From assembly GCA_006508105.1 (NCBI GenBank), contig QKPP01000266.1, positions 1 to 64,000 of the forward strand: 64,000 bases of DNA. The letters are read 5' to 3'. The notes beneath the pieces are model-generated. The model saw only the letters and a list, made by a program, of their open reading frames with translations. It was not told the origin of the DNA and ran no database searches. Both the position numbers and the translations under genes were made by a program. This document shows positions 1-64,000 of the stretch, in pieces (within the stretch, counting starts at the first letter, position 1; every line of letters starts with the position of its first letter). This DNA comes from Myxococcales bacterium FL481. Its GTDB lineage: Bacteria; Myxococcota_A; Polyangia; Nannocystales; Nannocystaceae.

Positions 1-124
1 TGCCCTGGAGGCGGCCGGAGTTCTCGATATGTTCCCCCACACGGCCCACGTGGAGTCGATCGCGGTGTTCGTACGAGAGGCGACGGGCACCCCGGGTCGA
101 TCGCCAGCTGTGTTTTCTTCTTGA
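1..124 (+). CDS. C-terminal end of a TrmA/RlmD-type uracil-C5 RNA methyltransferase (5' truncated)
   Basis: The window opens inside a gene read in the frame starting at base 2 and ending at TGA 122-124. The visible 40 residues contain [16 protein letters not shown], which matches the conserved C-terminal signature of SAM-dependent 23S rRNA/tRNA m5U methyltransferases of the TrmA/RlmD family (consensus D-x-F-P-x-T-x-H-V-E). The family uses SAM to methylate C5 of uridine in the T-loop of tRNA or at U1939/U747 of 23S rRNA. Which subfamily this is cannot be decided from the tail. A short, poorly conserved Ser/Pro-rich tail follows the signature. Confidence 0.7.
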
Positions 125-250
125 GCGCGGCCGCGCAGGTGCGGCTCGCATCACCGGGTACGGATCCGGTCGCCGCGCGGACCGGGTGCCGTTCGTGCTG
201 CTCGGCCGCGGCCTCGCTCACCGGCCCACGTGCCTCGCGTCGGTTCTGAG

Positions 251-1222
251 TTACTCAGGCTCGAGCGCGGACGGGTCGCAGGCGAGTTGGCACTCGTCGA
301 CGCTGGGGAACAGCGGCCCCAGCGGGCCGCTGCAACCGCTGATCTCTTGACACGTTCCGTCGAGGACGGCGGCGCCCAACCACGCATCACAAGGCCCGAA
401 GTCGTAGCCCGCGTAGTCGACACACTCCACACCGGTGCCGCACTCCCACCCGCAGGTGCGGTCCTCGGTGCAAAAACCGTGACCGACACATTCGGGGTGG
501 GGGAAGTCGTTCCCGTCGACATGGCAATCGACGTCGATCTCGCAATCTCCGTCACGGACGCAGACCGATTCGCGACCGCAGTACGCCGCTTGGCGACAGT
601 CTTCGTTCGACTCGCAGCTTTGTTCGTTGCACACGAGAAAGCCCGCTTCGTCGTAGAACTCGGCATTGCAGCCCCCACAGTAGTTGGCGGTGCAGGTGCC
701 GTCGGCGCAAGGCGGCGCCACTTCGCAGGGGTCGACCAAGCACTGGAACGGCTGGCTCCCATCCGCACACTCGCAGCGGCCATCGCAACAGAGGGTGCGG
801 CCGGACAAGTACTCGTGGTCAGACTCGGAGAGCGCCGACGCGGGGCGGTTGTAGTCGCAGCTGCTGACATCCAATAGCCAGGGGTGGCGGGTCGCTGTCC
901 CGTGCAGCAGATAGCGGTCCCCGACGTCGAGGTCTGCCCCGCAGCCGGCCGAGCTGGTCGCGGTCCGCAGCCAGACGAGGTCACCGCTTGGCCGGCAACC
1001 CTTGTAGGCTTGGTGGACGTCGACAAGGTACGCTCGCAACTGGCGGCCGCGAAACTCGAACAGCACCTTGCCTTCCAGCACTTCGTCGGCGTTGCGGTAG
1101 CTCGAGGTCACGTCGTTTGGTAGGCAGGTACAGGCTTTGGCTTGGGGCGCGTAAACGCTTGATGCGCCAAAGGTGGTTGCCGCCATCGCGGCGATACTCA
1201 GGATCTCGGTCATCGTACGCAT
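251..1222 (-). CDS. secreted Cys-rich protein with TIMP/NTR-like N-terminus and Kunitz-like C-terminus
   Basis: The 323-residue product has a signal peptide whose AKA cleavage motif would release a mature protein starting CTCLP, just as animal tissue inhibitors of metalloproteinases start CTCVP. The following segment (N-A-D-E-V-L-E-G-K-V, later YKG) also fits the NTR/TIMP fold. In TIMPs the free N-terminal Cys chelates the catalytic zinc of the target protease. A long Cys-rich middle (about 25 Cys) follows. The last 50 residues have a spacing close to Kunitz inhibitors (GPC...GTC...GC...F.S..EC..AC), with shortened loops. I chose ATG 1222 because an AGGAG lies 8 nt upstream; an in-frame ATG at 1240 gives six more residues. 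A secreted protease inhibitor is an inference; the middle resembles EGF/disintegrin-like filler of unknown role. Confidence 0.7.
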   Translation of the reverse strand: MRTMTEILSIAAMAATTFGASSVYAPQAKACTCLPNDVTSSYRNADEVLEGKVLFEFRGRQLRAYLVDVHQAYKGCRPSGDLVWLRTATSSAGCGADLDVGDRYLLHGTATRHPWLLDVSSCDYNRPASALSESDHEYLSGRTLCCDGRCECADGSQPFQCLVDPCEVAPPCADGTCTANYCGGCNAEFYDEAGFLVCNEQSCESNEDCRQAAYCGRESVCVRDGDCEIDVDCHVDGNDFPHPECVGHGFCTEDRTCGWECGTGVECVDYAGYDFGPCDAWLGAAVLDGTCQEISGCSGPLGPLFPSVDECQLACDPSALEPE

Positions 1223-1429
1223 GGATTGCACTCCTATCATCGATCTCGTTGGCGCCGCGGCGGGGTGCCACGGTGCGCCCAGCCGCAGCCGTCACCCGAA
1301 AGACTCGGTGGTTCGTGTGACGTCTCAGTCGCGCAGCCGTGCCCGACCCCGAACATCCCGCAGCGCGATGATGGCGTCGTGACCCGCTGTCCTTCACCGG
1401 GTTCGGGGGGGCCGTGCCCGACCCAGCGC

Positions 1430-2557
1430 CTAGCGCTGTGGCTGGGGTCGACGGCCGCGGTGGACCGAGAATCCGACGACGGCGCCACGAGTCTCGCGGC
1501 TTTGCGCCCATACGCGCCCACCGTGCGCGTCGGCGATGCGGCGCACGAGGGCAAGGCCGAGGCCCAGCGATCCCCCGGCGCGGTGGCGGCCCCGATAGAA
1601 CGACTCGAACACGTGTTCGAGGTCCTCGGGTTTGAAACCCGGACCGTCATCCCAAACCTCGAAGCACAGCTCGCGTTCGCGCGACTCGAGCTTGACCGTC
1701 GAGACCCCACCGCCGTGGACGACGGCGTTTTGCAGCACGTTGGTCATCGCCGCGAGCAGGAGAGTAGGGTCGCCTTGCACCGTCGTGGCATCGGTCTCGA
1801 CGTCGAGGCGCGTGGCGTCCACGCCCAGTCGCTCGAGTGCGCGGACGGCCAGCTCGGCGAGATCGACCGGCTGCGATGCGAGCTGCCCGAAATCGACCCG
1901 CGACGTGGCGAGTAGTTGATCCACCAGGCGATCGATCTCGAGGACTTCGCGTTCGAGCTCGTCGAGGTGGGCGTGGTCTTCGGCACCGTCTTTGGCCGTG
2001 TCGATCAACACCCGCATGTGACCCAACGGAGTGCGAAGTTCGTGAGAGACGGCCGCGAGCAGCTCGCGTTGGTCGGCGAGCTGCTGCTCGATCCGCTGGG
2101 CCATGTCGTTGACGGACCGCGCGAGCATGCCGATCTCGCCGCCGGAGAATCGTCCGAGCCCCATGCGACTGTCGAGTTTCCCGGCGCCGAGGTCCCGCGT
2201 CACCTTCATCAGCTCGAGCAGCGGCAGGGTCATGCGGCGGGCGACGCCACCTGCGATGCCCCACAGGCTCAGGGCGCCGACGCCCGTGGCCACCATCAGC
2301 GCCCTGGGGTGCGGCAAAGCGAAGTGGTACACGCCCCAGCCGACCGCGGTGCTAACCGCGATCGCCACGCCGAACCCGACGAAGAGGCGGCGGTGGAGGT
2401 GAGCATTGACGTAGTGGGCGAACCGCCAGCCCCCCGGAGGGGGATTCACGGCCCAGTGCCGTCGCCGACGCGCTGATCCGGGCCGGGGATGGCGACAGTG
2501 CTCCCAGCGAGACGGCGCTCCCCAGGTGGGTGGGTCGCCGGGTCTGCGCCGATTCAT
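1430..2557 (-). CDS. sensor histidine kinase (TM-HAMP-HisKA-HATPase)
   Basis: A 375-residue membrane sensor kinase. Two hydrophobic segments (about residues 57-80 and 86-105) with almost no periplasmic loop are followed by a HAMP linker (about 105-157), the HisKA phosphoacceptor helix with SHELRTPLGH (His172), and a HATPase domain with N-box (NVLQNAVVH), DDGPGF and GLGLAL motifs. The start ATG overlaps the stop of the upstream response regulator gene by the sequence ATGA, so the two are translationally coupled and almost certainly cognate. The first 45 residues are Arg/Pro-rich and the true start could be later. The short periplasmic loop suggests that the separately encoded Spy-like protein supplies the sensing, as in CpxA/CpxP-type systems (inference). 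Confidence 0.9.
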   Translation of the reverse strand: MNRRRPGDPPTWGAPSRWEHCRHPRPGSARRRRHWAVNPPPGGWRFAHYVNAHLHRRLFVGFGVAIAVSTAVGWGVYHFALPHPRALMVATGVGALSLWGIAGGVARRMTLPLLELMKVTRDLGAGKLDSRMGLGRFSGGEIGMLARSVNDMAQRIEQQLADQRELLAAVSHELRTPLGHMRVLIDTAKDGAEDHAHLDELEREVLEIDRLVDQLLATSRVDFGQLASQPVDLAELAVRALERLGVDATRLDVETDATTVQGDPTLLLAAMTNVLQNAVVHGGGVSTVKLESRERELCFEVWDDGPGFKPEDLEHVFESFYRGRHRAGGSLGLGLALVRRIADAHGGRVWAQSRETRGAVVGFSVHRGRRPQPQR

Positions 2558-3225
2558 CTTTCGCCCCGGCTGAACACGTAGCCGACTCCTCGGACGGTCT
2601 TGATGCGATGACCGCCGATCTTCTTGCGCAGCTTGGAGACGTGGACGTCGATGGTGCGTTCGCCCACGGCGACGTCGCCCCGGCCGGCTTGCTCGAGGAG
2701 AGCCTGCCGCGGGATCACGCGGCCGGCCCGACGCATCAGGGCCACGAGTAGATCGAACTCCAGGCCGGTGAGCTCGACCGGTTGGCCCTCGACGTGGCAG
2801 CGGCGGGTGTCGACTTCTACGTCGACATCGTGGCTGCCGAGTCGCTCGGCGGTCACCCCCGGCTGAGCGCGGCGAAGCACCGCACGCAGCCGGGCGAGTA
2901 GCTCGCGTGAGCTGAAGGGCTTGGCGACGTAGTCGTCGGCGCCCATTTCGAGGCCGGTCACGCGATCGGCCTCGTCGCCTTTGGCGGTGAGCATGAGCAC
3001 GGGGATGGGGCCGTCGGCTCGAATCCGTCGCAACACGGTGAGCCCATCCATACCCGGCATCATGACATCGAGCAGGACGCAGTCGTAGCTGCGTCGAGCG
3101 AGTTGTTCCAGCCCTTGCGGCCCGTTCGCCGCGTACTCCAACGTGACATCGTTTTGCGCCAGGTAGGTTCCCAGCAGCTCCCGAAGGCGGGCGTCATCGT
3201 CGATCAGGAGTACGCGGATAGACAC
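2554..3225 (-). CDS. OmpR/PhoB-family response regulator
   Basis: A 223-residue regulator with an N-terminal REC domain (acidic pocket D9-D11, phosphoacceptor D53 in LLDVMMPGMDG, conserved Lys in VAKPF) and a C-terminal winged-helix DNA-binding domain of the OmpR type (V-E-L-T-G-L-E-F-D-L-L, then RTIDVHVSKLRKKIG and VRGVGYVF). It lies 15 nt downstream of the Spy-like gene and overlaps the kinase gene by 4 nt, so the three form one operon. The direct repeat 55-71 nt ahead of the operon's first start codon has the geometry bound by this class and is a candidate autoregulatory site. Confidence 0.95.
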   Translation of the reverse strand: MSIRVLLIDDDARLRELLGTYLAQNDVTLEYAANGPQGLEQLARRSYDCVLLDVMMPGMDGLTVLRRIRADGPIPVLMLTAKGDEADRVTGLEMGADDYVAKPFSSRELLARLRAVLRRAQPGVTAERLGSHDVDVEVDTRRCHVEGQPVELTGLEFDLLVALMRRAGRVIPRQALLEQAGRGDVAVGERTIDVHVSKLRKKIGGHRIKTVRGVGYVFSRGER

Positions 3226-3240
3226 CGGCTCGTCTTGAGT

Positions 3241-3744
3241 CTACGCGGGATCCCGGTAGGGTCGAAAGCTTCCCCGCAGCCCGCGGTCGAGCAGGTCCGC
3301 GAAGCGTTCGCGTTGGTGGGGTTCGAGGGCGTCATGCACCCGGGCCAGTCCCGCGACCAGCTGCTCGCGCGCGCGTCGAATGGACTCGTCCTGACGTGCG
3401 AACGACTCGCCCATCACGGTTTCGTCGAACGAGTCTCCGCGCAGCGCTCGAGCGATGTCGCTCCGGGCCCCGCGCATCTCGCCCTTCAGGTCGCGCAGTT
3501 GGTCGACGATCTCGCCGGCCTCGCGGCGGATGACTTTGCCTTGCTCGGGCGTGACGTCGAGGTGGTCGAGAAAGCCGTCTAGCCAGCGAGCGCGGTGGGA
3601 TGACAACGGGCCTCCCCAGGGGCCGCGCCGGTGTGAACACGACGGCCCGCCCATTCCCCAGCCGTGACCGTAGCCTCGGTGTCGACGCTTGACGTAGCCC
3701 ATGAAAGCGACAGTGGCGATTGCTCCAGCAATGAATCCGAACAT
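3241..3744 (-). CDS. Spy/CpxP/ZraP-like (LTXXQ) membrane-anchored stress or heavy-metal sensor protein
   Basis: A 167-residue protein with an uncleaved N-terminal hydrophobic anchor (about residues 1-17), a His/Gly-rich stretch (about 20-50: RRH, GYGHGWGMGG, CSHRR) that could bind metal, and an all-helical C-terminal part with two LTXXQ-like motifs (DVTPEQGKVI and LEPHQRERF). That arrangement is typical of Spy, CpxP and ZraP, periplasmic chaperone-like proteins that modulate envelope-stress sensor kinases. It is the first gene of a three-gene operon with an OmpR-type regulator and a kinase. A GGCGAGGAG ribosome site precedes the ATG. The role as sensory partner of the kinase is inferred from context and family. 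Confidence 0.8.
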   Translation of the reverse strand: MFGFIAGAIATVAFMGYVKRRHRGYGHGWGMGGPSCSHRRGPWGGPLSSHRARWLDGFLDHLDVTPEQGKVIRREAGEIVDQLRDLKGEMRGARSDIARALRGDSFDETVMGESFARQDESIRRAREQLVAGLARVHDALEPHQRERFADLLDRGLRGSFRPYRDPA

Positions 3745-3798
3745 TGAGAGTTGCTCCTCGCCATCACCATGGGGAGCGAACGTTAAGCGACAGGCCGT

Positions 3799-3815
3799 GA
3801 AACGATGAAGAAACG
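3799..3815 (-). promoter_or_regulatory. candidate OmpR-family operator: direct repeat CGTTTC-N5-CGTTTC
   Basis: On the transcribed (minus) strand the hexamer CGTTTC occurs twice, separated by TTCAT, giving an 11-bp repeat period. This is the geometry of PhoP-type boxes (hexamer-N5-hexamer) recognised by OmpR/PhoB-family dimers. It lies 55 nt upstream of the first start codon of the Spy-like/regulator/kinase operon, so autoregulation is plausible. Binding by this particular regulator is inference. Confidence 0.45.
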
Positions 3816-3920
3816 TGAAGAAGCAGCCTGCCGCGGGACGCGTGAGCCCCGTCAGACCGGACGCCGGCGCCGGCGCGACCCTCGGCTCGGTCGGTCGGGG
3901 CGGGTCAGGTCGACCGCGAG

Positions 3921-4115
3921 CTAGCTCGAGCGAGATCGGCCGGCGACGGCCACCGTGCGCACGGCCGGAGCGGCCGTGGGGCTCGCGGTTGCCCGGGTTT
4001 GGGCATCGAGAGCCAGCAGCTCCGCTTGCAGGGTGTCCAGATGCCGGCGAAGTCGCGTCAGATTCTCGATCATCAGGTCGCGATAGGCGAGTAGTCGAGC
4101 GGTCTGAGCATCCAT
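3921..4115 (-). CDS. small helical hypothetical protein (64 aa)
   Basis: A short reading frame encoding MDAQTARLLAYRDLMIENL and then a heptad-like Leu pattern (LTRLRRHLDTLQAELLAL), predicted to form one amphipathic or coiled-coil helix, followed by an Ala/Thr/Arg-rich tail. It sits alone between the operon start at 3.74 kb and the lipoprotein gene ending at 4.32 kb, on the same strand as both. No Shine-Dalgarno sequence is evident. The helical pattern is the only argument that it is a gene; I recognise no family. Confidence 0.35.
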   Translation of the reverse strand: MDAQTARLLAYRDLMIENLTRLRRHLDTLQAELLALDAQTRATASPTAAPAVRTVAVAGRSRSS

Positions 4116-4319
4116 CGTTTCAGACTGCCGGACGCTGGGTTGATGCGCTACGCGTGTCTCGAGCGCAATCGCGGTCGAACCGCGATACTCCGCGGGCGCA
4201 GCGAGTTGCTCGTCGCAGCGTGCCTGCGCGACGTTCGCCGGCGACGAATCGACCGGCGAGCCAGCGCTTGTGCGACCTGCGGGCGATCGATCGCGCCGGG
4301 GCTGGCGTCGCCGACGGTC

Positions 4320-5756
4320 CTAGAAGAGCGGCTGTCGGCCGTACGCGAGAAACAACACGCGAGTCGACGTGAGACCGCTGGCGGGCTCGACGGAGATCGC
4401 GATGTTGGAATCCGACACGAGCATGGCCCGTGCGAACGGCGAGGCGAGGACGTCGTCCATCAGTTCGCCCGCGCTCGCCGTTTCGTGCACCTCGACCGTC
4501 ATGGAGGCCCACGGTACGTGACCCGGCTGGCCCGCGAGATCGTAGAACTGCAGAGCCGCGAGCCCGGCATGGGCGTACGGGCTCCCCTTGGGATCCCAAA
4601 GGACGGCGGCCGCTTGGCTGCGCGTGGCATCCTCGCGGACGTTTCGCCGGCGTTCCTTCGCGCGCGCGAGGTTGATGGCCTCGACGATCTCGGATCGCAC
4701 GATGGGTCCGTCGACCGCGTCCGAGACGAGTCGGGGGATGGTGAACGTGCGCCCGGGGTCGCGGGTAAGCCACAGCGTGAACCGATCCCGGGTTCGCACC
4801 GGTCCGTTGGGGCCGGGGCTTTGCCGCATCGCAAACGCTTCTACTTCCGTTTGAGGATTCATGCGACTCAGTGGACAGTGGAGTACGAACCCGCCGGAAC
4901 GGCGATGACTCGAGTACCGGCAGCGCAGCGCGTCGGCATGGCGGGCGGTGGTGTACGCCGTCCCGTGTCGGGCTTCGTCGATGAAGCGACCGCGAATCGT
5001 CGCGTACTCGGCGTCGGGCGGCGGCTGAATCGGGGTCGGTTCGAGGTCAAGCCAGCGACGGGAGAACACGGCGGTGAACCCGACAAGATTGGCGGTGTCG
5101 GCCCGAGCGATCGCGAGATCCCAGCCCTCGGGTAGCGACTGCACGGCGTGTACGAGCTCGCGCCGCACGGCCGAGACCGTGGCCGGGTCGGCGTCGCCGG
5201 GCATGAGGAGGTGATAGACGTGGTTGTGGGTGCCCACGAGTCCGCAGCGGCCCGCCATGAACCGCCCGAGTGTGCTGACGGGGCGGCCGCCGTGGCGCAC
5301 AAAGAACGCTGCTTGCTGCTGGGCGTAGCAGCGCAACTGTTCGGACGTGCGTTGAACGAGGTTCGGGCGCGCGGCCTCAATGGACAAAGACTGCTCGAGT
5401 GGTAGCAGGGCGGTCACCGCGGTGCGACCAGCGTATTGCGGCAATGGCCCGACGAGCGTCCACTGACTCGCAACGGAGACCCGGGTCCGGGGAGCGTCGC
5501 TTTCGATCCAACTGGCGCCGCGGTGCGTGGGGGAAGCGACCGCGGGCCGTGGGATGGCTGCCGCCGACGCCGGGGCGGTCGAGTGAGCCGAGGGCGACGC
5601 AGCACACCCCGCAACCCACGAGACGGCCAGCAGTGGGCCCAACGGTCGACTCCGTCTCCGCGCGCGAAACCGGCCGAAACGATTCGCCTTTGCCTGGAGA
5701 CGGCCCCACAGTTGCCCCAACCGAGTTGTAGAACCACGCGCGTCGACTGTCAGCAT
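4320..5756 (-). CDS. putative lipoprotein of unknown function (478 aa)
   Basis: From ATG 5756 the product has a basic N-terminus (RRRSRPLG), a short hydrophobic stretch and a lipobox WVAGC, so it should be an envelope lipoprotein. A low-complexity Ala/Ser/Pro segment follows. The central part (about residues 90-190) has a conserved-looking block LRCYAQQQAAFFVRHGG, then FMAGRCG and THNHVYHL; I do not recognise a named family with certainty. The C-terminal half is soluble alpha/beta-looking sequence ending YGRQPLF. The frame stays open about 340 nt further upstream, but that extension is Arg/Pro-rich, shows no signal sequence and is unlikely to be translated. It is transcribed divergently from the BNR-repeat lipoprotein. 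Confidence 0.6.
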   Translation of the reverse strand: MLTVDARGSTTRLGQLWGRLQAKANRFGRFRARRRSRPLGPLLAVSWVAGCAASPSAHSTAPASAAAIPRPAVASPTHRGASWIESDAPRTRVSVASQWTLVGPLPQYAGRTAVTALLPLEQSLSIEAARPNLVQRTSEQLRCYAQQQAAFFVRHGGRPVSTLGRFMAGRCGLVGTHNHVYHLLMPGDADPATVSAVRRELVHAVQSLPEGWDLAIARADTANLVGFTAVFSRRWLDLEPTPIQPPPDAEYATIRGRFIDEARHGTAYTTARHADALRCRYSSHRRSGGFVLHCPLSRMNPQTEVEAFAMRQSPGPNGPVRTRDRFTLWLTRDPGRTFTIPRLVSDAVDGPIVRSEIVEAINLARAKERRRNVREDATRSQAAAVLWDPKGSPYAHAGLAALQFYDLAGQPGHVPWASMTVEVHETASAGELMDDVLASPFARAMLVSDSNIAISVEPASGLTSTRVLFLAYGRQPLF

Positions 5757-6195
5757 TCGACCAAAGTAGTCCACTCGGAGCGACTCGACAAACTCGCCGA
5801 ATCGATCCCGCACCGGCGGCGAAACGTGGTGCTCGGGCGGGCTCCCGCCGCATGCTGGGGCGGGCGGGAGCGACCGACGGACTCGCGTTCGCGCGGGCTG
5901 CTCAGAGCCCGAGCTCAGCCGGCCCGGCCACCGGCCCGGCTCCAGTCGCGGTGGAGCCGGCTCGTCGCCGTGTTTCCTTGGACGCGCTGACGAACGCCGG
6001 GACCACCGCTGCCGCCGAGGCGCCACCGGACGTCGTCGCGGGCACGGCTCGCTGCTTCGCGCCGGCGTGGCCCGAAGGTTTTGACCGACGGCCACATGTC
6101 TGACCGCGGTTCAGAAGCGCCGTTTGAGGTCGACGCGGTACCCGGTGGATCTGGCGTTGAAACGTCCTCGCGCAGCCGCGATAGTTCCCCGGCCC
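5757..6195. other. divergent intergenic region with one strong hairpin
   Basis: No credible gene lies between the two divergently transcribed lipoprotein genes. The most visible structure is a perfect 9-bp stem CCGGCTCCA / TGGAGCCGG with a 7-nt loop at 5936-5960. It has no T-tract and could be an operator or a leader structure of either gene. Promoter elements could not be assigned with confidence in this GC-rich background. Confidence 0.4.
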
Positions 6196-9100
6196 ATGCG
6201 TCGCCTCACTCACCTGTTGACCTGGTCATTTTTTCTGCTGTTCGCGTGCGCAGCCAGCCAGCGCGCCACCAAGGGGCCCCAAGGGAGCAAGGACGAGGGT
6301 CCGATGTCGACGGGGACCTTCGACGGGCTGGCTCTGCGCAGCATCGGACCGGCCCTGATGTCGGGGCGCATCGCGGACATCGCGGTGCCGCCCGGGGACC
6401 CCAACGTCTGGTACGTGGCCGTCGGTTCCGGGGGGGTGTGGAAGACGGAGAACGCGGGCACGACGTGGCAATCGATGTTTGATGGTCAGGCGTCCTACTC
6501 GGTGGGTTGTGTAACCGTCGACCCGTCGAATCCGCACGTCGTTTGGGTGGGAACGGGCGAAAACGTCGGGGGGCGCCATGTCGGGTACGGCGACGGAGTG
6601 TATCGCTCGCGCGACGGCGGAAAATCTTGGGAGAACCTCGGGCTCAAGCAAAGCGAACACATCTCGAAGATCATCGTGCACCCCGAGGATTCCGAGACCG
6701 TGTGGGTTGCCGTGCAAGGCCCCCTGTGGTCTTCGGGGGGGGAGCGGGGTTTGTACAAAACCACCGATGGCGGGGGCACATGGCGTCAGGTACTCAGCGC
6801 TGGCCCTTGGACTGGCGTGACGGATCTGGCCATCGATCCCCGAGACCCGAAGGTGCTGTATGCGGCGACGTGGCAGCGCCACCGCACCGTTGCCGGCTAC
6901 GTGGGCGGTGGTCCCGAGTCGGGCCTGCACAAGTCGGAAGACGGCGGCGAGACCTGGAGACGACTCACCAAGGGGCTCCCTGGCGATCCGAAGCGAACGC
7001 ACGAGCCGGAGAAAAAGGGGCTGCGCCCACCGAGCAAGCCGATCGACGACGGCAACATGGGCAAAATCGGCCTGGCGATCTCACCCCAAAACCCCGACGT
7101 GCTGTACGCCGCCATCGAAGTCAACCTGCGCAAAGGGGCGGTGTTTCGGTCCACGGATCGCGGCGCATCCTGGGAGAAACGCTCGGATACCGTGTCCGGC
7201 GGAACGGGTCCTCACTACTATCAGGAGCTGTATGCCTCGCCGCACGCCGAAGGTCGGATCTACTTGGCGGACGTACGGATTCAGGTGTCTGACGATGGCG
7301 GCAAGACCTTCCGATCCCTGACGGAGAAATTCAAACACTCGGACAATCACGCCCTCGTGTTTCGCTCTGACGATCCCGACTACTTGCTGGTGGGCACCGA
7401 CGGTGGACTCTACGAGAGCTTCGACCTCGCGAAGAACTGGCGCTTCGTGGACAACCTCCCCGTGACCCAGTTCTACAAGGTGGCGGTGGATGACGCCGTA
7501 CCCTTTTACAACGTGTACGGCGGGACCCAAGACAACAACACGCAGGGCGGCCCCTCCCGCACCGATAGCGCGTCGGGGATCCGCAACGCAGACTGGCGCA
7601 TCATGCTGGGCGGGGACGGCCACCAGCCGGCGACCGAGCCCGGCAATCCCAACATCATGTACGCGGAGTGGCAGCAGGGGAATCTCGTGCGCGTCGACAC
7701 CACGACGGGGGAGCGGGTGTACATCAAGCCGCAGGCCGCGCCCGGTGACCCGCCAGACCGATTCAACTGGGACTCACCGATTCTCGTCAGCCCGCATTCG
7801 CCAACGCGCCTGTACTTCGCGTCCCAACGGTTGTGGCGCTCGGACAACCGCGGGGATTCGTGGACCGCGATTTCGGGTGATCTCACACGAAACGAGGAGC
7901 GACTGTTGATCCCGCACATGGATCGCAAATGGAGTTTCGACTCGCCGTGGGATCTGTGGGCGATGTCCGAATACAACACGATCACCTCCGTGGCCGAGTC
8001 TCCCCGCCAGCCGGGGTTGCTTTACGTGGGCACCGACGATGGGCTGATTCAGGTCACCGATGACGGGGGCAAAAACTGGCGCAAGATCGAAGTCGGCAAG
8101 CTGCCGGGGGTGCCGAAGCGGGCGTTTGTCAACGACATCAAGGCCGACCTGTTCGACGCCGACACGGTCTATGTCGCCCTCGACAACCACAAGTACGGCG
8201 ACTTCGGGCCGTATCTTCTGATGAGCAACAACCGCGGCCGAAGCTGGCGGTCCATCGCCGGGGATCTGCCCGATCGACATCTGGTATGGCGCGTGGTCCA
8301 AGACCACGTTCGCAAGGAGCTGTTGTTCGCCGGTACGGAATTCGGCGTCTTCTTCACGGTCGATGGGGGACGTCAGTGGATCAAGCTGGCCGGGGCGGCG
8401 CCGACGATCCCGTTTCGGGATCTGGCGATCCAGCGCCGCGAAAACGACTTGGTCGGCGCGAGTTTTGGCCGGGGCTTTTGGATCCTCGACGACTACACCC
8501 CGCTGCGATTCGTCGATCAAAAGGCGCTGAGCCAGCCCGCGATGCTGTTCTCGCCGCGGCGCGCCTATTGGTACATCGAGCGGCGAGATCTCGGATCGTC
8601 GCGGAACAAAAAGGCGGCGCAGGGCGAGGGCTTCTACACCGCCGACAATCCTCCCTTTGGTGCCGTGCTCACCTACTATCTCAAAGACGGTCTTCGCACC
8701 CGCACCATCAAGCGGCGCGAACAGGAGATCGAGCGCATGAAGCTGGGCAAGGACACGCCGTTTACCAGCTGGGACGACATGGAGGCCGAGGCACGTGAAC
8801 CCGAGCCCGCGATTATCTTGACCGTGCGGGATGACCAGGGGCAAGTTGTGCGTCGTTTGTACGGGCCGACGTCGCCGGGGATGCATCGCGTGGCTTGGGA
8901 TCTGCGGCTGCCCGCTCGCACTGCGCTCGGGCTCAAGTCGGACTACAAGTACGCTGAGGATCACGAGCCGCGCGGCGTCATGGTGGGTCCCGGTCGCTAC
9001 ACCGTGACGCTCTCCAAACGCGAGGACGGCAAGACGGTCGACCTCACCGGGGCGGTCGATCTCGATGTGGTGCCTTTGCGCCAAGGCGGCGCGCTGCCGG

Positions 9101-9570
9101 GGGCAGATCCGAAGACCGTGGCCGCGTTTTGGAAGCGCGTCGCGACGCTGGCGCGTAGCGTGTCGGCGGCATCAGTGGCTCTCAAGCAGACCAAGGCTCG
9201 CTTGGATCGACTCGAGCAGGCGCTGGACCGGTCGCGCTCGGCCCCGGACGGCCTCGACGCCGAGCTCGACCAGTTGCGTCACACGCTCGCAGATCTGCGC
9301 GAGGAGCTGCGCGGCAACCCAGCGAAAGGCATGATGGCCGCAGCCGAGCCGCGCACCGTGCGGGCTCGTCTGGACTTCGTGGCCGAAGGCACGCTCGACT
9401 CAACCTACGGACCCAACCCCGCGCACATTCAGAACATGGAGCTCGCGGAGCAAGGTTTCCAAGAGATCCGCGAGCGGCTCAATCGGTTGCTGACCGAGCA
9501 GTTGCCCGCGTTCGAGAGCCGTCTGCAGCAGGCGGGCGCCCCCTGGGCTCCGGGCCAGCCGATTCCATGA
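6196..9570 (+). CDS. large BNR/Asp-box beta-propeller lipoprotein (sortilin/VPS10-like family)
   Basis: A 1124-residue predicted lipoprotein (hydrophobic leader ending LLFAC). The first roughly 750 residues carry at least nine Asp-box/BNR motifs of the form S/T-x-D-G-G-x-T-W (for example DGGKSWENLG, DGGGTWRQV, DGGETWRRL, DRGASWEKRS, DDGGKTFRSL, NRGDSWTAIS, DDGGKNWRKIE), which build one or two beta-propellers as in VPS10/sortilin and YCF48-type proteins. A C-terminal beta-rich region (about 770-960) and a final helical, coiled-coil-like segment follow. Homologues of this size are usually annotated as 'glycosyl hydrolase, BNR/VPS10 repeat', but no glycosidase catalytic residues can be assigned here. 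ATG 6196 gives the leader directly; an upstream in-frame ATG at 6124 adds 24 residues unlike a signal peptide. Confidence 0.85.
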   Translation: MRRLTHLLTWSFFLLFACAASQRATKGPQGSKDEGPMSTGTFDGLALRSIGPALMSGRIADIAVPPGDPNVWYVAVGSGGVWKTENAGTTWQSMFDGQASYSVGCVTVDPSNPHVVWVGTGENVGGRHVGYGDGVYRSRDGGKSWENLGLKQSEHISKIIVHPEDSETVWVAVQGPLWSSGGERGLYKTTDGGGTWRQVLSAGPWTGVTDLAIDPRDPKVLYAATWQRHRTVAGYVGGGPESGLHKSEDGGETWRRLTKGLPGDPKRTHEPEKKGLRPPSKPIDDGNMGKIGLAISPQNPDVLYAAIEVNLRKGAVFRSTDRGASWEKRSDTVSGGTGPHYYQELYASPHAEGRIYLADVRIQVSDDGGKTFRSLTEKFKHSDNHALVFRSDDPDYLLVGTDGGLYESFDLAKNWRFVDNLPVTQFYKVAVDDAVPFYNVYGGTQDNNTQGGPSRTDSASGIRNADWRIMLGGDGHQPATEPGNPNIMYAEWQQGNLVRVDTTTGERVYIKPQAAPGDPPDRFNWDSPILVSPHSPTRLYFASQRLWRSDNRGDSWTAISGDLTRNEERLLIPHMDRKWSFDSPWDLWAMSEYNTITSVAESPRQPGLLYVGTDDGLIQVTDDGGKNWRKIEVGKLPGVPKRAFVNDIKADLFDADTVYVALDNHKYGDFGPYLLMSNNRGRSWRSIAGDLPDRHLVWRVVQDHVRKELLFAGTEFGVFFTVDGGRQWIKLAGAAPTIPFRDLAIQRRENDLVGASFGRGFWILDDYTPLRFVDQKALSQPAMLFSPRRAYWYIERRDLGSSRNKKAAQGEGFYTADNPPFGAVLTYYLKDGLRTRTIKRREQEIERMKLGKDTPFTSWDDMEAEAREPEPAIILTVRDDQGQVVRRLYGPTSPGMHRVAWDLRLPARTALGLKSDYKYAEDHEPRGVMVGPGRYTVTLSKREDGKTVDLTGAVDLDVVPLRQGGALPGADPKTVAAFWKRVATLARSVSAASVALKQTKARLDRLEQALDRSRSAPDGLDAELDQLRHTLADLREELRGNPAKGMMAAAEPRTVRARLDFVAEGTLDSTYGPNPAHIQNMELAEQGFQEIRERLNRLLTEQLPAFESRLQQAGAPWAPGQPIP

Positions 9571-9647
9571 GCCCGCGGCCGTACGCGCAAGTCCGTGAGC
9601 GTGGCCGCGACCGTCGGCCGAAGCGCGGGGTGCCACCTGGCGCGACT

Positions 9648-9667
9648 CGGGTCTGATCCCGGACCCG
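9648..9667. terminator. possible bidirectional terminator hairpin between convergent genes
   Basis: CGGGTC / GACCCG forms a 6-bp stem around an 8-nt loop in the 113-nt gap between the convergent BNR lipoprotein and metallo-beta-lactamase-fold genes. There is no U-tract on either side, so intrinsic termination is uncertain; its position is the main argument. Confidence 0.3.
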
Positions 9668-9683
9668 GGGGTCGCGGCCCGGA

Positions 9684-11123
9684 TCACGCCCGCGGGATGT
9701 CCGGAACGATGTCGCGGGAGCCGCTCACGAGCGCGTCGTAGAGGCGATGAGCGGCCCCCGGGCGGTGCAGCGGGTGCCCGAACATCCACAGGTCGTGGGG
9801 GGAAAGCCTCAACTTCGCGGGATTGTGGTTCCACGATTGCACCCGGCCTGCGTAGCAAAGTGCGCTCGGAGGTAGCTCGCCTCGGAGGAACGCATCGAGG
9901 TCACTCGCCCACAAGCGCAGGCCGCTGGCGTACGTCCCGATCGGATCGTCGCACGCGACTTCGACAAACTCGGCTGCGTTCGGGCGATACTCCAGCACCC
10001 AGCTGGGATCGCGATCTCGCAGCAGTTCCAGGGCGAGCGCGGACCGGGTGCCGTTCAACGTGGAGCCGACGGAGTGCAGTTGTCGGTACACCCGGCGTCC
10101 GTAGAGGTAGTGCGCCAGGTCGTGGAGTGCGTCCCGCAGCTCGGCGAGGCCGCGCGGGGGGAGTCGCCCCGTGTCGGTGGCGGGTCCGTGCGCGCGCAGC
10201 CAGTCACCGCTCGGCCGCGACGCGGACGCGGGCGGCGACGTGCGGCGAAACGCCGCGTGGTCCGTTGGCCGCACCGTTTCGAGACGTCCGTGCCGCATCG
10301 AGAACGTGTGGCCGGGGAGCGGCGCGACCACGTCGAACGGCCACGACGGCCGCTGTCGACACATGGCCCGGGCGAGGGCCGCGTTGTCGTGCGGGAACAG
10401 TTCGGCGTTCATCCACGTTCGGGCGCCGTCGAGTCGCCAGCCTCCGCCGACGACCGCCACTGCGAGGCTCGTCTGCGCGGCGAGTTGGTGTCGCTCGATG
10501 CGGCGGTTGGCGGCATTGGCCAGTGTTTCGACGTCGGGCGGGGGTACCGTCGGTCCCGGCCACGTCTGGACCGAGGCATCTGTGAAGTTGTTCGCATGCG
10601 CGAGCAGGCCCGGCGTGACCGCGGCGAAGCGGTGCCACGAGTCTGGCGCCAGCGGAGCGTCGACGGCACTCGTCAAACTTCCGTGGCCATCGGTATCCGT
10701 CACCGCAAGTGGAAAGACATCCCATTCATCACATTCCGGTCGCTGCACCAAGTCGCCGACGCCAGTACGGACCGTCAGATCGCCGATTTGCGTCTCGGTT
10801 TGGGGCTCGAGTGCACGGACGGCAAACCCCAGCCGTGTCAGGGCGGTTCGAGCCGCGACGGAGGAGCGCGACGACAAATAGATCGGGACATCACGGGCGA
10901 TGCGGGCCAGGCTCGGGAAATCGAGATGGTCGTCGTGTTCGTGGCTGATGACGGCCGCGTCGATCGGCGGGAGCTGCCGCGTTGCGACCGCGAAGTGGGG
11001 GTAGCGAGTGCCGAGTCGGCCGAGGTGGCCAAACCGCGAAACGAGCAGCGGATCGAGCAAGACGGTGGTCGACGGGCTGGCGAGCATCCAGCCTTGGTGC
11101 CCGAGAAAAGTCGCCTGAAACAT
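9684..11123 (-). CDS. metallo-beta-lactamase-fold hydrolase
   Basis: A 479-residue soluble protein. The first 70 residues contain the beta-strand TVLLDPLL and the metal-binding motif H-x-H-x-D-H (SHEHDDHLDFP, His61/His63/Asp65/His66), diagnostic of the binuclear-zinc MBL fold. Later His residues (TDTDGHGSL and LPGHTFSM) are candidate further ligands. The C-terminal 170 residues form an extra domain (YLYGRRVYRQLHSVGSTL, later LRLWASDLDAFL) resembling extensions of UlaG-like or N-acylphosphatidylethanolamine-phospholipase-type hydrolases. The substrate is unknown. No signal peptide is visible, so it is probably cytoplasmic. It converges on the BNR gene and diverges from the serine hydrolase gene after a 330-bp gap. 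Confidence 0.85.
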   Translation of the reverse strand: MFQATFLGHQGWMLASPSTTVLLDPLLVSRFGHLGRLGTRYPHFAVATRQLPPIDAAVISHEHDDHLDFPSLARIARDVPIYLSSRSSVAARTALTRLGFAVRALEPQTETQIGDLTVRTGVGDLVQRPECDEWDVFPLAVTDTDGHGSLTSAVDAPLAPDSWHRFAAVTPGLLAHANNFTDASVQTWPGPTVPPPDVETLANAANRRIERHQLAAQTSLAVAVVGGGWRLDGARTWMNAELFPHDNAALARAMCRQRPSWPFDVVAPLPGHTFSMRHGRLETVRPTDHAAFRRTSPPASASRPSGDWLRAHGPATDTGRLPPRGLAELRDALHDLAHYLYGRRVYRQLHSVGSTLNGTRSALALELLRDRDPSWVLEYRPNAAEFVEVACDDPIGTYASGLRLWASDLDAFLRGELPPSALCYAGRVQSWNHNPAKLRLSPHDLWMFGHPLHRPGAAHRLYDALVSGSRDIVPDIPRA

Positions 11124-11453
11124 GAGACGGTGGCCATACTATCGCTTTGGGGCCGCCGACCCAGCTTGCGCTGGCTCGGCCATCCATTGCCGGATGGCGG
11201 ATCGCGTTCATGCAGACGTTGCGGCCGTCCGCCGGGCGGTCACCGCGATCCACCCCGGTGGGGGGTATACGCATTGACCTCGCGAGGTCGCGGGTTCCGG
11301 TCGGCGCCTTTCGCTGACGTCCGCCGGCGGTGGCCAGACCGAGGTGGCGCGCATCGGCAGCGGCGCGCACGACCGCCGCCCTCTCATCGTTCGCGCCGTG
11401 GCCTCGGTGGGACCAGGCTCGCGTCGCAGCGACGTGCTAGGGACGGTGACGCC
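11124..11453. other. intergenic region, no gene seen
   Basis: This 330-bp divergent spacer lies between the MBL-fold hydrolase and the serine hydrolase lipoprotein. Open frames here are shadows without coding character. I see no convincing sigma-70 element or hairpin with a T-tract. Confidence 0.4.
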
Positions 11454-13091
11454 ATGATCAGGATCCCGACCACCCGATTCCGCCGCCTCGCTTGGCGACC
11501 GCCCGCGCTGGCCGCGATTGCACTGGGCGCCAGCTCGGCCGCGTGCGGACCGACGCCGGGCGAGACAGCGCCCCCGGTGCAAACCAGTCCCGTCGCACTG
11601 CCCTCCGGCGAGCCGGTCCGCCCCCGTCCCGCCCCTGCTCACGCCGGGACGCCCGTCCAGCGCCCCACCGTACCGTTTCCCGAGACTCCTGCCGGCCGCC
11701 GAGGACGGGCGTTGATCGATACGCTCAATCGCGGTGATGCGACCGCGCTCCCGAGCTTTGTGTCGAGTGCCTTCACGGCGTCGTTTCTCGAACGCGTGCC
11801 GAGGGACGAGGTTGTCGCTGCTCTGCGGGGGAACCAACGGGGCTACCCGGGGCTCGAGCTCAAGCGGGTCCAGTTCGACGACGGCCACTCGCTCGAGGCC
11901 CACCTCCAGTCCCGTGTCCATGGGCGGTGGACGGTTCTGTATCTGTCCGTGGCCAAGGCGGAGCCCTACGGGATCGAGAGCGCCTGGATCGTCCCGAGCA
12001 TCGCACCGCTGCCCATGGATCAGCCGGAGATCGATGAGGCCGAGATGGTCCGATCCGCGCAGCAGATCGTGCAAGCAAGCTGCGCGAGCGATGGCTTCTC
12101 CGGGGCGGTGTTGCTGGCCAAGGGCGAACGAGTGCTGCTGTCGCACGCCTGCGGCGAAGCGAGCAAACGCTTCCACGTGGACAACACGATCGACACCAAG
12201 TTCAACCTCGGGTCTATGAACAAAATGTTCACCGCCGTCAGCATCGCGCAGCTGGCCGACCGCGGGGCGCTTCGCTACGACGATGTTGTCAGTAAGTACA
12301 TCGACGAATCGTGGCTGCCCAAGTCCATCACCGACAAGGTCACGATTCATCACCTGCTGACCCACACCTCGGGGCTGGGCAGCTACTTCAATGCGGCCTA
12401 TCAAAGCGGATCGCGCGAGAACTTCCGGGTCGTGGATGATTACAAGCCGCTGGTGCACGACGACCGGCCTGCGTTCGAGCCGGGCACCTCGTATCGCTAT
12501 TCAAACACGGGGATGCTGCTGTTAGGAGTCGTCATCGAAGCCGCGACGGGCCAAACCTACTTCGACTACGTTCGTGAGCACATCTACAAGTCGGCGGGCA
12601 TGGAGCATTCCGACAGCTACGCGATGGACCGGCCCGTCGAGAATCTGGCCATCGGCTACGTCCGTGACGACGACAGCGTCTACGGTTGGCGAAACAATAC
12701 CTTCAAGCACGTGATCAAGGGGGGTCCGGCCGGCGGGGGCTTCTCCACCGTCGGCGATCTGCATCGCTTCGCGCTGGCTTTGCAACAAGGTCGCCTCGTC
12801 AGCGCGGACACACGAAACACGATGTGGACCGACCACGATGGCCATGGGTACGGCTACGGGTTTCAGATGAAACAAGGCCCGGCCGGTCGCGTGGTGGGGC
12901 ATTCGGGCGGGTTTCCTGGGATCAGTGCTCGTTTGGATATCTACGCCGACCGCGGGTACGTGCTCGCGGTGCTCGCCAACTACGACCACGTGGCCTCGAG
13001 CTTGGGCGACGTCATCGGTGACCTGATCGCCAAGACGCCACCGACGGCGGTGTCCAGTCTCGCGGGCCCGGCCGGCGCGGTGGCCGACTAG
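11454..13091 (+). CDS. serine hydrolase lipoprotein (beta-lactamase/class C PBP family)
   Basis: A 545-residue predicted lipoprotein: the leader ends in ASSAAC, then a Pro-rich spacer. Residues about 85-190 form an accessory domain (IDTLNRGDATALPSFVSS...), resembling the NTF2/SnoaL-like or DUF3471-type domains often found on these proteins. The catalytic domain follows with the three penicillin-binding motifs: S-x-x-K (GSMNKMF, Ser254/Lys257), Y-x-N-like YSN (YRYSNTG) and the HxG triad (GHSGGFPG). The family includes esterases, D-aminopeptidases and DD-peptidases acting in the periplasm; the substrate cannot be named. ATG 11454 is followed at once by a signal sequence; the frame is open far upstream but over non-coding-looking sequence. 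Confidence 0.85.
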   Translation: MIRIPTTRFRRLAWRPPALAAIALGASSAACGPTPGETAPPVQTSPVALPSGEPVRPRPAPAHAGTPVQRPTVPFPETPAGRRGRALIDTLNRGDATALPSFVSSAFTASFLERVPRDEVVAALRGNQRGYPGLELKRVQFDDGHSLEAHLQSRVHGRWTVLYLSVAKAEPYGIESAWIVPSIAPLPMDQPEIDEAEMVRSAQQIVQASCASDGFSGAVLLAKGERVLLSHACGEASKRFHVDNTIDTKFNLGSMNKMFTAVSIAQLADRGALRYDDVVSKYIDESWLPKSITDKVTIHHLLTHTSGLGSYFNAAYQSGSRENFRVVDDYKPLVHDDRPAFEPGTSYRYSNTGMLLLGVVIEAATGQTYFDYVREHIYKSAGMEHSDSYAMDRPVENLAIGYVRDDDSVYGWRNNTFKHVIKGGPAGGGFSTVGDLHRFALALQQGRLVSADTRNTMWTDHDGHGYGYGFQMKQGPAGRVVGHSGGFPGISARLDIYADRGYVLAVLANYDHVASSLGDVIGDLIAKTPPTAVSSLAGPAGAVAD

Positions 13092-13196
13092 CGGCACCAC
13101 CTCGTGGGGACCCCCGAGCTCGCCGGCCCGGCCGGGGTGCGGGGCGCGGTTGCCAAGTACCGGCACCGCCTCCTCGGCCACCTCCCGAGCTCGCCA
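13092..13196. repeat. imperfect direct repeat in a convergent intergenic region
   Basis: Two copies of a roughly 38-nt element, one at about 13092-13128 and one at about 13159-13197, share the pattern CGGCACC-CCTC...CCCGAGCTCGCC-GC with several mismatches. Between them lies the palindromic block CCGGCCCGGCCGG. They sit directly after the serine hydrolase stop codon, ahead of the convergent alpha/beta hydrolase stop. This may be a local duplication or part of a terminator region. Confidence 0.4.
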
Positions 13197-13292
13197 GCGC
13201 GAATGAAGTCTCGTCGGGGTGATGGCCCGATCGCGTCCGACTCGGCCCAATCTGGCGTCTGCCACCGAGTCGGGCTTGGCGGGGAGCATCGC

Positions 13293-14381
13293 CTACCGAT
13301 GCAATGTCGCGAAGTGATTGGCGACCAGCTCGATCGTCTCGGCGTGCACTTGATGGCGTGGCGTCGCTCCGTCCCCGCACAGGTCGACAACGCGCCGCCG
13401 TTTCCGATCGCAGCGGTTGAGAAACGCATAGTGGTTGGCTCCGCGCATGGACTTGAACTCCGCGTGAGGGATCCACTCGGCGAGAGGGCCGGCGTTGGTC
13501 CGCGACGGCGCGATACGGTCGTCTTCACCGGCGATCACCAGCACCGGGACCTGGATGTTCGCCAGGCTCTCGGGGGAAAACGCTTGCCCGAGTGCGGGAG
13601 CCAGCAACACGACGCTGCGAATGCGTGAGTCGGAGAAATCACCCTCGGACTCGGCCCGGCGCATTGCCACCGATGGGTCTTTCGCGGCCAACTTTTCGAA
13701 GTCGGCCGCGGCTTCGGGGTACTCGAGCTGAGCGTCGCAGGTCGCGTCGCGTTGCGGACCATCACAAAACGCCTGCAGTCGCGTGAGGTCGGTTCGGCCG
13801 CCAGCAAGTGCCACGGCCGTGTACCCTCCCAACGAAAACCCCACGGCTCCGATCTGCGCCGCATCGATGTGGGGGGCGAACTGCGGGTGCGCGGTGAGCT
13901 GGTTGATGATCTCCGTGATGTCGCGCGCTCGCTCCCACGGCAGCATGAACCCGCGCGGGTCGTATTGCGTCTCTGCGGCGGTGTTTCCGTGGTGGTCGAC
14001 TGCAGCGACAATGTAGCCGCGTCCGGCGAGCTCTCGGCCGAGCCACATCATCTGCATGCCGGCGGCCCCGGTCCCGTGCGACATGACGATCAATGGAAAC
14101 GGCCCACCGCTTCTGACGGGCGCACTCCGAGCTGCCAGGCCTCCGACGAAGATCGGACGATGGGGCGGAATCCCGATTTCGACCATGCTTGTGCCCCGCG
14201 GGGCCGGGTACCATATCGACGTGACCAGGGGTCGGGGCGCGTCGGAGCCCCAGGCTCGTCGCGTCGGATCCGTCAGCTCGAGTCGTTCGAGGCCGACCGC
14301 CGGCGAGTCCGGGTTGACGGACTCGCCTCGGTGAGCACAGCCGGCGAGCGTGAGCAGCAACAGCGAAGCGAGACAGCGCAT
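13293..14381 (-). CDS. alpha/beta hydrolase lipoprotein (PAF-acetylhydrolase/dienelactone hydrolase-like)
   Basis: A 362-residue lipoprotein with leader MRCLASLLLLTLAGC (lipobox LAGC, Cys15). The hydrolase core shows the oxyanion strand LIVMSHGTG, the nucleophile elbow GFSLGG (Ser183), the acid in VIAGEDDRIAP and the catalytic His in RGANHYAFL, so the triad is complete. The insertion between elbow and acid and the YDPRGFMLPWERARD stretch are typical of platelet-activating-factor acetylhydrolase-like and dienelactone-hydrolase-like bacterial proteins. It should be an envelope-anchored esterase or lipase; the substrate is unknown. The gene is monocistronic and converges on the serine hydrolase gene. 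Confidence 0.85.
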   Translation of the reverse strand: MRCLASLLLLTLAGCAHRGESVNPDSPAVGLERLELTDPTRRAWGSDAPRPLVTSIWYPAPRGTSMVEIGIPPHRPIFVGGLAARSAPVRSGGPFPLIVMSHGTGAAGMQMMWLGRELAGRGYIVAAVDHHGNTAAETQYDPRGFMLPWERARDITEIINQLTAHPQFAPHIDAAQIGAVGFSLGGYTAVALAGGRTDLTRLQAFCDGPQRDATCDAQLEYPEAAADFEKLAAKDPSVAMRRAESEGDFSDSRIRSVVLLAPALGQAFSPESLANIQVPVLVIAGEDDRIAPSRTNAGPLAEWIPHAEFKSMRGANHYAFLNRCDRKRRRVVDLCGDGATPRHQVHAETIELVANHFATLHR

Positions 14382-14605
14382 GGCCCGAGGCTAGTCGCTC
14401 CGGCGAGGGCGGCAAAGTGGCCGCGGGGGCGCCGTGGTGGCTTCTTCGCGCACGGCGGGGTGCCGCCGGCCCACTCGCTGGTGCGTTGGCTCTCGCGATT
14501 CCCCCGATCGGTGAGACTGCCCTCGCACCCGGTCTGGCGCAGGCGGGGCGGACGACGGGACGCCGCGACGGCGGGATTGGCCGCCGCACGTGCGGCGTCG
14601 GGGCG

Positions 14606-15481
14606 CTAGCCGGGTTCGGCGGAACGTCCCGCGAGGCCGGCTCGGTCCACCGGGTTGGCGGTGAAGATCACATACGGATAGTGCAGTTCGATGGGACCTT
14701 CGGCGGCCCGGTTGTTCATGGTGGCGAACGCCTCGAACGCTGCATCGAGCTTGGCCGCCCGTTCGGCGTCCAGTCCCGCGTAGATCGCCACGGCGGGGCC
14801 AAAGGTTCGTTTGCAAAACTCGCAATACGCCCGAGGACTGGCCGCCCGCTCGACGTACGCGTTCGACTCGAGTCGCACGTTGTCGACCCGGTCGCCGAAC
14901 AGGGCTCGGAGGTGGGCTTCGTCCCCCCAAAGCGGTGGGGGCAGGTCTTGGGGACGTGGCGCCGGCATGTACGGCTGAAAAACGCCGAGGAAGTCGGCGA
15001 ACAACCCGACCGAGCTGAAATTGAGCATTGCGATGGTGCCCCCCGGCCGGCACACGCGTACGAGCTCGTCCGCTACCCGCTGGTGGCGCGGGGCGAAGAT
15101 CGCTCCCACGCACGACATCACCACGTCGAAGCTGTCGTCCGCGAACGGTAGTGCCTCGGCATCCGCTTCCACCCACTCGAGTTGCACCCCCGTCGCCCGG
15201 GCGTTGTCGCGGCCAGCCGGGAAGTGTTCGGGCGTCAGGTCCGAAGCGACAACCTGGGCACCGAGCGCCGCGGCCCGGATGGCGGCGTTGCCGGTGCCCG
15301 CCGCCACGTCGAGCACACGTTGTCCACGGCGAACGTTCGCCGCCTGGACCAACTCGGGACCGAGGTCCCAGACGAACTCGTGGGCGAACTCGGCGTAGTT
15401 GCCTAGTGCCCACATCTGTCGGACGCCGCGCTTGAACGCCGCATCCGTGGTCGCCTCGGGATGGGATTGATTCGTACTCAC
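14606..15481 (-). CDS. class I SAM-dependent methyltransferase
   Basis: A 291-residue cytoplasmic enzyme. Motif I is GQRVLDVAAGTGNAA, followed by motif II (VVASDLTPEHF), motif III (EADAEALPFADDSFDVVMS) and the post-motif strand RPGGTIAMLNF, matching the UbiE/Methyltransf_11 class. The start is assigned to GTG 15481 because GGTGGAGG lies 5 nt upstream; an ATG at 15529 in the same frame lacks such a site. The methyl acceptor is unknown. No operon partner is evident: the gene upstream is divergent and the next one downstream is 225 nt away. Confidence 0.85.
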   Translation of the reverse strand: MSTNQSHPEATTDAAFKRGVRQMWALGNYAEFAHEFVWDLGPELVQAANVRRGQRVLDVAAGTGNAAIRAAALGAQVVASDLTPEHFPAGRDNARATGVQLEWVEADAEALPFADDSFDVVMSCVGAIFAPRHQRVADELVRVCRPGGTIAMLNFSSVGLFADFLGVFQPYMPAPRPQDLPPPLWGDEAHLRALFGDRVDNVRLESNAYVERAASPRAYCEFCKRTFGPAVAIYAGLDAERAAKLDAAFEAFATMNNRAAEGPIELHYPYVIFTANPVDRAGLAGRSAEPG

Positions 15482-15905
15482 GTCGGCCTCCACCCTGTCG
15501 TCACCGAACGGGTGACGATCGGCGGACATAGTAGCAGGTTGCCGTGGCGTAAACTGGCGCCATCGCGGTGAGCTGATCGCACTTGTCTTGGAGGCAGTGC
15601 GGGTCCGTCCGCGTCTTGGCGCTTGCACTGCGGCGCGCTTTTGTGCGCCCATGGTTGTCAAGCGGGTGGTCGGTTGGGACACGTCTACCGCGATCCGAAA
15701 ACCGGCAAGCTCGTGCTCGTGGGCGGACCGCCCTAAACGCCCGCCCTCGCGTCCACGCGAACTCGAGGCCGTGGGGGCCCGCTGCCTTCGGTTCCTCGTA
15801 AGAGCAGCCGGTCCCCGTCGTGCGGGGGACCGCCGAATCATGCGGCGCATCCGGGCGGGCCAGCCGCGGCCGCGTGGTGTCGCGCCGACGATGACGCGCC
15901 GTGCT
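15482..15905. other. divergent intergenic region, no gene seen
   Basis: This 424-bp spacer separates the methyltransferase from the GNAT-ASCH pair. Frames on both strands are Arg/Pro-rich shadows without coding character, and I see no clear promoter or repeat. Confidence 0.4.
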
Positions 15906-16409
15906 ATGCTCGAGGGCATGCCAACCGAGCTCGCGCCTGGGCCTCGTCGTACGGCCGATCGAGCCGGGCTGGCGAGCTTGTTGCCCACGCTGCAAGCTCG
16001 CTATCCAAACGGGGCCAGTTGGCTCGATCGACGCGTCGACGACGCGTTGCGCGGGCGGGCCGAGGTCATGGTCTGGGGTCGAGGGGGACGTTCCGACGGG
16101 ATCTGCATCGAGACGCCGAAAGGCCACCGGCGGCTCAAGCTGTCCACGTTGTTTGTCCCCCCATTGGCGCGCGGTCGCGGTGTCGGCACCCGCTTGCTTC
16201 AGTCGCGCGCGCTCACCTGGCTGCATCGCGGGCTGCAAGATGTCTACGTGACGGTCGCCGCCGAAGATCCGGCCACCGCCGATTTCTTCCTGCGACACGG
16301 ATTCATCCATCGGGCGCGCTGCGCAGGTCGCTACGGTCACGGTCGCGACGAGCTGGTGCTCGGATGGGATCCCGATGTCGCCGCTCGTACTTTTGCCGCT
16401 GCGGCCTAG
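15906..16409 (+). CDS. GNAT-family N-acetyltransferase, paired with an ASCH protein
   Basis: A roughly 167-residue GNAT protein. The acetyl-CoA-binding motif A is clear (TLFVPPLARGRGVGTRLLQSRA, containing the Q/R-x-x-G-x-G/A core) and is followed by the DVYVTVAAEDPATADFFLRHGF motif B region. The start is uncertain: in-frame ATGs at 15891, 15906 and 15918 are all possible and none has a good Shine-Dalgarno site. Its last 35 bases overlap the downstream ASCH-domain gene, so the two are co-translated. A joint role in RNA or nucleotide modification, or a toxin-antitoxin-like function, is speculation from the pairing. Confidence 0.75.
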   Translation: MLEGMPTELAPGPRRTADRAGLASLLPTLQARYPNGASWLDRRVDDALRGRAEVMVWGRGGRSDGICIETPKGHRRLKLSTLFVPPLARGRGVGTRLLQSRALTWLHRGLQDVYVTVAAEDPATADFFLRHGFIHRARCAGRYGHGRDELVLGWDPDVAARTFAAAA

Positions 16410-16776
16410 ATTCGCGCAGGCGATCTACCGGGGAACCAAGCGCTACGAGCTGCGACGTCGGCGGATGCGGGTGAGGTCGGGGTCCATCGTTTGGATCTAT
16501 GAATCGGCGCCGGTGGGCAAGGTCACCGGATCGTTCGCGGTGAAGTGCGTGCACTGGGGATCGCCCGCCGAACTGCTGTCGCTATGCTCGGACGATCCAG
16601 ACCAGGCCGCGTACCCGCCGTATCTAGACGGGGTCCAGCTGGGGACCGCCCTCGAGGTCGCCGATCCCCTGCGTTGGCCCCGGCCGTACGCCCTCGACGA
16701 GATCTGCGGACGACCGACCCGCGCGCCGCAGTCCTACTGCTTCTTGCGAGAGGTTGTGCCTCGGCGCTTACCGTGA
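16375..16776 (+). CDS. ASCH (PUA-like) domain protein
   Basis: A 133-residue protein. The N-terminal pattern LLPLRPRFAQAIYRGTKRYE followed by LRRRR is the hallmark of the ASCH family (LSIxPxFAxxIxxGxKxxExRRR), and IVWIYESAPVGKVTGSF with a C-terminal PQSYCFLRE block completes the fold. ASCH domains are PUA-like beta-barrels proposed to bind RNA or act as RNases/amidohydrolases. The gene starts inside the upstream GNAT gene (35-nt overlap), and its 3' end overlaps by 9 nt the 3' end of the convergent membrane-protein gene. Confidence 0.75.
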   Translation: MSPLVLLPLRPRFAQAIYRGTKRYELRRRRMRVRSGSIVWIYESAPVGKVTGSFAVKCVHWGSPAELLSLCSDDPDQAAYPPYLDGVQLGTALEVADPLRWPRPYALDEICGRPTRAPQSYCFLREVVPRRLP

Positions 16777-18201
16777 CGCGCCGTCGAGCGGGTCGAACCA
16801 GCGCAGTTCTTTGGACATCGCGACCAGGGACTCGATGAGCTGGTTTTGCGTGGCTTGGGAAACCAGGGCCGACTCGAGCGCTTCAATCCTGTCTGTCACC
16901 GCGCGCTCGTTGAGCTTTTGCGAATGGCCCCAGTCCGACGCGCGGCGGGCCCGGTCCTCGTTCGGACCGGCAAGCGCGAGAAAATCCTGGCTCAGGGTCG
17001 ATTCGCGCTCGGCGTCGAACGCCGCGAGCCCGGCTGCGTCGGCGTAGATCACGGCCAGGGGTCGCGCTCGCTCCGGTTGAGGATCCGGCTCTTTGAGTAC
17101 GACCGCGAGGAAGGTTTTTCGAGCCTGGCTGCGGGCATCAGCCGCCTCGTCTGCGGTCATGCCCCACGAGCGCACGAGTTCTTCTTCCAACGTGGGCACC
17201 GCCGGGTCGTACTCGCTTTTGCGACTTCGCCACGCCCGGCCGATGATGCCAAACCGCGTCGAAAACAGCCGGTACACGCCGGGCAAGCGCAGCTCTTTGC
17301 CGTCGGGGCCGAAGTAGTCCGTGACTTGAACCAGTTGGTTTCCGCTGACAAAAAACGGCACGTGGAGGGTCAGGCGAAAACTCGCCGGTCGCTGATCCTC
17401 GTCCATCTGCCGACGCAGGCGCTGCGCTAGCTGGCCGACTTTGCGCGTGAGGTCATGCTGTCGCGCAAGATCGGCGTACGAGGCCATCGCCAAGTTGACC
17501 TCGTTGCGGAGGCTGACTTGGATGGCGAGTCGGCTGCGCTGGACGTCGCCTTCTCCCAAGTCCAGCGAGACCCACGGGGTCTTGATCGCGGTGAGCTTTT
17601 GACCGACCCGGGCGAAGAACTCACCGAGGCTGCGATCGGGTAGCGACGCGACGATGGCGAGCAACAACACCAGCAGGATCGTGGTCGTCGATCCGAGCCC
17701 TTGGTACAGCCGACCGGGCTCGGCGGCGAGGGTCTCGAGAAACGGGAGGTTCTGAGCGTCGAGGCTGCGAACCACTCGCTGGAGGGAGTTTGCGGCCGCA
17801 TGCAGGCGGTCGTCCGTGGGCTCGGCCGTCCGCCAGTCGTCGAGTCGGCGCACAAACTCGTCGTGGGCCCGTTCACTGGCGGACTCGGGTGGTTGTTGGC
17901 CCTTCGGCGTGGCGCCGCTGGCCACGGCGAGGCCGTCGGCCGCGTGCGCCAGGGCCCGCGCCCGGCGCTGGGTCTCTTGCGCGTCCCAGACCGCCTCATG
18001 GATCGTCTCGGCTGCGGTTCCGAGCGCGTGTCGCTGTTCGCTCGTGACGGTCGGGTACGCCTGCTGAACCAGCCACGTGTCCGCGACCAGCACCAGCGCG
18101 AGACCACCCGACAAGCATGCGAACAGCCGCACTCGGGGGTGGAGGAGGATCGCGGAGATCCGCTTGAGCCGGGCGCCCACCTGGCGAATATGGCACAGCA
18201 C
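16768..18201 (-). CDS. two-TM membrane protein of unknown function
   Basis: About 470 residues: an N-terminal hydrophobic segment (RLFACLSGGLALVLVADTWL), about 130 mostly helical extracytoplasmic residues rich in Ala/Arg/Glu, a second transmembrane segment (TTTILLVLLLAIVASLP) and a cytoplasmic domain of about 280 residues ending in a helical tail (NERAVTDRIEALESALVSQATQN). The topology resembles a two-TM receptor, but no HAMP, kinase or methyl-accepting motif is present. No ATG precedes the first membrane segment; GTG 18201, GTG 18180 or TTG 18213 are possible starts. It follows thpR by 46 nt on the same strand and may be co-transcribed. Confidence 0.6.
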   Translation of the reverse strand: MLCHIRQVGARLKRISAILLHPRVRLFACLSGGLALVLVADTWLVQQAYPTVTSEQRHALGTAAETIHEAVWDAQETQRRARALAHAADGLAVASGATPKGQQPPESASERAHDEFVRRLDDWRTAEPTDDRLHAAANSLQRVVRSLDAQNLPFLETLAAEPGRLYQGLGSTTTILLVLLLAIVASLPDRSLGEFFARVGQKLTAIKTPWVSLDLGEGDVQRSRLAIQVSLRNEVNLAMASYADLARQHDLTRKVGQLAQRLRRQMDEDQRPASFRLTLHVPFFVSGNQLVQVTDYFGPDGKELRLPGVYRLFSTRFGIIGRAWRSRKSEYDPAVPTLEEELVRSWGMTADEAADARSQARKTFLAVVLKEPDPQPERARPLAVIYADAAGLAAFDAERESTLSQDFLALAGPNEDRARRASDWGHSQKLNERAVTDRIEALESALVSQATQNQLIESLVAMSKELRWFDPLDGASR

Positions 18202-18247
18202 GATGGCGCGCAAGCGAACTTCGTGGCCGGGAGGGAGCGGTGTCGGG

Positions 18248-18787
18248 TCACCCGAGCCGGAAGACCGCTCGCCGGTAGTACCGAGCCCCCCGCGGGGACA
18301 ACACGCTCTCGTAGAGCGCGAATTCGTCGATTTCGAACGACGCGGTGGAAAACGCCCCGTAGCGTACGACATACGAACCGACGGCGTCGGCGTGGGTCCG
18401 GGCCGCGAGCCGGGCCAACGTGACGTGGGGACGGTACTTGCGGCGTTCAAACTCCACCCCGACGCCCGTCAGGGCTCGGTCCACGCCGCGTTTGAGCGCA
18501 GCGAGCTCGCCCGCCGGCTCCACGCCGGTCCACACCACGCGCGGGGGGCCGGATGTCGGGAACACGCCACAACCGGCCAATCGCACGGCGAACCCCGAGT
18601 GCTCGACTTCACCGAGGGCGTCGACGACGGCCGCCAGCTCGCCGCCCCCCAGCTCGCCGATGAACGTCAGCGTCACGTGCAGGCCGTCTGGATCGACCCA
18701 GCGTGCGCGGGGGATACCGCCTTGCATGAGCGTCAATCGGTCGCGGACAGCGGAGGGGAGCCCGCAGGCGACAAACGTTCGCGTCAT
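18248..18787 (-). CDS. thpR: RNA 2',3'-cyclic phosphodiesterase (ThpR/LigT family)
   Basis: A 179-residue 2H phosphoesterase. Both catalytic H-x-T-x motifs are present (HVTLTF near residue 38 and HVTLAR near 120), separated by about 80 residues as expected. The N-terminus MTRTFVACGLP and the tail LYESVLSPRGARYY match the ThpR subfamily. The enzyme hydrolyses 2',3'-cyclic phosphate ends of RNA to 2'-phosphates and can catalyse 2'-5' ligation. It starts at ATG 18787. Confidence 0.9.
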   Translation of the reverse strand: MTRTFVACGLPSAVRDRLTLMQGGIPRARWVDPDGLHVTLTFIGELGGGELAAVVDALGEVEHSGFAVRLAGCGVFPTSGPPRVVWTGVEPAGELAALKRGVDRALTGVGVEFERRKYRPHVTLARLAARTHADAVGSYVVRYGAFSTASFEIDEFALYESVLSPRGARYYRRAVFRLG

Positions 18788-19092
18788 GACTGCAGCCTAC
18801 CAGCCGGCGACTCGCTCAGGTCCCAGCTCGGACTGGGGGCGCGGTGCCAAGCGCTGGCGTGGCCGCCGGGGGCCTAACCTGTCGGGTTCACCTCCGCGGC
18901 GGGCCAGTCTCGCCCCCGTCACCCGTGCCGAGCGGTTCGACCCGCGGGTCGTGGTCTGCCCCCCGCGGGCCGCGGCGGTGTCGGGTTCTCGATCTTGTCG
19001 CGGGGTCGGCCCGCGCTGGTGTCGCCGTCGCCGTCGCCGTCGAATCGTGCCAAAACCTCGAGGCAGGAGACAAACCGCCCCGCAGCCGCGAC

Positions 19093-19115
19093 TTGCACAT
19101 GCAAACGGCTTGCAC
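19093..19115 (+). promoter_or_regulatory. candidate metal-regulator operator (nested TTGCA/TGCAA inverted repeats)
   Basis: Between 19093 and 19115 the pentamer TTGCA and its complement TGCAA occur three times: TTGCA-CA-TGCAA (19093-19104) and TGCAA-N5-TTGCA (19100-19114). The hexamer TTGCAC also forms a direct repeat with a 17-bp period. The element lies 20-42 nt upstream of the COG0523 start codon. COG0523 genes near ribosomal-protein paralogues are often Zur targets, so this may be a Zur-type box, although the sequence does not match the familiar proteobacterial or actinobacterial consensus. Confidence 0.45.
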
Positions 19116-19134
19116 GTATAACCCCGTGATTCCG

Positions 19135-20376
19135 ATGACCGAGAGCTCGCAGATTCATGCCGACCGTGCGCGTCTCCCTGTAACCGTCTTATCAGGATTC
19201 CTCGGGGCGGGAAAGACCACACTTCTCAACCAGGTGCTGTGCAACCGGGAGGGTCGTCGCGTGGCGGTGATTGTGAACGACATGAGCGAAGTCAACATCG
19301 ACGCTGCGCTCGTCGAGCGTGGCGGCGCCGAGCTCTCGCGCACGGAGGAAAAGCTGGTCGAGATGTCGAACGGTTGCATCTGTTGCACCCTTCGCGATGA
19401 CCTGCTCGCCGAGGTCTCCCGGCTCGCGCAACAAGGTCGCTTTGACTATCTTCTCATCGAGTCCACCGGGATCTCCGAGCCCATTCCCGTCGCGCAGACG
19501 TTCACGTTCGAAGACGAAAGCGGGGTGAGTCTGAGCGACGTATCACGGCTCGACACCATGGTCACGGTCGTGGATACGGCGAGTTTCCTGCGGGACTACA
19601 AAGCCGCCGACGCACTCCAGGATCGTGGCGAGTCACTCGGAGACGACGATCATCGCACCGTGACCGACCTGCTGATCGAGCAGATCGAGTTTGCCAACGT
19701 CATCGTGCTCAACAAGCTCGATCTCGTCAGCGAGGCCCAGGCGCTCGAGACCCAAGCCATCGTCTCGGCCCTCAACCCCGGTGCGAAGGTCCTCACGGCG
19801 ACGCAAGGCCAAGTTCCCCTCGACCATGTGCTCGACACGGGGTTGTTCGACTACGACACGGCGGCCAGCTCCGCGGGATGGATACGCGAGCTCAACCGCG
19901 AGCACACGCCAGAGACCGAGGCGTACGGCATCTCGAGCTTCACCTACCGCAGCTCACAGCCGTTCGACGCCGAGAAGCTGTGGGCGTTTCTGCACGACGA
20001 GGAAAACTGGCGGGGCGTCCTGCGATCGAAGGGGTTTTTTTGGGTCGCGGCGGATCATCGGGTGGCCTACGAGTGGGCGCAAGCGGGCGGCGTGAGTAGC
20101 GTCAACCCCGGCGGGATGTGGTGGGCGGCCGTGCCTCGCACCCACTGGCACCAGCCCGATGGGGAGCGGCCAGATCAGCAGCCGGGCTGGCACCCTCGCT
20201 ACGGTGATCGGGTCCAGCAAGTGGTGTTCATCGGCCAGGGCCTCGACGAGGCCGGGCTGCGGGCCCGCCTCGACGCGTGCCTGCTCGACAAGCGCCTGGC
20301 CGCGGCGCACAGCAAGGACTGGGCGCAGCTGCGCAACCCGTTTCCGAAACTGGAGACGACCGGCGCATCGACGTGA
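19135..20376 (+). CDS. COG0523-family GTPase / zinc metallochaperone (CobW-YciC-ZigA type)
   Basis: A 413-residue P-loop GTPase. The Walker A motif GFLGAGKTT occupies residues 21-29, the metal-binding C-x-C-C motif ([13 protein letters not shown]) residues 81-84, followed by ESTGISEP and the guanine-specificity motif NKLD. The C-terminal half is the CobW_C domain. The family delivers zinc or other metals to client proteins, and members beside cysteine-free ribosomal proteins are usually zinc-starvation induced. The start ATG 19135 is preceded by the TTGCA operator candidate; GTG 19126 is an alternative. Downstream, same-strand neighbours are the Cys-free L33 and a PhnDCE-like importer. The C-terminal length exceeds short YjiA proteins and fits the ZigA/YciC group. 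Confidence 0.9.
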
Positions 20377-20522
20377 ACCCGCCGACGGTGCCGCCGCACG
20401 GGCGGACCTCTCCGAACTGGTCAGAGCCCACCGAGATCGGCTAGGGTGTCGCGCTCTCGCGGCCGGCTCCGAGAAGCGACCCAACCCTCCACCCCCCGAG
20501 CACGAAAGCAGCGAACAAGACC

Positions 20523-20687
20523 ATGGCGACCAAGGGCAACCGAATCATCGTGAAGATCGTCTCCGAAGGCGGCACCGGCTTCTTCTACTCCACCATGAAG
20601 AACAAACGGAACAGCCCCGATCGGCTGCGGCTTCGCAAGTACGATCCCAAGCTGCGCAAGCACGTCATGTTCAAAGAGTCCAAGTAG
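20523..20687 (+). CDS. rpmG: 50S ribosomal protein L33, cysteine-free (C-minus) form
   Basis: A 54-residue protein beginning [11 protein letters not shown], with the L33 core [12 protein letters not shown] and the C-terminal [14 protein letters not shown]33 exists in zinc-ribbon forms (two CxxC pairs) and zinc-free forms; this copy has no cysteine at all. Myxobacteria usually also carry a Cys-containing L33 elsewhere (family knowledge). Beside a COG0523 GTPase, the C-minus form fits a zinc-sparing paralogue. It lies 146 nt after the GTPase stop and is followed 5 nt after its own stop by a hairpin. Confidence 0.9.
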
Positions 20688-20692
20688 CCGCG

Positions 20693-20713
20693 CCGGCACG
20701 AGATGTGCGCCGG
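20693..20713 (+). terminator. hairpin immediately after rpmG
   Basis: CCGGCAC pairs with GTGC(g)CCGG around a 5-nt GAGAT loop, a 7- to 8-bp stem with one bulged G, starting 5 nt after the L33 stop codon. No U-tract follows, so it may be a weak or Rho-assisted terminator or an mRNA 3'-end structure separating rpmG from the downstream transporter operon. Confidence 0.4.
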
Positions 20714-20846
20714 GCGCGGGCGCGACCGCGTCGGCCATCAGATTTACCGATACGCTGACGTCTGGCTATCGGATCGAGAGATTGCGTCGGTGTCCGTCTG
20801 GGGTGCGAGGTTGCACCATCAGAACGCCGCCTCGTAGCCTGAGGCG

Positions 20847-21875
20847 ATGCGGTTGTACCTGGTGCTCGTCTCGCTGGTGCTCGGCTGTTTGCTCGGGACG
20901 TCGTCGGCGTGCAGGGGCCCACAAGAGGCACCCGAGGAGTCAGCGACGGCCGCGGCCGGATCGGCGGCATCGTCAGGACCGCACGAGGAGGCCCGCCCGG
21001 CCGGCGAGGACCCTTCGCCGCTGCGGTTCTCCGGCATTCCGGACAGCGACAAGGCCAAGCTCACCCAGATGTACGCGGTCGTGGCCGACTACCTGACGAC
21101 CGCTCTCGGGCGCTCGGTCACGTACGTGCATGTCCCCGACTACACGGGGGCCGTGACCGCGCTCGCCGCGAACAAGGTCGACTTCGTTTGGCTCGGCGGG
21201 GTGACGGCCGTGCAGGCCGAAGCGCGGACCCGAGGGCAAGTCGAGTATGTGGCGACCCGCGAGGCCGATCTGAAGTTTCGCTCGTACCTGGTGGCCAACG
21301 CCGCGGTCGTCGCCCAGGGACGGTTCTCCCCAGCGCCGCAACCGTTGGCTCCGATGCCGTTGGCTGATCTCGCGGCGTTACGCTCCGGGTTGGCGCAGTC
21401 GTCGTTTTCCTTCGGGGCCAAGAGCTCCACGTCGGGTCACATCATGCCGCGCTACTTCCTCTCGTCACCGGCGGTCGGGTTCGACGTCGATGGGGGCTTT
21501 CGCGGACGGGTGAACTACCAGCTCCAAGGGGGACATCGCGCGACGCTTAGCGCCGTCGCGTCGGGGGCCGTCGATGCCGGCGTGTTGAACTACAAGACGT
21601 GGGAGGGGGCCGACGACGAGACCAAGCGTCAGGCGCCCGTGGTGTACGTGACCCCGGAGTACGTCGACTACGTGGTCGTGGCGCACGATCGCATGGGCGT
21701 CGCGACCATCGCCGCTTTGCGCGACGCGTTGGTCTCACTCGACGAGGCTCAGCCGCAGCACGCTGCCGTGCTCGCGGCGTTTAGCGCCAAGCGGTTCGTG
21801 GCCGCCGACGCGGCTCAGTGGTCTGGGATTCGCAAGGTGGTGCAGGAGCTCACCGCGGCCGGGGCGTTGAACTAG
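20847..21875 (+). CDS. PhnD-like ABC transporter substrate-binding lipoprotein (putative selenate/oxyanion type)
   Basis: A 342-residue lipoprotein with two possible lipoboxes (VLGC at Cys14 or SSAC at Cys22), a low-complexity linker and a PhnD-fold domain. Diagnostic blocks are LRFSGIPDSDKAKLTQMY, VPDYTGAVTALAANKVDFVW, FGAKSSTSGHIMPRYFL (the anion-binding S-S-T-S-G loop) and AVDAGVLNYKTWE. These match, from memory, the subgroup annotated as putative selenate ABC transporter binding protein rather than phosphonate-binding PhnD. A GAGG site lies 5 nt upstream of the ATG. Its stop overlaps the ATPase start (TAGTG). The ligand identity is inferred. Confidence 0.85.
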   Translation: MRLYLVLVSLVLGCLLGTSSACRGPQEAPEESATAAAGSAASSGPHEEARPAGEDPSPLRFSGIPDSDKAKLTQMYAVVADYLTTALGRSVTYVHVPDYTGAVTALAANKVDFVWLGGVTAVQAEARTRGQVEYVATREADLKFRSYLVANAAVVAQGRFSPAPQPLAPMPLADLAALRSGLAQSSFSFGAKSSTSGHIMPRYFLSSPAVGFDVDGGFRGRVNYQLQGGHRATLSAVASGAVDAGVLNYKTWEGADDETKRQAPVVYVTPEYVDYVVVAHDRMGVATIAALRDALVSLDEAQPQHAAVLAAFSAKRFVAADAAQWSGIRKVVQELTAAGALN

Positions 21876-22663
21876 TGCGCCCGTGGGTCGAGCTCGATGC
21901 GGTGTCGCAAGTGTACGCGGGGTCGACGGTGTTGCGAGAGGTCTCGCTGTCGCTTACCGCGGGCGAGCGCGTCGCGTTGATCGGCCCCTCTGGGGCGGGC
22001 AAGACCACGATGCTGCGCCTCATGACCGGCGCACTGCCGCCGTCGCGCGGTCGGGTGAATCTGTTCGGTGAAGACACGGCGACGCTTCGGGGACGGAGGC
22101 TTCGGCGAGCGCGTCGCCGGGTCGGCATGCTGTACCAACGCGACAACCTGATCCCGCAGTTGCGGGTGGTGCACAACGTGGCGATGGGGCGACTGTGCGA
22201 GTGGAGCCGGCTGCGGGCACTTTGGTCGCTGATTTGGCCGCAGCAACTCGGCGACATTCGAGCTGCCCTGGACCAAGTCGAACTCGCCCATCGGGTGTGG
22301 GACTACCCCGCCACGTTGTCAGGTGGGGAGGCGCAGCGGGTGGCGATCGCCCGGCTGCTACTGCAAGACCCAGACGTGCTGTTGGCGGACGAGCCGGCGA
22401 GTGCGTTGGACGTTCGTTTGGCGGCTGACGTGGTCACGCGGTTGAGTGACCTCGCCGCCGCGGCGGGCAAGGCCCTCGTGGTCAGTTTGCACGCCCTCGA
22501 GCTCTTGGGCCCCGCGTTCACCCGCGTGGTGGCGTTGCGCGACGGTCAGATCTGCTGGCAGGGTCCGGTGGCAGCCTGGCACGAGGGACTGGTGCGACAC
22601 GTGTTCGGGGTTTCGCCCGATCCCTCGGAGCGGGCCGGCGTGTCAGGGCATGACCGCCTCTGA
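21875..22663 (+). CDS. ABC transporter ATP-binding protein (PhnC-like)
   Basis: A 262-residue ABC ATPase: Walker A GPSGAGKTT, Q-loop region MLYQRDNLIPQL, signature LSGGEAQRVAIAR, Walker B DVLLADEP and the H-loop VVSLHALEL. The PhnC subfamily is suggested by the neighbours and by the NVAMGRL...RALWSLIWPQQ stretch, similar to PhnC proteins. Translation starts at GTG 21875, overlapping the TAG stop of the binding protein. The 3' end overlaps the permease gene by 14 nt, so the three subunits are translationally coupled. Confidence 0.9.
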   Translation: MRPWVELDAVSQVYAGSTVLREVSLSLTAGERVALIGPSGAGKTTMLRLMTGALPPSRGRVNLFGEDTATLRGRRLRRARRRVGMLYQRDNLIPQLRVVHNVAMGRLCEWSRLRALWSLIWPQQLGDIRAALDQVELAHRVWDYPATLSGGEAQRVAIARLLLQDPDVLLADEPASALDVRLAADVVTRLSDLAAAAGKALVVSLHALELLGPAFTRVVALRDGQICWQGPVAAWHEGLVRHVFGVSPDPSERAGVSGHDRL

Positions 22664-24383
22664 GTCATCGCGTGGACCGTCGGCGAGCTCGCAAGTCGCG
22701 GATCGCCCGGTGCGACCGTACGCGACCGCGGCGTTGGTGCTGATCGGCTTGGTCGCCGCGGGGTGGTCCCTTGACGGCGACTTCAGTTGGCTGGCGACCC
22801 CGGCCGGGCGCGCTGACGCGTGGTCGCGACTGACGACATTTCTCGCCGCATTCAAAGCTCCCGACTTCGCTCCCGACACCCTACGCCTGGGCTTGCGGTT
22901 GACCGGCACGACCCTCAGTGTCGCCGCGTGGGGAACGGCCCTCGGCGTGGTCTTGGCGTACGTGCTCGCGCTGGGGGCCAGCGAGGCCGTGATGGCCCCG
23001 AACCCGACGGCGCGGCGGTGGGGGAACACGCCGCGCCGCCTCTGCGTGGAAGCGTGTCGCCTTGGGCTCGATGCCATGCGTGGCATCCCGGATTTCGCGT
23101 GGGCACTGCTGATTTTGACCGTGCCGGGCCCCGGACCCATCACCGGCGTATTGGCGTTGGCGATCTCGGTGGCGGGTACGTTGGGCCGCGTCTACAGCGA
23201 GTTGTGGGATAGCATCGATCCCCAGCGGTACGCGGCCGTGACCGCCACCGGCGGCGGACGGCTAGCTACCTTTCTGTTTGGGATTCAACCTCTCGCGGCC
23301 CGATCGATGTTGTCTTACACGCTGATGCGGGGCGAATGCACAGTTCGCAACGCGTCGGTCATTGGAGTCGTGGGGGGCGGCGGACTGGGCGGTCAGCTCT
23401 TCGAAGAGTTCAATTATGGTCATTACGAACGGGTGGCCACCTATCTGTTGTTTCTTGTGGCCTTGACCGCGGGGGTAGACCTCGCGACCAATGCTCTGCG
23501 CCGTCGCTTGCTCGCGCTACCCGACGATGGCGACCTTCGAGTATCCCTGCGGCGGCGACTCGAAGTGGGCTTCGTGTTGCTCGCGGGGCTCGCCGCCGCG
23601 GCCGTGGGATTGGCCGATGCGGGGCGGGTTGCGTGGGGGGAGGTCCATCGGGTCGAATGGAGCTTTCTGCGCGACACACTGGCGGGATTGGTTCATCTCG
23701 ATCTCAGTGGGTCCACGCTGACCGACGCGTTCGGTGGCGTGGGCCTGCCGCTAGCCTTGGCCGCGATCGCGACCTCCGGCTCCGCGCTCGGCGCTGCGGC
23801 GCTGTCGGGGCTGGGATCGGTGGGACTGCAGCTCCAGTTGCCATTCGATGGGGCGGCGATCAACGATCGTCTCGTGCGGACCCGTCGGTGGGCTCTGGTC
23901 TTGGTGGCGCGGGGCATCGCGTTGGTGTTGCGAGCATTGCCAGATGTGGCGTGGCTCCTCCTCGCGGCGAGCTGCTTTCGGCTGGGGGTCGTCGCGGGCG
24001 TGGCTGCAGTCTCACTGCATTCCATGGGCATCTTGGCCCGGGTCTTTGTCGAGATTGTCGATGATATCCCGCCACCCCGCTTCGAGCCCTTTTCGTCAGG
24101 GAGTCGGACCACGGCCTTCGCCTATGTGGCCATGCCAACGGCGCTACGAAACTGGCGAACGTACGCAGTTATCCAGTTCGAAGCGAACGTCCGAGCCGGC
24201 CTGGTGCTGGGTATCGTGGGCATCGGCGGGCTGGGGGACGCTTTTCATACGAGTTTGAGCTACTGGAACCTGCCGCGAGCGGGTACTTTTTTGCTGGCGA
24301 TGGTGGTGCTGACGACCGTGATCGACCGGATCAGTCGTCGCATTCGAGCGGGTCACTTGGCGCATCCCGGGCGCTCGTACTGA
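22650..24383 (+). CDS. ABC transporter permease, tandem-fused PhnE-like (577 aa)
   Basis: Two PhnE-type permease domains are fused in one chain. The first (about residues 75-285) has TM helices such as LSVAAWGTALGVVLAYVLAL, the coupling segment RYAAVTATGGGRLATFLFGI and VVGGGGLGG. The second (about 350-575) repeats the plan, with a degenerate EAA-like loop (FAYVAMPTALRNWRTYA) and GIVGIGGLGD. A single fused permease can replace the usual homodimer or two-gene arrangement. ATG 22650 lies inside the ATPase gene. The gene ends the operon. Confidence 0.9.
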   Translation: MTASESSRGPSASSQVADRPVRPYATAALVLIGLVAAGWSLDGDFSWLATPAGRADAWSRLTTFLAAFKAPDFAPDTLRLGLRLTGTTLSVAAWGTALGVVLAYVLALGASEAVMAPNPTARRWGNTPRRLCVEACRLGLDAMRGIPDFAWALLILTVPGPGPITGVLALAISVAGTLGRVYSELWDSIDPQRYAAVTATGGGRLATFLFGIQPLAARSMLSYTLMRGECTVRNASVIGVVGGGGLGGQLFEEFNYGHYERVATYLLFLVALTAGVDLATNALRRRLLALPDDGDLRVSLRRRLEVGFVLLAGLAAAAVGLADAGRVAWGEVHRVEWSFLRDTLAGLVHLDLSGSTLTDAFGGVGLPLALAAIATSGSALGAAALSGLGSVGLQLQLPFDGAAINDRLVRTRRWALVLVARGIALVLRALPDVAWLLLAASCFRLGVVAGVAAVSLHSMGILARVFVEIVDDIPPPRFEPFSSGSRTTAFAYVAMPTALRNWRTYAVIQFEANVRAGLVLGIVGIGGLGDAFHTSLSYWNLPRAGTFLLAMVVLTTVIDRISRRIRAGHLAHPGRSY

Positions 24384-24834
24384 GCGATCGCGCCGGACCG
24401 CATGTCGCGGATGCCGGGAGTCCCGAGGCCGCGCGGCTGCGGCTTGGCCGTGCTTGTGGGCATTTGGGTCGGTTGAGTCGGCCGTTTGGGGTGGCTCGAT
24501 TCACCAACCGTTGCCGCGCGGCCTCGGGCTCCATCGGAGTGCGGGGACAGCACGGCCCTTGCTCCAAGCCACCGCAACTCACGTCAACGGGTAGTAACAG
24601 CAGGAACGGTTGTCTGTGCTGCCGCGAAGACGGCAGTTGGCACACGAAACTCACGGGGGGCGCCACGCCGGCCCGGTTGCTGGCGCGGTACGGGCTGCTC
24701 GATTGGTTGAGCGAGGCCGCACAGACGTGACGACGCGGTGACGTGTAGACGCCGCCAAACGGCCGGACGGGACGAGCGCGAGGGTTGTTGCTAGGAGCCG
24801 CAATACCTACCATCACACACACCCCGATTTGACT
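24384..24834. other. intergenic region, no supported gene
   Basis: This 451-bp gap lies between the importer operon and the TPR/lipoprotein/kinase cluster, all on the plus strand. A plus-strand frame at 24464-24730 contains NGCLCCREDG but has no start-site support and a composition unlike its neighbours. I see no hairpin with a T-tract or promoter that I would defend. Confidence 0.4.
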
Positions 24835-25791
24835 ATGCGCCACCCAACCTTGCACTACGCCCGTCGCGGGTTTTTCGTACTCGCGGTCTTGCGGCCACCT
24901 ACGAGTGCCCACGCTGAGCCCGTGGCGGCTGACGCTTCCGCGGCCGAGCCCGCACAGCTCAGTGCGGACGCGGAAGAAACGGCTCGACGCAGCTTCGAAC
25001 GCGGCCAGTCGCTATATGACACGCTGGACTACGAGGGCGCCATCGAGGCGTGGACCGAGACCTACGCGATGTTCCCCGACAGCGCGGAGTACACGTCGGT
25101 GCGCGGCACCGTGCTCTATGCCATCGCGCAAGCTCGGCTGGCGTTGTTCGGCGCCGATCAAGACGTCGAGCACCTGCGTCATGCTCAACGTCTTCTTGTG
25201 GCGTACAAATCCGGCCTCGCGGACAGCGACGTGGATGCGACCGCCGAGGTCGACAGCTGGATTCGTCGGGTCGAGGCGAAAATCGAGGAGGCTCAGCCGC
25301 AACCAAAGCCGAAGCCGACGCCAGCTGCTTCCCGTCCACCGGCCGACGTCCAAGCGGCGGACACGCCACCGTTGGTCGCGGCACCGCTTGCCTCGGCCTC
25401 GGACGACCCGCTCGTGCGCAACCGGGCGGATCGGCCCGGTCGAGGCCTGGTCCTAGCCGGAACGACGCTGGCAGTGCTGGGGGGCACGCTGGCCGCGGTG
25501 GGGGGCACCCTGGCCAGCGTACGCGCCCAGCAACGCAGCGACGAGGTGGATGCGGTCAACGCCGGGAATCCGGACCAACTCACGTTGGCTGAGGCCCAGG
25601 CCCTACACGACGAGGGGCGACGCGCCGAGATCTATCAAGCAATTTCCTTCGCAGGGGGGGGGGCCTTACTAGCCGCTGGAACCACTATGTTGATCGTCGG
25701 CCTCAAGCGGCGCGGGCCCGACCAGCGCGTCTCGTTGGTCCCCCATCTCAAGCCCCGAGTGGTCGGGCTGGTGCTCGAAGGGAGATTCTAG
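24835..25791 (+). CDS. secreted TPR-like protein with C-terminal hydrophobic segments
   Basis: A 318-residue protein with a signal sequence (FFVLAVLRPPTSAHAE). Residues about 40-140 form TPR-like helices (ARRSFERGQSLYDTLDYEGA, IEAWTETYAMFPDS), then a Pro-rich linker, then two hydrophobic segments (LVLAGTTLAVLGGTLAAVGG and SFAGGGALLAAGTTMLIVG). This architecture (TPR, Pro linker, two C-terminal hydrophobic helices) recurs in myxobacterial proteins next to Ser/Thr kinases. The gene contains a run of ten G (25654-25663) inside the second hydrophobic segment. The next gene starts 3 nt after its stop. TTG 24829 is an alternative start. Confidence 0.7.
   Translation: MRHPTLHYARRGFFVLAVLRPPTSAHAEPVAADASAAEPAQLSADAEETARRSFERGQSLYDTLDYEGAIEAWTETYAMFPDSAEYTSVRGTVLYAIAQARLALFGADQDVEHLRHAQRLLVAYKSGLADSDVDATAEVDSWIRRVEAKIEEAQPQPKPKPTPAASRPPADVQAADTPPLVAAPLASASDDPLVRNRADRPGRGLVLAGTTLAVLGGTLAAVGGTLASVRAQQRSDEVDAVNAGNPDQLTLAEAQALHDEGRRAEIYQAISFAGGGALLAAGTTMLIVGLKRRGPDQRVSLVPHLKPRVVGLVLEGRF
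25654..25663 (+). repeat. G10 homopolymer inside a coding sequence
   Basis: Ten consecutive G residues encode part of the AGGGA turn before the second C-terminal hydrophobic helix of the TPR-like protein. A gain or loss of one base would frameshift the last 45 or so residues. Tracts of this length are mutable by slippage, and in some bacteria act as phase-variation switches; that role here is conjecture. Confidence 0.8.
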
Positions 25792-25794
25792 GCG

Positions 25795-26745
25795 ATGTCG
25801 ATTCTACACTACGTCCCTCGGGCCGTGCTCGCGCTGGCCGGGGTGGGGCAGCTTTCCGCCTGTTACAGCGCCTCGCTGGACCCGAATGCCACGGGCGTCT
25901 ACGGCTGCGACGAGCCCTCGGACTGTGCCGACGGGCATATGTGTCTGTCGGGTGTTTGCACCGACGATCAAGGTCCCGAGTTGCGGATCGGTGGTCCGGA
26001 ACCGCTGTCGAAGTTCAGCGCCGCCGAGCCTGTGTCGCTGTCTTTGTTTGTGCAGGGCAACCGGCTCAACCTCGGAGAGCCGGCGACAGCCGGACGCGAT
26101 GGCGAGGGGTATCTCGAGGTGCGTGTCGACGGTGAGCGACGCGGTAACCTGATGACCACCGGCGACTTGGGGTTGGGCGTGAGCCAGAAGTTGGATCTGG
26201 GCGTGATGACCCCGGGCGGGCACCGGGTCGAGGTCTTGGCTTTCCATATCGATGGCACGGCGTTCGACAATCCGTCGGCTCGCGCGACGACGGTGTTCTG
26301 GGTCGACGACGGTCTCCCTCACGTGGTGATCGCCCGCCCATGGCCGGGCGATCGCTTCCCGCTCGAAGCGAAGATCGAGATGGAAGTGGTGGGGCTCAAC
26401 TTCCACTTCGTCGATCCGAGTTTCGCGGCGGGCGACTCCGTCGATGGCGAGGGGCACACGCATGTGTATGCGGCGACGACCTACCCCGAGTGTTTGCCGA
26501 ATTGTCTGTACAGCTATGCGCCGAACGGCTCAATCAAGCCGGTGGGGGAGGACCCGACGACCGTGGTGGTGGGGTCGCTGGACCCTCTGATGCTCGAGGC
26601 CGGCACGATTCCCCTGACCGCTTCGCTAAACTACTCGGGGCATCTACCCATACCATTCAAGTCGGAAGAAGACTGGCATCGCCCCGAATTGTTCGACGAG
26701 CTTGTCTACGACACCGTCGTGGTTGAACTCGTCGAATCGCGGTAG
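25795..26745 (+). CDS. putative lipoprotein with small Cys-rich motif (316 aa)
   Basis: Begins MSILHYVPRAVLALAGVG with lipobox LSAC, followed by a disulfide-rich micro-domain (GCDEPSDCADGHMCLSGVCT) of a type frequent in secreted myxobacterial proteins. The rest is beta-rich and may contain an Ig-like or carbohydrate-binding-like fold (ARATTVFWVDDGLPHVVIARP). No enzyme motif is seen. The start codon lies 3 nt after the TPR-like gene's stop and the gene precedes a Ser/Thr kinase by 29 nt, so the three genes are likely one operon. Confidence 0.65.
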   Translation: MSILHYVPRAVLALAGVGQLSACYSASLDPNATGVYGCDEPSDCADGHMCLSGVCTDDQGPELRIGGPEPLSKFSAAEPVSLSLFVQGNRLNLGEPATAGRDGEGYLEVRVDGERRGNLMTTGDLGLGVSQKLDLGVMTPGGHRVEVLAFHIDGTAFDNPSARATTVFWVDDGLPHVVIARPWPGDRFPLEAKIEMEVVGLNFHFVDPSFAAGDSVDGEGHTHVYAATTYPECLPNCLYSYAPNGSIKPVGEDPTTVVVGSLDPLMLEAGTIPLTASLNYSGHLPIPFKSEEDWHRPELFDELVYDTVVVELVESR

Positions 26746-26774
26746 CGACACTTCAGAAACAGGCGGCACGTATC

Positions 26775-28799
26775 GTGAGTGATCAACTGGAACACAAGGA
26801 CGTGGACGGTGTGGTGCCGTCTGGGGCGACAGCCCCGATGAACGCGAACGGGACTCCGTGCGCAGTGAAGGGCGGAGCGGCCGGACCCAGCGCAGGGACG
26901 GGCAGCGGTGCCGCGTCCGAGGTGGCGTCGACGATGGTCCGGGGACCGGATGCCAGCGGGTGCGCGGGGTTGGGGGCGCAGACCGGAGGCGCGTCCGATC
27001 TCGAGCTACCCGCGACGCGCGACGAACACGATGAGACCGATGCTGGGCGCCATGACTTGACGCCCGGCACCGTGCTCGCGGATCGCTATCGCATCGTCCG
27101 TCGAATCGGGGTTGGGGGCATGGGCGAGGTCTACTTGGCCGAGCATGTCGGCATCGAACGCCTGGTGGCGGTCAAGTTGGTGGGCCGAAACTTCGTGGCT
27201 CGCGAAGACCTCGTCGAGCGGTTCGAGGCCGAGGCCAAGGCCACGTCCCGGGTCAAGCATCCCAACATCGTCGACATCACCGACTTCGGTCGTACCGACG
27301 CTGGTGTTCCGTTTTTCGTCATGGAGTTCCTCGATGGGGAAGAGCTCGTCTCGCTGATGGAACGCGAAGGGCCGCTGGCCTGGCCGCGTGCGTTGGCCAT
27401 CACCAAACAGTGTTGCCAAGCTCTCGAGGCGGCCCATCGGGCGGGCGTGATCCACCGCGATGTGAAACCGGAGAACTGCTTTTTGGTGCGAGATGCGTCG
27501 GGGCGGGAAGTGGTCAAGCTGCTAGATTTCGGGATCGCCAAGACCGATCGCACGCCCGTGGATCAGTCGTGGACCCAGATGGGGGTGCTGTTGGGAACCG
27601 CGGCGTACATGTCCCCCGAGCAAGCCCGAGGACGGACCACCGATGCTCGCAGCGATTTGTACTCGCTCGGGATCATCTTGTACGAGATGCTCGTCGGGCA
27701 CGCCCCGTTCCTCGGAGACGACGCGATTGGCGTGCTCACGCAGCATCTTCGCGACGCGCCGCCGGCGTTCTCCGATGCGGCTCCCGAGCTCACACTCCCG
27801 GTCGGTTTGCAGCAGTTGGTGTTTCGAGCCATCGAGAAAAACCCGGACGATCGCTATCAAAGCGGCGAGGCGTTCGCGCGAGCGATTGCACAATTCGAGC
27901 GAGCCGAACTCCCCAGCGAACCGGTGGCGTTGCCCCCGGCCCTTCGCGACGATCCCGGTCGATCCGGCTCCCGCGATGGTGATCAACTGGAGGCGGAGCC
28001 GCGACGCGGTCGCCGTGGATTGGGCCTGGCCATTGCGATTTTGTCGGTGACCGCGGTCGTGTGGGCGGTGGCGCTGAATACCGGCGGCGGCTCGCGCGAG
28101 ACCGGAGCCACGATTGCCGCCGCGGCGGCGGTGCCTCCCAACCGTCTGGTTCGGGCGGCCGTGCCGAAGGCGACGGCGGACGGGGGCGGCGCGCAGGTCA
28201 CCGATACCGGCGCGGGGACCCACGACGATCCGGTGCCGATCCCGGCGAGCGACGAGCCGGTCCGGGACTTGCCGACGCCGGGTGTTGACGATACCTCGCG
28301 CGGTGGGGTTCGTGCTGACGCGGTCGCCATGGACGATCCACTCACCGTAGTCGAGCCCAAGCCCCGCGCAGTCGGCCCCGCGGCGAGCGACGCGGATGAA
28401 GACGATGCGTCCCGCCCAGATCGGGTGTCACGTGAACGATCGGACCGGCGGGACAAACGAGACAAACGAGACAAACGCAGCAAGCGTCGCCGTCGGGCCA
28501 AACGCGACCCCGCGCCAACCTCCAAGCCCGCGCCCGCGAACGAGGTGCTTGACGTGCACCGTCAGCTAGCCGGGATCGATCTCAGCTCTTGCCGCGGCAA
28601 AGGGGCGTTGCCCGGGATGAAGGTCAAAACGAGTGTCTCGTTCGACGCGGCGGGGCGCCTCGACCAGGTTCGCGTGCTCAAGCCGCTCGCCGGTTCGGCG
28701 CTGGCCGCTTGCATCGTGACCGCCGTCGAGCGCTCGCGGGTGCGACGGATGCCGGACGATGCCGAGGGACCGCTCGTGCACCATTTTCGCCTAGACTGA
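26775..28799 (+). CDS. transmembrane Ser/Thr protein kinase with TonB/AgmX-like C-terminal domain
   Basis: A 674-residue eukaryotic-type kinase starting at GTG 26775. After about 100 disordered residues the kinase domain shows the glycine loop IGVGGMGEVY (about 111-120), the catalytic Lys in VAVKLVG (134), the HRDVKPEN loop, DFGIAK and the activation-segment end GTAAYMSPEQARG. A transmembrane helix (GLAIAILSVTAVVWAVAL) follows a basic stretch. The extracytoplasmic part has a basic repeat (RDK x3, then SKRRRR) encoded by three 9-bp tandem repeats at 28452-28478, and ends in a roughly 80-residue TonB-C/AgmX-like domain (SCRGKGALPGMKVKTSVSFD). Phosphorylation of neighbouring proteins is not shown. 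Confidence 0.92.
   Translation: MSDQLEHKDVDGVVPSGATAPMNANGTPCAVKGGAAGPSAGTGSGAASEVASTMVRGPDASGCAGLGAQTGGASDLELPATRDEHDETDAGRHDLTPGTVLADRYRIVRRIGVGGMGEVYLAEHVGIERLVAVKLVGRNFVAREDLVERFEAEAKATSRVKHPNIVDITDFGRTDAGVPFFVMEFLDGEELVSLMEREGPLAWPRALAITKQCCQALEAAHRAGVIHRDVKPENCFLVRDASGREVVKLLDFGIAKTDRTPVDQSWTQMGVLLGTAAYMSPEQARGRTTDARSDLYSLGIILYEMLVGHAPFLGDDAIGVLTQHLRDAPPAFSDAAPELTLPVGLQQLVFRAIEKNPDDRYQSGEAFARAIAQFERAELPSEPVALPPALRDDPGRSGSRDGDQLEAEPRRGRRGLGLAIAILSVTAVVWAVALNTGGGSRETGATIAAAAAVPPNRLVRAAVPKATADGGGAQVTDTGAGTHDDPVPIPASDEPVRDLPTPGVDDTSRGGVRADAVAMDDPLTVVEPKPRAVGPAASDADEDDASRPDRVSRERSDRRDKRDKRDKRSKRRRRAKRDPAPTSKPAPANEVLDVHRQLAGIDLSSCRGKGALPGMKVKTSVSFDAAGRLDQVRVLKPLAGSALAACIVTAVERSRVRRMPDDAEGPLVHHFRLD
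28452..28478 (+). repeat. 9-bp tandem repeat (GACAAACGA x3) in the kinase gene
   Basis: Three adjacent copies of GACAAACGA, the last ending in C, encode the RDK-RDK-RDK basic stretch between the transmembrane helix and the TonB-like domain. Copy-number change would keep the frame and alter only linker length. Confidence 0.85.
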
Positions 28800-28962
28800 C
28801 CGCCGCCGGCGGCACCGCGAACGATCGGGCGGGCGTTTCGTCGCGGGTCGTCTCCGCCGCCGTCCTCCAAGTCGCCACGAGGGCTCGGTGCGGGCGTTGT
28901 GGCCGGTCGCGTCTATTGGGCCGGCCGTCGTGCGGCACGATGACTCGATGGGCGAGGTAGCC

Positions 28963-30318
28963 CTATCGAGGGGGACGCAGCGGTTTCACTCCAGTCGCCA
29001 CGAACACTCGGTGCGGGATCTCGAGTGCGCCGGGAAACTCGGCCTCGAGCAGATCGGCGAGCTCTGCGTCGAAGCGCTCGACCACTTGGGGCGCCATCGT
29101 GGCACCGACGCCGTTGCAGGCTCGCACCCGGCCTCGCCAGGATTGATGGGTAAACCGTACCGGCTCCACGTAGCTCAGACTCTCGACCTGGTGAAAGCCC
29201 GCCTGGTCCAAGTCGCGCACTTGGTCGGGGAAAATCGCGGTCTGTCCCGCCTTGTCCCATCGCGGGTTGTGCTTGAGGATCAATGCCTCGGTCTTGTCGG
29301 CCACGGTGCCGGGGAACGGTTGGTAGCTGAAGTTGGCGAGCACGGCCCGGCCACGGGGCGCCAGCACGCGGTAGATCTCCCGCGCGGCCGCCGGTCCGTC
29401 GAACCACCACCAGCATTGACCTGCGCTGACGAGGTCGAACGAGTCGTTGGCCTCTCCGGTTTGTTCCGCGCGAGCCTGGGTGAAGCGAACCTCGAGGCCG
29501 AGCGCGGTAGCCTGCTTGTTGGCGACGGCGAGCAACGGGGCGGAGATGTCCGATGCCGTGACGCTCAGGCCGCGACGGGCCCAGCCAAGACTGAGGGTGC
29601 CGGTGCCGGTGGCCAGATCGAGCGCTCGCATGTTGCGGTGTACCCAGCCCCGGGCGAACAGTCGATCGAAGAACCCATCGGGAAAGCCGGGACGGAATCG
29701 TTCGTAGTCTTCGGCCCGTCGGCCAAAGTCGACGGCGCGGCCTTGTGGATCCACCGGCGGCGCGAGTCCAGGCCGGGCGAGCCGATACTGATACATGGTA
29801 CCGAACGCGCCGGGTGTCTCCCTCACCCGTTGAAACCCGAGTTTGTCGAGCACGCGGATCGAGGCCTGATTTGGCGCGTCGACCGATGCGAGTACCGACT
29901 CATGACCGAGCTGGTCCGTGGCGTGCCCGATCACCGCGCGGGCCATCTCCGTGGCGAGGCCGCGGTTGGTGTGCTCGGCTCGCACCGCGTAGATCAGTTG
30001 AGGCTCTGCGGATCCGGGGAATACGAGGAATCCACATACACCGATCGGCTCTTGGTCGGTTTGGTCCGGCCAAACCGCGAGCCACAGCCCGGCGCCGGTG
30101 CGGTCAAACAAGGCTTCACTGTCTACAATGCGCTGATGAATCCACCCATCGTCCATCGTTTCGCCGTCGAGGAGGTACTGTCGGACCGTCCGCTCGCGCA
30201 GGAGAGCCGCGAAGGACCGCTCGTCGGCGAAACCGAGGCGTCGGTAGGCGAGTCGGTCGGACTTACGCACGACGCGAGTATAGTCAGGTGAGTCGACGCT
30301 CCGCTTGTGCGAGCGCAT
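28963..30318 (-). CDS. fusion protein: RimJ/RimL-type GNAT acetyltransferase plus class I methyltransferase
   Basis: A 451-residue two-domain protein. Residues about 20-180 are a GNAT domain of the RimJ/RimL type (YRRLGFADERSFAALLRE, LIYAVRAEHTNRGLATEMAR with the acetyl-CoA loop, SIRVLDKLGFQRVRETPG). Residues about 195-445 are a Methyltransf_11/25-type domain (MRALDLATGTGTLSLGWARR, VTASDIS, FDLVSAGQCWWWFD, VLAPRGRAVLANFSY) resembling trans-aconitate-methyltransferase-like enzymes. Each domain is normally free-standing. GTG 30270 is an alternative start just before the GNAT fold. Substrates are unknown. Confidence 0.85.
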   Translation of the reverse strand: MRSHKRSVDSPDYTRVVRKSDRLAYRRLGFADERSFAALLRERTVRQYLLDGETMDDGWIHQRIVDSEALFDRTGAGLWLAVWPDQTDQEPIGVCGFLVFPGSAEPQLIYAVRAEHTNRGLATEMARAVIGHATDQLGHESVLASVDAPNQASIRVLDKLGFQRVRETPGAFGTMYQYRLARPGLAPPVDPQGRAVDFGRRAEDYERFRPGFPDGFFDRLFARGWVHRNMRALDLATGTGTLSLGWARRGLSVTASDISAPLLAVANKQATALGLEVRFTQARAEQTGEANDSFDLVSAGQCWWWFDGPAAAREIYRVLAPRGRAVLANFSYQPFPGTVADKTEALILKHNPRWDKAGQTAIFPDQVRDLDQAGFHQVESLSYVEPVRFTHQSWRGRVRACNGVGATMAPQVVERFDAELADLLEAEFPGALEIPHRVFVATGVKPLRPPR

Positions 30319-30641
30319 CGACGCGGCCGGACGCTTCGAGTTCGGCCGTGCGGTGCCTTGTCTTTGCCTTGCCTGCCTCGGGCGGCCGAGTCACGTGCGG
30401 CGTGGGGTCGGCGCGGCCGTGGTCGGGTCCGCGTCATGGCGCGACAGCCGCGATCGCAGGTCTCGGGCGGGCGTGCCTTGGGCTCGCGCGTGGGCCCGCC
30501 ACACGCTGTTTCAGCCGTCGTGGAGCGGGGTTAGGGGTGACCGGCGGCCCGTTTGCATAGGCCCGCGAAGATTATGGAGAGGACGGGCCCGGCGGGTCTC
30601 GGCGCCGCTAGTTTTCGCGGGGGTCGCTGTAGCATGACCCG
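30319..30641. other. divergent intergenic region with inverted repeat near the subtilase start
   Basis: No gene is supported in this 323-bp spacer. Its main structure is the inverted repeat at 30562-30621 described separately. The remaining sequence is GC-rich without recognisable promoter hexamers. Confidence 0.4.
30562..30621 (+). promoter_or_regulatory. inverted repeat CCCGCGAA...TTCGCGGG in the leader of the subtilase gene
   Basis: A perfect 8-bp inverted repeat with a 44-nt interior ends 20 nt before the subtilase ATG. The interior holds further short pairings (GAGA/TCTC and a GGGCCC palindrome), so the segment could fold into a multi-stem RNA leader or serve as an operator. I do not recognise a known riboswitch class. 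Confidence 0.35.
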
Positions 30642-32717
30642 ATGCCCCGCCTCGTTTGCTCGCCGTTCCCTCGGTCCCGACCCGAATCCACCGAGCGCCC
30701 GCCGGTTCGATCACGGCGGCCGGCGTGGTGCGCTCGCTTGTTGATTGTCGGCTTCGCGGTCGCCGGACTGGCGCCGAGTCGCGGTGTCGCGGCGACGCCG
30801 TCCGCCTCCCCGCCGTCGCAGACGAATGCCTACTGGGTGTACTTCACGGACAAAGGCGTCCGCGGGCCCTTCAAGCGGGCGGCGTTGTTGGCCCGAGAGC
30901 GTGAGCTCTCGCCGCGTACGCTAGCTCGGCGCGCTCGGGTTCGGGACTTGCCGTTGGTCGACGAGCGCGACTTGGCGGTCGATCCGAGCTACGTGGCGAC
31001 CGTGGTGCGGCTTGGGGCCGAGCTGCGCCACCCCTCCCGCTGGCTGAACGCGGTCAGCGTGAACGCGACGGCGCAGCAGGTGGAGGCGATCGCCGAGTTA
31101 CCGTTCGTGCGAGCGACCGACCGGGTTGCTCGACATCAACGCGCTCCGTCTGTCCCCGCGCCACTGGCTGAGCCGGGGCCGGGTGATTCTTCTCGCCGTA
31201 CGTCGGGCTCCGGCCACGATCTCGCGCGAATCGACGATCCGAGCGGCTGGGACTACGGTCGCGCGCTTGAGCAGGTCACAGCGATGGGCGTGCCGGACGC
31301 TCACGAGTGCGGGCTGACGGGTGCGGGGGTGATCGTGGGGGTCTTGGACGCTGGGTTCGGGTTGGACCATCCCGCGTTTGATGAGCTCGAGATTCTCGGC
31401 GAGCGAGACTTCGTCGACAACGACGACGATGTGGGTCAAGACATCGGCCACGGTACGTCGACGTTGTCTTTGGTCGCGGGCTGGGATCCCGGCACATTCA
31501 TCAGCGTCGCGCCCAGAGTCTCGGTTTACGTGGCGCGAACCGAAGACGGCAGCCAGGAGGCGCCGATCGAGGAAGACAACTACGTGGCGGCGATCGAATG
31601 GATGGAAGGAGAAGGGGTCGATGTGACGAGTTCTTCGCTGAGCTACGTCGATTGGTACGAGCCTGAAGACTACGACGGCGACACGGCACCCACCTCACAG
31701 ATCGTCGACATGGCGGTCGCCAACGGGGTTGTGTGCGTGACATCTGCCGGCAACCGTGGGCCCGGGGCGAGTACCTTGGGTGTGCCGAGCGATGCCCACG
31801 AAGTGCTGACAATCGGCGCCACGGACATGCAAGGCAACATCGCCGGCTTCTCGTCCCGGGGGCCGACGGCCGATGGTCGCATCAAGCCGGATCTGTGCGC
31901 ACCGGGGTCGAGTGTGGCGCTGGCCCAAGGGGGCGGGGGCTACGGGAGCTCGAGCGGGACCAGTTTCTCAACGCCGTTGGTCGCGGGCGCGGTGGCGCTG
32001 CTGCTGGAGATGGATCCGGAGCTGACCCCGGACGACGTTGAGACGCTGCTCAAGGAGACGGCCCAACTCGATGGCGACCCCGACAACACCTACGGGTGGG
32101 GTTCGGTCGACATGATCGCCGCGACCGAGGAGCACTGCGATTGCGAGGATGTCGACGAGGATGGCTTCAAGGACGTCGAATGCGGTGGCGATGATTGCGA
32201 CGACAGCGATCCGACCATCCACCCCGAAGCGGAGGAGGACTGCCAAGATGGTGCAGACAATGACTGCGATGGTGATGTCGATGGCGACGATGCGGACTGC
32301 GCAGACGATGACGACGACAATGACGATGACGATGACGACGACGACGACGATGATGACAATGACGACGATGATGATGATGATGACGACGATGATAATGACG
32401 ACGATGGCGATGATGACGACGATGATGATGACGATGATGATGATGACGATGACAATGATGACGACGATGATAATGACGACGATGGCGATGATGACGACGA
32501 CAATGATGACGACGATGGCGATGATGATGACGAAGGTGGTGATGACGACGACAATGGCGGTGACGACGACGATGACGCTCCCGGTGCCGCCGGGGGCAAT
32601 GACGAGGGTTGCGGGTGCGACGCGACGACGGGCCGGGGCTCCTCCACGTTGGCGGGCCTCGGCGGCCTATTGCTCACGTGGACCCGTCGTCGCCGTCGAG
32701 CCCGGCTCGACACCTAA
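30642..32717 (+). CDS. secreted subtilisin-like protease with MopE-type repeat, poly-Asp region and MYXO-CTERM-like anchor
   Basis: A 691-residue S8 protease with signal sequence and propeptide (about 30-190). The triad is complete: Asp236 (GVLDAGFG), His270 (DIGHGTSTLSL), Ser441 (GTSFSTPLVAG), with oxyanion Asn in TSAGNRGPG. Next comes a Ca/Cu-binding-type MopE motif (DEDGFKDVECGGDDCDDSDP, ending GADNDCDG), then about 90 almost pure Asp/Asn/Gly residues, then EGCGCDATTGRGSS, a short hydrophobic helix and RRRRR. That tail resembles MYXO-CTERM, which directs surface anchoring by a rhombosortase-like system. An extracellular, cell-surface protease is inferred. The poly-Asp stretch is encoded by a GAY minisatellite. 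Confidence 0.92.
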   Translation: MPRLVCSPFPRSRPESTERPPVRSRRPAWCARLLIVGFAVAGLAPSRGVAATPSASPPSQTNAYWVYFTDKGVRGPFKRAALLARERELSPRTLARRARVRDLPLVDERDLAVDPSYVATVVRLGAELRHPSRWLNAVSVNATAQQVEAIAELPFVRATDRVARHQRAPSVPAPLAEPGPGDSSRRTSGSGHDLARIDDPSGWDYGRALEQVTAMGVPDAHECGLTGAGVIVGVLDAGFGLDHPAFDELEILGERDFVDNDDDVGQDIGHGTSTLSLVAGWDPGTFISVAPRVSVYVARTEDGSQEAPIEEDNYVAAIEWMEGEGVDVTSSSLSYVDWYEPEDYDGDTAPTSQIVDMAVANGVVCVTSAGNRGPGASTLGVPSDAHEVLTIGATDMQGNIAGFSSRGPTADGRIKPDLCAPGSSVALAQGGGGYGSSSGTSFSTPLVAGAVALLLEMDPELTPDDVETLLKETAQLDGDPDNTYGWGSVDMIAATEEHCDCEDVDEDGFKDVECGGDDCDDSDPTIHPEAEEDCQDGADNDCDGDVDGDDADCADDDDDNDDDDDDDDDDDDNDDDDDDDDDDDNDDDGDDDDDDDDDDDDDDDNDDDDDNDDDGDDDDDNDDDDGDDDDEGGDDDDNGGDDDDDAPGAAGGNDEGCGCDATTGRGSSTLAGLGGLLLTWTRRRRRARLDT
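32304..32576 (+). repeat. GAY (GAC/GAT) minisatellite encoding poly-Asp, with a 78-bp internal tandem unit
   Basis: Ninety-one codons are almost all GAC/GAT with occasional AAT/AAC (Asn), GGC/GGT (Gly) and GAA. A distinct block beginning GATAATGACGACGATGGCG recurs at 32391 and at 32469, exactly 78 bp (26 codons) apart, showing that the tract grew by in-frame tandem duplication. Synonymous GAC/GAT variation indicates selection on the acidic peptide rather than on the DNA alone. Confidence 0.9.
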
Positions 32718-32786
32718 CGTCCTCGCTGGGCGAGCCCGACCCCGTCTCGGGGTCCGGTGCTCGCCGGCCGGGTCACGGTGACACCC

Positions 32787-33239
32787 ATGTCTTTCGTCGA
32801 GTTACGCCCTACACCACCCGAGGATCTCCCTTGGATTGTCGCGCTCGAGAACGACCCCGAGGCCGCGAGGTTCATCACGGCCGAGTCACTGGGCGAGCAC
32901 CAGCGGCTGAGCACGAGCCGAGATGCGTTTCACCTGAGCATTTGGCGTGACGGCACCGCCGTGGGCTATCTACTGTTGGTGCTGGACGGAGACGGCCACA
33001 GTGTCGAGTTGCGACGCATCGTCGTCGCGCGTCGCGGTCAAGGAATCGGACAAGCTGCGCTACGGGCCGCTGAACATTGGATTGTCGCTCGGCTCGGCCG
33101 CGGGCGCGTGTGGCTAGACGTGTTCTTGGCGAACGAACGCGGGCGCCACGTCTACGGCAAGCTCGGCTATCGCGAGTTCAAACGAGAGATGCACGCCAGG
33201 GGCATGCAGCTGTTTCTCGATAAAGAACTCCCGGCCTAG
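32787..33239 (+). CDS. GNAT-family N-acetyltransferase
   Basis: A 150-residue GNAT. The acetyl-CoA motif A is LRRIVVARRGQGIGQAALRA (Q-G-I-G core) and motif B is WLDVFLANERGRHVYGKLGY. The N-terminal LRPTPPEDLPWIVALENDP is typical of the RimI/RimJ group. ATG 32787 has a GGTGA site 5 nt upstream. It lies 70 nt after the subtilase gene on the same strand and converges on the S41-like gene. The substrate is unknown. Confidence 0.85.
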   Translation: MSFVELRPTPPEDLPWIVALENDPEAARFITAESLGEHQRLSTSRDAFHLSIWRDGTAVGYLLLVLDGDGHSVELRRIVVARRGQGIGQAALRAAEHWIVARLGRGRVWLDVFLANERGRHVYGKLGYREFKREMHARGMQLFLDKELPA

Positions 33240-33347
33240 CGGCGGCACGCGAGCTGAGGCCCGCGCCGGCGGTCGTGCGCACGGCAGAGAGCCGGTTCGA
33301 CGAGATGCGCGGCCGATCTTGCGTTCGTTTCCGCCCACGATGCGGGG

Positions 33348-34739
33348 TCAATCGATCTCGCTGAGCACCCAGTCCACGACCGCGTCTCGGCCTTCAAGGA
33401 CATCCGACGCGAGCTCCGGGATTCGCACGTCAGGGTTGATGCTGCCAACCGCGAGATTCAGACGTCGGCGCCGAATGTTGCAGATATTCTCATCATGACA
33501 GCCGTCGCCCACGTCGTGCATTTGTCGAGCGTAAGACACCCCCCAGCCGGTCTCCGGCAATACGACCGGCGGGCCCATCTCCGCCCAGAATCGCTCTTTG
33601 TCTCCCGCACGGGTTCCCACCACTGTCGTTCGCCCGTCGTTTTTCCACTCGGGATAAAACGCCGTGTAGATTCCCGCACTAAACGTGGCGTGCGAGGTTA
33701 GAACATAGACGTGGTGGCGGCGAGGGAGCCATCGGTGCAGGCGACGAGCGAGTTTGCTGGTGTAGTCAGCACTTCCTCCTGGATTGTAGCGCTGGTCCCA
33801 GAGCACGTACCGCGGGCGATCCCGTTTCAAGCAGCGTTTGACCTGGTCGACGAACCCGCTGATTTCGACGCCGCCCGGGGAAGCATTCGATCGAAACTGT
33901 ACGTGCGCGACGTCTCTGTCGGCCATGAGTCGATAGCGAAACAGATCCTCGGGCTCGTCGAGCGACCACGGCAAGTTTGTCTGGGCCTCGCCGAGCCAGC
34001 TTAGCCACCCTGGGCTCTCCTCTGCCAGCGGGTCGGGATGAAGCAGGCGATGCGGGTAGGCGTCGGTGTCGCTCTCGGTCGCCGGAGCTGCGACCATATG
34101 AATGACCTCTTGGTCCCCCGCGGTCAGCTGCACGGTCAGGGTCAAGATTGCTGGCGAGGGACTCAAGCCGGCCGCGAACAGCAGCGCAGGCGACAAAAAC
34201 AGCCAGTTAGTCTCGTAGACGCGAAATCCCTCGTCGGTGTCGCCCGAGTACCGCTGCATCGCCGCCATCAGCTCGGTCGGGGTCAGGCCTGCGATCCGGA
34301 GGATCTTGGCCCCCAGCAACCTCGTGTGACCAGGCCCAGCCCGGACCACGACAAGACCATCCTCGAACCAGTAGGTTCGAATCGGCAGCCGCCCGAAGTG
34401 CTGGCGAATCGGCGCACGCCTGAGGCCGGAGTGAGCGTTGTCGGCGAAGGCGACAATCTCGGAGACGCGAAGATAAAACTCAGCGTCGCTCAACCGCTCC
34501 GCTTCCTCGGACAGCGCCGCCAACGCTTGCTCCGCGCTGGCTTGCGCGCCCTCGGGCCAACTCCGTTCGGCTACCAGCCATCGATCCAAACACGAAACGT
34601 CGGCCTCTCGAGGGGTGGTAGTGGGCAAGATGTCTTCGCACACTGGCGTTTGGTCCTCCTCGCCACAACCGGCGGTGACAACGAACAGGCACGAGAGCAA
34701 CTGAGCATGAAGTGCCCACCAGACCGGCTCCCTTGCCAC
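33348..34739 (-). CDS. S41-like (tail-specific protease fold) lipoprotein
   Basis: About 463 residues from GTG 34739: hydrophobic leader with lipobox VTAGC, then Glu/Asp-rich mature start. Residues about 60-130 resemble the N-terminal helical region of S41 proteins (FYLRVSEIVAFADNAHSG), followed by beta strands. The C-terminal core contains YVLWDQRYNPGGSADYTSKL, matching the D-x-R-x-N-x-G-G strand of TSPc domains, and VYVLTSHATFSAGIYTA, where Ser of TFSAG sits at the nucleophile position; the usual following Lys is not obvious. It is probably an envelope hydrolase or a degenerate S41 homologue. The start codon is uncertain: no good ribosome site is visible. Confidence 0.7.
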   Translation of the reverse strand: MAREPVWWALHAQLLSCLFVVTAGCGEEDQTPVCEDILPTTTPREADVSCLDRWLVAERSWPEGAQASAEQALAALSEEAERLSDAEFYLRVSEIVAFADNAHSGLRRAPIRQHFGRLPIRTYWFEDGLVVVRAGPGHTRLLGAKILRIAGLTPTELMAAMQRYSGDTDEGFRVYETNWLFLSPALLFAAGLSPSPAILTLTVQLTAGDQEVIHMVAAPATESDTDAYPHRLLHPDPLAEESPGWLSWLGEAQTNLPWSLDEPEDLFRYRLMADRDVAHVQFRSNASPGGVEISGFVDQVKRCLKRDRPRYVLWDQRYNPGGSADYTSKLARRLHRWLPRRHHVYVLTSHATFSAGIYTAFYPEWKNDGRTTVVGTRAGDKERFWAEMGPPVVLPETGWGVSYARQMHDVGDGCHDENICNIRRRRLNLAVGSINPDVRIPELASDVLEGRDAVVDWVLSEID

Positions 34740-35452
34740 CCTCGCGCTTTCGCCCGGTCGGCTCGACACGGGAACCCGGTGATCCGGGCGAACTTGTCGC
34801 GCCGCGATGCGGCTTGGTTGTGGGCAGACGCCACTCGGCGCGGGCGTTCTTCGGGCGGCAGGGCGGGAGTGAGGCGACGAAGCGTCGTGGTTGTCTGAGT
34901 CCACGGACATGGAACACGCCGGCGACGTGGGACCGGTACTTCGCGCGATGAGCGCGATCTCTCGACGCGCGGGAGTGTCGCCGGTGGTCAGCTGGGTATC
35001 GTGTCGTGGCGCGATCAAGTCGATGAACGGGGCGGTCGAGTACGGCAAGGCGATCCGGGCCGGGTGGGGCCGGCAGCCACCGCTCCGCGTGTTGGGTCTG
35101 GTGATTCCGTTGCTCGCCTTCGCCGAGGTCGCGCGATGTGTGCATTCCAAGCGCCACGCTCAGCTCTGACGGCGCCGGCGAACCGGCGACCGCCCGCCTC
35201 GTGAGCCCCGGATGGAGCTACGAACTCATCGATCGCTGGACTCGCTTCACGACCGAAGCGTATGATCTCCCGTCGCGTGGCCTTCGTTCGCTTTGAGCCT
35301 CGATCACCTGGTCACCCGCTTTCAGGTTCCTGCAGCGGCCTGCAAGTGCCGCGTGACTCCGTCACGATGCTTGTCACAGGTCACTCCGGGAGTGAGCGGT
35401 GCCTCGCAGGGGCCGAGGAAGCTCAGCTTTCGATTGTTTGGACGGCCCCGGC
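34740..35452. other. intergenic region without a supported gene
   Basis: A 713-bp stretch between divergently oriented lipoprotein genes. Frames exist on both strands, including one at 34891-35169 (+) with a hydrophobic piece LRVLGLVIPLLAFAEVARC, but none has a start site, domain or compositional support. It may hold promoters for both flanking genes or a decayed gene. Confidence 0.35.
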
Positions 35453-35875
35453 ATGACGCGATTGCGTTGCGTCCCTACATGGACCTGGCCATGGATCGTG
35501 TTTGGCGTCGTGTTGGGCTGCAACCGTGCGACCCCATCCTCGGGCCAGCCTTCCTCGTCAGCGCAGACGATCGACCCCCAACAAGCTCGGGAGCCCAGTC
35601 CAGCCACGGCAGCTGCGCCGGCTCAACCGACCACCGCCCCGGTTCCCCCGCTCGTGGTCATCCGGCGCTATCTTGATAGTCGCCTCGTCGTTCAAAGATT
35701 CTTGGGGGGAGCCCTGCTGCCCCGAAAAAACACGCAAGCCGCGGCGGGAATAAGCACCGGGGCTGATCTGAGGCTTGATTTTCTGATCCACCCCAACGGC
35801 TGCAATACGTCATTCCTAACCGACGAGATCATTGCTCTCAGCGACGCTACGGTTGCCCGAGGCACGGCGATGTGA
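35453..35875 (+). CDS. small putative lipoprotein (140 aa)
   Basis: ATG 35453 begins MTRLRCVPTWTWPWIVFGVV with lipobox VLGC, followed by a Ser/Pro/Ala-rich linker and a short conserved-looking domain (VIRRYLDSRLVVQRFLGGAL, then LDFLIHPNGCNTSFLTDEI). The frame ends abruptly in ATG-TGA. The +1 frame stays open and protein-like for about 100 nt, so a frameshifted or truncated gene is possible. Base composition is slightly lower in GC than the neighbours. No family is recognised. Confidence 0.5.
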   Translation: MTRLRCVPTWTWPWIVFGVVLGCNRATPSSGQPSSSAQTIDPQQAREPSPATAAAPAQPTTAPVPPLVVIRRYLDSRLVVQRFLGGALLPRKNTQAAAGISTGADLRLDFLIHPNGCNTSFLTDEIIALSDATVARGTAM

Positions 35876-35975
35876 TCAACGCTGCCGGTACGCAGCCGCG
35901 AACTCGTTGGTTCGTCGGTTTGCACGCTACCTGCCGCCGTCGTGCCGCGGTTTCGCTTCGACTGGGTTTGTACGT

Positions 35976-37304
35976 CTATCGTTCGTCGATGGACGGGGTG
36001 TTCGAGGGCGAGTCGCTTGGCGGCGAAGAAGTCGTACGAAACCAAGCCGGGGTGCCCAAGGCGACGAGCACGAACAAGATCGCGCCGGCAACGAACAGCC
36101 AGACGTCGAGCCACGGGTACAGCATGCCGCCGACGACCAGCCCGAGGATGCTGGCAAACGAGCCGGCGCTGGTTGCCGCGCCCTGCACCGTGCCCTGGTC
36201 GGCTTCGCCGGCCACGTCGGCGAGGCGCGCTTGGAACGTTGGCCAGGCCAGGCCGTTGCCCACGGCGAACAACACGGCTCCGCTGTAAAGGGCCCCCGGC
36301 TGCGGGAACGAAAAGGCCACAAACGCGGCCACCAGGGCCATCATGCCGAGGCCGAATACCGCGGGGGGAGGCAGCCGAGCTGACACGACGCGAAGCCCGG
36401 GCCCCTGGGCGACGATCATCACTCCGGACATCACCGCGAAGAACGAGCCCATGTGCGTCGCGTCCCAGTGCAACGCAATATCGGCATGGACGGGAAAACC
36501 GGCGTAGAAGAGATTGAACGCCAAGAATTGAACGAACGTCGCGGTGATGAGGGCGGCCACGATCGGCCGCTTGAGCACAGAGGGTCGCGCCGCTGGTATG
36601 GAGCGATCACACCGTCGGTGCTGCTGGCCGAGAATCCGAGTCACGGCGGGTTGGCTGGGGGGTCCGAGCGGGCAACGTCCTGGTGGCTCCCGGAGCGCGA
36701 GACACATCGCCGTCGCCACGGCCGAGATCACCAGCGCCGCGCTGACGGGACCGGCGTAGCCCCACGACGTGGCCCCGAGGACCCCGCCCACCGCGGGTCC
36801 GAGAGCAAATCCCAGGGACGCGGCCATGCCCATCCGACCGAAGGCGACTTGGCGCGCGGCTTGATCGTCGCGGGTCAGGTCAGCGACATAGGCATTGGCG
36901 ACCGAGATGTTGCCGCCGGTGACCCCGTCGAGGGCCCGCGCCACGAACACGAGTAGCAACGGAATGGTCATGGAGGCACCGGCGAACGTGCCCACGGATT
37001 CCGCGGGCAAGGCCAAGGCCGTCAGGAACACCAGCCAGGCCAACATCGTGCCGGCCTGACTCAACAAGAGGATCGGCCGCCGACCAAGGCGGTCGGACCA
37101 GCGGCCAAGCACCGGCGCGCCGACCAGCTGACACGCTGAGTACGCGGCCCCAACGAAGCCGTAGGTCCATGACGCGCCGCCAAAGTCCGCGACGAGAAAG
37201 ACGAGAAAGGGCAGGACGATCGAGTAGCCGAGGGTGCCGATAAACTGCACGGCCAAAATCGGCGCAAATCGTCGCCACTGTCGACGAGGGGTCGGACTCG
37301 CCAT
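35976..37304 (-). CDS. MFS transporter (DHA1/TetA-like efflux)
   Basis: A 442-residue major facilitator with 12 predicted TM helices. The N-terminal half has ILAVQFIGTLGYSIVLPFLV and the motif A loop GRWSDRLGRRPILL between TM2 and TM3; DGVTGGNISVANAYVADLT and the proline/glycine-rich TM5 region (FALGPAVGGVLG) are typical of drug:H+ antiporters of the TetA/DHA1 group. A hydrophilic central loop contains a Cys/Arg-rich segment. ATG 37304 is chosen because it directly precedes the first helix. The substrate is not predictable. Confidence 0.88.
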   Translation of the reverse strand: MASPTPRRQWRRFAPILAVQFIGTLGYSIVLPFLVFLVADFGGASWTYGFVGAAYSACQLVGAPVLGRWSDRLGRRPILLLSQAGTMLAWLVFLTALALPAESVGTFAGASMTIPLLLVFVARALDGVTGGNISVANAYVADLTRDDQAARQVAFGRMGMAASLGFALGPAVGGVLGATSWGYAGPVSAALVISAVATAMCLALREPPGRCPLGPPSQPAVTRILGQQHRRCDRSIPAARPSVLKRPIVAALITATFVQFLAFNLFYAGFPVHADIALHWDATHMGSFFAVMSGVMIVAQGPGLRVVSARLPPPAVFGLGMMALVAAFVAFSFPQPGALYSGAVLFAVGNGLAWPTFQARLADVAGEADQGTVQGAATSAGSFASILGLVVGGMLYPWLDVWLFVAGAILFVLVALGTPAWFRTTSSPPSDSPSNTPSIDER

Positions 37305-37689
37305 GCGTAGGCAAGGTAGCAGCCTCGCCGGCTCTCGACGGTGACGAGCCAGCTGGGAGGACCCCGCACTGCGCGCGAGGACCGGCGACGCTGGGTGAGG
37401 TCGCCGCGAACCGCTTGGCGCCACGATTCGAGCGACGCCGGAATCAGCCCCGGCCACAGCGATTCGGGGCCGAACCCGGGTTCGGCGTGCGGCACCCCGT
37501 GGCCTATCGGCGGGACCTGTCGCCGGGAGGTTCGCGTGAGAGCGGGCGACGACCGTGGTCGGCGCGATCTGTTCTGCCGACGGAGGAGGGTCCGGCCCTC
37601 TCGGCGCCGCGCCCGGATCGGCGGCGGCGGGGGCCGATTCGGCGTCGCGCGACCCAGTCACTTGGCGGCAGGCTCGGCCACGACGGGCG
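37305..37689. other. intergenic region, no gene seen
   Basis: A 385-bp spacer between two minus-strand genes (methyltransferase-like upstream, MFS transporter downstream). The MFS frame stays open through it but translates into Arg/Pro/Ala-rich sequence without a membrane segment. Confidence 0.4.
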
Positions 37690-38574
37690 TCAGCGATGCG
37701 CCGCGTGGTGGCGCTTGGCGGCATGAACCGTCGCGTGGACGCGATGGGTCACGCAGGGTTGTTGGAGCAACGACTCGAGTTCGGCCTTGGGCAGCCGGGG
37801 CCACGACCATACCTGGTGCTGGACACTCTCACCGCGGCGAAGCTCCCCGCGGGGCGCCACTAGCCACGGCCAGGTGCGGGCGGGGGTCGGCAGGGCCTGG
37901 CCGTACAGGAGATCATCGCTCAGCTCCACCCGTTGCTGGCGGTCGCGGTACTCGGCGCGGACGTCGGTGATCAAGCACACGCAGGATGGCGTGGAGGCGA
38001 GCGCGTGCAGATGGGCGCGCACGATCGCCTGGGCCCAGGGCAGCGCAAGCGTCTCCGTGACCTTGTGCACGCGGCAGGCGTAGCGTACGGGCAAAATCGC
38101 CAGCTGCGAAAGCAGGTTCAAGGAGATGACGAGGTCGGGGGCGCGGTCAGTCAGCACGGGGAGCTGCGACGATGGTTCGGGCAAGGGGGCTCGTCGGTTG
38201 GATTGCACCAGTGGTGCGAGCGTTCCCGATAGATCCAGGCGGTGGAGTCTCACTCGTCGGTCTCCGGAGAAGCGGCGAACGATCCGAAGGGGATGCACGA
38301 TGTCGACAAGGTCGATGCGATCAAATCGCTCCATCAAGCGGTCGATCGGCAGATCCGTCAGCGGTCCCGATCCGAGGACCATCACGTGTCGCCGTCGGTC
38401 GCACGTCGCGACTGCGTCCAAGATGGTCGCGTGGCAAGCTCGAACGTGGTCTCGCCAGGCGCGTCGGCATCGCTTCGCCCGGGCTTCGAGCGCGATCGTT
38501 TCGTGCAGGTGGCCCGTCCTCCGAGCGTGGGACGGGCAGGGCGTCGTCAAGTACTGCCAGACCTCTGCGAGCAT
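37690..38574 (-). CDS. hypothetical protein with methyltransferase-like Rossmann motif
   Basis: A 294-residue cytoplasmic protein. HVMVLGSGPLTDLPIDRL followed by FDRIDLVDIVHPL resembles the SAM-binding motif I and II of class I methyltransferases, and APDLVISLNLLSQLA could be motif IV. The rest (FSGDRRVRLHRLDLSG, CVCLITDVRAEYRDR) is not assignable. N-terminal and C-terminal ends are rich in His and Arg. It lies 75 nt after the lipoprotein gene at 38650 on the same strand and is probably co-transcribed. Confidence 0.65.
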   Translation of the reverse strand: MLAEVWQYLTTPCPSHARRTGHLHETIALEARAKRCRRAWRDHVRACHATILDAVATCDRRRHVMVLGSGPLTDLPIDRLMERFDRIDLVDIVHPLRIVRRFSGDRRVRLHRLDLSGTLAPLVQSNRRAPLPEPSSQLPVLTDRAPDLVISLNLLSQLAILPVRYACRVHKVTETLALPWAQAIVRAHLHALASTPSCVCLITDVRAEYRDRQQRVELSDDLLYGQALPTPARTWPWLVAPRGELRRGESVQHQVWSWPRLPKAELESLLQQPCVTHRVHATVHAAKRHHAAHR

Positions 38575-38649
38575 GCGACAAGACGATGGTGCGACGGCAG
38601 CCCTCGCCCGGCCCGGGGCTCATCCGCGCCCGCGCTCGTGGAGCGCGAT

Positions 38650-39276
38650 CTAGGACCGGTCGAACTCGTCGTCGGGGTCGCGCGGCTGGATGAGGTGACG
38701 AAAGGTGCCGCGAAGCGTCGCGGCGTGCGGCGATCCCAGTTGAAGCTCGAAGCGGCCGCAGGTCGTTTCGCCGGACCCGTAGGCAACCGCGTGCACCGAT
38801 ACGGAACCGCTGAGCTCGTCGTCGTCGATCCAGGTGGTGGGAGCCGGCACGGATCCATCGGTCGCATAGTGCCAATACAGCAGGTCGGCCTCGCCCAACC
38901 CGACCGTCCGATCTCCGTGCGAGCCCGTCGGGATGGCCAGCCACGCCACGGCGCGACTGGAACTCGTCAGCGAGGGATCCACGCGGCTTCGTAACGCAAA
39001 GCGCACGGTCCCCTGCGAGGGGCCCGGCCCCGTGGTGGCCGGCCCGCTTGCGACCAGCTCGATCGCGGTGCCGTCGGCCCAGACGAGTTCCGCCTGGGGC
39101 CGAAAGCCGTCGCAGCGTGAGTGGGACCCGCGACCGGGCGGAGGCGCCGGCGCCTCGGCGTGTACATTGACCGCCAACCTCGCCTCGTGAGCGGGCAACC
39201 GCTCGCCAAGGCAGCTCGAGCTGACCGTGAGGAGACCGAAAACGGCCGCTGCGGGGAGGTAGGAGTCAAGATGCAT
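38650..39276 (-). CDS. putative lipoprotein of unknown function (208 aa)
   Basis: The leader MHLDSYLPAAAVFGLLTVSS ends in lipobox SSSC. The mature part is beta-rich (ARLAVNVHAEAP, ELVWADGTAIELVAS, GTVRFALRS) with two further cysteines (HSRCDGF and TTCGRF) that could form a disulfide. No family is recognised. It is transcribed divergently from the selenoprotein-MbnP-MbnH operon and shares its 334-bp upstream region. Confidence 0.65.
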   Translation of the reverse strand: MHLDSYLPAAAVFGLLTVSSSCLGERLPAHEARLAVNVHAEAPAPPPGRGSHSRCDGFRPQAELVWADGTAIELVASGPATTGPGPSQGTVRFALRSRVDPSLTSSSRAVAWLAIPTGSHGDRTVGLGEADLLYWHYATDGSVPAPTTWIDDDELSGSVSVHAVAYGSGETTCGRFELQLGSPHAATLRGTFRHLIQPRDPDDEFDRS

Positions 39277-39610
39277 ACTGCGACAGCCTTGTCATAGTGC
39301 AGGTGCCTCGGCCGTCGCCGATCGATCATGCTGGTCGCGATTTTTTTGCGTTGCACCTCGACGCGCGGGGAAGCCTTGCATGCGTCCGCGGCCCGGGCCC
39401 GGCCACGGGCGCCGGTCGGCGTGGAGACAGCGCGTGGGTCGATGCCTGGATCGCCCCGCAGGCTGCTAAGAGCGGCGTGCGGTGGAGGAACCGCGTTGCC
39501 GGGGCCGGCTCGCGTGGCTACCGCGGCGCGTCCGGTAGCCTATTCTTTCGTTCGGACCGTTGCGCAATGCTGGGATAGCGCGTGGTCGAGCCGCGTGGCT
39601 AAATCAAAGC
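39277..39610. other. divergent intergenic region upstream of the selenoprotein operon
   Basis: No gene is supported. The region contains the inverted repeat at 39516-39540 and a 10-bp direct repeat CGCGTGGCTA at 39511-39520 and 39592-39601. TATTCT at 39541-39546 is the best -10 candidate for the plus-strand operon. A matching -35 is not obvious. Confidence 0.4.
39516..39540 (+). promoter_or_regulatory. candidate operator: inverted repeat GGCTACCG-N9-CGGTAGCC
   Basis: A perfect 8-bp inverted repeat with a 9-bp spacer abuts TATTCT (39541-39546), a plausible -10 element, 71 nt ahead of the selenoprotein start codon. A dimeric regulator bound here would occlude the promoter. The left arm overlaps the repeated 10-mer CGCGTGGCTA found again at 39592. 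Regulator and signal (copper, selenium or redox) are unknown. Confidence 0.45.
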
Positions 39611-40264
39611 ATGAAGCGCTTGCTCTCCACGTTTCTCGTCATGGCCCCTTGTTGGGCGTTGTCCGCCGGCTGCGATGACCCTTCAGACGGCGCGACGGAC
39701 GGCGACGATGACGAAGACGCGCTCGGTGACGATGACGATGACGATGACGATGACGTCGGTGACGACGACGATGATGCCGGCGACCCGGACCCCGGGGCCG
39801 GTGATCTGGACTGCACCACGATCGAGCCGACCGCCGGAGACGTCGTCGTCGGCAGCGTGCTCAACGATTTCTCCCTGGTCGATCAGGACGGGGTGACGCA
39901 CACGCTGCACGGGAACTGCAACGGCACGACGGTGCTGTTCCAAACGGCCGCCTGGTGAAGCACCTGCCGCAAAGACATTCCCGTGTTGGAAAGCAAATAC
40001 AACGAGTTTATGGGCGCAGGTCTGCAAGTGTTCGTGCTGATGGGGGAGGGGCTTGTCACCCAGGTCCCCCCCACGGCCGATGAACTTCGCATCTGGACCG
40101 ACGAAGGCGCGTCGTTCCCGATTTTGAACGACCCGCTGTACCAGCACAGCCAAGAGTATGTCGGCGGCATCAGTCTCGGTTCCGCGCTGGTGGTGGGTCC
40201 GGGGGTGAAGGTGGCCGTCAAGCCCGTGATGGATTTGCACGGCATTGCCCCGGTTGCGCCCTAG
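39611..40264 (+). CDS. selenocysteine-containing thioredoxin/peroxiredoxin-like lipoprotein (TGA 39956-39958 read as Sec)
   Basis: Read through one TGA, this is a 217-residue protein: leader with lipobox LSAGC (Cys21), an Asp-rich linker (about 30-57), then a redoxin fold (VGSVLNDFSLVDQDGVTHTL, TTVLFQTAAW-U-STCRKDIPVL, LQVFVLMGEG, SFPILNDPLY). The TGA is codon 116 and falls exactly at the first position of the redox CxxC motif, giving U-S-T-C with Cys119 resolving. The sequence after the TGA continues the same domain without a new start codon or ribosome site, so a pseudogene or two genes is less likely. UxxC thioredoxin-like selenoproteins are known in deltaproteobacteria. It is the first gene of an operon with mbnP-like and mbnH-like genes. 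Possible roles, inferred: reducing MbnP or apo-cytochrome cysteines, or handling copper. Confidence 0.82.
39956..39958 (+). other. UGA selenocysteine codon (Sec116)
   Basis: The only in-frame stop within the redoxin gene, located between TGG (Trp115) and AGC-ACC-TGC (Ser-Thr-Cys). In TlpA/ResA-type redoxins the residue after this Trp is the nucleophilic Cys of the C-x-x-C motif. Recoding requires SelA, SelB, SelD and tRNA-Sec, none of which is in this window. Confidence 0.8.
39976..39993 (+). promoter_or_regulatory. candidate bacterial SECIS stem-loop
   Basis: TTCC (39978-39981) pairs with GGAA (39988-39991), with one more C-G pair beyond an A-A mismatch, enclosing the 6-nt loop CGTGTT. The loop begins 23 nt after the UGA and has G at its second position; published bacterial SECIS consensus asks for an apical loop about 16-37 nt downstream with G in the first two loop positions. 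The stem is short, so confidence is moderate. A longer alternative pairs TTCCAA upstream of the UGA with TTGGAA downstream. Confidence 0.5.
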
Positions 40265-40290
40265 TGCGCGTCAGATCAGTTGCGAGGCCC

Positions 40291-41376
40291 ATGTTCATGC
40301 AGATGCATCATTTTTTTCGTCGGCTGCCCGGGGCGGCGATCGGGTTGTCAGTGGCGCTCGGATCGGTTTCTTGTCAGGACTCTTCCTCGGATGGGGGCAG
40401 CCAAGACGACGATAACGGCCAAGACGACGACGACGACGACGCGACCGACGACGACGACGACGACGACGACGAGACCAGCGGGGACGACGACGAGACCAGC
40501 GGGGACGACGACGAACCGTCCGGCACCGGAGGTGATGACGACGGCACGCCAGATGGTCCCGAGGACGGAGAGGTCGAACTGCGCATCCCATTTCGGTTGG
40601 TCGCCGGGGACGAGCCTGTGGCTTGCGATGAGCCGGTGGAGGGCATTGGGACGGGTGAGGACCCGCCGCCGCTCCAGTTGATCGACGCGGGGCTGTTCCT
40701 CCACGGCTTTTCGCTGGTCGATGGCGACGGGGAGGATGTTCCGTTTCGCCTGCATCAAGGCGGCGACTGGCAGCTCGATAGCCTGGTTTTACTGGACTTC
40801 GCGACAGACGCCGGGCCGTGGTGCGAGGCGATCAACAGCCCTGAGACGAACACCGAGGTCTTGGGGTACGTCGCGGAGGATGCCGATGTGGCCGGGGTCC
40901 AGTTCCACTTGGGGGTACCCGACGCGCTCAACCATCTCAGCGTCCTCGATGCCGATCCGCCGCTGAGCGTCGCCCGGATGTTTTGGAGCTGGACCGCGGG
41001 TTATCGCTACCTCAAGCTCGACTTCGGGCTTGAGCGCGACGGGACGGAGGGCATGTTCCTGTTTCACCCCGGCGCCGAGGGGTGCGATCTGACGGACGAC
41101 GAGTACCATTGCGACGACTACCGCAATGCAGCCTATCAGGTGGCTCTCGACCCGAGCGAGGAGGCCGTCGCGCTTGACATCGCAGTGCTGTGGGGACAAG
41201 TGGATCTGATGCAGTCTGGGGGGTGCATGGGCAGCGGGGTCGTGCCGGTGCCGGACGGGGAGGACGGGGAGACGGTTTGTCCGACGATCTATGGCGAGAT
41301 CGGGCTCGACATCGCGGACATGCCGGCGGTCGAAACGGGCGAACACCCGGCGTTTCGTGCGATGGCCCTGGACTAG
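40291..41376 (+). CDS. mbnP: MbnP-family copper-binding lipoprotein (metallo-mystery pair, four-Cys motif)
   Basis: A 361-residue lipoprotein (Cys28 in GSVSC) with an Asp/Glu-rich linker of about 60 residues, then the MbnP domain: VELRIPFRLVAGDEPVACDE, then DAGLFLHGFSLVDGDG, an SARMFW-type strand here VARMFWSWTAGYRYLKLDF, and cysteines in GPWCEA, GCDLTDDEYHCDD and GGCMGSG. In the characterised family a conserved Trp is oxidised to kynurenine by the partner MbnH, creating a copper site; Trp232 or Trp234 of FWSW is the likely counterpart. ATG 40291 is preferred because GCGAGG precedes it by about 4 nt; GTG 40264 overlaps the upstream stop (TAGTG). It is followed 5 nt after its stop by mbnH. Confidence 0.85.
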   Translation: MFMQMHHFFRRLPGAAIGLSVALGSVSCQDSSSDGGSQDDDNGQDDDDDDATDDDDDDDDETSGDDDETSGDDDEPSGTGGDDDGTPDGPEDGEVELRIPFRLVAGDEPVACDEPVEGIGTGEDPPPLQLIDAGLFLHGFSLVDGDGEDVPFRLHQGGDWQLDSLVLLDFATDAGPWCEAINSPETNTEVLGYVAEDADVAGVQFHLGVPDALNHLSVLDADPPLSVARMFWSWTAGYRYLKLDFGLERDGTEGMFLFHPGAEGCDLTDDEYHCDDYRNAAYQVALDPSEEAVALDIAVLWGQVDLMQSGGCMGSGVVPVPDGEDGETVCPTIYGEIGLDIADMPAVETGEHPAFRAMALD

Positions 41377-41381
41377 CCCTC

Positions 41382-42587
41382 GTGGCCGAGAACGTCGCGA
41401 TCCGTTTCGCGGTTCTGCTCGCCGCCGGGGCGCTCGCATGCTCATACGGAGATGGAGCGGCTCGAAGCGACGTCGACCCCACCTGGGGAGGCGCGCTCGA
41501 GTCTTCGACTGGCGACGCCCAAGCTTGGGCGTGGGACCTCCCGCGCGGAGTCGACCCGCCCCCACAACGAGCTGAAAACCCCACGACGGCGGCCAAAGTC
41601 GCGCTGGGGCGCCAGCTGTTCTACGACCCGACGCTCTCGGGCAATGAAACCTACGCCTGTGCGACTTGCCACGAGCAAGCGCTGGCGTTCACGGACGGGA
41701 TGCCCGTTTCGACCGGCTCCACCGGCGAGCAGACCAGCCGCAACGCGCCGTCGCTGGTCAACAGCGCGTACGCGTCGTTTCTGACGTGGAGCAATCTCGT
41801 GTTACGTGACATGGAGGCCCACGCCATCGTGCCGCTGTTCAACGACCAGCCCATCGAGATGGGGGCGTCGTTTTTCCAAGACGAGATCATCGAACGGCTC
41901 GCCGCCCAGGAGCGCTACGTCGTGGACTTCGCCGTGGCGTTTCCGGAGCGACCTTCGCCCGAACAGATCTCATGGACCACGATCGTCGACGCGTTGTCTG
42001 CGTTTCAGCGATCGCTGGTGTCGTTTGAGTCGCCCTACGATCGCTGGTTGGATGGCGACGCGTCCGCGCTCACGCCCGAGGCGAGACGGGGTCTGACGTT
42101 GTTTACCTCCCCGCGCCTCGGCTGCAGTCGCTGCCATGCGGGGCGTCTGCAGTCGCTGGCATTTCCGACTCGCGCGGACGAACGCCCAGCGCACTGGTCC
42201 GAGCTGTTCCGCAACACGGGGTTGTACAACGTCGATGGTCGCTACCCGCAAGCCAACCCCGGCATCGTCGAGTTTACGGGGGACCCGGGCGACGACGGCA
42301 AGCATCGGATTCCCAGCCTCCGCAACGTCGCTCTCACTGCGCCCTACATGCACGACGGCTCGATCCCAACTCTCGACGCGGTCCTCGACCACTATGCAGC
42401 CGGGGGTCGCACACTCGACGGCATGCACGCCGGTGTCGGGGCGGACCATCCCAACAAAGATGCGCTGGTCAGCGGGTTTGAACTTGCTGCATGCGACCGC
42501 CGCGATCTCATCGCGTTCCTGCTGAGCCTGACGGACGAATCGGTGCTCAAAAACCCGCAATTGTCAGATCCGGCCGGCGGGCCGTGA
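41382..42587 (+). CDS. mbnH: MbnH-family di-heme enzyme (CcpA/MauG-like)
   Basis: A 401-residue predicted lipoprotein (ALAC leader) with two c-type heme sites, CATCH (93-97) and CSRCH (248-252), in the MauG/bacterial cytochrome c peroxidase fold. ALGRQLFYDPTLSGNETYAC, NAPSLVNSAYAS, ALSAFQRSLVSFESPYDRWL and HRIPSLRNVALTAPYMHDGS are family hallmarks. In the MbnP-MbnH pair this enzyme uses a bis-Fe(IV) state to convert a Trp of MbnP to kynurenine in the periplasm. GTG 41382 starts 5 nt after the mbnP stop. Heme attachment needs reduced Cys in the two sites, which is one possible task of the co-encoded UxxC redoxin (inference). Confidence 0.9.
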   Translation: MAENVAIRFAVLLAAGALACSYGDGAARSDVDPTWGGALESSTGDAQAWAWDLPRGVDPPPQRAENPTTAAKVALGRQLFYDPTLSGNETYACATCHEQALAFTDGMPVSTGSTGEQTSRNAPSLVNSAYASFLTWSNLVLRDMEAHAIVPLFNDQPIEMGASFFQDEIIERLAAQERYVVDFAVAFPERPSPEQISWTTIVDALSAFQRSLVSFESPYDRWLDGDASALTPEARRGLTLFTSPRLGCSRCHAGRLQSLAFPTRADERPAHWSELFRNTGLYNVDGRYPQANPGIVEFTGDPGDDGKHRIPSLRNVALTAPYMHDGSIPTLDAVLDHYAAGGRTLDGMHAGVGADHPNKDALVSGFELAACDRRDLIAFLLSLTDESVLKNPQLSDPAGGP

Positions 42588-42881
42588 GGGGAAGTGCATA
42601 GCGGTTGTCGGTTCAGCCACCGGCTTGTGCACGCATGAGTCGGCTGCGCGAGCATCAGCGCGGGTCGGCGGGTGCCTCGCGCGCCGAGTGACCGAGTCGG
42701 TGCTTGCGACCACGGGGGCTTTCCGCAACTCTCCCGTCGGCTCTATGTGTTTCGGCTCGCCCCGGGGTCCCTCGCAAGGCCCGTTCATCTCCCGGCTCGG
42801 CGCTCGTCGCGGGCTCGTGCGGACGCTCGCGGTCGGGCCGGCCGCGCTACCGTTTCGAGTATGTGACGTTTGGAGGAAGAT
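42588..42881. other. intergenic region, no gene seen
   Basis: 294 bp between mbnH and the NTAQ1-like gene. Short plus-strand frames here are not supported. The NTAQ1 ribosome site lies at its 3' edge. Confidence 0.4.
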
Positions 42882-43484
42882 GTGACCCAGCTGACTTGCC
42901 CATCGCTAGATGAGAGCCGCCTCGTGGGTGGTGAGTATGGGTTCGAGGCCCGGTACTGCGCCTACTACTGCGAAGAGAACATCTGGCAGTTGTGTGAACG
43001 CCTGCGGTCGAGGTGCGACCGGGCCGCAGTGTGCGTCGTGTCGAGCCGGCAGCAGCGAGTGGCGATGTGGCGGCAGCAGGCCGCAGCCGCGGCCGGGTTG
43101 CCCGTGGTGTGGGACTACCACGTGGTGATGGCCTGCCGTCGCCCGGCCCAGCGGTGGGAGATCATCGATCTCGACTCGTTGTTGCCGCGTCCGGTAGATG
43201 CCGTTGCGTACCTGGACGCGACGTTTCCCCGTGGGCACCGCGTGCCGGCGGAGCTCACTCCGATGTTTCGCTGGATCGATGCCGAGCAGTATCGAGACAT
43301 TCTTCGCAGCGACCGTCGTCACATGCGGGATGCGGAGGGCAGGTTTCGTCGACCGCCGCCGCCGTGGCCGGCGATCGGTCAACAGGGGACGCGCGGAAGC
43401 AACTTGGCGTTGCTCACCGACATGAGCCAGCAAACCGTCGGTGAGCTGGTGGACTTGGCGACGTTGCGCCGTTTGGTCGGCTGA
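42882..43484 (+). CDS. protein N-terminal glutamine amidohydrolase (NTAQ1 family)
   Basis: A 200-residue cytoplasmic enzyme. YCAYYCEENIWQLCERL carries the catalytic Cys30 in the invariant YCEEN motif; VVWDYHVVMAC supplies His80 and WEIIDLDSLLP the Asp (96/98), the same triad order as human NTAQ1. The enzyme deamidates N-terminal Gln to Glu, creating a substrate for N-degron tagging. GTG 42882 is chosen because GGAGG lies 5 nt upstream; TTG 42870 would overlap that site. No arginyl- or leucyl-transferase gene is adjacent. Confidence 0.9.
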   Translation: MTQLTCPSLDESRLVGGEYGFEARYCAYYCEENIWQLCERLRSRCDRAAVCVVSSRQQRVAMWRQQAAAAAGLPVVWDYHVVMACRRPAQRWEIIDLDSLLPRPVDAVAYLDATFPRGHRVPAELTPMFRWIDAEQYRDILRSDRRHMRDAEGRFRRPPPPWPAIGQQGTRGSNLALLTDMSQQTVGELVDLATLRRLVG

Positions 43485-43584
43485 GCGGTACGGGACCGCC
43501 GTGGCCACCAGCGTGGTCGGCCGAGCCGGCGGACCTTTCGGCCGCGACCTGGGCGAGACCCGCCTCAAGCTTCGGTTCCGCCGG

Positions 43585-46500
43585 CTACATGTTGCGACGG
43601 TACTGCCCGCCCACGCGGTAGAGTGCCCGGGAGAGCTGTCCTAGGCTGCAAACCTTCCCGGCCTCCATCAGGGCGGTGAACGTGTTGTCGTGGCGAGTGG
43701 CCGCGTCTTGGAGCGCTTCGAGAGCGGCCGGGGCCGTTTCGACGTTTCGCTGGTGAAAAGCCTGGAGCGAGCGGATCGCGTACTCCTTCTCCTCGGATGT
43801 CGACCGGATCACTTCGTCGGGCACGATGGTCGGCGAGCCGCGCGAGTCGAGGAAGGTGTTGACGCCCACGATCGGCATCTCACCGCTGTGCTTGAGCGAT
43901 TCGTAGTGTAGCGACTCCTCTTGGATCTTCGTGCGTTGGTACATGCGCTCCATGGCTCCGAGCACGCCGCCTCGCTCGGTGATGCGACGAAACTCGGCCA
44001 ACACCGCCTGCTCGACGCGATCGGTGAGTTCCTCGATGACAAACGCGCCCTGGAGCGGGTTTTCGTTCTTCGCCAAGCCGAGCTCTTTGTTGATAATGAG
44101 CTGGATAGCAAGGGCTCGGCGAACGCTTTCCTCGGTGGGCGTGGTGATCGCCTCGTCGTACGCATTTGTGTGTAGCGAGTTACAGTTGTCGTAGAGCGCG
44201 TACAAGGCTTGGAGCGTGGTGCGGATATCATTGAACGCGATCTCTTGGGCGTGCAGCGAACGGCCTGATGTTTGAATATGATACTTGAGCATCTGCGAGC
44301 GGGCGTTGGCGCCGTACTTGTTGCGCAATGCCTTGGCCCAGATTCGCCGGGCGACCCGGCCGATGACCGCGTACTCGGGGTCGACGCCATTGGAGAAGAA
44401 GTACGACAGACTCGGGGCGAAGCTGTCGATGGGCATCCCTCGGCTGAGGTAGTACTCCACGTAGGTGAAGCCATTCGCCAAGGTGAACGCCAACTGAGTG
44501 ATGGGGTTCGCGCCCGCCTCAGCAATATGATAGCCCGAGATCGAGACCGAGTAGAAGTTTCGTACGTTGTGGTCGACGAAGTACTGCTGAATATCGCCCA
44601 TCATGCGCAAGGCGAACTCCGTCGAGAAAATGCAGGTGTTTTGTGCCTGGTCTTCTTTCAAAATGTCGGCCTGTACGGTACCGCGGACGCGGGAGAGCAC
44701 ATCGGCTTTGATCTTGTCGTACGTATCGCGGGGCAGCACCTGATCACCGCTGGCACCGAGCAGCATGAGGCCCAGCCCGTCGCTACTGTCGGGGCACTCG
44801 CCTTGGTAGCGGGGGCGAGGGAGGCCGCGCTCGGCGTAGCGGGCGTCGATCAGCTCGCGGACGCGTTCGGTTTGCCCGGTCTCTCGGATGTGGCGCTCAC
44901 ACTGCTGGTCGATGGCTGCGTTCATGAAGAAGGCCAACAGCATCGGCGCGGGGCCGTTGATCGTCATCGAGACCGAGGTTTTCGGATCGATGAGATCAAA
45001 ACCGCTGTAGAGCTTTTTGGCGTCGTCGACCGTGGCGACACTCACCCCCGCGTTGCCGATTTTTCCGTAGATGTCTGGGCGGTGGTCGGGGTCTTCTCCG
45101 TACAAGGTGACCGAGTCGAACGCGGTCGACAGGCGAGCGGCCGGCATGTTGCGCGAGACGTAGTGAAACCGTTTGTTCGTGCGCTCAGGGCCGCCTTCGC
45201 CGGCGAACATGCGCGCCGGATCCTCGCCGGTACGTTTGAGGGGAAACACTCCCGCCGCGTAGGGGAACGAGCCCGGCACATTTTCTCGTAGCTGCCAGGC
45301 CAAGATATCGCCCCAATCGCGGTAGCGGGGCAGGGCGACTTTGGGGACCTCCAGCTTGCTCAGCGAAGTGGTCGTCAGGTCGAGTTTGACGGTTTTGTCG
45401 CGGACGCGAAACTCATATTCACGGGCCGCGTAGCGGGCCAACAGGCTCGGCCAGCCCTCGAGAAGCCCCCGACAATCGCCGGGTAGCTGGTCGCGGGCCT
45501 CGTGGTAGCGCTCGCGGAGCTGGCCGATCGTGTCATCGTCGTGCTCGGCGGCTTCGATCACTGCGCCCATGGTGGTGGCCGTCTGGTCCGGATCACCGCG
45601 CAGCAGATCGATGGTGCCGCGGAGGGCGAACATGCGCCGGGCCAACTCGCTTTGCCGACGCACGAATTCGTCGTACGCATCGCTCGACTCCGCGATCTCG
45701 GCGAGGTACCGCGTGCGCGCGGCCGGGATCACCGCGTGCCGCTCGGCATCGGCCGCCTGGAGCGTCGCGGTGGACCGCAAGGGGGCGCCGGTACGGGCGA
45801 CGATGGTGGCGAGAAGCCGCCGGTACAGCTCGTTGGTGCCGGGGTCGTTGAACTGTGACGCGACGGTCCCAATCACCGCAAGTTCGTCCTCGGAGGCGTC
45901 GAAACGCTGCTGGTTGCGGCGAACCTGACGTCGAACGTCGCGCAACGCGTCCTCCGACCCGCGTTTGTCGAATTTGTTGATGGCGACGACGTCGGCGTAG
46001 TCCAACATGTCGATCTTTTCGAGTTGGGTGGCGGCGCCGTACTCTGAGGTCATCACATACAGCGCAACATCGCAGTGGTCGGTGACCGCGCTGTCGGATT
46101 GGCCGATACCCGAAGTCTCGACAATGATGAGGTCAAAGCTCGCGGCTTTGCACACTTCGATGGCTTCTTGAACGTGCTTGCTGAGGGCGAGGTGCGAGCG
46201 TCGCGTGGCCAACGAACGCATGTAGACCCGCGGATTGTCGATCGCGTTCATTCGGATGCGATCACCGAGCAGCGCCCCACCGGTTCTTCGTTTCGACGGG
46301 TCGATCGAGATGATCGCGAGGTGTTTGTCCGCGAAGTCGAGGAGAAAGCGGCGCACGAGCTCGTCGACCAAACTCGACTTGCCCGACCCGCCGGTGCCGG
46401 TCACGCCCAGCACCGGTACCGGGTGGGCGTTGACGACCTGGCCCAGTCGCGGTTCGATCTCCGCGAACCGGTCCGGGTCGTTTTCGGCGGCGGAGATGAG

Positions 46501-47046
46501 CTTGGCGAGCAAGCTCGGGTCTTTGTCGCGCAGGTCGGCGACGCGGCTCGGTTCGAACGGCTGGGTGACGACGGGCCGACAGCGGGCCAACAGGTCGTCG
46601 ATCATGCCCTGTAGGCCCATCGCGCGCCCGTCGTCAGGGGAGTAGATGCGCGCGATGCCGTAGCGGTGCAGTTCGTCGATCTCGGAGGGCAAGATGGTAC
46701 CGCCGCCCCCGCCGAAGATCGCGATCGACTCGGCGCCGCGCTCAACCAACAGGTCGCGCATGTACTTGAAGTACTCGACGTGCCCGCCCTGATAGGATGT
46801 GATGGCGATGCCGTGGGCGTCCTCGGCGATGGCACAGTTGACGATCTCGGCGACAGAGCGGTTGTGGCCGAGATGGATCACCTCCGCTCCCGAGGCCTGT
46901 AGGACGCGGCGCATGACGTTGATCGCCGCGTCGTGTCCGTCGAACAGCGAGGCCGCGGTGACGATGCGCACCGGGGGGGTCGGCGTCGCGGGAACCGGTG
47001 GTGGTGGAGCCGCGGTGGGGGTCGAAGGGTGGCGGTCGGCGGTCAC
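43585..47046 (-). CDS. icmF: isobutyryl-CoA mutase fused (B12-dependent mutase with GTPase chaperone domain)
   Basis: A 1153-residue IcmF. Domain order: cobalamin-binding domain ([12 protein letters not shown] with axial His38, then [12 protein letters not shown]), MeaB-type G-protein chaperone (Walker [10 protein letters not shown], 217-225; [11 protein letters not shown]), linker, and the TIM-barrel acyl-CoA mutase domain ([55 protein letters not shown]). IcmF interconverts isobutyryl-CoA and n-butyryl-CoA (some also pivalyl/isovaleryl-CoA) and repairs its own cofactor using GTP. The [19 protein letters not shown] block distinguishes it from methylmalonyl-CoA mutase. It starts at GTG 47046 with a Pro-rich leader of about 25 residues. 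It is monocistronic. Confidence 0.95.
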
Positions 47047-47473
47047 GGTACCTAGGGATACCGCAGATTCACGGGCGGGGCGGTCGAGCGCACCGTTTCG
47101 GAGGCTGGTGCCGGCTCGTGTCGAGGCGACCCCGCCCCGGCGGCTCGAACATCGGGGCGCCTCGACGTCGACTCGAGGAGGAGTCGAGGGTCCGGAACCG
47201 GTCCATCCGGATTCGTCCCGTCATCGTAGCCAGCGCGCTCATCGCTGGAGCGAACGTCCGGGTGCGAGGTTCGGGTCACGACAACTTTGGAGCGAGTCAC
47301 GGTCATCATCGGGGACCTCGCAGAGCCGCGCCGCGCCGCGCCGCGGCTCGGCGAGAAATCGGGTGGTGGCGGTGCGGTGCGGTGCGGTGCGGCGCCGCGA
47401 GCGAGCCGAGCACCGGGGGGGCTCGGCCCCGAGGTTGTAGGGGGCGGCAGACTCGAGTTACACCGGCCAGACC
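47047..47473. other. divergent intergenic region with pentanucleotide-repeat hairpin
   Basis: No gene is supported between icmF and the glycosyltransferase gene. Frames crossing it are repeats of Arg/Gly/Ala codons. The repeat structure at 47325-47398 is listed separately. Confidence 0.4.
47325..47398. repeat. complementary pentanucleotide repeats (CCGCG)n and (GTGCG)n able to form a hairpin
   Basis: A run of four CCGCG-type units (47325-47346) is followed after about 16 nt by a run of four GTGCG units within 47362-47391 and then GGCGCCGCG. In RNA the two arms pair along their length with G-U wobble every fifth position. The structure is 76-150 nt upstream of the glycosyltransferase start and could be a leader structure or a slippage-prone microsatellite. 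Confidence 0.55.
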
Positions 47474-48382
47474 ATGGGTGATCCACTGCACCCCGGCCCG
47501 CGACGGCCGGGCGTCGCCGCTTCCGCGATTTCTGTGGTGGTGCCCACTTACCAGCGGGCTGAGTTGACATGCCGCGCGCTGCGTTCGGTGGTGGCGCAGA
47601 CGGAGGCCCCCGGTGAGATCATCCTGGTCGACGATGGTTCAAGTGATGGGACCGCCGAGCGCGTGCACGAGCAGTTCCCGCAGGTCCGGGTAATTGTACA
47701 GAGCAATCGCGGGGTCAGTGCCGCTCGCAATCGAGGGATCCGAGACGCCCGGGGGGAGCTGGTCGCCTTGCTCGACTCCGACGACGAGTGGCACCCCGAC
47801 AAGCTCGCGCGCCAGGTTCATGCCCTATCGGCCGCCCCGTGGGCCCGTTTGTGCCACACGGACGAGGTTTGGGTCCGCCGCGGTCGTCGCGTCAATCCCA
47901 TGCGCAAGCACCAAAAGTTCGGCGGTTGGATCTACGATAAGTGCCTCCCGCTTTGCGCGATCTCGCCGTCATCCGTCCTCGTGTTCCGCTCGCTATTGGA
48001 GGAGGTGGGCGGGTTTGATGAAGACCTGCCCGCGTGCGAGGACTACGACCTGTGGCTGCGGATCTGTGCCCGACACCCGGTGTTGTTTGTCCCGGAGGCA
48101 CTGTTGACGAAGTACGGCGGACACGACGATCAGCTGTCGCGCCGCTACGTGGGCATGGATCGTTTTCGTATCGTCGCGCTCGAGCGGATGCTCGACTCCG
48201 GTTGTCTCGACGACGGTCAGCGGCGCGCGACGCTTGACACCTTGCGTCGCAAGGCCGCGGTGTTCGCCAACGGTGCGCGCAAGCGAGGTCGAATCGACGC
48301 CGCCGAGGTGGTTGAGGGCAAGTGGGCTCGCTTCGCGTCGGAATGGGCTCAAGCCACGGTGGAGGCCGATGACCGGCGGTAG
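47474..48382 (+). CDS. family 2 glycosyltransferase
   Basis: A 302-residue GT-A-fold enzyme: ISVVVPTYQRAELTCRALRS (nucleotide-sugar strand), EIILVDDGSSDGTAERV, SAARNRGIRDARGELVALLD followed by the metal-binding DSDDEW (DXD equivalent) and the acceptor-side motif FDEDLPACEDYDLWLRI (ED...W catalytic block). No transmembrane helix, so it is probably cytoplasmic and acts in surface polysaccharide or glycolipid assembly. It overlaps the downstream nucleosidase-like gene by 14 nt, an unusual link to the SPL operon. Confidence 0.9.
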   Translation: MGDPLHPGPRRPGVAASAISVVVPTYQRAELTCRALRSVVAQTEAPGEIILVDDGSSDGTAERVHEQFPQVRVIVQSNRGVSAARNRGIRDARGELVALLDSDDEWHPDKLARQVHALSAAPWARLCHTDEVWVRRGRRVNPMRKHQKFGGWIYDKCLPLCAISPSSVLVFRSLLEEVGGFDEDLPACEDYDLWLRICARHPVLFVPEALLTKYGGHDDQLSRRYVGMDRFRIVALERMLDSGCLDDGQRRATLDTLRRKAAVFANGARKRGRIDAAEVVEGKWARFASEWAQATVEADDRR

Positions 48383-49355
48383 ATTCGGTGGCGACGCCTC
48401 GCTCGAGCGGGTTGAAGAGGGGGGGGACGCCGGGCGGACGGTTGCGGGTCCCCGCGAGGAGCGGCCCGGGCCGGTCGGGCGGGGGCCGACACGCCGCGAT
48501 GAGACGCCTGCGGACGGCCGGGCCGACTCGGACGTCCGTGGCATCGTCTGTTTGGCCACGGCCCACCTGGCCGAGGCGCGCCCGCTGGTGAACCACTGGG
48601 GACTGTCGCGGGCTCCGGGGGATGGATGCCCCGTGTTCGAAGGCGACGACATCTGGCTGGTGGTCACCGGCCAGGGTCGTGTCGCCATGGCGGCCGGGGT
48701 GGGCTACTTGTGGGGACGGCTGGGGGCGCCGCGCGGTGCCGCGTGGATCAATGTGGGCACGGCCGGACACGCACAGCATGACCCCGGCTGCGTTCGTTTG
48801 GCGAATCGGTTGCGGGATACCGCGACCGGGCGCGTAGAGTTTCCCTCGTTGACCTACCGTCGGCCGTGTCCGACAGCGGCTATCGCCACGGTGGACCAGC
48901 CGTCGGCGGAGTACCCGGCGGGTGAGTTGGTCGACATGGAGGCCGCTGCCTTCTTCGAGGCGACTTGCCGGCAGAGCACCCGGGAGCTGGTGGCCGTGCT
49001 CAAGGTGGTCTCGGACAACGCTCACACGCCGTTTTCGCACGAGCGCGTCCCCGCGTTGCTCGACGAGCTCCTCTCGCCCCTCACGGCGGTGGTGTCCCAG
49101 TTGCATGAGGCGAGCCGAGCGGTTCGTCGCACCGCGCTCGCGCCCCCGCACTACGACGACCTCGTCGCCGCGTGGCGACTCACGGTGTCGCGCCGTCATC
49201 TGCTGCGCCGTCAGCTGTGGCGCCTCGCCGCGTTGGCCCCTGAGATCGACGTGACCACCGCGGTCGCCGATGCCCGCGACGGGCGTGAGGTCGTCGCCCG
49301 GGTGGAGCGTCTCGCCGAGCGGGTCAGCTTGGCGCGCGGGGTGAGGGTTCGATGA
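48369..49355 (+). CDS. nucleoside phosphorylase/nucleosidase-like protein (PNP/UDP superfamily)
   Basis: A 328-residue protein whose first 60 residues are Gly/Arg-rich and possibly untranslated. The core matches MTA/SAH-nucleosidase-like proteins: DIWLVVTGQGRVAMAAGVGY, AWINVGTAGH and the nucleoside-binding ELVDMEAAAFFEA (Met-Glu pair), with AVLKVVSDNAH completing the active site. A C-terminal helical extension of about 90 residues is atypical. The stop overlaps the next gene by ATGA, and the same order (nucleosidase-like, SPL-like, SDR) makes a conserved-looking trio here. The substrate is unknown. Confidence 0.75.
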   Translation: MTGGRFGGDASLERVEEGGDAGRTVAGPREERPGPVGRGPTRRDETPADGRADSDVRGIVCLATAHLAEARPLVNHWGLSRAPGDGCPVFEGDDIWLVVTGQGRVAMAAGVGYLWGRLGAPRGAAWINVGTAGHAQHDPGCVRLANRLRDTATGRVEFPSLTYRRPCPTAAIATVDQPSAEYPAGELVDMEAAAFFEATCRQSTRELVAVLKVVSDNAHTPFSHERVPALLDELLSPLTAVVSQLHEASRAVRRTALAPPHYDDLVAAWRLTVSRRHLLRRQLWRLAALAPEIDVTTAVADARDGREVVARVERLAERVSLARGVRVR

Positions 49356-50359
49356 CCGACATCATCTACGTGGAGGACGACATTCGGGATCACCCACGCA
49401 CCGTGGCGATCCTCGCCCGGTATCCGCAGGCGGAGATCGTCGCTTGCGACCGCTACCAAGCGGTGTTCAATCGCCGCGACCAGAACTTCCGCCTGCAAAA
49501 ACGGCGACCGTCGCTCATCTTGGCCCGCAAGCACGAGGGCCACGTACTCGCGGCCCCGGCCGGCTACGGCATCGGCGGAACGCGAAATTTCTACTTTTCG
49601 CACATGTACAACTGTGTGTTCGATTGTCAGTACTGCTTTTTGCAGGGCATGTTTCAGTCGGCGCACTACGTGGTGTTCGTCAACTTCGAGGATTTTGCGC
49701 GGGCCATTGCGACCGAGCACCGGCGGGGGAACGGCGAGCCGACGTATTTTTACTCCGGCTACGATTGCGACTCACTGGCGTTCGATGCCACGACCGGGTT
49801 CGTCGATGCGTTCCTGCCCACGTTTGCGGACCTGCCGGGCGCGTGGCTCGAGCTGCGCACCAAAAGCGTCGCGGTTTCTCGGCTGCTCGCGCGCCCCGCG
49901 ATGGACAACGTGGTCGTCGCGTTCAGTCTGGGACCCTCAGAACTGTCCGAGGGGGTCGAGGTCGGCGTCCCGTCGGTGGATCGGCGGCTCGAGGCCGCTC
50001 GTCGTCTCGCAGCGGCGGGATGGCCCATCGGGTTGCGATTCGACCCCGTGCTCTACGACCCGGCGTACGTCGAGCTGTACAACCGATTGTTTGAGCGGGT
50101 GTTTGCCGTGATTCCGGCCGAGCGCGTACATTCGGTCAGTATTGGACCGTTGCGGTTTCCCAAGGCCATGTTCGACACGATCTGGCGGCAGCAGCCGCAG
50201 GGCCGCGTGTTGTCGGGACCGCTGACGCGACGCGGCAACATGATGTCGTACGCACCCCAGCTCGAGCAGCAGATGCACCGGTTTTGCGTCGACGCGGTCT
50301 CGCAGTACATGCCGCCCGAACGGTTGTTTGCTTGCTTGCCACCGGAGTGGGCCGGGTGA
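49352..50359 (+). CDS. spore photoproduct lyase-like radical SAM protein
   Basis: A 335-residue radical SAM enzyme. The cluster motif is C-x3-C-x2-C (MYNCVFDCQYCFLQG, Cys88/92/95), characteristic of spore photoproduct lyase rather than the usual CX3CX2C plus aromatic in other families. Further SPL hallmarks are NFYFSHMYNC, YFYSGYDCDSLAF, LELRTKSV and GLRFDPVLY. SPL repairs 5-thyminyl-5,6-dihydrothymine in spores, but homologues in non-sporulating bacteria paired with an SDR have unknown substrates. It is coupled to both neighbours by ATGA and GTGA overlaps. Confidence 0.88.
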   Translation: MTDIIYVEDDIRDHPRTVAILARYPQAEIVACDRYQAVFNRRDQNFRLQKRRPSLILARKHEGHVLAAPAGYGIGGTRNFYFSHMYNCVFDCQYCFLQGMFQSAHYVVFVNFEDFARAIATEHRRGNGEPTYFYSGYDCDSLAFDATTGFVDAFLPTFADLPGAWLELRTKSVAVSRLLARPAMDNVVVAFSLGPSELSEGVEVGVPSVDRRLEAARRLAAAGWPIGLRFDPVLYDPAYVELYNRLFERVFAVIPAERVHSVSIGPLRFPKAMFDTIWRQQPQGRVLSGPLTRRGNMMSYAPQLEQQMHRFCVDAVSQYMPPERLFACLPPEWAG

Positions 50360-51102
50360 ACGGCGAGCCGGTCGCGACGCCGCCGGTGCCGACCGCGAGG
50401 CGCCGTACGGTCGTCGTCACGGGGGCCAGTCGAGGTATCGGCGCAGCGATTCGCGATCGCCTGCTCGCGCGTGGGCATACGGTGATCGGCATCGGGCGAA
50501 CGGTCGCTGCGCTCCCGGGGCAACCACGCTTTGTTCCCGTCGCGCTCGACCTGGCGCAGCTCGACGCCCTTCCGGATCGGTTGGCCGAGTTGCTGACGAA
50601 CCACCCTCAACTGGATGGGCTTGTTGCGAACGCGGGGGCCGGACGTTTCGGCCATCTCGAGCAACACAACGCGTTGGCGATCCGGCGCGCGGTCGAGCTC
50701 AATCTGCTCAGTCCAATGCTCGTGGTACGGGCCTTGTTGCCGGCGTTACGCCGCAACGCGCCGGCCGACGTCGTGCTGATGGGCTCCGAGGCGGCGCTTC
50801 GCGGGAGTCGACGCGGGTGTTTGTACAGCGCCGCGAAGTTCGGGCTTCGCGGGTTCGCCCAGGCGTTGCGCGCCGAGTGTGCTGCCGGTGGCGTACGGGT
50901 CACCCAAGTCCACCCGGGATTGGTACGCACATCGTTCTTCGACGACCTCGATTTCGCGCCGGGTGAGGCCCCCGAGCATGCGATATTGCCGGGCGACGTG
51001 GCCGAGGCCGTCGACAGCATCTTGCACCTGCGGTCGCAGACGGTAGTTGACGAGATTGTGTTGTCGCCGCTGACGAACTGCGTCCAGCGAACGCGGCGAT
51101 GA
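50356..51102 (+). CDS. short-chain dehydrogenase/reductase
   Basis: A 248-residue classical SDR: TVVVTGASRGIGAAI (TGxxxGIG cofactor motif), NAGAGRFG (NAG), catalytic Ser in VVLMGSEAAL and YSAAK (Tyr-x-x-x-Lys). The C-terminal HPGLVRTSFF and VAEAVDSIL are also typical. GTG 50356 overlaps the stop of the SPL-like gene, so it is the third gene of the coupled trio. NAD(P)-dependent oxidation or reduction of the SPL product is a reasonable guess only. Confidence 0.9.
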   Translation: MNGEPVATPPVPTARRRTVVVTGASRGIGAAIRDRLLARGHTVIGIGRTVAALPGQPRFVPVALDLAQLDALPDRLAELLTNHPQLDGLVANAGAGRFGHLEQHNALAIRRAVELNLLSPMLVVRALLPALRRNAPADVVLMGSEAALRGSRRGCLYSAAKFGLRGFAQALRAECAAGGVRVTQVHPGLVRTSFFDDLDFAPGEAPEHAILPGDVAEAVDSILHLRSQTVVDEIVLSPLTNCVQRTRR

Positions 51103-51603
51103 CTGACCTGCGGTTGGGTTTGGCCGTCGGCGGTCGCTACGAAGCAATGGCGAGGCACCCCGACCGCTGTCGGCGTCGACACCAGCACGGACCACCGCCT
51201 CTAACTCGCTGATCGACGAGGGCGGAGCCGGATGCGATCTCGGGCACCAAGGCGGCGAGTCGAGCGACCAGCTGACGAATGGCGACGCGTTCGCCGACCG
51301 CACACAACCCCGTTGCAGCGAGCCCAGTCCGAACCAAGCACTCGACTTGGCGTTCACAGCTAACCGTCATGCGGACGGGGACTGCTCGTGGGTGTTGTCG
51401 ACAGTGGCGAATCGCAGACAGTGGTAGCGTCCCTCGTCGATACCACATCACTGCGTAGTTTCGAGCAGATAGGCCGCTTGATGCCGGCAGCGCTTGCTTC
51501 GCTTCGTCCCGGATCGCTCTCTCCGATTTGCTCGTTCTCGGTCAACACCGTGCTACCCCTATGCAACTACGCGGACGCGATCCAGCCCGCAGGAAGGTTT
51601 CGT
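51103..51603. other. intergenic region without a supported gene
   Basis: A 501-bp gap between two plus-strand genes. A minus-strand frame at about 51137-51370 reads MTVSCERQVECLVRTGLAAT and could be a small gene, but it has no ribosome site or domain. An AGGAAGG site for the next gene lies at 51591-51597. Confidence 0.35.
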
Positions 51604-53385
51604 ATGTCATCTCGAGGTTCGACCGCTCTCGCCGCCGTCGTGTTTCTCGCCCCCGTTGTCTCTGTTCACGCGGCGGGGGGCCCATCGACCACGTCGCAGG
51701 CCGCAGGCACCGGTCAAGCGAACGTCCAACCGACCGCCCCAGATGAGGACGCTGAAGGGACAGCCGAGGCCGCCGCGACCGAGCCAGACGACGGTACACA
51801 GCGCACGCTGGCCGAGCTCTCTGACGCCGGGAGACTCCTGGTACGAGAACTCGGCTCCGCCGGTCTCGACGCGCTCATCGACAAGGCGAACGCCGGGGGC
51901 GAGCTCACCCCCGACGAGCTGGAGGTTGTCGTCGCAATCCGCCGCATGCAGATCCGAGCCTTCATCGCCGAGCTACCGAGCCTCAGCGGCGATGTCACCC
52001 TCGACGACGGCGTCGCGACGCTGCACCTGGGCAACGCCTATCGCTTCTACGCCCCCGAGCAGGCGGAGAAGATCCTCGTGGACGTCTGGAACAACCCGCC
52101 GGGACGCGCGGGCCGAGGCATCCTCGTGCCGACCGATGTCGACTTGGCGAGCCCTGACGGGTGGGCGGTTGTGCTTGAGTTCGCCGAGGACGGCTACATT
52201 GACGACGAGGACGCCGATGACATCGACTACAACGACTTGCTGGCATCGATTCAAAGCACGGACGAGCCCGAAAACAAGCAGCGCTCGAAACAGGGCTACC
52301 CCGCCATTTTCACCGTTGATTGGGCCGAACCACCTCACTACGACAAAGACAAGCACGCGCTGTACTGGGCCTTGCACTTGGCGCCGGACCCCGAGGGCAG
52401 CGACCCTGACAAATCCTCGCTAAACTACATGATTCGCGTTTTGGGACGGCGCGGAGTGCTTGAGCTCAACGCGGTCGCCGAGCTCCGGCAACTGCCGGAC
52501 ATCCGGCCGCGCATGGAGGAGGTGTACAAACTCGTGGAGTTCGAGCCGGGACACCGATATGCAGACTTTGATCCAGATCTCGACAAGGTCGCTGCCTACG
52601 GACTCGGCGGTTTGATCGCAGGGAAGCTGGCGATGAAGACAGGGCTTTTTGCGATCATTCTCAAGGGGCTACTCGCGGCCAAAAAAGCGTTGCTCGTCGG
52701 CGGCCTCGCCCTGCTCGCCGCCATTCGGACCCTCCTTCGGCGCCGGAAGGGTGCGGTCGCCAACGACGTCGAGACGTCGAGCGATGCCACTGAAGATCAA
52801 CCGAATGGCCAAAGCCAGTCCGACCCCCGGCGCGCGTCCACCAAACTCCGCGCGCAGCACTTGATGCTGCCCCGTATCATGTGGGGGGGCAACATCGCCG
52901 CATTGTTTTTCTTTGGTAGCCAGGCCTATGCCCAGACCAAAGGCGCGACGACAGAAGAGATCCCCGAGGCCATGTTGGTCACGTTTATCTGTATCGCCGT
53001 GGCCGCGATCGTCGGCTCCTGGTGGTTCCCGCCTTTTCTGGTGAAGCGCACCGGTTCGTGGCCACTACCGCGCTTCACCAGAAATCCCCAAGCTCTCGAA
53101 CAGGCCATGCGAAATGTTGGTCCGGGAGGCGATCCTCTCCTTGCCGGCGTCCAGGCCTGCGTGACCTCGTACATCATTCGATTGGCATGCCTCGAATCTG
53201 TCGCCGTGTTCGGCTTGTTGCTCACCTTCATGGCCGGAGATCTCGGTTATTATCTCGCGTTCGCAACTGTCGCCCTCCTCAACCTGATCTTCGCCCGGTT
53301 TCCCAAGCGTACTATCGAGGAGACGTGGTACCGGATCCTCCGCGAAGGCGCGGCCTCTCCCGCCGCGGAGGCGGGCAGCGCTTGA
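51604..53385 (+). CDS. DUF2167-family membrane protein (593 aa)
   Basis: A signal sequence (ALAAVVFLAPVVSVHA) and an acidic linker precede a DUF2167 domain: VTLDDGVATLHLGNAYRFYA, then ILVPTDVDL, FAEDGYIDDEDADDIDYNDL, GYPAIFTVDWAEPPHYD, LNYMIRVLGRRGVLELNAVA and YADFDPDLDKVAAYGLGGLI, all typical of this family. The first TM region (GLFAIILKGLLAAKK to LLAAIRT) resembles other DUF2167 members. A C-terminal extension of about 150 residues adds three or four further TM helices (IMWGGNIAALFFFGS, MLVTFICIAVAAIVGSWWFP, AVFGLLLTFMAGDLGYYLAF). The biochemical role is unknown. AGGAAGG precedes ATG 51604 by 6 nt. Confidence 0.85.
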   Translation: MSSRGSTALAAVVFLAPVVSVHAAGGPSTTSQAAGTGQANVQPTAPDEDAEGTAEAAATEPDDGTQRTLAELSDAGRLLVRELGSAGLDALIDKANAGGELTPDELEVVVAIRRMQIRAFIAELPSLSGDVTLDDGVATLHLGNAYRFYAPEQAEKILVDVWNNPPGRAGRGILVPTDVDLASPDGWAVVLEFAEDGYIDDEDADDIDYNDLLASIQSTDEPENKQRSKQGYPAIFTVDWAEPPHYDKDKHALYWALHLAPDPEGSDPDKSSLNYMIRVLGRRGVLELNAVAELRQLPDIRPRMEEVYKLVEFEPGHRYADFDPDLDKVAAYGLGGLIAGKLAMKTGLFAIILKGLLAAKKALLVGGLALLAAIRTLLRRRKGAVANDVETSSDATEDQPNGQSQSDPRRASTKLRAQHLMLPRIMWGGNIAALFFFGSQAYAQTKGATTEEIPEAMLVTFICIAVAAIVGSWWFPPFLVKRTGSWPLPRFTRNPQALEQAMRNVGPGGDPLLAGVQACVTSYIIRLACLESVAVFGLLLTFMAGDLGYYLAFATVALLNLIFARFPKRTIEETWYRILREGAASPAAEAGSA

Positions 53386-53640
53386 GTCGGATGAAGTGAC
53401 AACAGGGCCGAGGGGACGAGCGCGGGGAGGGGCGAAGGGCCGCGCGGGCACGATCGCTGCGCCCCGGGGGCTTTGACCCGGGCGCGGCGGCTTTGTTTCG
53501 GCGCCGAGCGAGGTCTGGAGGCCGGAGGGGGCCTGCACGAGAGCACCGGCCTTGGCACAGCCCGAGCTGGCGAAGCCGCGCCCTCCGGTAGAGCCACAGC
53601 GTTTAGAATCGCGCCCACCGCCCGCCGCGAGGCCACGCCG

Positions 53641-55092
53641 ATGTCGAAGTCCACCGCGCCCCAGTTTGTCGGACGACTCACTGCTTTGCTGCTCGTCTTG
53701 TCGTTCTCGTCGCTGCATGCGGCCTCGCCCGGCGCCTCGGAGGATTCGCTTGAGGCGTTCATTGCCGAAGAGCTCCCGCGTTCGGGTGCGCCGGGGGTGG
53801 CGTACGCGATCGTGCGTGACGGTGAAGTGCGACGCGTGGGGGCCCGTGGCACGGTGCGACAAGGCCACGATCTGCCCGTGAGCGAGCAGACTCCGTTTGT
53901 CTCTGGTTCGATCTCGAAGAGCTTCACAGCCCTCGCTACGATGCAACTGGTCGAAGCGCACGAGATCGAGTTGGACGCCGAGCTATCGACCTATCTCAGC
54001 GACTGTCGCGACCGCCCGGCGGGCGCCATCACAATCCGTCAGTTGCTCAGCCACACCAGCGGCTACTCGACCCTGCAGGGAAATCGCTCGCCTCCCGCGG
54101 TGAGCGGAGAAGCGGTGGACCTCGACAGCGGGGTGCGGGCGCTGGCCCGGGTTAGCCCAGAGCGGGAGCCGGGAACGACATGGGCCTACTCGAATGCCAA
54201 CTATCAGATTCTCGGTCGCGTGATTGAAGAGGTCAGTGGAGAAAGCTTTGAGTCCTACCTGCAAACCCATATTCTCGAGGAAGTTGGGATGCTGAATAGT
54301 TTCGTGGCCGACGGTGAGGCCCATGCAGAGATGGCGAGGGGCCATCGGCCTTGGTTCGGCCGCAAACGCGAGATCCCGCTGCAGGCAACGGAACGTCTGA
54401 GCGCGCCGCAAGGCGGAGTGGTGGCCAGTGCCGAGGACTTGGCCCGATACATGGCGGTCTTACTCAATGGTCGAGATGACATCCTCAGCGCCGAGGGCAA
54501 GGCCCGCATGTGGCGGGCGGCGAACGATGTCTCTCCCCACTACGGATTCGGTTGGTTTCTAAGCCCGGACGAAGGACGGGTCTGGCACTCCGGCTCGACC
54601 CCCGGGGTCGAAAGCCTCGCGACCATGTTCCCCGAGCGGCGAGCCGCGGTTGTTGTGTTGGTGAATGCGGGAAGTGGTGTGGGCTTTGGAGAGACGACCG
54701 GTTTGCTCAATGGGATTACCGCACGGGCCTTGGGTCTCGACTACCGCGGCGAGGGCAGCCGCTGGTTGCAGAAACTGACGTTTGTTGGACTGGCGGTGAC
54801 TCCCGTGCTGTTTTTGCTCTGCATGGGGTGGGCCTGGCTGCGCCGAGACGAGATCCGGGCGCAGTCGGGGTTGCGAGGGGTGGTCAGCCGATGGATGCCG
54901 CTGCTCACAACCCTCGCTGCCGCGGGATTCATCGTCGTACTGCTTCCCCGGATATTCGGCGTGCCCTTGGACACGCTTGCGCGCTTCCAGCCCGACCTCA
55001 CCTTGCTGCTGCGTGCGACCGCATGGACGGGCCCGGCCTGGGCTTTGTTTCGCCTTGGCCTGGCGTTTTCCGGTCGCTCGAGAGCCGCCTAA
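53641..55092 (+). CDS. membrane-tethered serine hydrolase (beta-lactamase family) with C-terminal TM helices
   Basis: A 483-residue protein: signal sequence (TALLLVLSFSSLHAA), class C beta-lactamase-like domain with S-x-x-K (SGSISKSFTAL), YSN (WAYSNANYQIL) and HSG (WHSGSTPG) motifs, then three or four TM helices (FVGLAVTPVLFLLCMGWAWL, LLTTLAAAGFIVVLLPRIFG and others). This plan is seen in periplasmic peptidases/esterases of the PBP-like family with C-terminal membrane modules. It differs from the lipoprotein serine hydrolase at 11.5 kb, which lacks TM helices. The substrate is unknown. Confidence 0.85.
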   Translation: MSKSTAPQFVGRLTALLLVLSFSSLHAASPGASEDSLEAFIAEELPRSGAPGVAYAIVRDGEVRRVGARGTVRQGHDLPVSEQTPFVSGSISKSFTALATMQLVEAHEIELDAELSTYLSDCRDRPAGAITIRQLLSHTSGYSTLQGNRSPPAVSGEAVDLDSGVRALARVSPEREPGTTWAYSNANYQILGRVIEEVSGESFESYLQTHILEEVGMLNSFVADGEAHAEMARGHRPWFGRKREIPLQATERLSAPQGGVVASAEDLARYMAVLLNGRDDILSAEGKARMWRAANDVSPHYGFGWFLSPDEGRVWHSGSTPGVESLATMFPERRAAVVVLVNAGSGVGFGETTGLLNGITARALGLDYRGEGSRWLQKLTFVGLAVTPVLFLLCMGWAWLRRDEIRAQSGLRGVVSRWMPLLTTLAAAGFIVVLLPRIFGVPLDTLARFQPDLTLLLRATAWTGPAWALFRLGLAFSGRSRAA

Positions 55093-55245
55093 ACGAGCCA
55101 GCGAGATCGGCCGAGGCAAAGGAGGCTCTCGACCGAGCGTCTTCGTTTTCAGTGCACGCAGTAGTAGCGGGTTGCGCGGATTTGATGGCTCGTCAAGTCG
55201 TATTCGCGTTGAGCTCTTCTGCGGTGAGCTTGGGACACCCGGCCC

Positions 55246-55758
55246 CTACTTTGCCAGCCTGGAGCGGGGCTCGGCCGATGCCACCGCTTTGTAGCTGAGA
55301 ATCGCTACGACTCCATGTAGGCTCATCGTGAAACAAAACCCTGCGATCTTGGCCACGTCCGGATCGGAGCCGGTCGCTCGTACAAGGCCGATCTCCATCA
55401 TCACGACCGTCAAAGCGATCAGAATAAAAAAGGTCGACATCACCGATGTGGCCGCCAAACCATAGGAACGGCGCGCCCAAAGGCGCATCCCTCCGACCGC
55501 GGCGAGTGGAAGCATGACCGCCATATCGATCACCCGAGCTGCGTTCGCCGGGAGTTGGGTGCCACGCAGGCTCTCGGCCGGCATGCCGGTCGACAACGCG
55601 GTTACCACGTCACGGACCCAAAAACCGTACCCCAAGACGACAGCCGCGAGCATGATCAGTGCGGCAGCCCGGGTCGCGCTTGTCGACGGCGCGTCGTCAG
55701 TTGACTGCGCCAAGGCCCGAAGACCGGTCGGGGCGAGGAACGATCCGAGCCACGGCAA
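55246..55758 (-). CDS. small multi-TM membrane protein (170 aa)
   Basis: Four hydrophobic segments (AALIMLAAVVLGYGFWV, VIDMAVMLPLAAVGGMRLW, YGLAATSVMSTFFILIALTV and GFCFTMSLHGVVAILSY), each about 18-20 residues. No catalytic motif or recognisable family. The frame starts at TTG 55758; no better start with a ribosome site is visible, so the N-terminus is uncertain. It converges on the serine hydrolase gene (153-bp gap). Confidence 0.6.
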   Translation of the reverse strand: MPWLGSFLAPTGLRALAQSTDDAPSTSATRAAALIMLAAVVLGYGFWVRDVVTALSTGMPAESLRGTQLPANAARVIDMAVMLPLAAVGGMRLWARRSYGLAATSVMSTFFILIALTVVMMEIGLVRATGSDPDVAKIAGFCFTMSLHGVVAILSYKAVASAEPRSRLAK

Positions 55759-56210
55759 GTGCCGGCATCACGTGACACGAGGATCACCGAATCGCGACCA
55801 GCGGTCGCCCGAATTCGGCAACATCACCCCGGAAAAGAATGCATACCCGCTGCGAGCACGCGGCAAGCCTGTCGTCGCAGCCTTTGTCGACCTCGCCGCG
55901 AGGGCGCCGTAGCTGACCGGTGCGACGGGCCTGCTGCCAGCGCGATTGACAGCCTTCTCCGAGCCAGCGGACCTTCGAGAACTCGGCTCAACCGCCGAGT
56001 TCAACCACCACCCCACGTCCGGCCACAGCCTCGCCGCGGGACACCCCGCGGACAACCCCCATGACGAACGACGAAGTCGCCGAAGCGAGCGACAGCGGCG
56101 TCCCGGTCAAGGCGTGGGGCCGACGCGCTGCTCGTCCTCAAGCCCGCCTAGGTGCCCGGTCAGGAGGTCGGTAAGGCGGTCTCAGGGGACGGTGGAGGTT
56201 GGCACACGGA
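55759..56210. other. intergenic region without a supported gene
   Basis: A 452-bp spacer between two minus-strand genes. It follows the 3' end of the H-NOX operon, and the frames in it are Arg/Pro-rich shadows. No convincing hairpin with a T-tract was found. Confidence 0.35.
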
Positions 56211-57380
56211 TTATCGTTCACGATCCGCTGGCGGAGTCCGGTCGGACTCGGTCGGGTCTGACGGTGGGGTTGCGGGCCATGCCACGTCGATCGTCTCCGG
56301 CAGGACACCTGGGGCGCAGCTGTGTAGGCGCGCAAGCAACATCTCGCTCACCGGTGTGCCGCCGCACGCGAGCAGCACGCCCTGAGTCGTGACGACGTCA
56401 CGTGCGAAGACCATTCCGCACTCCAGCGCGTGGCTCGACACGGCTTGGGTCTGCGAGCGTGGCCATAGCGCTTCGACGCCGGCGTCCTGCAATGCGTCCA
56501 TCCACGGGCGGCTGGCACCTCGTCGCGCCAGTTCGGCCATCGCATCGCGAAAGGGCGTGCCGGTAGACACCCGTTGCACCAGGACGCGGGCCCAAAACAG
56601 CAGGTGGGCTTCGGAGTCGTCGTCTGTCAGCGGGTCGGGGTTCCAGGACTGCTCGAGGAGCGACACGAGGGCGTCCAGGCGGGGGATTCGTTCCAACACG
56701 CGTCGGGTCAGCGCATTGGATTGCTCGCGCCAAGTCGCGAGGTCGTCGTCGTCGGTGTCACCTTGGACGAGTCGCAATGCGAGTTCTGGTGGCGCTGCGA
56801 GAGCGCCGAGATCGTGCAACAGCGACGCGACTTCAAGCGTCCATCCCGTCGTGCGGCCACGGGCTCGGTTCGCCGCTGCGACGACGCGCCGTACGCTCTG
56901 CGCGTGCGCGTAGTGGCGCGGAGCCACGATAGACCAGACATCCACCAACGCGTCCACGCTTCCGCGGAGGGTTTCCTCGAGCAATGTCTGCTCGACGCGT
57001 ACGAGCTCGTACTGTCGATAGGCCGCGCGCAGGCAACGAATCAGCTGCTCGGTCGGACAAGGCTTGACCAGAAATCGGAAGATCTGGCCGTCGTTGATCG
57101 CGGCGACCGCAGTTGTGAGATCGGTTTGTCCGGTCAACAAGACTCGGACAGCCGTCGGGGCCAGCTTGCGCGCTCGCGCGAGGAACTCCGCTCCCATCAT
57201 CCCCGGCATTCGCATGTCCGACACAATGACGGCGAACGTTTCGTGTTCGAGCCGCCGCAGAGCCTGCACGGGGTCGGTGGCGCAGTGGACCGTGAAGAAG
57301 CGGCGGACACCATTTTCGATCCCGTCGAGGACATCCTCTTCGTCGTCGACGCAGAGAATGGCGGGGCGCGGGCTCGTCAT
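56211..57380 (-). CDS. response regulator with HD-like output domain (H-NOX operon)
   Basis: A 389-residue protein: REC domain (VDDEEDVLDGIENGV, phosphoacceptor Asp55 in VSDMRMPGMMG, LLTGQTDL, Lys in FLVKPCP), then a helical region containing HYAHAQSVRRVV and LLHDLGALAAPPEL. The latter is an HD motif as in RpfG-type regulators, but the full GYP signature is not seen, so phosphodiesterase activity cannot be claimed. A C-terminal domain of about 100 residues is unassigned. ATG 57380 overlaps the preceding gene by 4 nt. It is the last gene of the H-NOX operon. HD-GYP regulators act similarly in Shewanella H-NOX signalling (family knowledge). Confidence 0.85.
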   Translation of the reverse strand: MTSPRPAILCVDDEEDVLDGIENGVRRFFTVHCATDPVQALRRLEHETFAVIVSDMRMPGMMGAEFLARARKLAPTAVRVLLTGQTDLTTAVAAINDGQIFRFLVKPCPTEQLIRCLRAAYRQYELVRVEQTLLEETLRGSVDALVDVWSIVAPRHYAHAQSVRRVVAAANRARGRTTGWTLEVASLLHDLGALAAPPELALRLVQGDTDDDDLATWREQSNALTRRVLERIPRLDALVSLLEQSWNPDPLTDDDSEAHLLFWARVLVQRVSTGTPFRDAMAELARRGASRPWMDALQDAGVEALWPRSQTQAVSSHALECGMVFARDVVTTQGVLLACGGTPVSEMLLARLHSCAPGVLPETIDVAWPATPPSDPTESDRTPPADRER

Positions 57381-58435
57381 GCCACCAGCAGTTCCCACTC
57401 GGCCCGGCGCGCGCGAAGCCAGGGGAGGTCGAGCAGCCCAGCGCATGGACCGTGCGCGAGGTCGCGGCCATGCGCCAGCTGATCCGCGACATAGATCGCC
57501 GTGGCGAGATTCGGCTGGGCCTGCGGTGATGCTTCGGGCAAGTGGTGAAATGCCACCGCCTCGACCAAGGCGCTCGGCATTCCCCACAGGGCAAGCAACG
57601 CTGCCCCGACCTTTGTGTGGTCAACCGTGTCGGCTAGTGGCAGCGCACGCCCGAGGTCGTGCAACAACGCGGCGGCGGTGAGACGGCCAGAACCGAGTTC
57701 TGGAAACGCTTGCTTGGCCAAGCTTGCCACCTCGAGCGTGTGCGCTCGCAGTCCGTCCCGTTGTGCCGCCGCGTTCTCTCCTGTCCACAAGTCCTCGGCC
57801 AGCGCTAACGCACGAGTTGTGTCGAGACCGAGCCAGCTGACGGCATCGTCGACGCTTTCGATCGGCATCGCAGGGCTCATCCACGCCGAGTTGGCCAACT
57901 TGAGCAGTTCACACGCCAGCTGAGGTTCGTTGGCGACCACAGCGGCGATCGACTTGACGGTGGCGTCTGGCTGATCGAGCGCCACCCCCACGCGTGAATA
58001 GAGGCCCGAAGCGGGCAGCAGGGTCCGAAACTGGGCGACGCTGCTGCGCACTACGGGATCGTCGAGGTAGTGCTCGAGAGCCTTCATCCGGTCGATGACT
58101 CCCCGCAACTCGGCTAGATCGCACGGCTTGGCGAGTACGTCGTGGGCGAGGCAAGCGGCATTGATGACCGCGGCGGCGGTGGCATAGCCCGACAAGACGA
58201 TGCGAATCGCGTGGGGTTGGGTCGTCAAGGCGTGCTTGAGGACGGCAACGCCATCGATTTGGGGCATGCGCATGTCGGTGACCACCACGTCGTAGCGGTG
58301 TCGCGACAGGCATTCGACGGCCTCGGGTCCGCCGTGGGCCAGGTGGACCCGCCACTGTCTTCGCTGGGGTCGCAAAGTGTTTTCGAGGCCCTCGAGAACA
58401 TCGATCTCATCGTCGACGAGCAGGATGTCGATCAT
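57377..58435 (-). CDS. response regulator with HDOD output domain (H-NOX operon)
   Basis: A 352-residue protein: REC domain (LLVDDEIDVLEGL, phosphoacceptor Asp54 in VVTDMRMPQIDG, VLSGYATAAAV, Lys in VLAKPCDL), followed by an HDOD domain (SIAAVVANEPQLACELLKLA, NSAWMSPAMPIESVDDAVSW, ALLHDLGRALPL, VEAVAFHH). HDOD domains lack full HD phosphohydrolase residues and usually act in signalling by protein interaction. It is coupled by ATGA overlaps to both the kinase upstream and the HD-output regulator downstream, so it is probably phosphorylated by that kinase. Confidence 0.9.
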   Translation of the reverse strand: MIDILLVDDEIDVLEGLENTLRPQRRQWRVHLAHGGPEAVECLSRHRYDVVVTDMRMPQIDGVAVLKHALTTQPHAIRIVLSGYATAAAVINAACLAHDVLAKPCDLAELRGVIDRMKALEHYLDDPVVRSSVAQFRTLLPASGLYSRVGVALDQPDATVKSIAAVVANEPQLACELLKLANSAWMSPAMPIESVDDAVSWLGLDTTRALALAEDLWTGENAAAQRDGLRAHTLEVASLAKQAFPELGSGRLTAAALLHDLGRALPLADTVDHTKVGAALLALWGMPSALVEAVAFHHLPEASPQAQPNLATAIYVADQLAHGRDLAHGPCAGLLDLPWLRARRAEWELLVA

Positions 58436-59709
58436 GCGGCTTGCTCCTGGGCGGTCAGCGGGAACGAGATGATGACGCTGGTGCCTTGACCCGGCTCGGA
58501 CTCCAGCTTGATCTGCGCGTCGTGGCGCCGGGCCATGGCGTGCACCTGCGCCAGGCCCTGGCCGGTTCCTTCGCCGACGGGCTTGGTCGTGAAGAAGGGT
58601 TCGAAAACCCGCTCCTGTAGCTCTGGTGGAATGCCGCAACCGTTGTCAGAGACGCGGATCGTGACGGCGGTGGAGTCTCGCGTGGTGCCAATGCGGATCG
58701 TTCCCGTGCCGTGGTCGCCATGACGCTCGGTAACGGCGTGAGCCGCGTTGACGATGAGGTTCAACAGCGCCTGTTGAACCTCCCCCTCGTGCAGCATCAG
58801 TGTAGGGAGATCGCCGAGATTCAAGGTGATGTCGGCTACGTACTTGTACTCGTTTTTCGCGATGACGAGGGTTGTCTCGACCAGTTCGTTGAGCTCGGCG
58901 CACACCGGGGCTTGTCCCGGGTGAGAAAACCGTCGCAGTGCAGCTACGATCTCTGCCACGCGAGCGACACCTTGGCGGGCCCGGTCCACTGCCCGCGGTC
59001 CTCGGCGGCGGATATAGTCGAGATCGGCCTCCTCCATCAGAGTCGTGAGGGCGCCCCGAGCCGCCGCGGGGATCGCCGCGCCGCGATCCTCAACGACTTC
59101 GCGGTGTGCGTCGACCAAGGTGAGAAGACTGTCGACCACCGAGCCCAGAAACTGCACATTGTCTCCGACGAACTGCAAGGGGGTGTTGATCTCGTGGGCG
59201 ACGCCTGCAGCGAGTTGACCGACCGCTTCGAGTTTCTGGGCTTGCCTCAGTTCAGCCTCCAAGCGGCGACGTTCGCGTTGGTCGACGGCGACGCAGATCC
59301 ACCGCCTCGGTTCGTCGCCAGCGAGGCGGGCCGAGACGAGAACCGGGATCGCGATGTTTCCCGTGCCCTCCCATTCGCACTCAAGACTGTGAACACTGCG
59401 CGAGTCTCCCAGCGCTATGTCTGCCTCCGGCCACCAGCGCGTCAGTGACCCGGCCAACAGACTCTCTCGTGAAAACCCGAGCAAGCTGGCGGCAAACTCA
59501 TTGGTCTCGACGACTCGAAGAGACTCGTCGGTCACAAACAACGCGGCGGGCATGGCCTCGTGAACGGCTCGCAAGGCGCTGGCCGCCGCGCTGAGCTGCC
59601 GATTGGCGAGGAACAAGTCTCTGGTTTTGTCCTCGATCATCGCCTCGAGGATCTGTACCTTGGCCTCGGCTCGCTCGAGTCGGGCCTGGGCGGTGGCTTC
59701 GGAGATCAC
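58432..59709 (-). CDS. cytoplasmic PAS-domain histidine kinase partnered with H-NOX
   Basis: A 425-residue soluble kinase without TM helices. An N-terminal coiled coil ([20 protein letters not shown]) leads into a PAS domain (about 45-145: [20 protein letters not shown]), then HisKA with [12 protein letters not shown] (His172), and a HATPase domain with [17 protein letters not shown] and [17 protein letters not shown] 59709 overlaps the H-NOX stop as GTGA. In Shewanella and Vibrio, H-NOX proteins bind and inhibit such a kinase when NO-loaded; the same logic is inferred here. The two overlapping downstream regulators are its likely substrates. Confidence 0.9.
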
Positions 59710-60266
59710 GCGGCGCACTCCTCCGCGTCGATCTGTAGCGCAAAGACACAGTCTTCGTCGCCTCGGTGAACACAGTGCGTATGCGAAGCGGAGAGACCGT
59801 CGCCGAAGAGCTTGCCCACCCCGGCCAGCAGGCCCTCTACAAGTGGGCATAGTCGACGCTGTGAACGATAGACCAAGTCGGCCTGGTCGGGGCCCGTCGC
59901 TGAGAACTGAAACGACGGCGTCACGGCGTGCGGCATCAGCTTTTTGACCTCGACGTGTACGACATCGTCGAGGCGCGCGAGGAACTCGAGCGAATCGCGG
60001 CACGGGAACACGAGATCAGGTACTTTTTGGGCGAGAAGCGGAAATGCGAACTCGCCGAGGGCCCGCATGGCGTCAGCGAGCTCGACGCCCAGATGCTTTG
60101 CCGCGGCACCGGCGATGGCCAACAGATCGGCATCGGGGTAAGTGCCTGGCCCGACAAACGGCCCGCGGGCATGGATTGGGCACTTTGTTAGGATGTCTTC
60201 ATATGCCTGTATCCCCCAGTTTTCCACCACGAACTCCTCGAGTATATTGAACATGACTCCTTTCAT
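59706..60266 (-). CDS. H-NOX haem NO-binding sensor protein
   Basis: A 186-residue stand-alone H-NOX. MKGVMFNILEEFVVENWG is the canonical start. The proximal haem ligand is His104 (RLDDVVHVEVKKLMP), and the haem-propionate Y-x-S-x-R motif is YRSQR (133-137). Cys140, His162/His164, Cys165 and Cys173 fall one residue from the zinc ligands I recall for Shewanella H-NOX (C139, H161, C164, C172), so a structural zinc/thiol site that could sense oxidation is likely conserved. No distal Tyr typical of O2-binding members was identified, which would favour NO selectivity; this needs a structural alignment. AGGAGGAG sits 7 nt upstream of ATG 60266. Confidence 0.92.
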   Translation of the reverse strand: MKGVMFNILEEFVVENWGIQAYEDILTKCPIHARGPFVGPGTYPDADLLAIAGAAAKHLGVELADAMRALGEFAFPLLAQKVPDLVFPCRDSLEFLARLDDVVHVEVKKLMPHAVTPSFQFSATGPDQADLVYRSQRRLCPLVEGLLAGVGKLFGDGLSASHTHCVHRGDEDCVFALQIDAEECAA

Positions 60267-60339
60267 GTCGGCGCTCCTCCTTGATCTAACTGTGCGGGAT
60301 CGCTGGCGCGCGACCATGACCAGAAACGAGGGGTTTTGC

Positions 60340-60948
60340 TCAGTCACGCGCCTCGGCGCGTCGAGCGGCGAGTACGAGGTCGGCCTGGGACCGCACTCCG
60401 AACTTGCGCAGCAGTGCCTTGATGTGACCGCGAACTGTGTGTTCGCTGACATACAACGCCTCGGCCGCTTGACGGGCGCGCTCGCCATGGACGAGGCGTT
60501 CCAAGACCTCGCACTCGCGTGGCGACACTCCGTACTGGCGCCACACCGTGGCACGAGCCTTGTGCGGAGCGGCTTCATGAATGACTTCACGAATCGCACT
60601 CGCGAGGTCGGCCACTGGGTAGGGTTTGAGGAGAAACCGGTGCACGCGCGCCCGGTTCACTGCTTCGCCGAGTGCGGTGACATTCGGGCTGCCGGTGAGC
60701 AAGATGCGAGCCGTTGCTTCATCGCGCTCACGTACGGCGACGAGCAGCTCGGGCCCGGTGACGTGCGGCATTTCGGAGTCGGAGACGACCGCATCGAACG
60801 GCGGTTGGTCCTCGATCCACTGCATGGCCTCGGCGGCCCTCGAGGTTGCGTGGACTCGACAGTGGTTTCGCAACCCCGACTCGAGCGCCTCGACCACGTC
60901 AATCTCGTCGTCGACTAGCAAGACACGGGGACCCGAGCGGAGGGGCAC
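60340..60948 (-). CDS. NarL/LuxR-type response regulator (first gene of the H-NOX operon)
   Basis: About 202 residues: REC domain (RVLLVDDEIDVVEALESGL, Asp57 in VVSDSEMPHVTG, Lys in LLKPYP) and a LuxR-type helix-turn-helix (YGVSPRECEVLERLVHGERA, then EALYVSEHTVRGHIKALLRK and FGVRSQADLV). GTG 60948 is chosen because the REC domain begins at residue 8; GTG 61047 is possible. It lies 73 nt upstream of the H-NOX gene on the same strand. It may be the transcriptional output of the H-NOX kinase. Confidence 0.85.
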   Translation of the reverse strand: MPLRSGPRVLLVDDEIDVVEALESGLRNHCRVHATSRAAEAMQWIEDQPPFDAVVSDSEMPHVTGPELLVAVRERDEATARILLTGSPNVTALGEAVNRARVHRFLLKPYPVADLASAIREVIHEAAPHKARATVWRQYGVSPRECEVLERLVHGERARQAAEALYVSEHTVRGHIKALLRKFGVRSQADLVLAARRAEARD

Positions 60949-61687
60949 AGCGTGAGCATCGTCGTGTCTGGCGAAGGGTTGAGGCCGTGCGGCTTGTCGC
61001 TGCCAGCGCAACGCCGGGGCTGACGGGACCTCGAGAGACCGGCCCACAGCGGGGCGTTATGGCGGAGACATCGGTCGGCGCGACGGGCAAACGAGCCGGT
61101 CGCCGCCGTCTCGGGTCATCACCGACCGAGAGAGGCGGTCGGGGGGTAGATCCGCTCAAGCCCATAAGACCGATGAAGCGGCGAGGAGCGAGCGGGCAGA
61201 ACGCCGGGTCGCTGGGGCCCGCTCGAAGATGAAGATTGTTCGCGCCGGCCGGCGATAGCGCCTACGCCCGAACAGCGTGCGGATCCGGTGAACGCGGCTT
61301 GAATGGCGCGGGAAAGACCAGCGGTCATGATCGGTCCCAACCAACGCGGCGCCGGAGCTCGCTACGGCGCCGGAGCTGTCGCCGTTGGCTCGCCCTGTGC
61401 CAGACAATGAGAGTGGGTCGACCGAGACGGGGGGGCCGCGGCTCGCACCTCGGGGAACCGAAACGAGGGCTCTGAGGGCTGCACTCGAACACACCATCCA
61501 TGGCCAAGCGGCGAGCAGACCCTCACCGGTGTCAATACGCGCCTCATGGGTCCGGCGGACGCCGCCGAGGGTGGATTGGGGCATGTTGAGCAATCGCTGC
61601 GACAGCGAAACTCGTCACCGATTTGCCGCACCGGATCCGGCAGCACGCGACATGGGGAGGTGCGTCATCTCTCCACGCCGGACCTGT
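60949..61687. other. divergent intergenic region without a supported gene
   Basis: 739 bp between the H-NOX operon and the M1 aminopeptidase gene. A minus-strand frame at 61156-61593 shows no domain, signal or ribosome site. Promoters for both directions should lie here, but I cannot assign them. Confidence 0.4.
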
Positions 61688-64000
61688 ATGCAAAAACGCT
61701 CATCTGTGACTTCAGTGGCCCTACTGGCCGTTCTCGCTTCCTGCGACGAGGACATCAACCTCGCTACGGGCTCGACCAGTGCAATCGTTCGCTCGGGGCG
61801 CGATTCTCCCGATCTCGCTCGTCGATCGAAGCCGAGCAACGAACCAGTCACATTCGGTGGATTTCCGCGCGCCGAGTATCTGGAGTCGCACATATCGCCC
61901 GAGCGCATTGGGAGGGCGCGGTCTCGCGAGTTTCGACTGCCCCCGGCTCGCGATCGCGCCCCGCTTGGCACACAGCACGACGACTGCTCGTCGGTTACCC
62001 AGGGACGAGGTTGTCGCGGGTACGACGCGCGTGCCTACCGGCTTGCCACGTCGATTGACTGGACCGCGAAGCAGGCGGTCTCACGTGAGCGCATCGACCT
62101 GGTTCTTGACGATCCGAACAAAGCGGTGATTGAGCTCGATGCGAATGTTGACATCCAATCAATCTCGCGACGAGGCGTCGAGCTAGCGTATGAAGTCGAC
62201 GCAGACGCTGAACTGTTATGGGTCGATACGCGAGTCGACGGCTCTGCTCGACGTCGCGTGCGACTAAGCATTGAATTTGTCGCGCGCGAAAGCGCTGGCT
62301 TGATCTTCGCGGATCCCCCCGCCACGGACCCCAACCGAGGCCGAACGATGTTCACTCACTCCGAACCCGATCGCGGCAAAGACTGGTTGGTGGCCAACCA
62401 CACCGCATCGGATCGCGCGCGATTCTCGGTCGAGGTTGACGTTGACCGCAGCGACAACGTCGTCGCGAATGGGCGGCGAGTATCGGATCGCGTGTGTGGC
62501 GACAGGAGAACGGTCCGATACGCCTTTTGGAACACCGCCCCCACGTACACCATGGCGTTCGCCGCGGGCAAGCTGGAGGTCGTCCGCGATCGATCGGGGC
62601 CGATCGCGTTGGAACTGTGGCACCGCCCCGGCCTGCTCGTCGACCACGACGAGCACTTCCTTGAGACAAAACGGGTTCTCACAGAATTTCAGGCGGTACT
62701 GGGGCCGTATCCCTGGCGTAGCTACGCCGTCGTGTTGTTGCCGCAGTTTCCCGGCGCGATGGAGAACGTGGGGGTCAGCTTCGTGTCCGAGAATCTGCAC
62801 TTCTTTCCCGCGTACCACGCATATGCCCACGAGTTGGCCCATCAGTGGTTTGGTGACCTTGTGACCATCGCTACGCCAGACGACCTGTGGATAAAAGAAG
62901 GACTCGCCACACTGCTGGCGCTCGACGCGTTGCGTCACACGCACGACGAGCAGGACACCGGATCGTTCTTGGGGGCGTTGAACTACTACAACCCCGCGGA
63001 TGCTATCGTGGATCGAGAGCTCCAGGGCTTGGAAAAGTACACGACTGGTCCGTACGGCAAGGCCGCCTGGTTGCTTACGCAGATCCGCGCGTCAATCGGA
63101 GAGGACGCGTTCTTTGGCATCTTGCGGACCGTGCTACGCAAGTACCGATTCGACGCGATTGGTACGGACGCGTTCGTAGAAGAGTTCCGCGACGCGCTCG
63201 GCGATAAGAGAACGGATCAGTTTCGTCGAGTTCTCGAACTGCACAGTGGGCCGGAGGCCTACGCCGACGCCGTGGAGATTGAGGGGGGATATCGCGTTGA
63301 GGTGGGAGTTGATGATCCGGAGCGAACGCTGCTCGACCCCGTCGAGCTTACAATGATCGACGCGAAGGGGAGGGCGTCACAGTTGACACTTGGTAGCGAT
63401 GAGAGCACGGTATTGGAGATTGAGCACGGAGGATACTTCGCTCCCGACGAACGTGGCGTACATACCAACGCCAGTATGCTGTTGCCGCCCGAAGTCGCCT
63501 TTCCCGCCTCGAGGCGTGCGCTGCGGGTGTTTACTCGGCGTTCGCCGACTCACCAGGCCATCGCCATGTGGGCGACCTCCGGCACCTTCACGTCGCCGAA
63601 GCAGTTTTCTCGGGTGGCGCGGCGTCTCGACGGAGTCAACTCACGAATGCAAGCCGAGCTCCAGGCATGTGACGTGCTCGCAACGATCACGGATGAGAAG
63701 AAGCGCCGTGGCTGGATTCGGGCTCTCGAGCCACTTTTGCGCATGCCGCATGAGCCATGGATCGGGCTGCCGTACGGGAGTTGCGGCGTGGACACGGCCT
63801 GGGAACTGTTTGGCGACGAATTTCTGGAGATGAGTGACAACTTGACCGGGAAAAGCCTGCCGCGCTGGATCTATCTGCTGGCGTACGACTACGGCCCGTC
63901 GACGATGTTTGAGATTCTCGCCCCGATCGCTCGTGAGCCCACCGCTGAAGCGAGCCGCTACGCGGCTTTGTACCGACTCACCGGCCAGGTGCTTACTCCA
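61688..64000 (+). CDS. M1-family metallopeptidase lipoprotein (3' truncated by the window)
   Basis: 771 codons are visible, open at the window end. The leader MQKRSSVTSVALLAVLASC ends in a lipobox-like LASC. The catalytic domain has the GAMEN exopeptidase motif (FPGAMENVGVSF), the zinc motif HELAH (381-385) and the third ligand Glu404 in WIKEGLA, at the classical 18-residue spacing. The N-terminal 250 residues are the beta-saddle typical of ERAP/LTA4H-like M1 enzymes; a helical C-terminal domain follows. It should be an envelope-anchored zinc aminopeptidase. Codon usage is slightly richer in A/T-ending codons than in neighbouring genes. Confidence 0.9.
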   Translation, partial: MQKRSSVTSVALLAVLASCDEDINLATGSTSAIVRSGRDSPDLARRSKPSNEPVTFGGFPRAEYLESHISPERIGRARSREFRLPPARDRAPLGTQHDDCSSVTQGRGCRGYDARAYRLATSIDWTAKQAVSRERIDLVLDDPNKAVIELDANVDIQSISRRGVELAYEVDADAELLWVDTRVDGSARRRVRLSIEFVARESAGLIFADPPATDPNRGRTMFTHSEPDRGKDWLVANHTASDRARFSVEVDVDRSDNVVANGRRVSDRVCGDRRTVRYAFWNTAPTYTMAFAAGKLEVVRDRSGPIALELWHRPGLLVDHDEHFLETKRVLTEFQAVLGPYPWRSYAVVLLPQFPGAMENVGVSFVSENLHFFPAYHAYAHELAHQWFGDLVTIATPDDLWIKEGLATLLALDALRHTHDEQDTGSFLGALNYYNPADAIVDRELQGLEKYTTGPYGKAAWLLTQIRASIGEDAFFGILRTVLRKYRFDAIGTDAFVEEFRDALGDKRTDQFRRVLELHSGPEAYADAVEIEGGYRVEVGVDDPERTLLDPVELTMIDAKGRASQLTLGSDESTVLEIEHGGYFAPDERGVHTNASMLLPPEVAFPASRRALRVFTRRSPTHQAIAMWATSGTFTSPKQFSRVARRLDGVNSRMQAELQACDVLATITDEKKRRGWIRALEPLLRMPHEPWIGLPYGSCGVDTAWELFGDEFLEMSDNLTGKSLPRWIYLLAYDYGPSTMFEILAPIAREPTAEASRYAALYRLTGQVLTP

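Follow-up and report, generated by a model that had tools for sequence, protein, structure and literature searches.

Within the 64,000-nt stretch of Myxococcales bacterium FL481 DNA analyzed here (the window), a gene on the minus strand encodes a predicted secreted bacterial member of the N-TIMP family. Based on its sequence, its predicted structure and analogy with animal TIMPs, the protein likely inhibits metzincin-type zinc proteases at their active site via a free N-terminal cysteine. This reading draws on matches to TIMPs, a predicted fold for which TIMPs rank first, conservation of the inhibitory wedge, a conserved cleavage site, and metzincin candidates encoded in the genome; we infer the activity itself from sequence.

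Gene and genomic setting

The open reading frame, which the earlier sequence-only reading had reported without its strand, exists on the minus strand and encodes 323 aa. An AGGAG sequence at 1231-1235 favors the start at 1222 over the in-frame ATG at 1240, and the G+C content at the three codon positions (0.63/0.52/0.80) is as in coding DNA. The predicted mature protein has 293 residues, including 32 Cys, with a mass of 31.5 kDa and a pI of 4.2. The gene, the parts of its product and the context genes are as follows.

251-1222, minus strand: coding sequence of the TIMP-type gene, 323-aa precursor (ATG at 1222, stop codon TAA at 251-253)
1231-1235, minus strand: AGGAG, resembling a Shine-Dalgarno sequence, 8 nt ahead of the ATG at 1222 (read from the sequence)
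1133-1222, minus strand: predicted Sec signal peptide of 30 aa, ending Y-A-P-Q-A-K-A, with signal peptidase I site AKA↓C (conservation in 34 relatives)
794-1132, minus strand: N-TIMP (NTR, OB-fold) domain, mature residues 1-113 (Pfam, PDB searches, AlphaFold model)
1118-1132, minus strand: predicted mature N-terminus C1-T2-C3-L4-P5, equivalent to TIMP-2 C1-S2-C3-S4-P5, for zinc chelation and primed subsites (alignment; TIMP-2 contacts from PMC3779175)
938-964, minus strand: T57-A-T-S-S-A-G-C-G65, equivalent to the TIMP-2 C-connector T65-A-P-S-S-A-V-C-G73, for non-primed subsites; C64 corresponds to TIMP-2 C72 (alignment)
857-859, minus strand: C92, corresponding to TIMP-2 C101, the partner of C3 (alignment)
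638-793, minus strand: Cys-rich module CCxxxCxC...CxxDPCxV...NYCGGCNAEFYD, the first part of which can be aligned to the beginning of the TIMP C-domain (profile alignment)
425-637, minus strand: second Cys-rich linker, low model confidence (AlphaFold)
278-424, minus strand: Kunitz-like domain of 49 aa with six Cys, a hairpin, a C-terminal helix and Asp as putative P1 (alignment, profile, model)
1430-2557, minus strand: HAMP histidine kinase gene (context), upstream in the same orientation, with 207 bp between it and the ATG at 1222
2554-3225, minus strand: OmpR-type response regulator gene (context)
3241-3744, minus strand: gene for a Metal_resist (PF13801) periplasmic protein (context)

The genes for the Metal_resist protein, the OmpR-type regulator and the HAMP kinase lie in a row (1430-3744, minus strand) directly upstream of the TIMP-type gene, an envelope-stress-like arrangement; the 207-bp gap between the kinase gene and the ATG is compatible with either co-transcription or separate transcription. 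Downstream of the TIMP-type gene is the contig end. Elsewhere in the window, a 1148-aa predicted exported sortilin/BNR-repeat protein is encoded at 6124-9570 on the plus strand.

High-G+C DNA yields overlapping open reading frames on the opposite strand, and a CxC motif could arise by chance in a reading frame that had been mis-called. We rejected this explanation, the probability of which is negligible, as refuted by the significant family matches of the protein; other genomes also encode relatives (33-50% identity) with their domains in this order, and these, like the Shine-Dalgarno-like sequence before the ATG, argue against it.

The TIMP domain and its predicted mature N-terminus

On the evidence of sequence searches and the structural model, the N-domain is near certainly a true homologue of animal TIMPs, by descent and not by mimicry. 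It matched the Pfam TIMP model (PF00965) with an E value of 6.1e-9 and 36.4 bits, above the curated cut-off of 23.1, and TIMP was the sole Pfam family that the N-domain protein matched at E values up to 10. A single-sequence phmmer search of PDB chains returned TIMPs only (TIMP-2, E value 1e-6), with query Cys31 aligned to TIMP-2 residue 1. When a profile of 12 bacterial relatives was compared with the PDB, it matched TIMP-2 (2.3e-19), TIMP-3 (4.8e-16) and TIMP-1 (about 1e-13), and column 1 fell on chain residue 1 every time. A profile of the long multidomain forms only matched TIMP-2 at 3.9e-15, extending past LNxRY to reach the first part of the TIMP C-domain; this alignment ends, at low confidence, at TIMP-2 residue 141 (the full TIMP C-domain has three disulfides).

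AlphaFold, run with a 10-sequence alignment, predicted an OB-type N-domain with pLDDT mostly at 85-95, falling to 62 over the first ten residues and below 50 at residues 133-195. In a Foldseek search of the N-domain model against the PDB, the 18 best matches were all TIMPs (E values from 3.5e-8), and the NTR domains of complement, PCPE and agrin ranked after them; the target TM to N-TIMP-1 was 0.73. The sequence-only reading had proposed that the N-terminus mimics TIMP, which requires an NTR/OB fold there; that fold was predicted, with TIMPs first among the structure matches, and the Pfam, PDB and profile matches bear out the likeness to TIMP, yet as homology. In the alignment to TIMP-2, both the third N-domain disulfide (C13-C126) and the long AB loop of TIMPs are absent. 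Because position 13 is Arg and the C13-C126 pair, which lies outside the zinc-binding wedge, is missing, we place the protein by sequence within the N-TIMP domain family as a divergent member, short of a classical TIMP.

The precursor opens with MRTMTEILSIAAMAATTFGASSVYAPQAKA, followed by CTCLPND; residues 28-33 are AKA↓CTC, followed by LP, so that AKA directly precedes Cys-Thr-Cys as the earlier reading had stated. We gathered 34 bacterial relatives by profile and CxC...CG, independently of any signal-peptidase motif, and in all 34 the CxC directly follows the signal peptide at a signal peptidase I site of the type [AV]-x-[AS]. Position -3 is Ala in 33 relatives and Val in one, position -1 is Ala in 32 and Ser in two, position -2 is mostly polar or charged (Q/R/H/E/D; Lys here), and a helix breaker lies between -9 and -4 in 29 of the 34. 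A lipobox before Cys1 was found in none of the relatives, and the site here is AKA↓C; the conserved site thus points to cleavage at this position and not elsewhere. Since a signal peptidase I site without a lipobox would leave Cys1 unmodified, its alpha-amine should be free after export, which that of a lipoprotein would not be. A Cys right after the signal peptide is also the lipoprotein arrangement, and the TIMP-like protein of Listeria (Tim, lipobox LTAC) is a lipoprotein (PMC8235301); if Cys1 were lipidated here as well, its alpha-amine would be unavailable. We rejected this very improbable reading based on the missing lipobox in the 34 relatives, and the residues at -3 and -2, together with a fold that needs Cys1 as a disulfide partner, likewise count against it.

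In the crystal structure of MMP-10 with TIMP-2, the primed side of the cleft is filled by C1-S2-C3-S4-P5 and the non-primed side by P67-S-S-A-V-C72, while Cys1 binds the zinc through its amine and carbonyl (PMC3779175). The counterparts of these residues here are C-T-C-L-P and T-S-S-A-G-C. Identity to TIMP-2 was 10/15 in the wedge vs 26/101 elsewhere (Fisher p 0.003), or 7/12 vs 24/97 with Cys left out (p 0.02), and the columns invariant across 12 diverse bacterial relatives were C1, C3, T57, A62, C64, G65, L75 and C92. By these alignments, no part of the protein is better conserved than the TIMP wedge (C-T/S-C plus SSAxCG). All four Cys of the TIMP pairs 1-72 and 3-101 are aligned and invariant, the bonds themselves being predicted. 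Position 2 is Ser or Thr in 30 of the 34 relatives; it is Lys or Arg in some of the long forms, which also carry connectors other than SSA (NEA, EGS). One Myxococcota genome encodes two paralogous long-form TIMP proteins (L022 and L062) whose predicted mature N-terminus reads CKC; a Lys as second residue would be an unusual occupant of the S1' pocket in MMPs.

The Cys-rich middle and the Kunitz-like tail

The CCxxxCxC...CxxDPC...NYCGGCNAEFYD stretch is common to all long forms. Its second half recurs in secreted proteins of Neomarinimicrobiota that have no TIMP domain (L023-L029). These proteins, from Candidatus Neomarinimicrobiota and other MAGs, have the YCGGC module and then the same Kunitz-like domain as the protein described here; some of them are fusions that also include a hydrolase-like domain and, at the C-terminus, a secretion tail.

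Cysteines in the tail domain are spaced C-x10-C-x12-C-x5-C-x13-C-x3-C; classical Kunitz spacing is C-x8-C-x15-C-x7-C-x12-C-x3-C. The collected loci contain 14 copies of the domain, up to three in tandem, with 12 invariant columns; the Cys pattern is therefore no chance arrangement. AlphaFold predicted a hairpin and a C-terminal helix (pLDDT 92.7) in the element order of Kunitz domains, with shorter loops. All 50 of the 50 structure matches listed were Kunitz domains (best E value 0.35, TM about 0.45-0.5), as were all four matches in a PDB profile search (E values 0.11-0.54), and the Pfam Kunitz model matched none of the 14 copies. The putative P1, the residue after the second Cys, is Asp here and Asp or Glu in 9 of the 14 copies. 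Of the Kunitz resemblance proposed in the sequence-only reading, the six-Cys pattern and the likeness in fold stand, and statistical significance (E at least 0.35 by structure) and a Pfam Kunitz match do not; going by the model, the tail domain is Kunitz-like in fold resemblance and not Kunitz proper.

One extension of the inhibitor reading, compatible with it, is a bifunctional protein in which the TIMP domain would act on metalloproteases and the Kunitz-like domain on serine proteases. The confidently modeled six-Cys domain, the uniformly Kunitz identity of its structure and profile matches, the resemblance of GPCxA at the P1 position to GPCKA of BPTI, and the animal WFIKKN proteins, which join Kunitz and NTR modules (PMC3427181), are in its favor. 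Nevertheless, this extension is improbable: no match is significant, the loops are shorter, the Pfam Kunitz model is unmatched, and some long relatives (L016, L019, L021 and L022) lack the domain. Based on the acidic P1, trypsin-type inhibition is unlikely, and serine-protease inhibition in general is doubtful because the fold match is non-significant, the domain is shortened and P1 is mostly acidic.

Proposed mechanism, candidate targets and distribution

In the mechanism we propose, signal peptidase I would cut after AKA, as the conserved site suggests, leaving Cys1 N-terminal. Disulfides would link Cys1 and Cys3 to C64 and C92 in the OB barrel, based on the alignment to TIMP-2 C72 and C101, and these bonds would build a rigid wedge from CTCLP and TATSSAGCG. 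As in TIMP-MMP structures, the wedge would enter the substrate cleft, where the alpha-amine and carbonyl of Cys1 would chelate the catalytic zinc and Thr2 would occupy S1'; the Cys-rich and Kunitz-like C-terminal domains would be accessory binding modules.

We searched the organism's own genome for metzincins by protein family and identified five proteins with the HExxHxxGxxH motif, which match Matrixin/Reprolysin weakly. Two of the five carry an IMSP Met-turn-like motif, and one is a Peptidase_M54 relative; no M43 metzincins were found in this genome. These five proteins are candidate targets. Two related secreted metzincin-like proteins of this genome (L065 and L068, on contigs C142 and C101) have HEAGHxFGLEH and IMSPT, after which long Asp-rich repeats (DDDDDT) run into the contig ends. 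None of the five candidate genes lies near the TIMP-type gene. A search for HExxHxxGxx[HD] identified no metzincin link around nine long-form loci, the neighbor genes of which share no family; likewise, a metzincin occurred in 0 of 20 Myxococcota TIMP neighborhoods vs 2 of 20 control regions. A functional link drawn from neighboring metzincins was rejected, as these neighborhoods (nine long-form loci and 20 TIMP genes, against 20 controls) are not enriched in them. The targets may lie elsewhere in the genome or in other organisms. Both peptidases that the sequence-only reading had pointed to in the window are real, a subtilase at 31320-32102 and an M1 peptidase at 61331-64000 (cut by the window end), each on the plus strand. 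M1 enzymes are gluzincins, whereas TIMPs inhibit metzincins; because the two genes are also 30 and 60 kb away, they are no evidence for targets.

A TIMP/NTR-fold homologue with a non-inhibitory role (e.g., in adhesion, in a matrix or in metal binding), its CxC and disulfides being kept for stability only, is possible, albeit unlikely. Many NTR domains, among them those of complement C3/C4/C5, agrin NtA and PCPE in our structure-match list, do not act as active-site inhibitors, and the neighborhoods compared showed no link to metalloproteases. Against inhibition also stand the variation at position 2 (Lys/Arg) and in the connector (NEA/EGS) in some long forms, the absent C13-C126 disulfide and AB loop, and the pLDDT of 62 over the first ten model residues. 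In the complement, agrin NtA and PCPE proteins, however, the first Cys is not known to form the mature N-terminus, whereas Cys is predicted at that position in all 34 relatives here; furthermore, the non-Cys wedge residues T57, S61, A62 and G65 are kept and closely match TIMP-2. Inhibition of metzincins via the free N-terminal Cys is thus the reading we favor.

Animals are known to use this type of mechanism; the novelty, based on sequence comparison, lies in its clear presence in bacteria and in this combination of domains. Animal TIMPs (MEROPS I35, PF00965), especially TIMP-2, share with the protein the N-TIMP OB domain, the mature N-terminal C-[ST]-C, the SSAxCG connector, Cys at positions 1, 3, 72 and 101, and the LNxRY region ahead of the C-domain. 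The protein differs from them in being bacterial, in lacking the C13-C126 disulfide and the long AB loop, and in its C-domain, which beyond the start gives way to Cys-rich YCGGC and Kunitz-like modules; its inhibitory activity is predicted. The nearest published precedent is the Mtz-Tim pair of Listeria monocytogenes, in which Tim is likewise a secreted, TIMP-like bacterial protein tied to a metzincin (PMC8235301). Tim is TIMP-like in predicted structure, not sequence, is a lipoprotein, and adjoins its metzincin, which cleaves it; in its relatives from other Firmicutes, the signals are of the signal peptidase I type (PMC8235301). Unlike Tim, the protein described here is a TIMP sequence homologue, and the pairing with an adjacent metzincin gene was seen neither here nor in the neighborhoods of relatives that were searched. 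The Pseudomonas alkaline protease inhibitor, going by the title of Hege et al. 2001 as cited in PMC8235301, is also a bacterial metzincin inhibitor, acting via a zinc-NH2 bond. WFIKKN/GASP proteins are secreted multidomain proteins with Kunitz and NTR modules as well; however, their NTR domain is C-terminal, leaving no free N-terminal Cys, and they were described in deuterostome animals (PMC3427181).

Among 379 sampled genomes of the Myxococcota, the Pfam TIMP model matched in 12, and the bacterial profile identified a TIMP domain in 63. The domain was also found in 1 of 247 genomes in the phylum of L015 (a Desulfatitalea MAG) and 1 of 8 in the phylum of L019 (a Nitrospirae MAG), bins that could each be misbinned. 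Plasmid records contained no match to the protein, and viral contigs no relative. Most Myxococcota forms are short, consisting of the TIMP domain and often a C-terminal hydrophobic tail and Arg cluster, and the long multidomain form is rarer than the TIMP domain as such. The short forms (e.g., L038-L059) share the signal peptide, AxA↓CxC, the SAxCG connector and the TIMP domain with the protein described here; they differ in mostly having 150-200 mature residues, in many cases with a sorting-like tail, and no YCGGC or Kunitz-like part. Many of L038-L059 end in a hydrophobic stretch and Arg cluster as in surface-sorting tails, and some have GCASC or GC before the hydrophobic stretch; judging from these motifs, the tails would display the TIMP domain on the cell.

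An unrooted tree separated the short forms from the long forms plus TIMP-2 and TIMP-3 (support 99/97); built on 119 columns with two animal sequences and a long TIMP branch, it does not give the direction of descent. It is a speculative and quite improbable proposition, taken as a whole, that TIMP-type metalloprotease inhibition through a free N-terminal Cys was invented long ago in bacteria (here in about 1 in 6 sampled Myxococcota genomes), that the long form is the nearest known bacterial kin of animal TIMPs, and that this member is two-headed, with an acidic P1 suiting Glu/Asp-specific proteases.

A search of the literature identified no description of bacterial TIMP sequence homologues, which is weak evidence given that subscription papers were mostly outside its scope, and automatic annotation may already name the domain because Pfam recognizes it. 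TIMP homology and Cys as the predicted first mature residue suggest that the animal mode of switching off metalloproteases is also used in bacteria, and homologues that keep the wedge and a predicted free N-terminus would extend the mechanism into that domain of life. Such homologues would allow phylogenetic tests of how animal TIMPs originated, and they would offer small natural inhibitor scaffolds.
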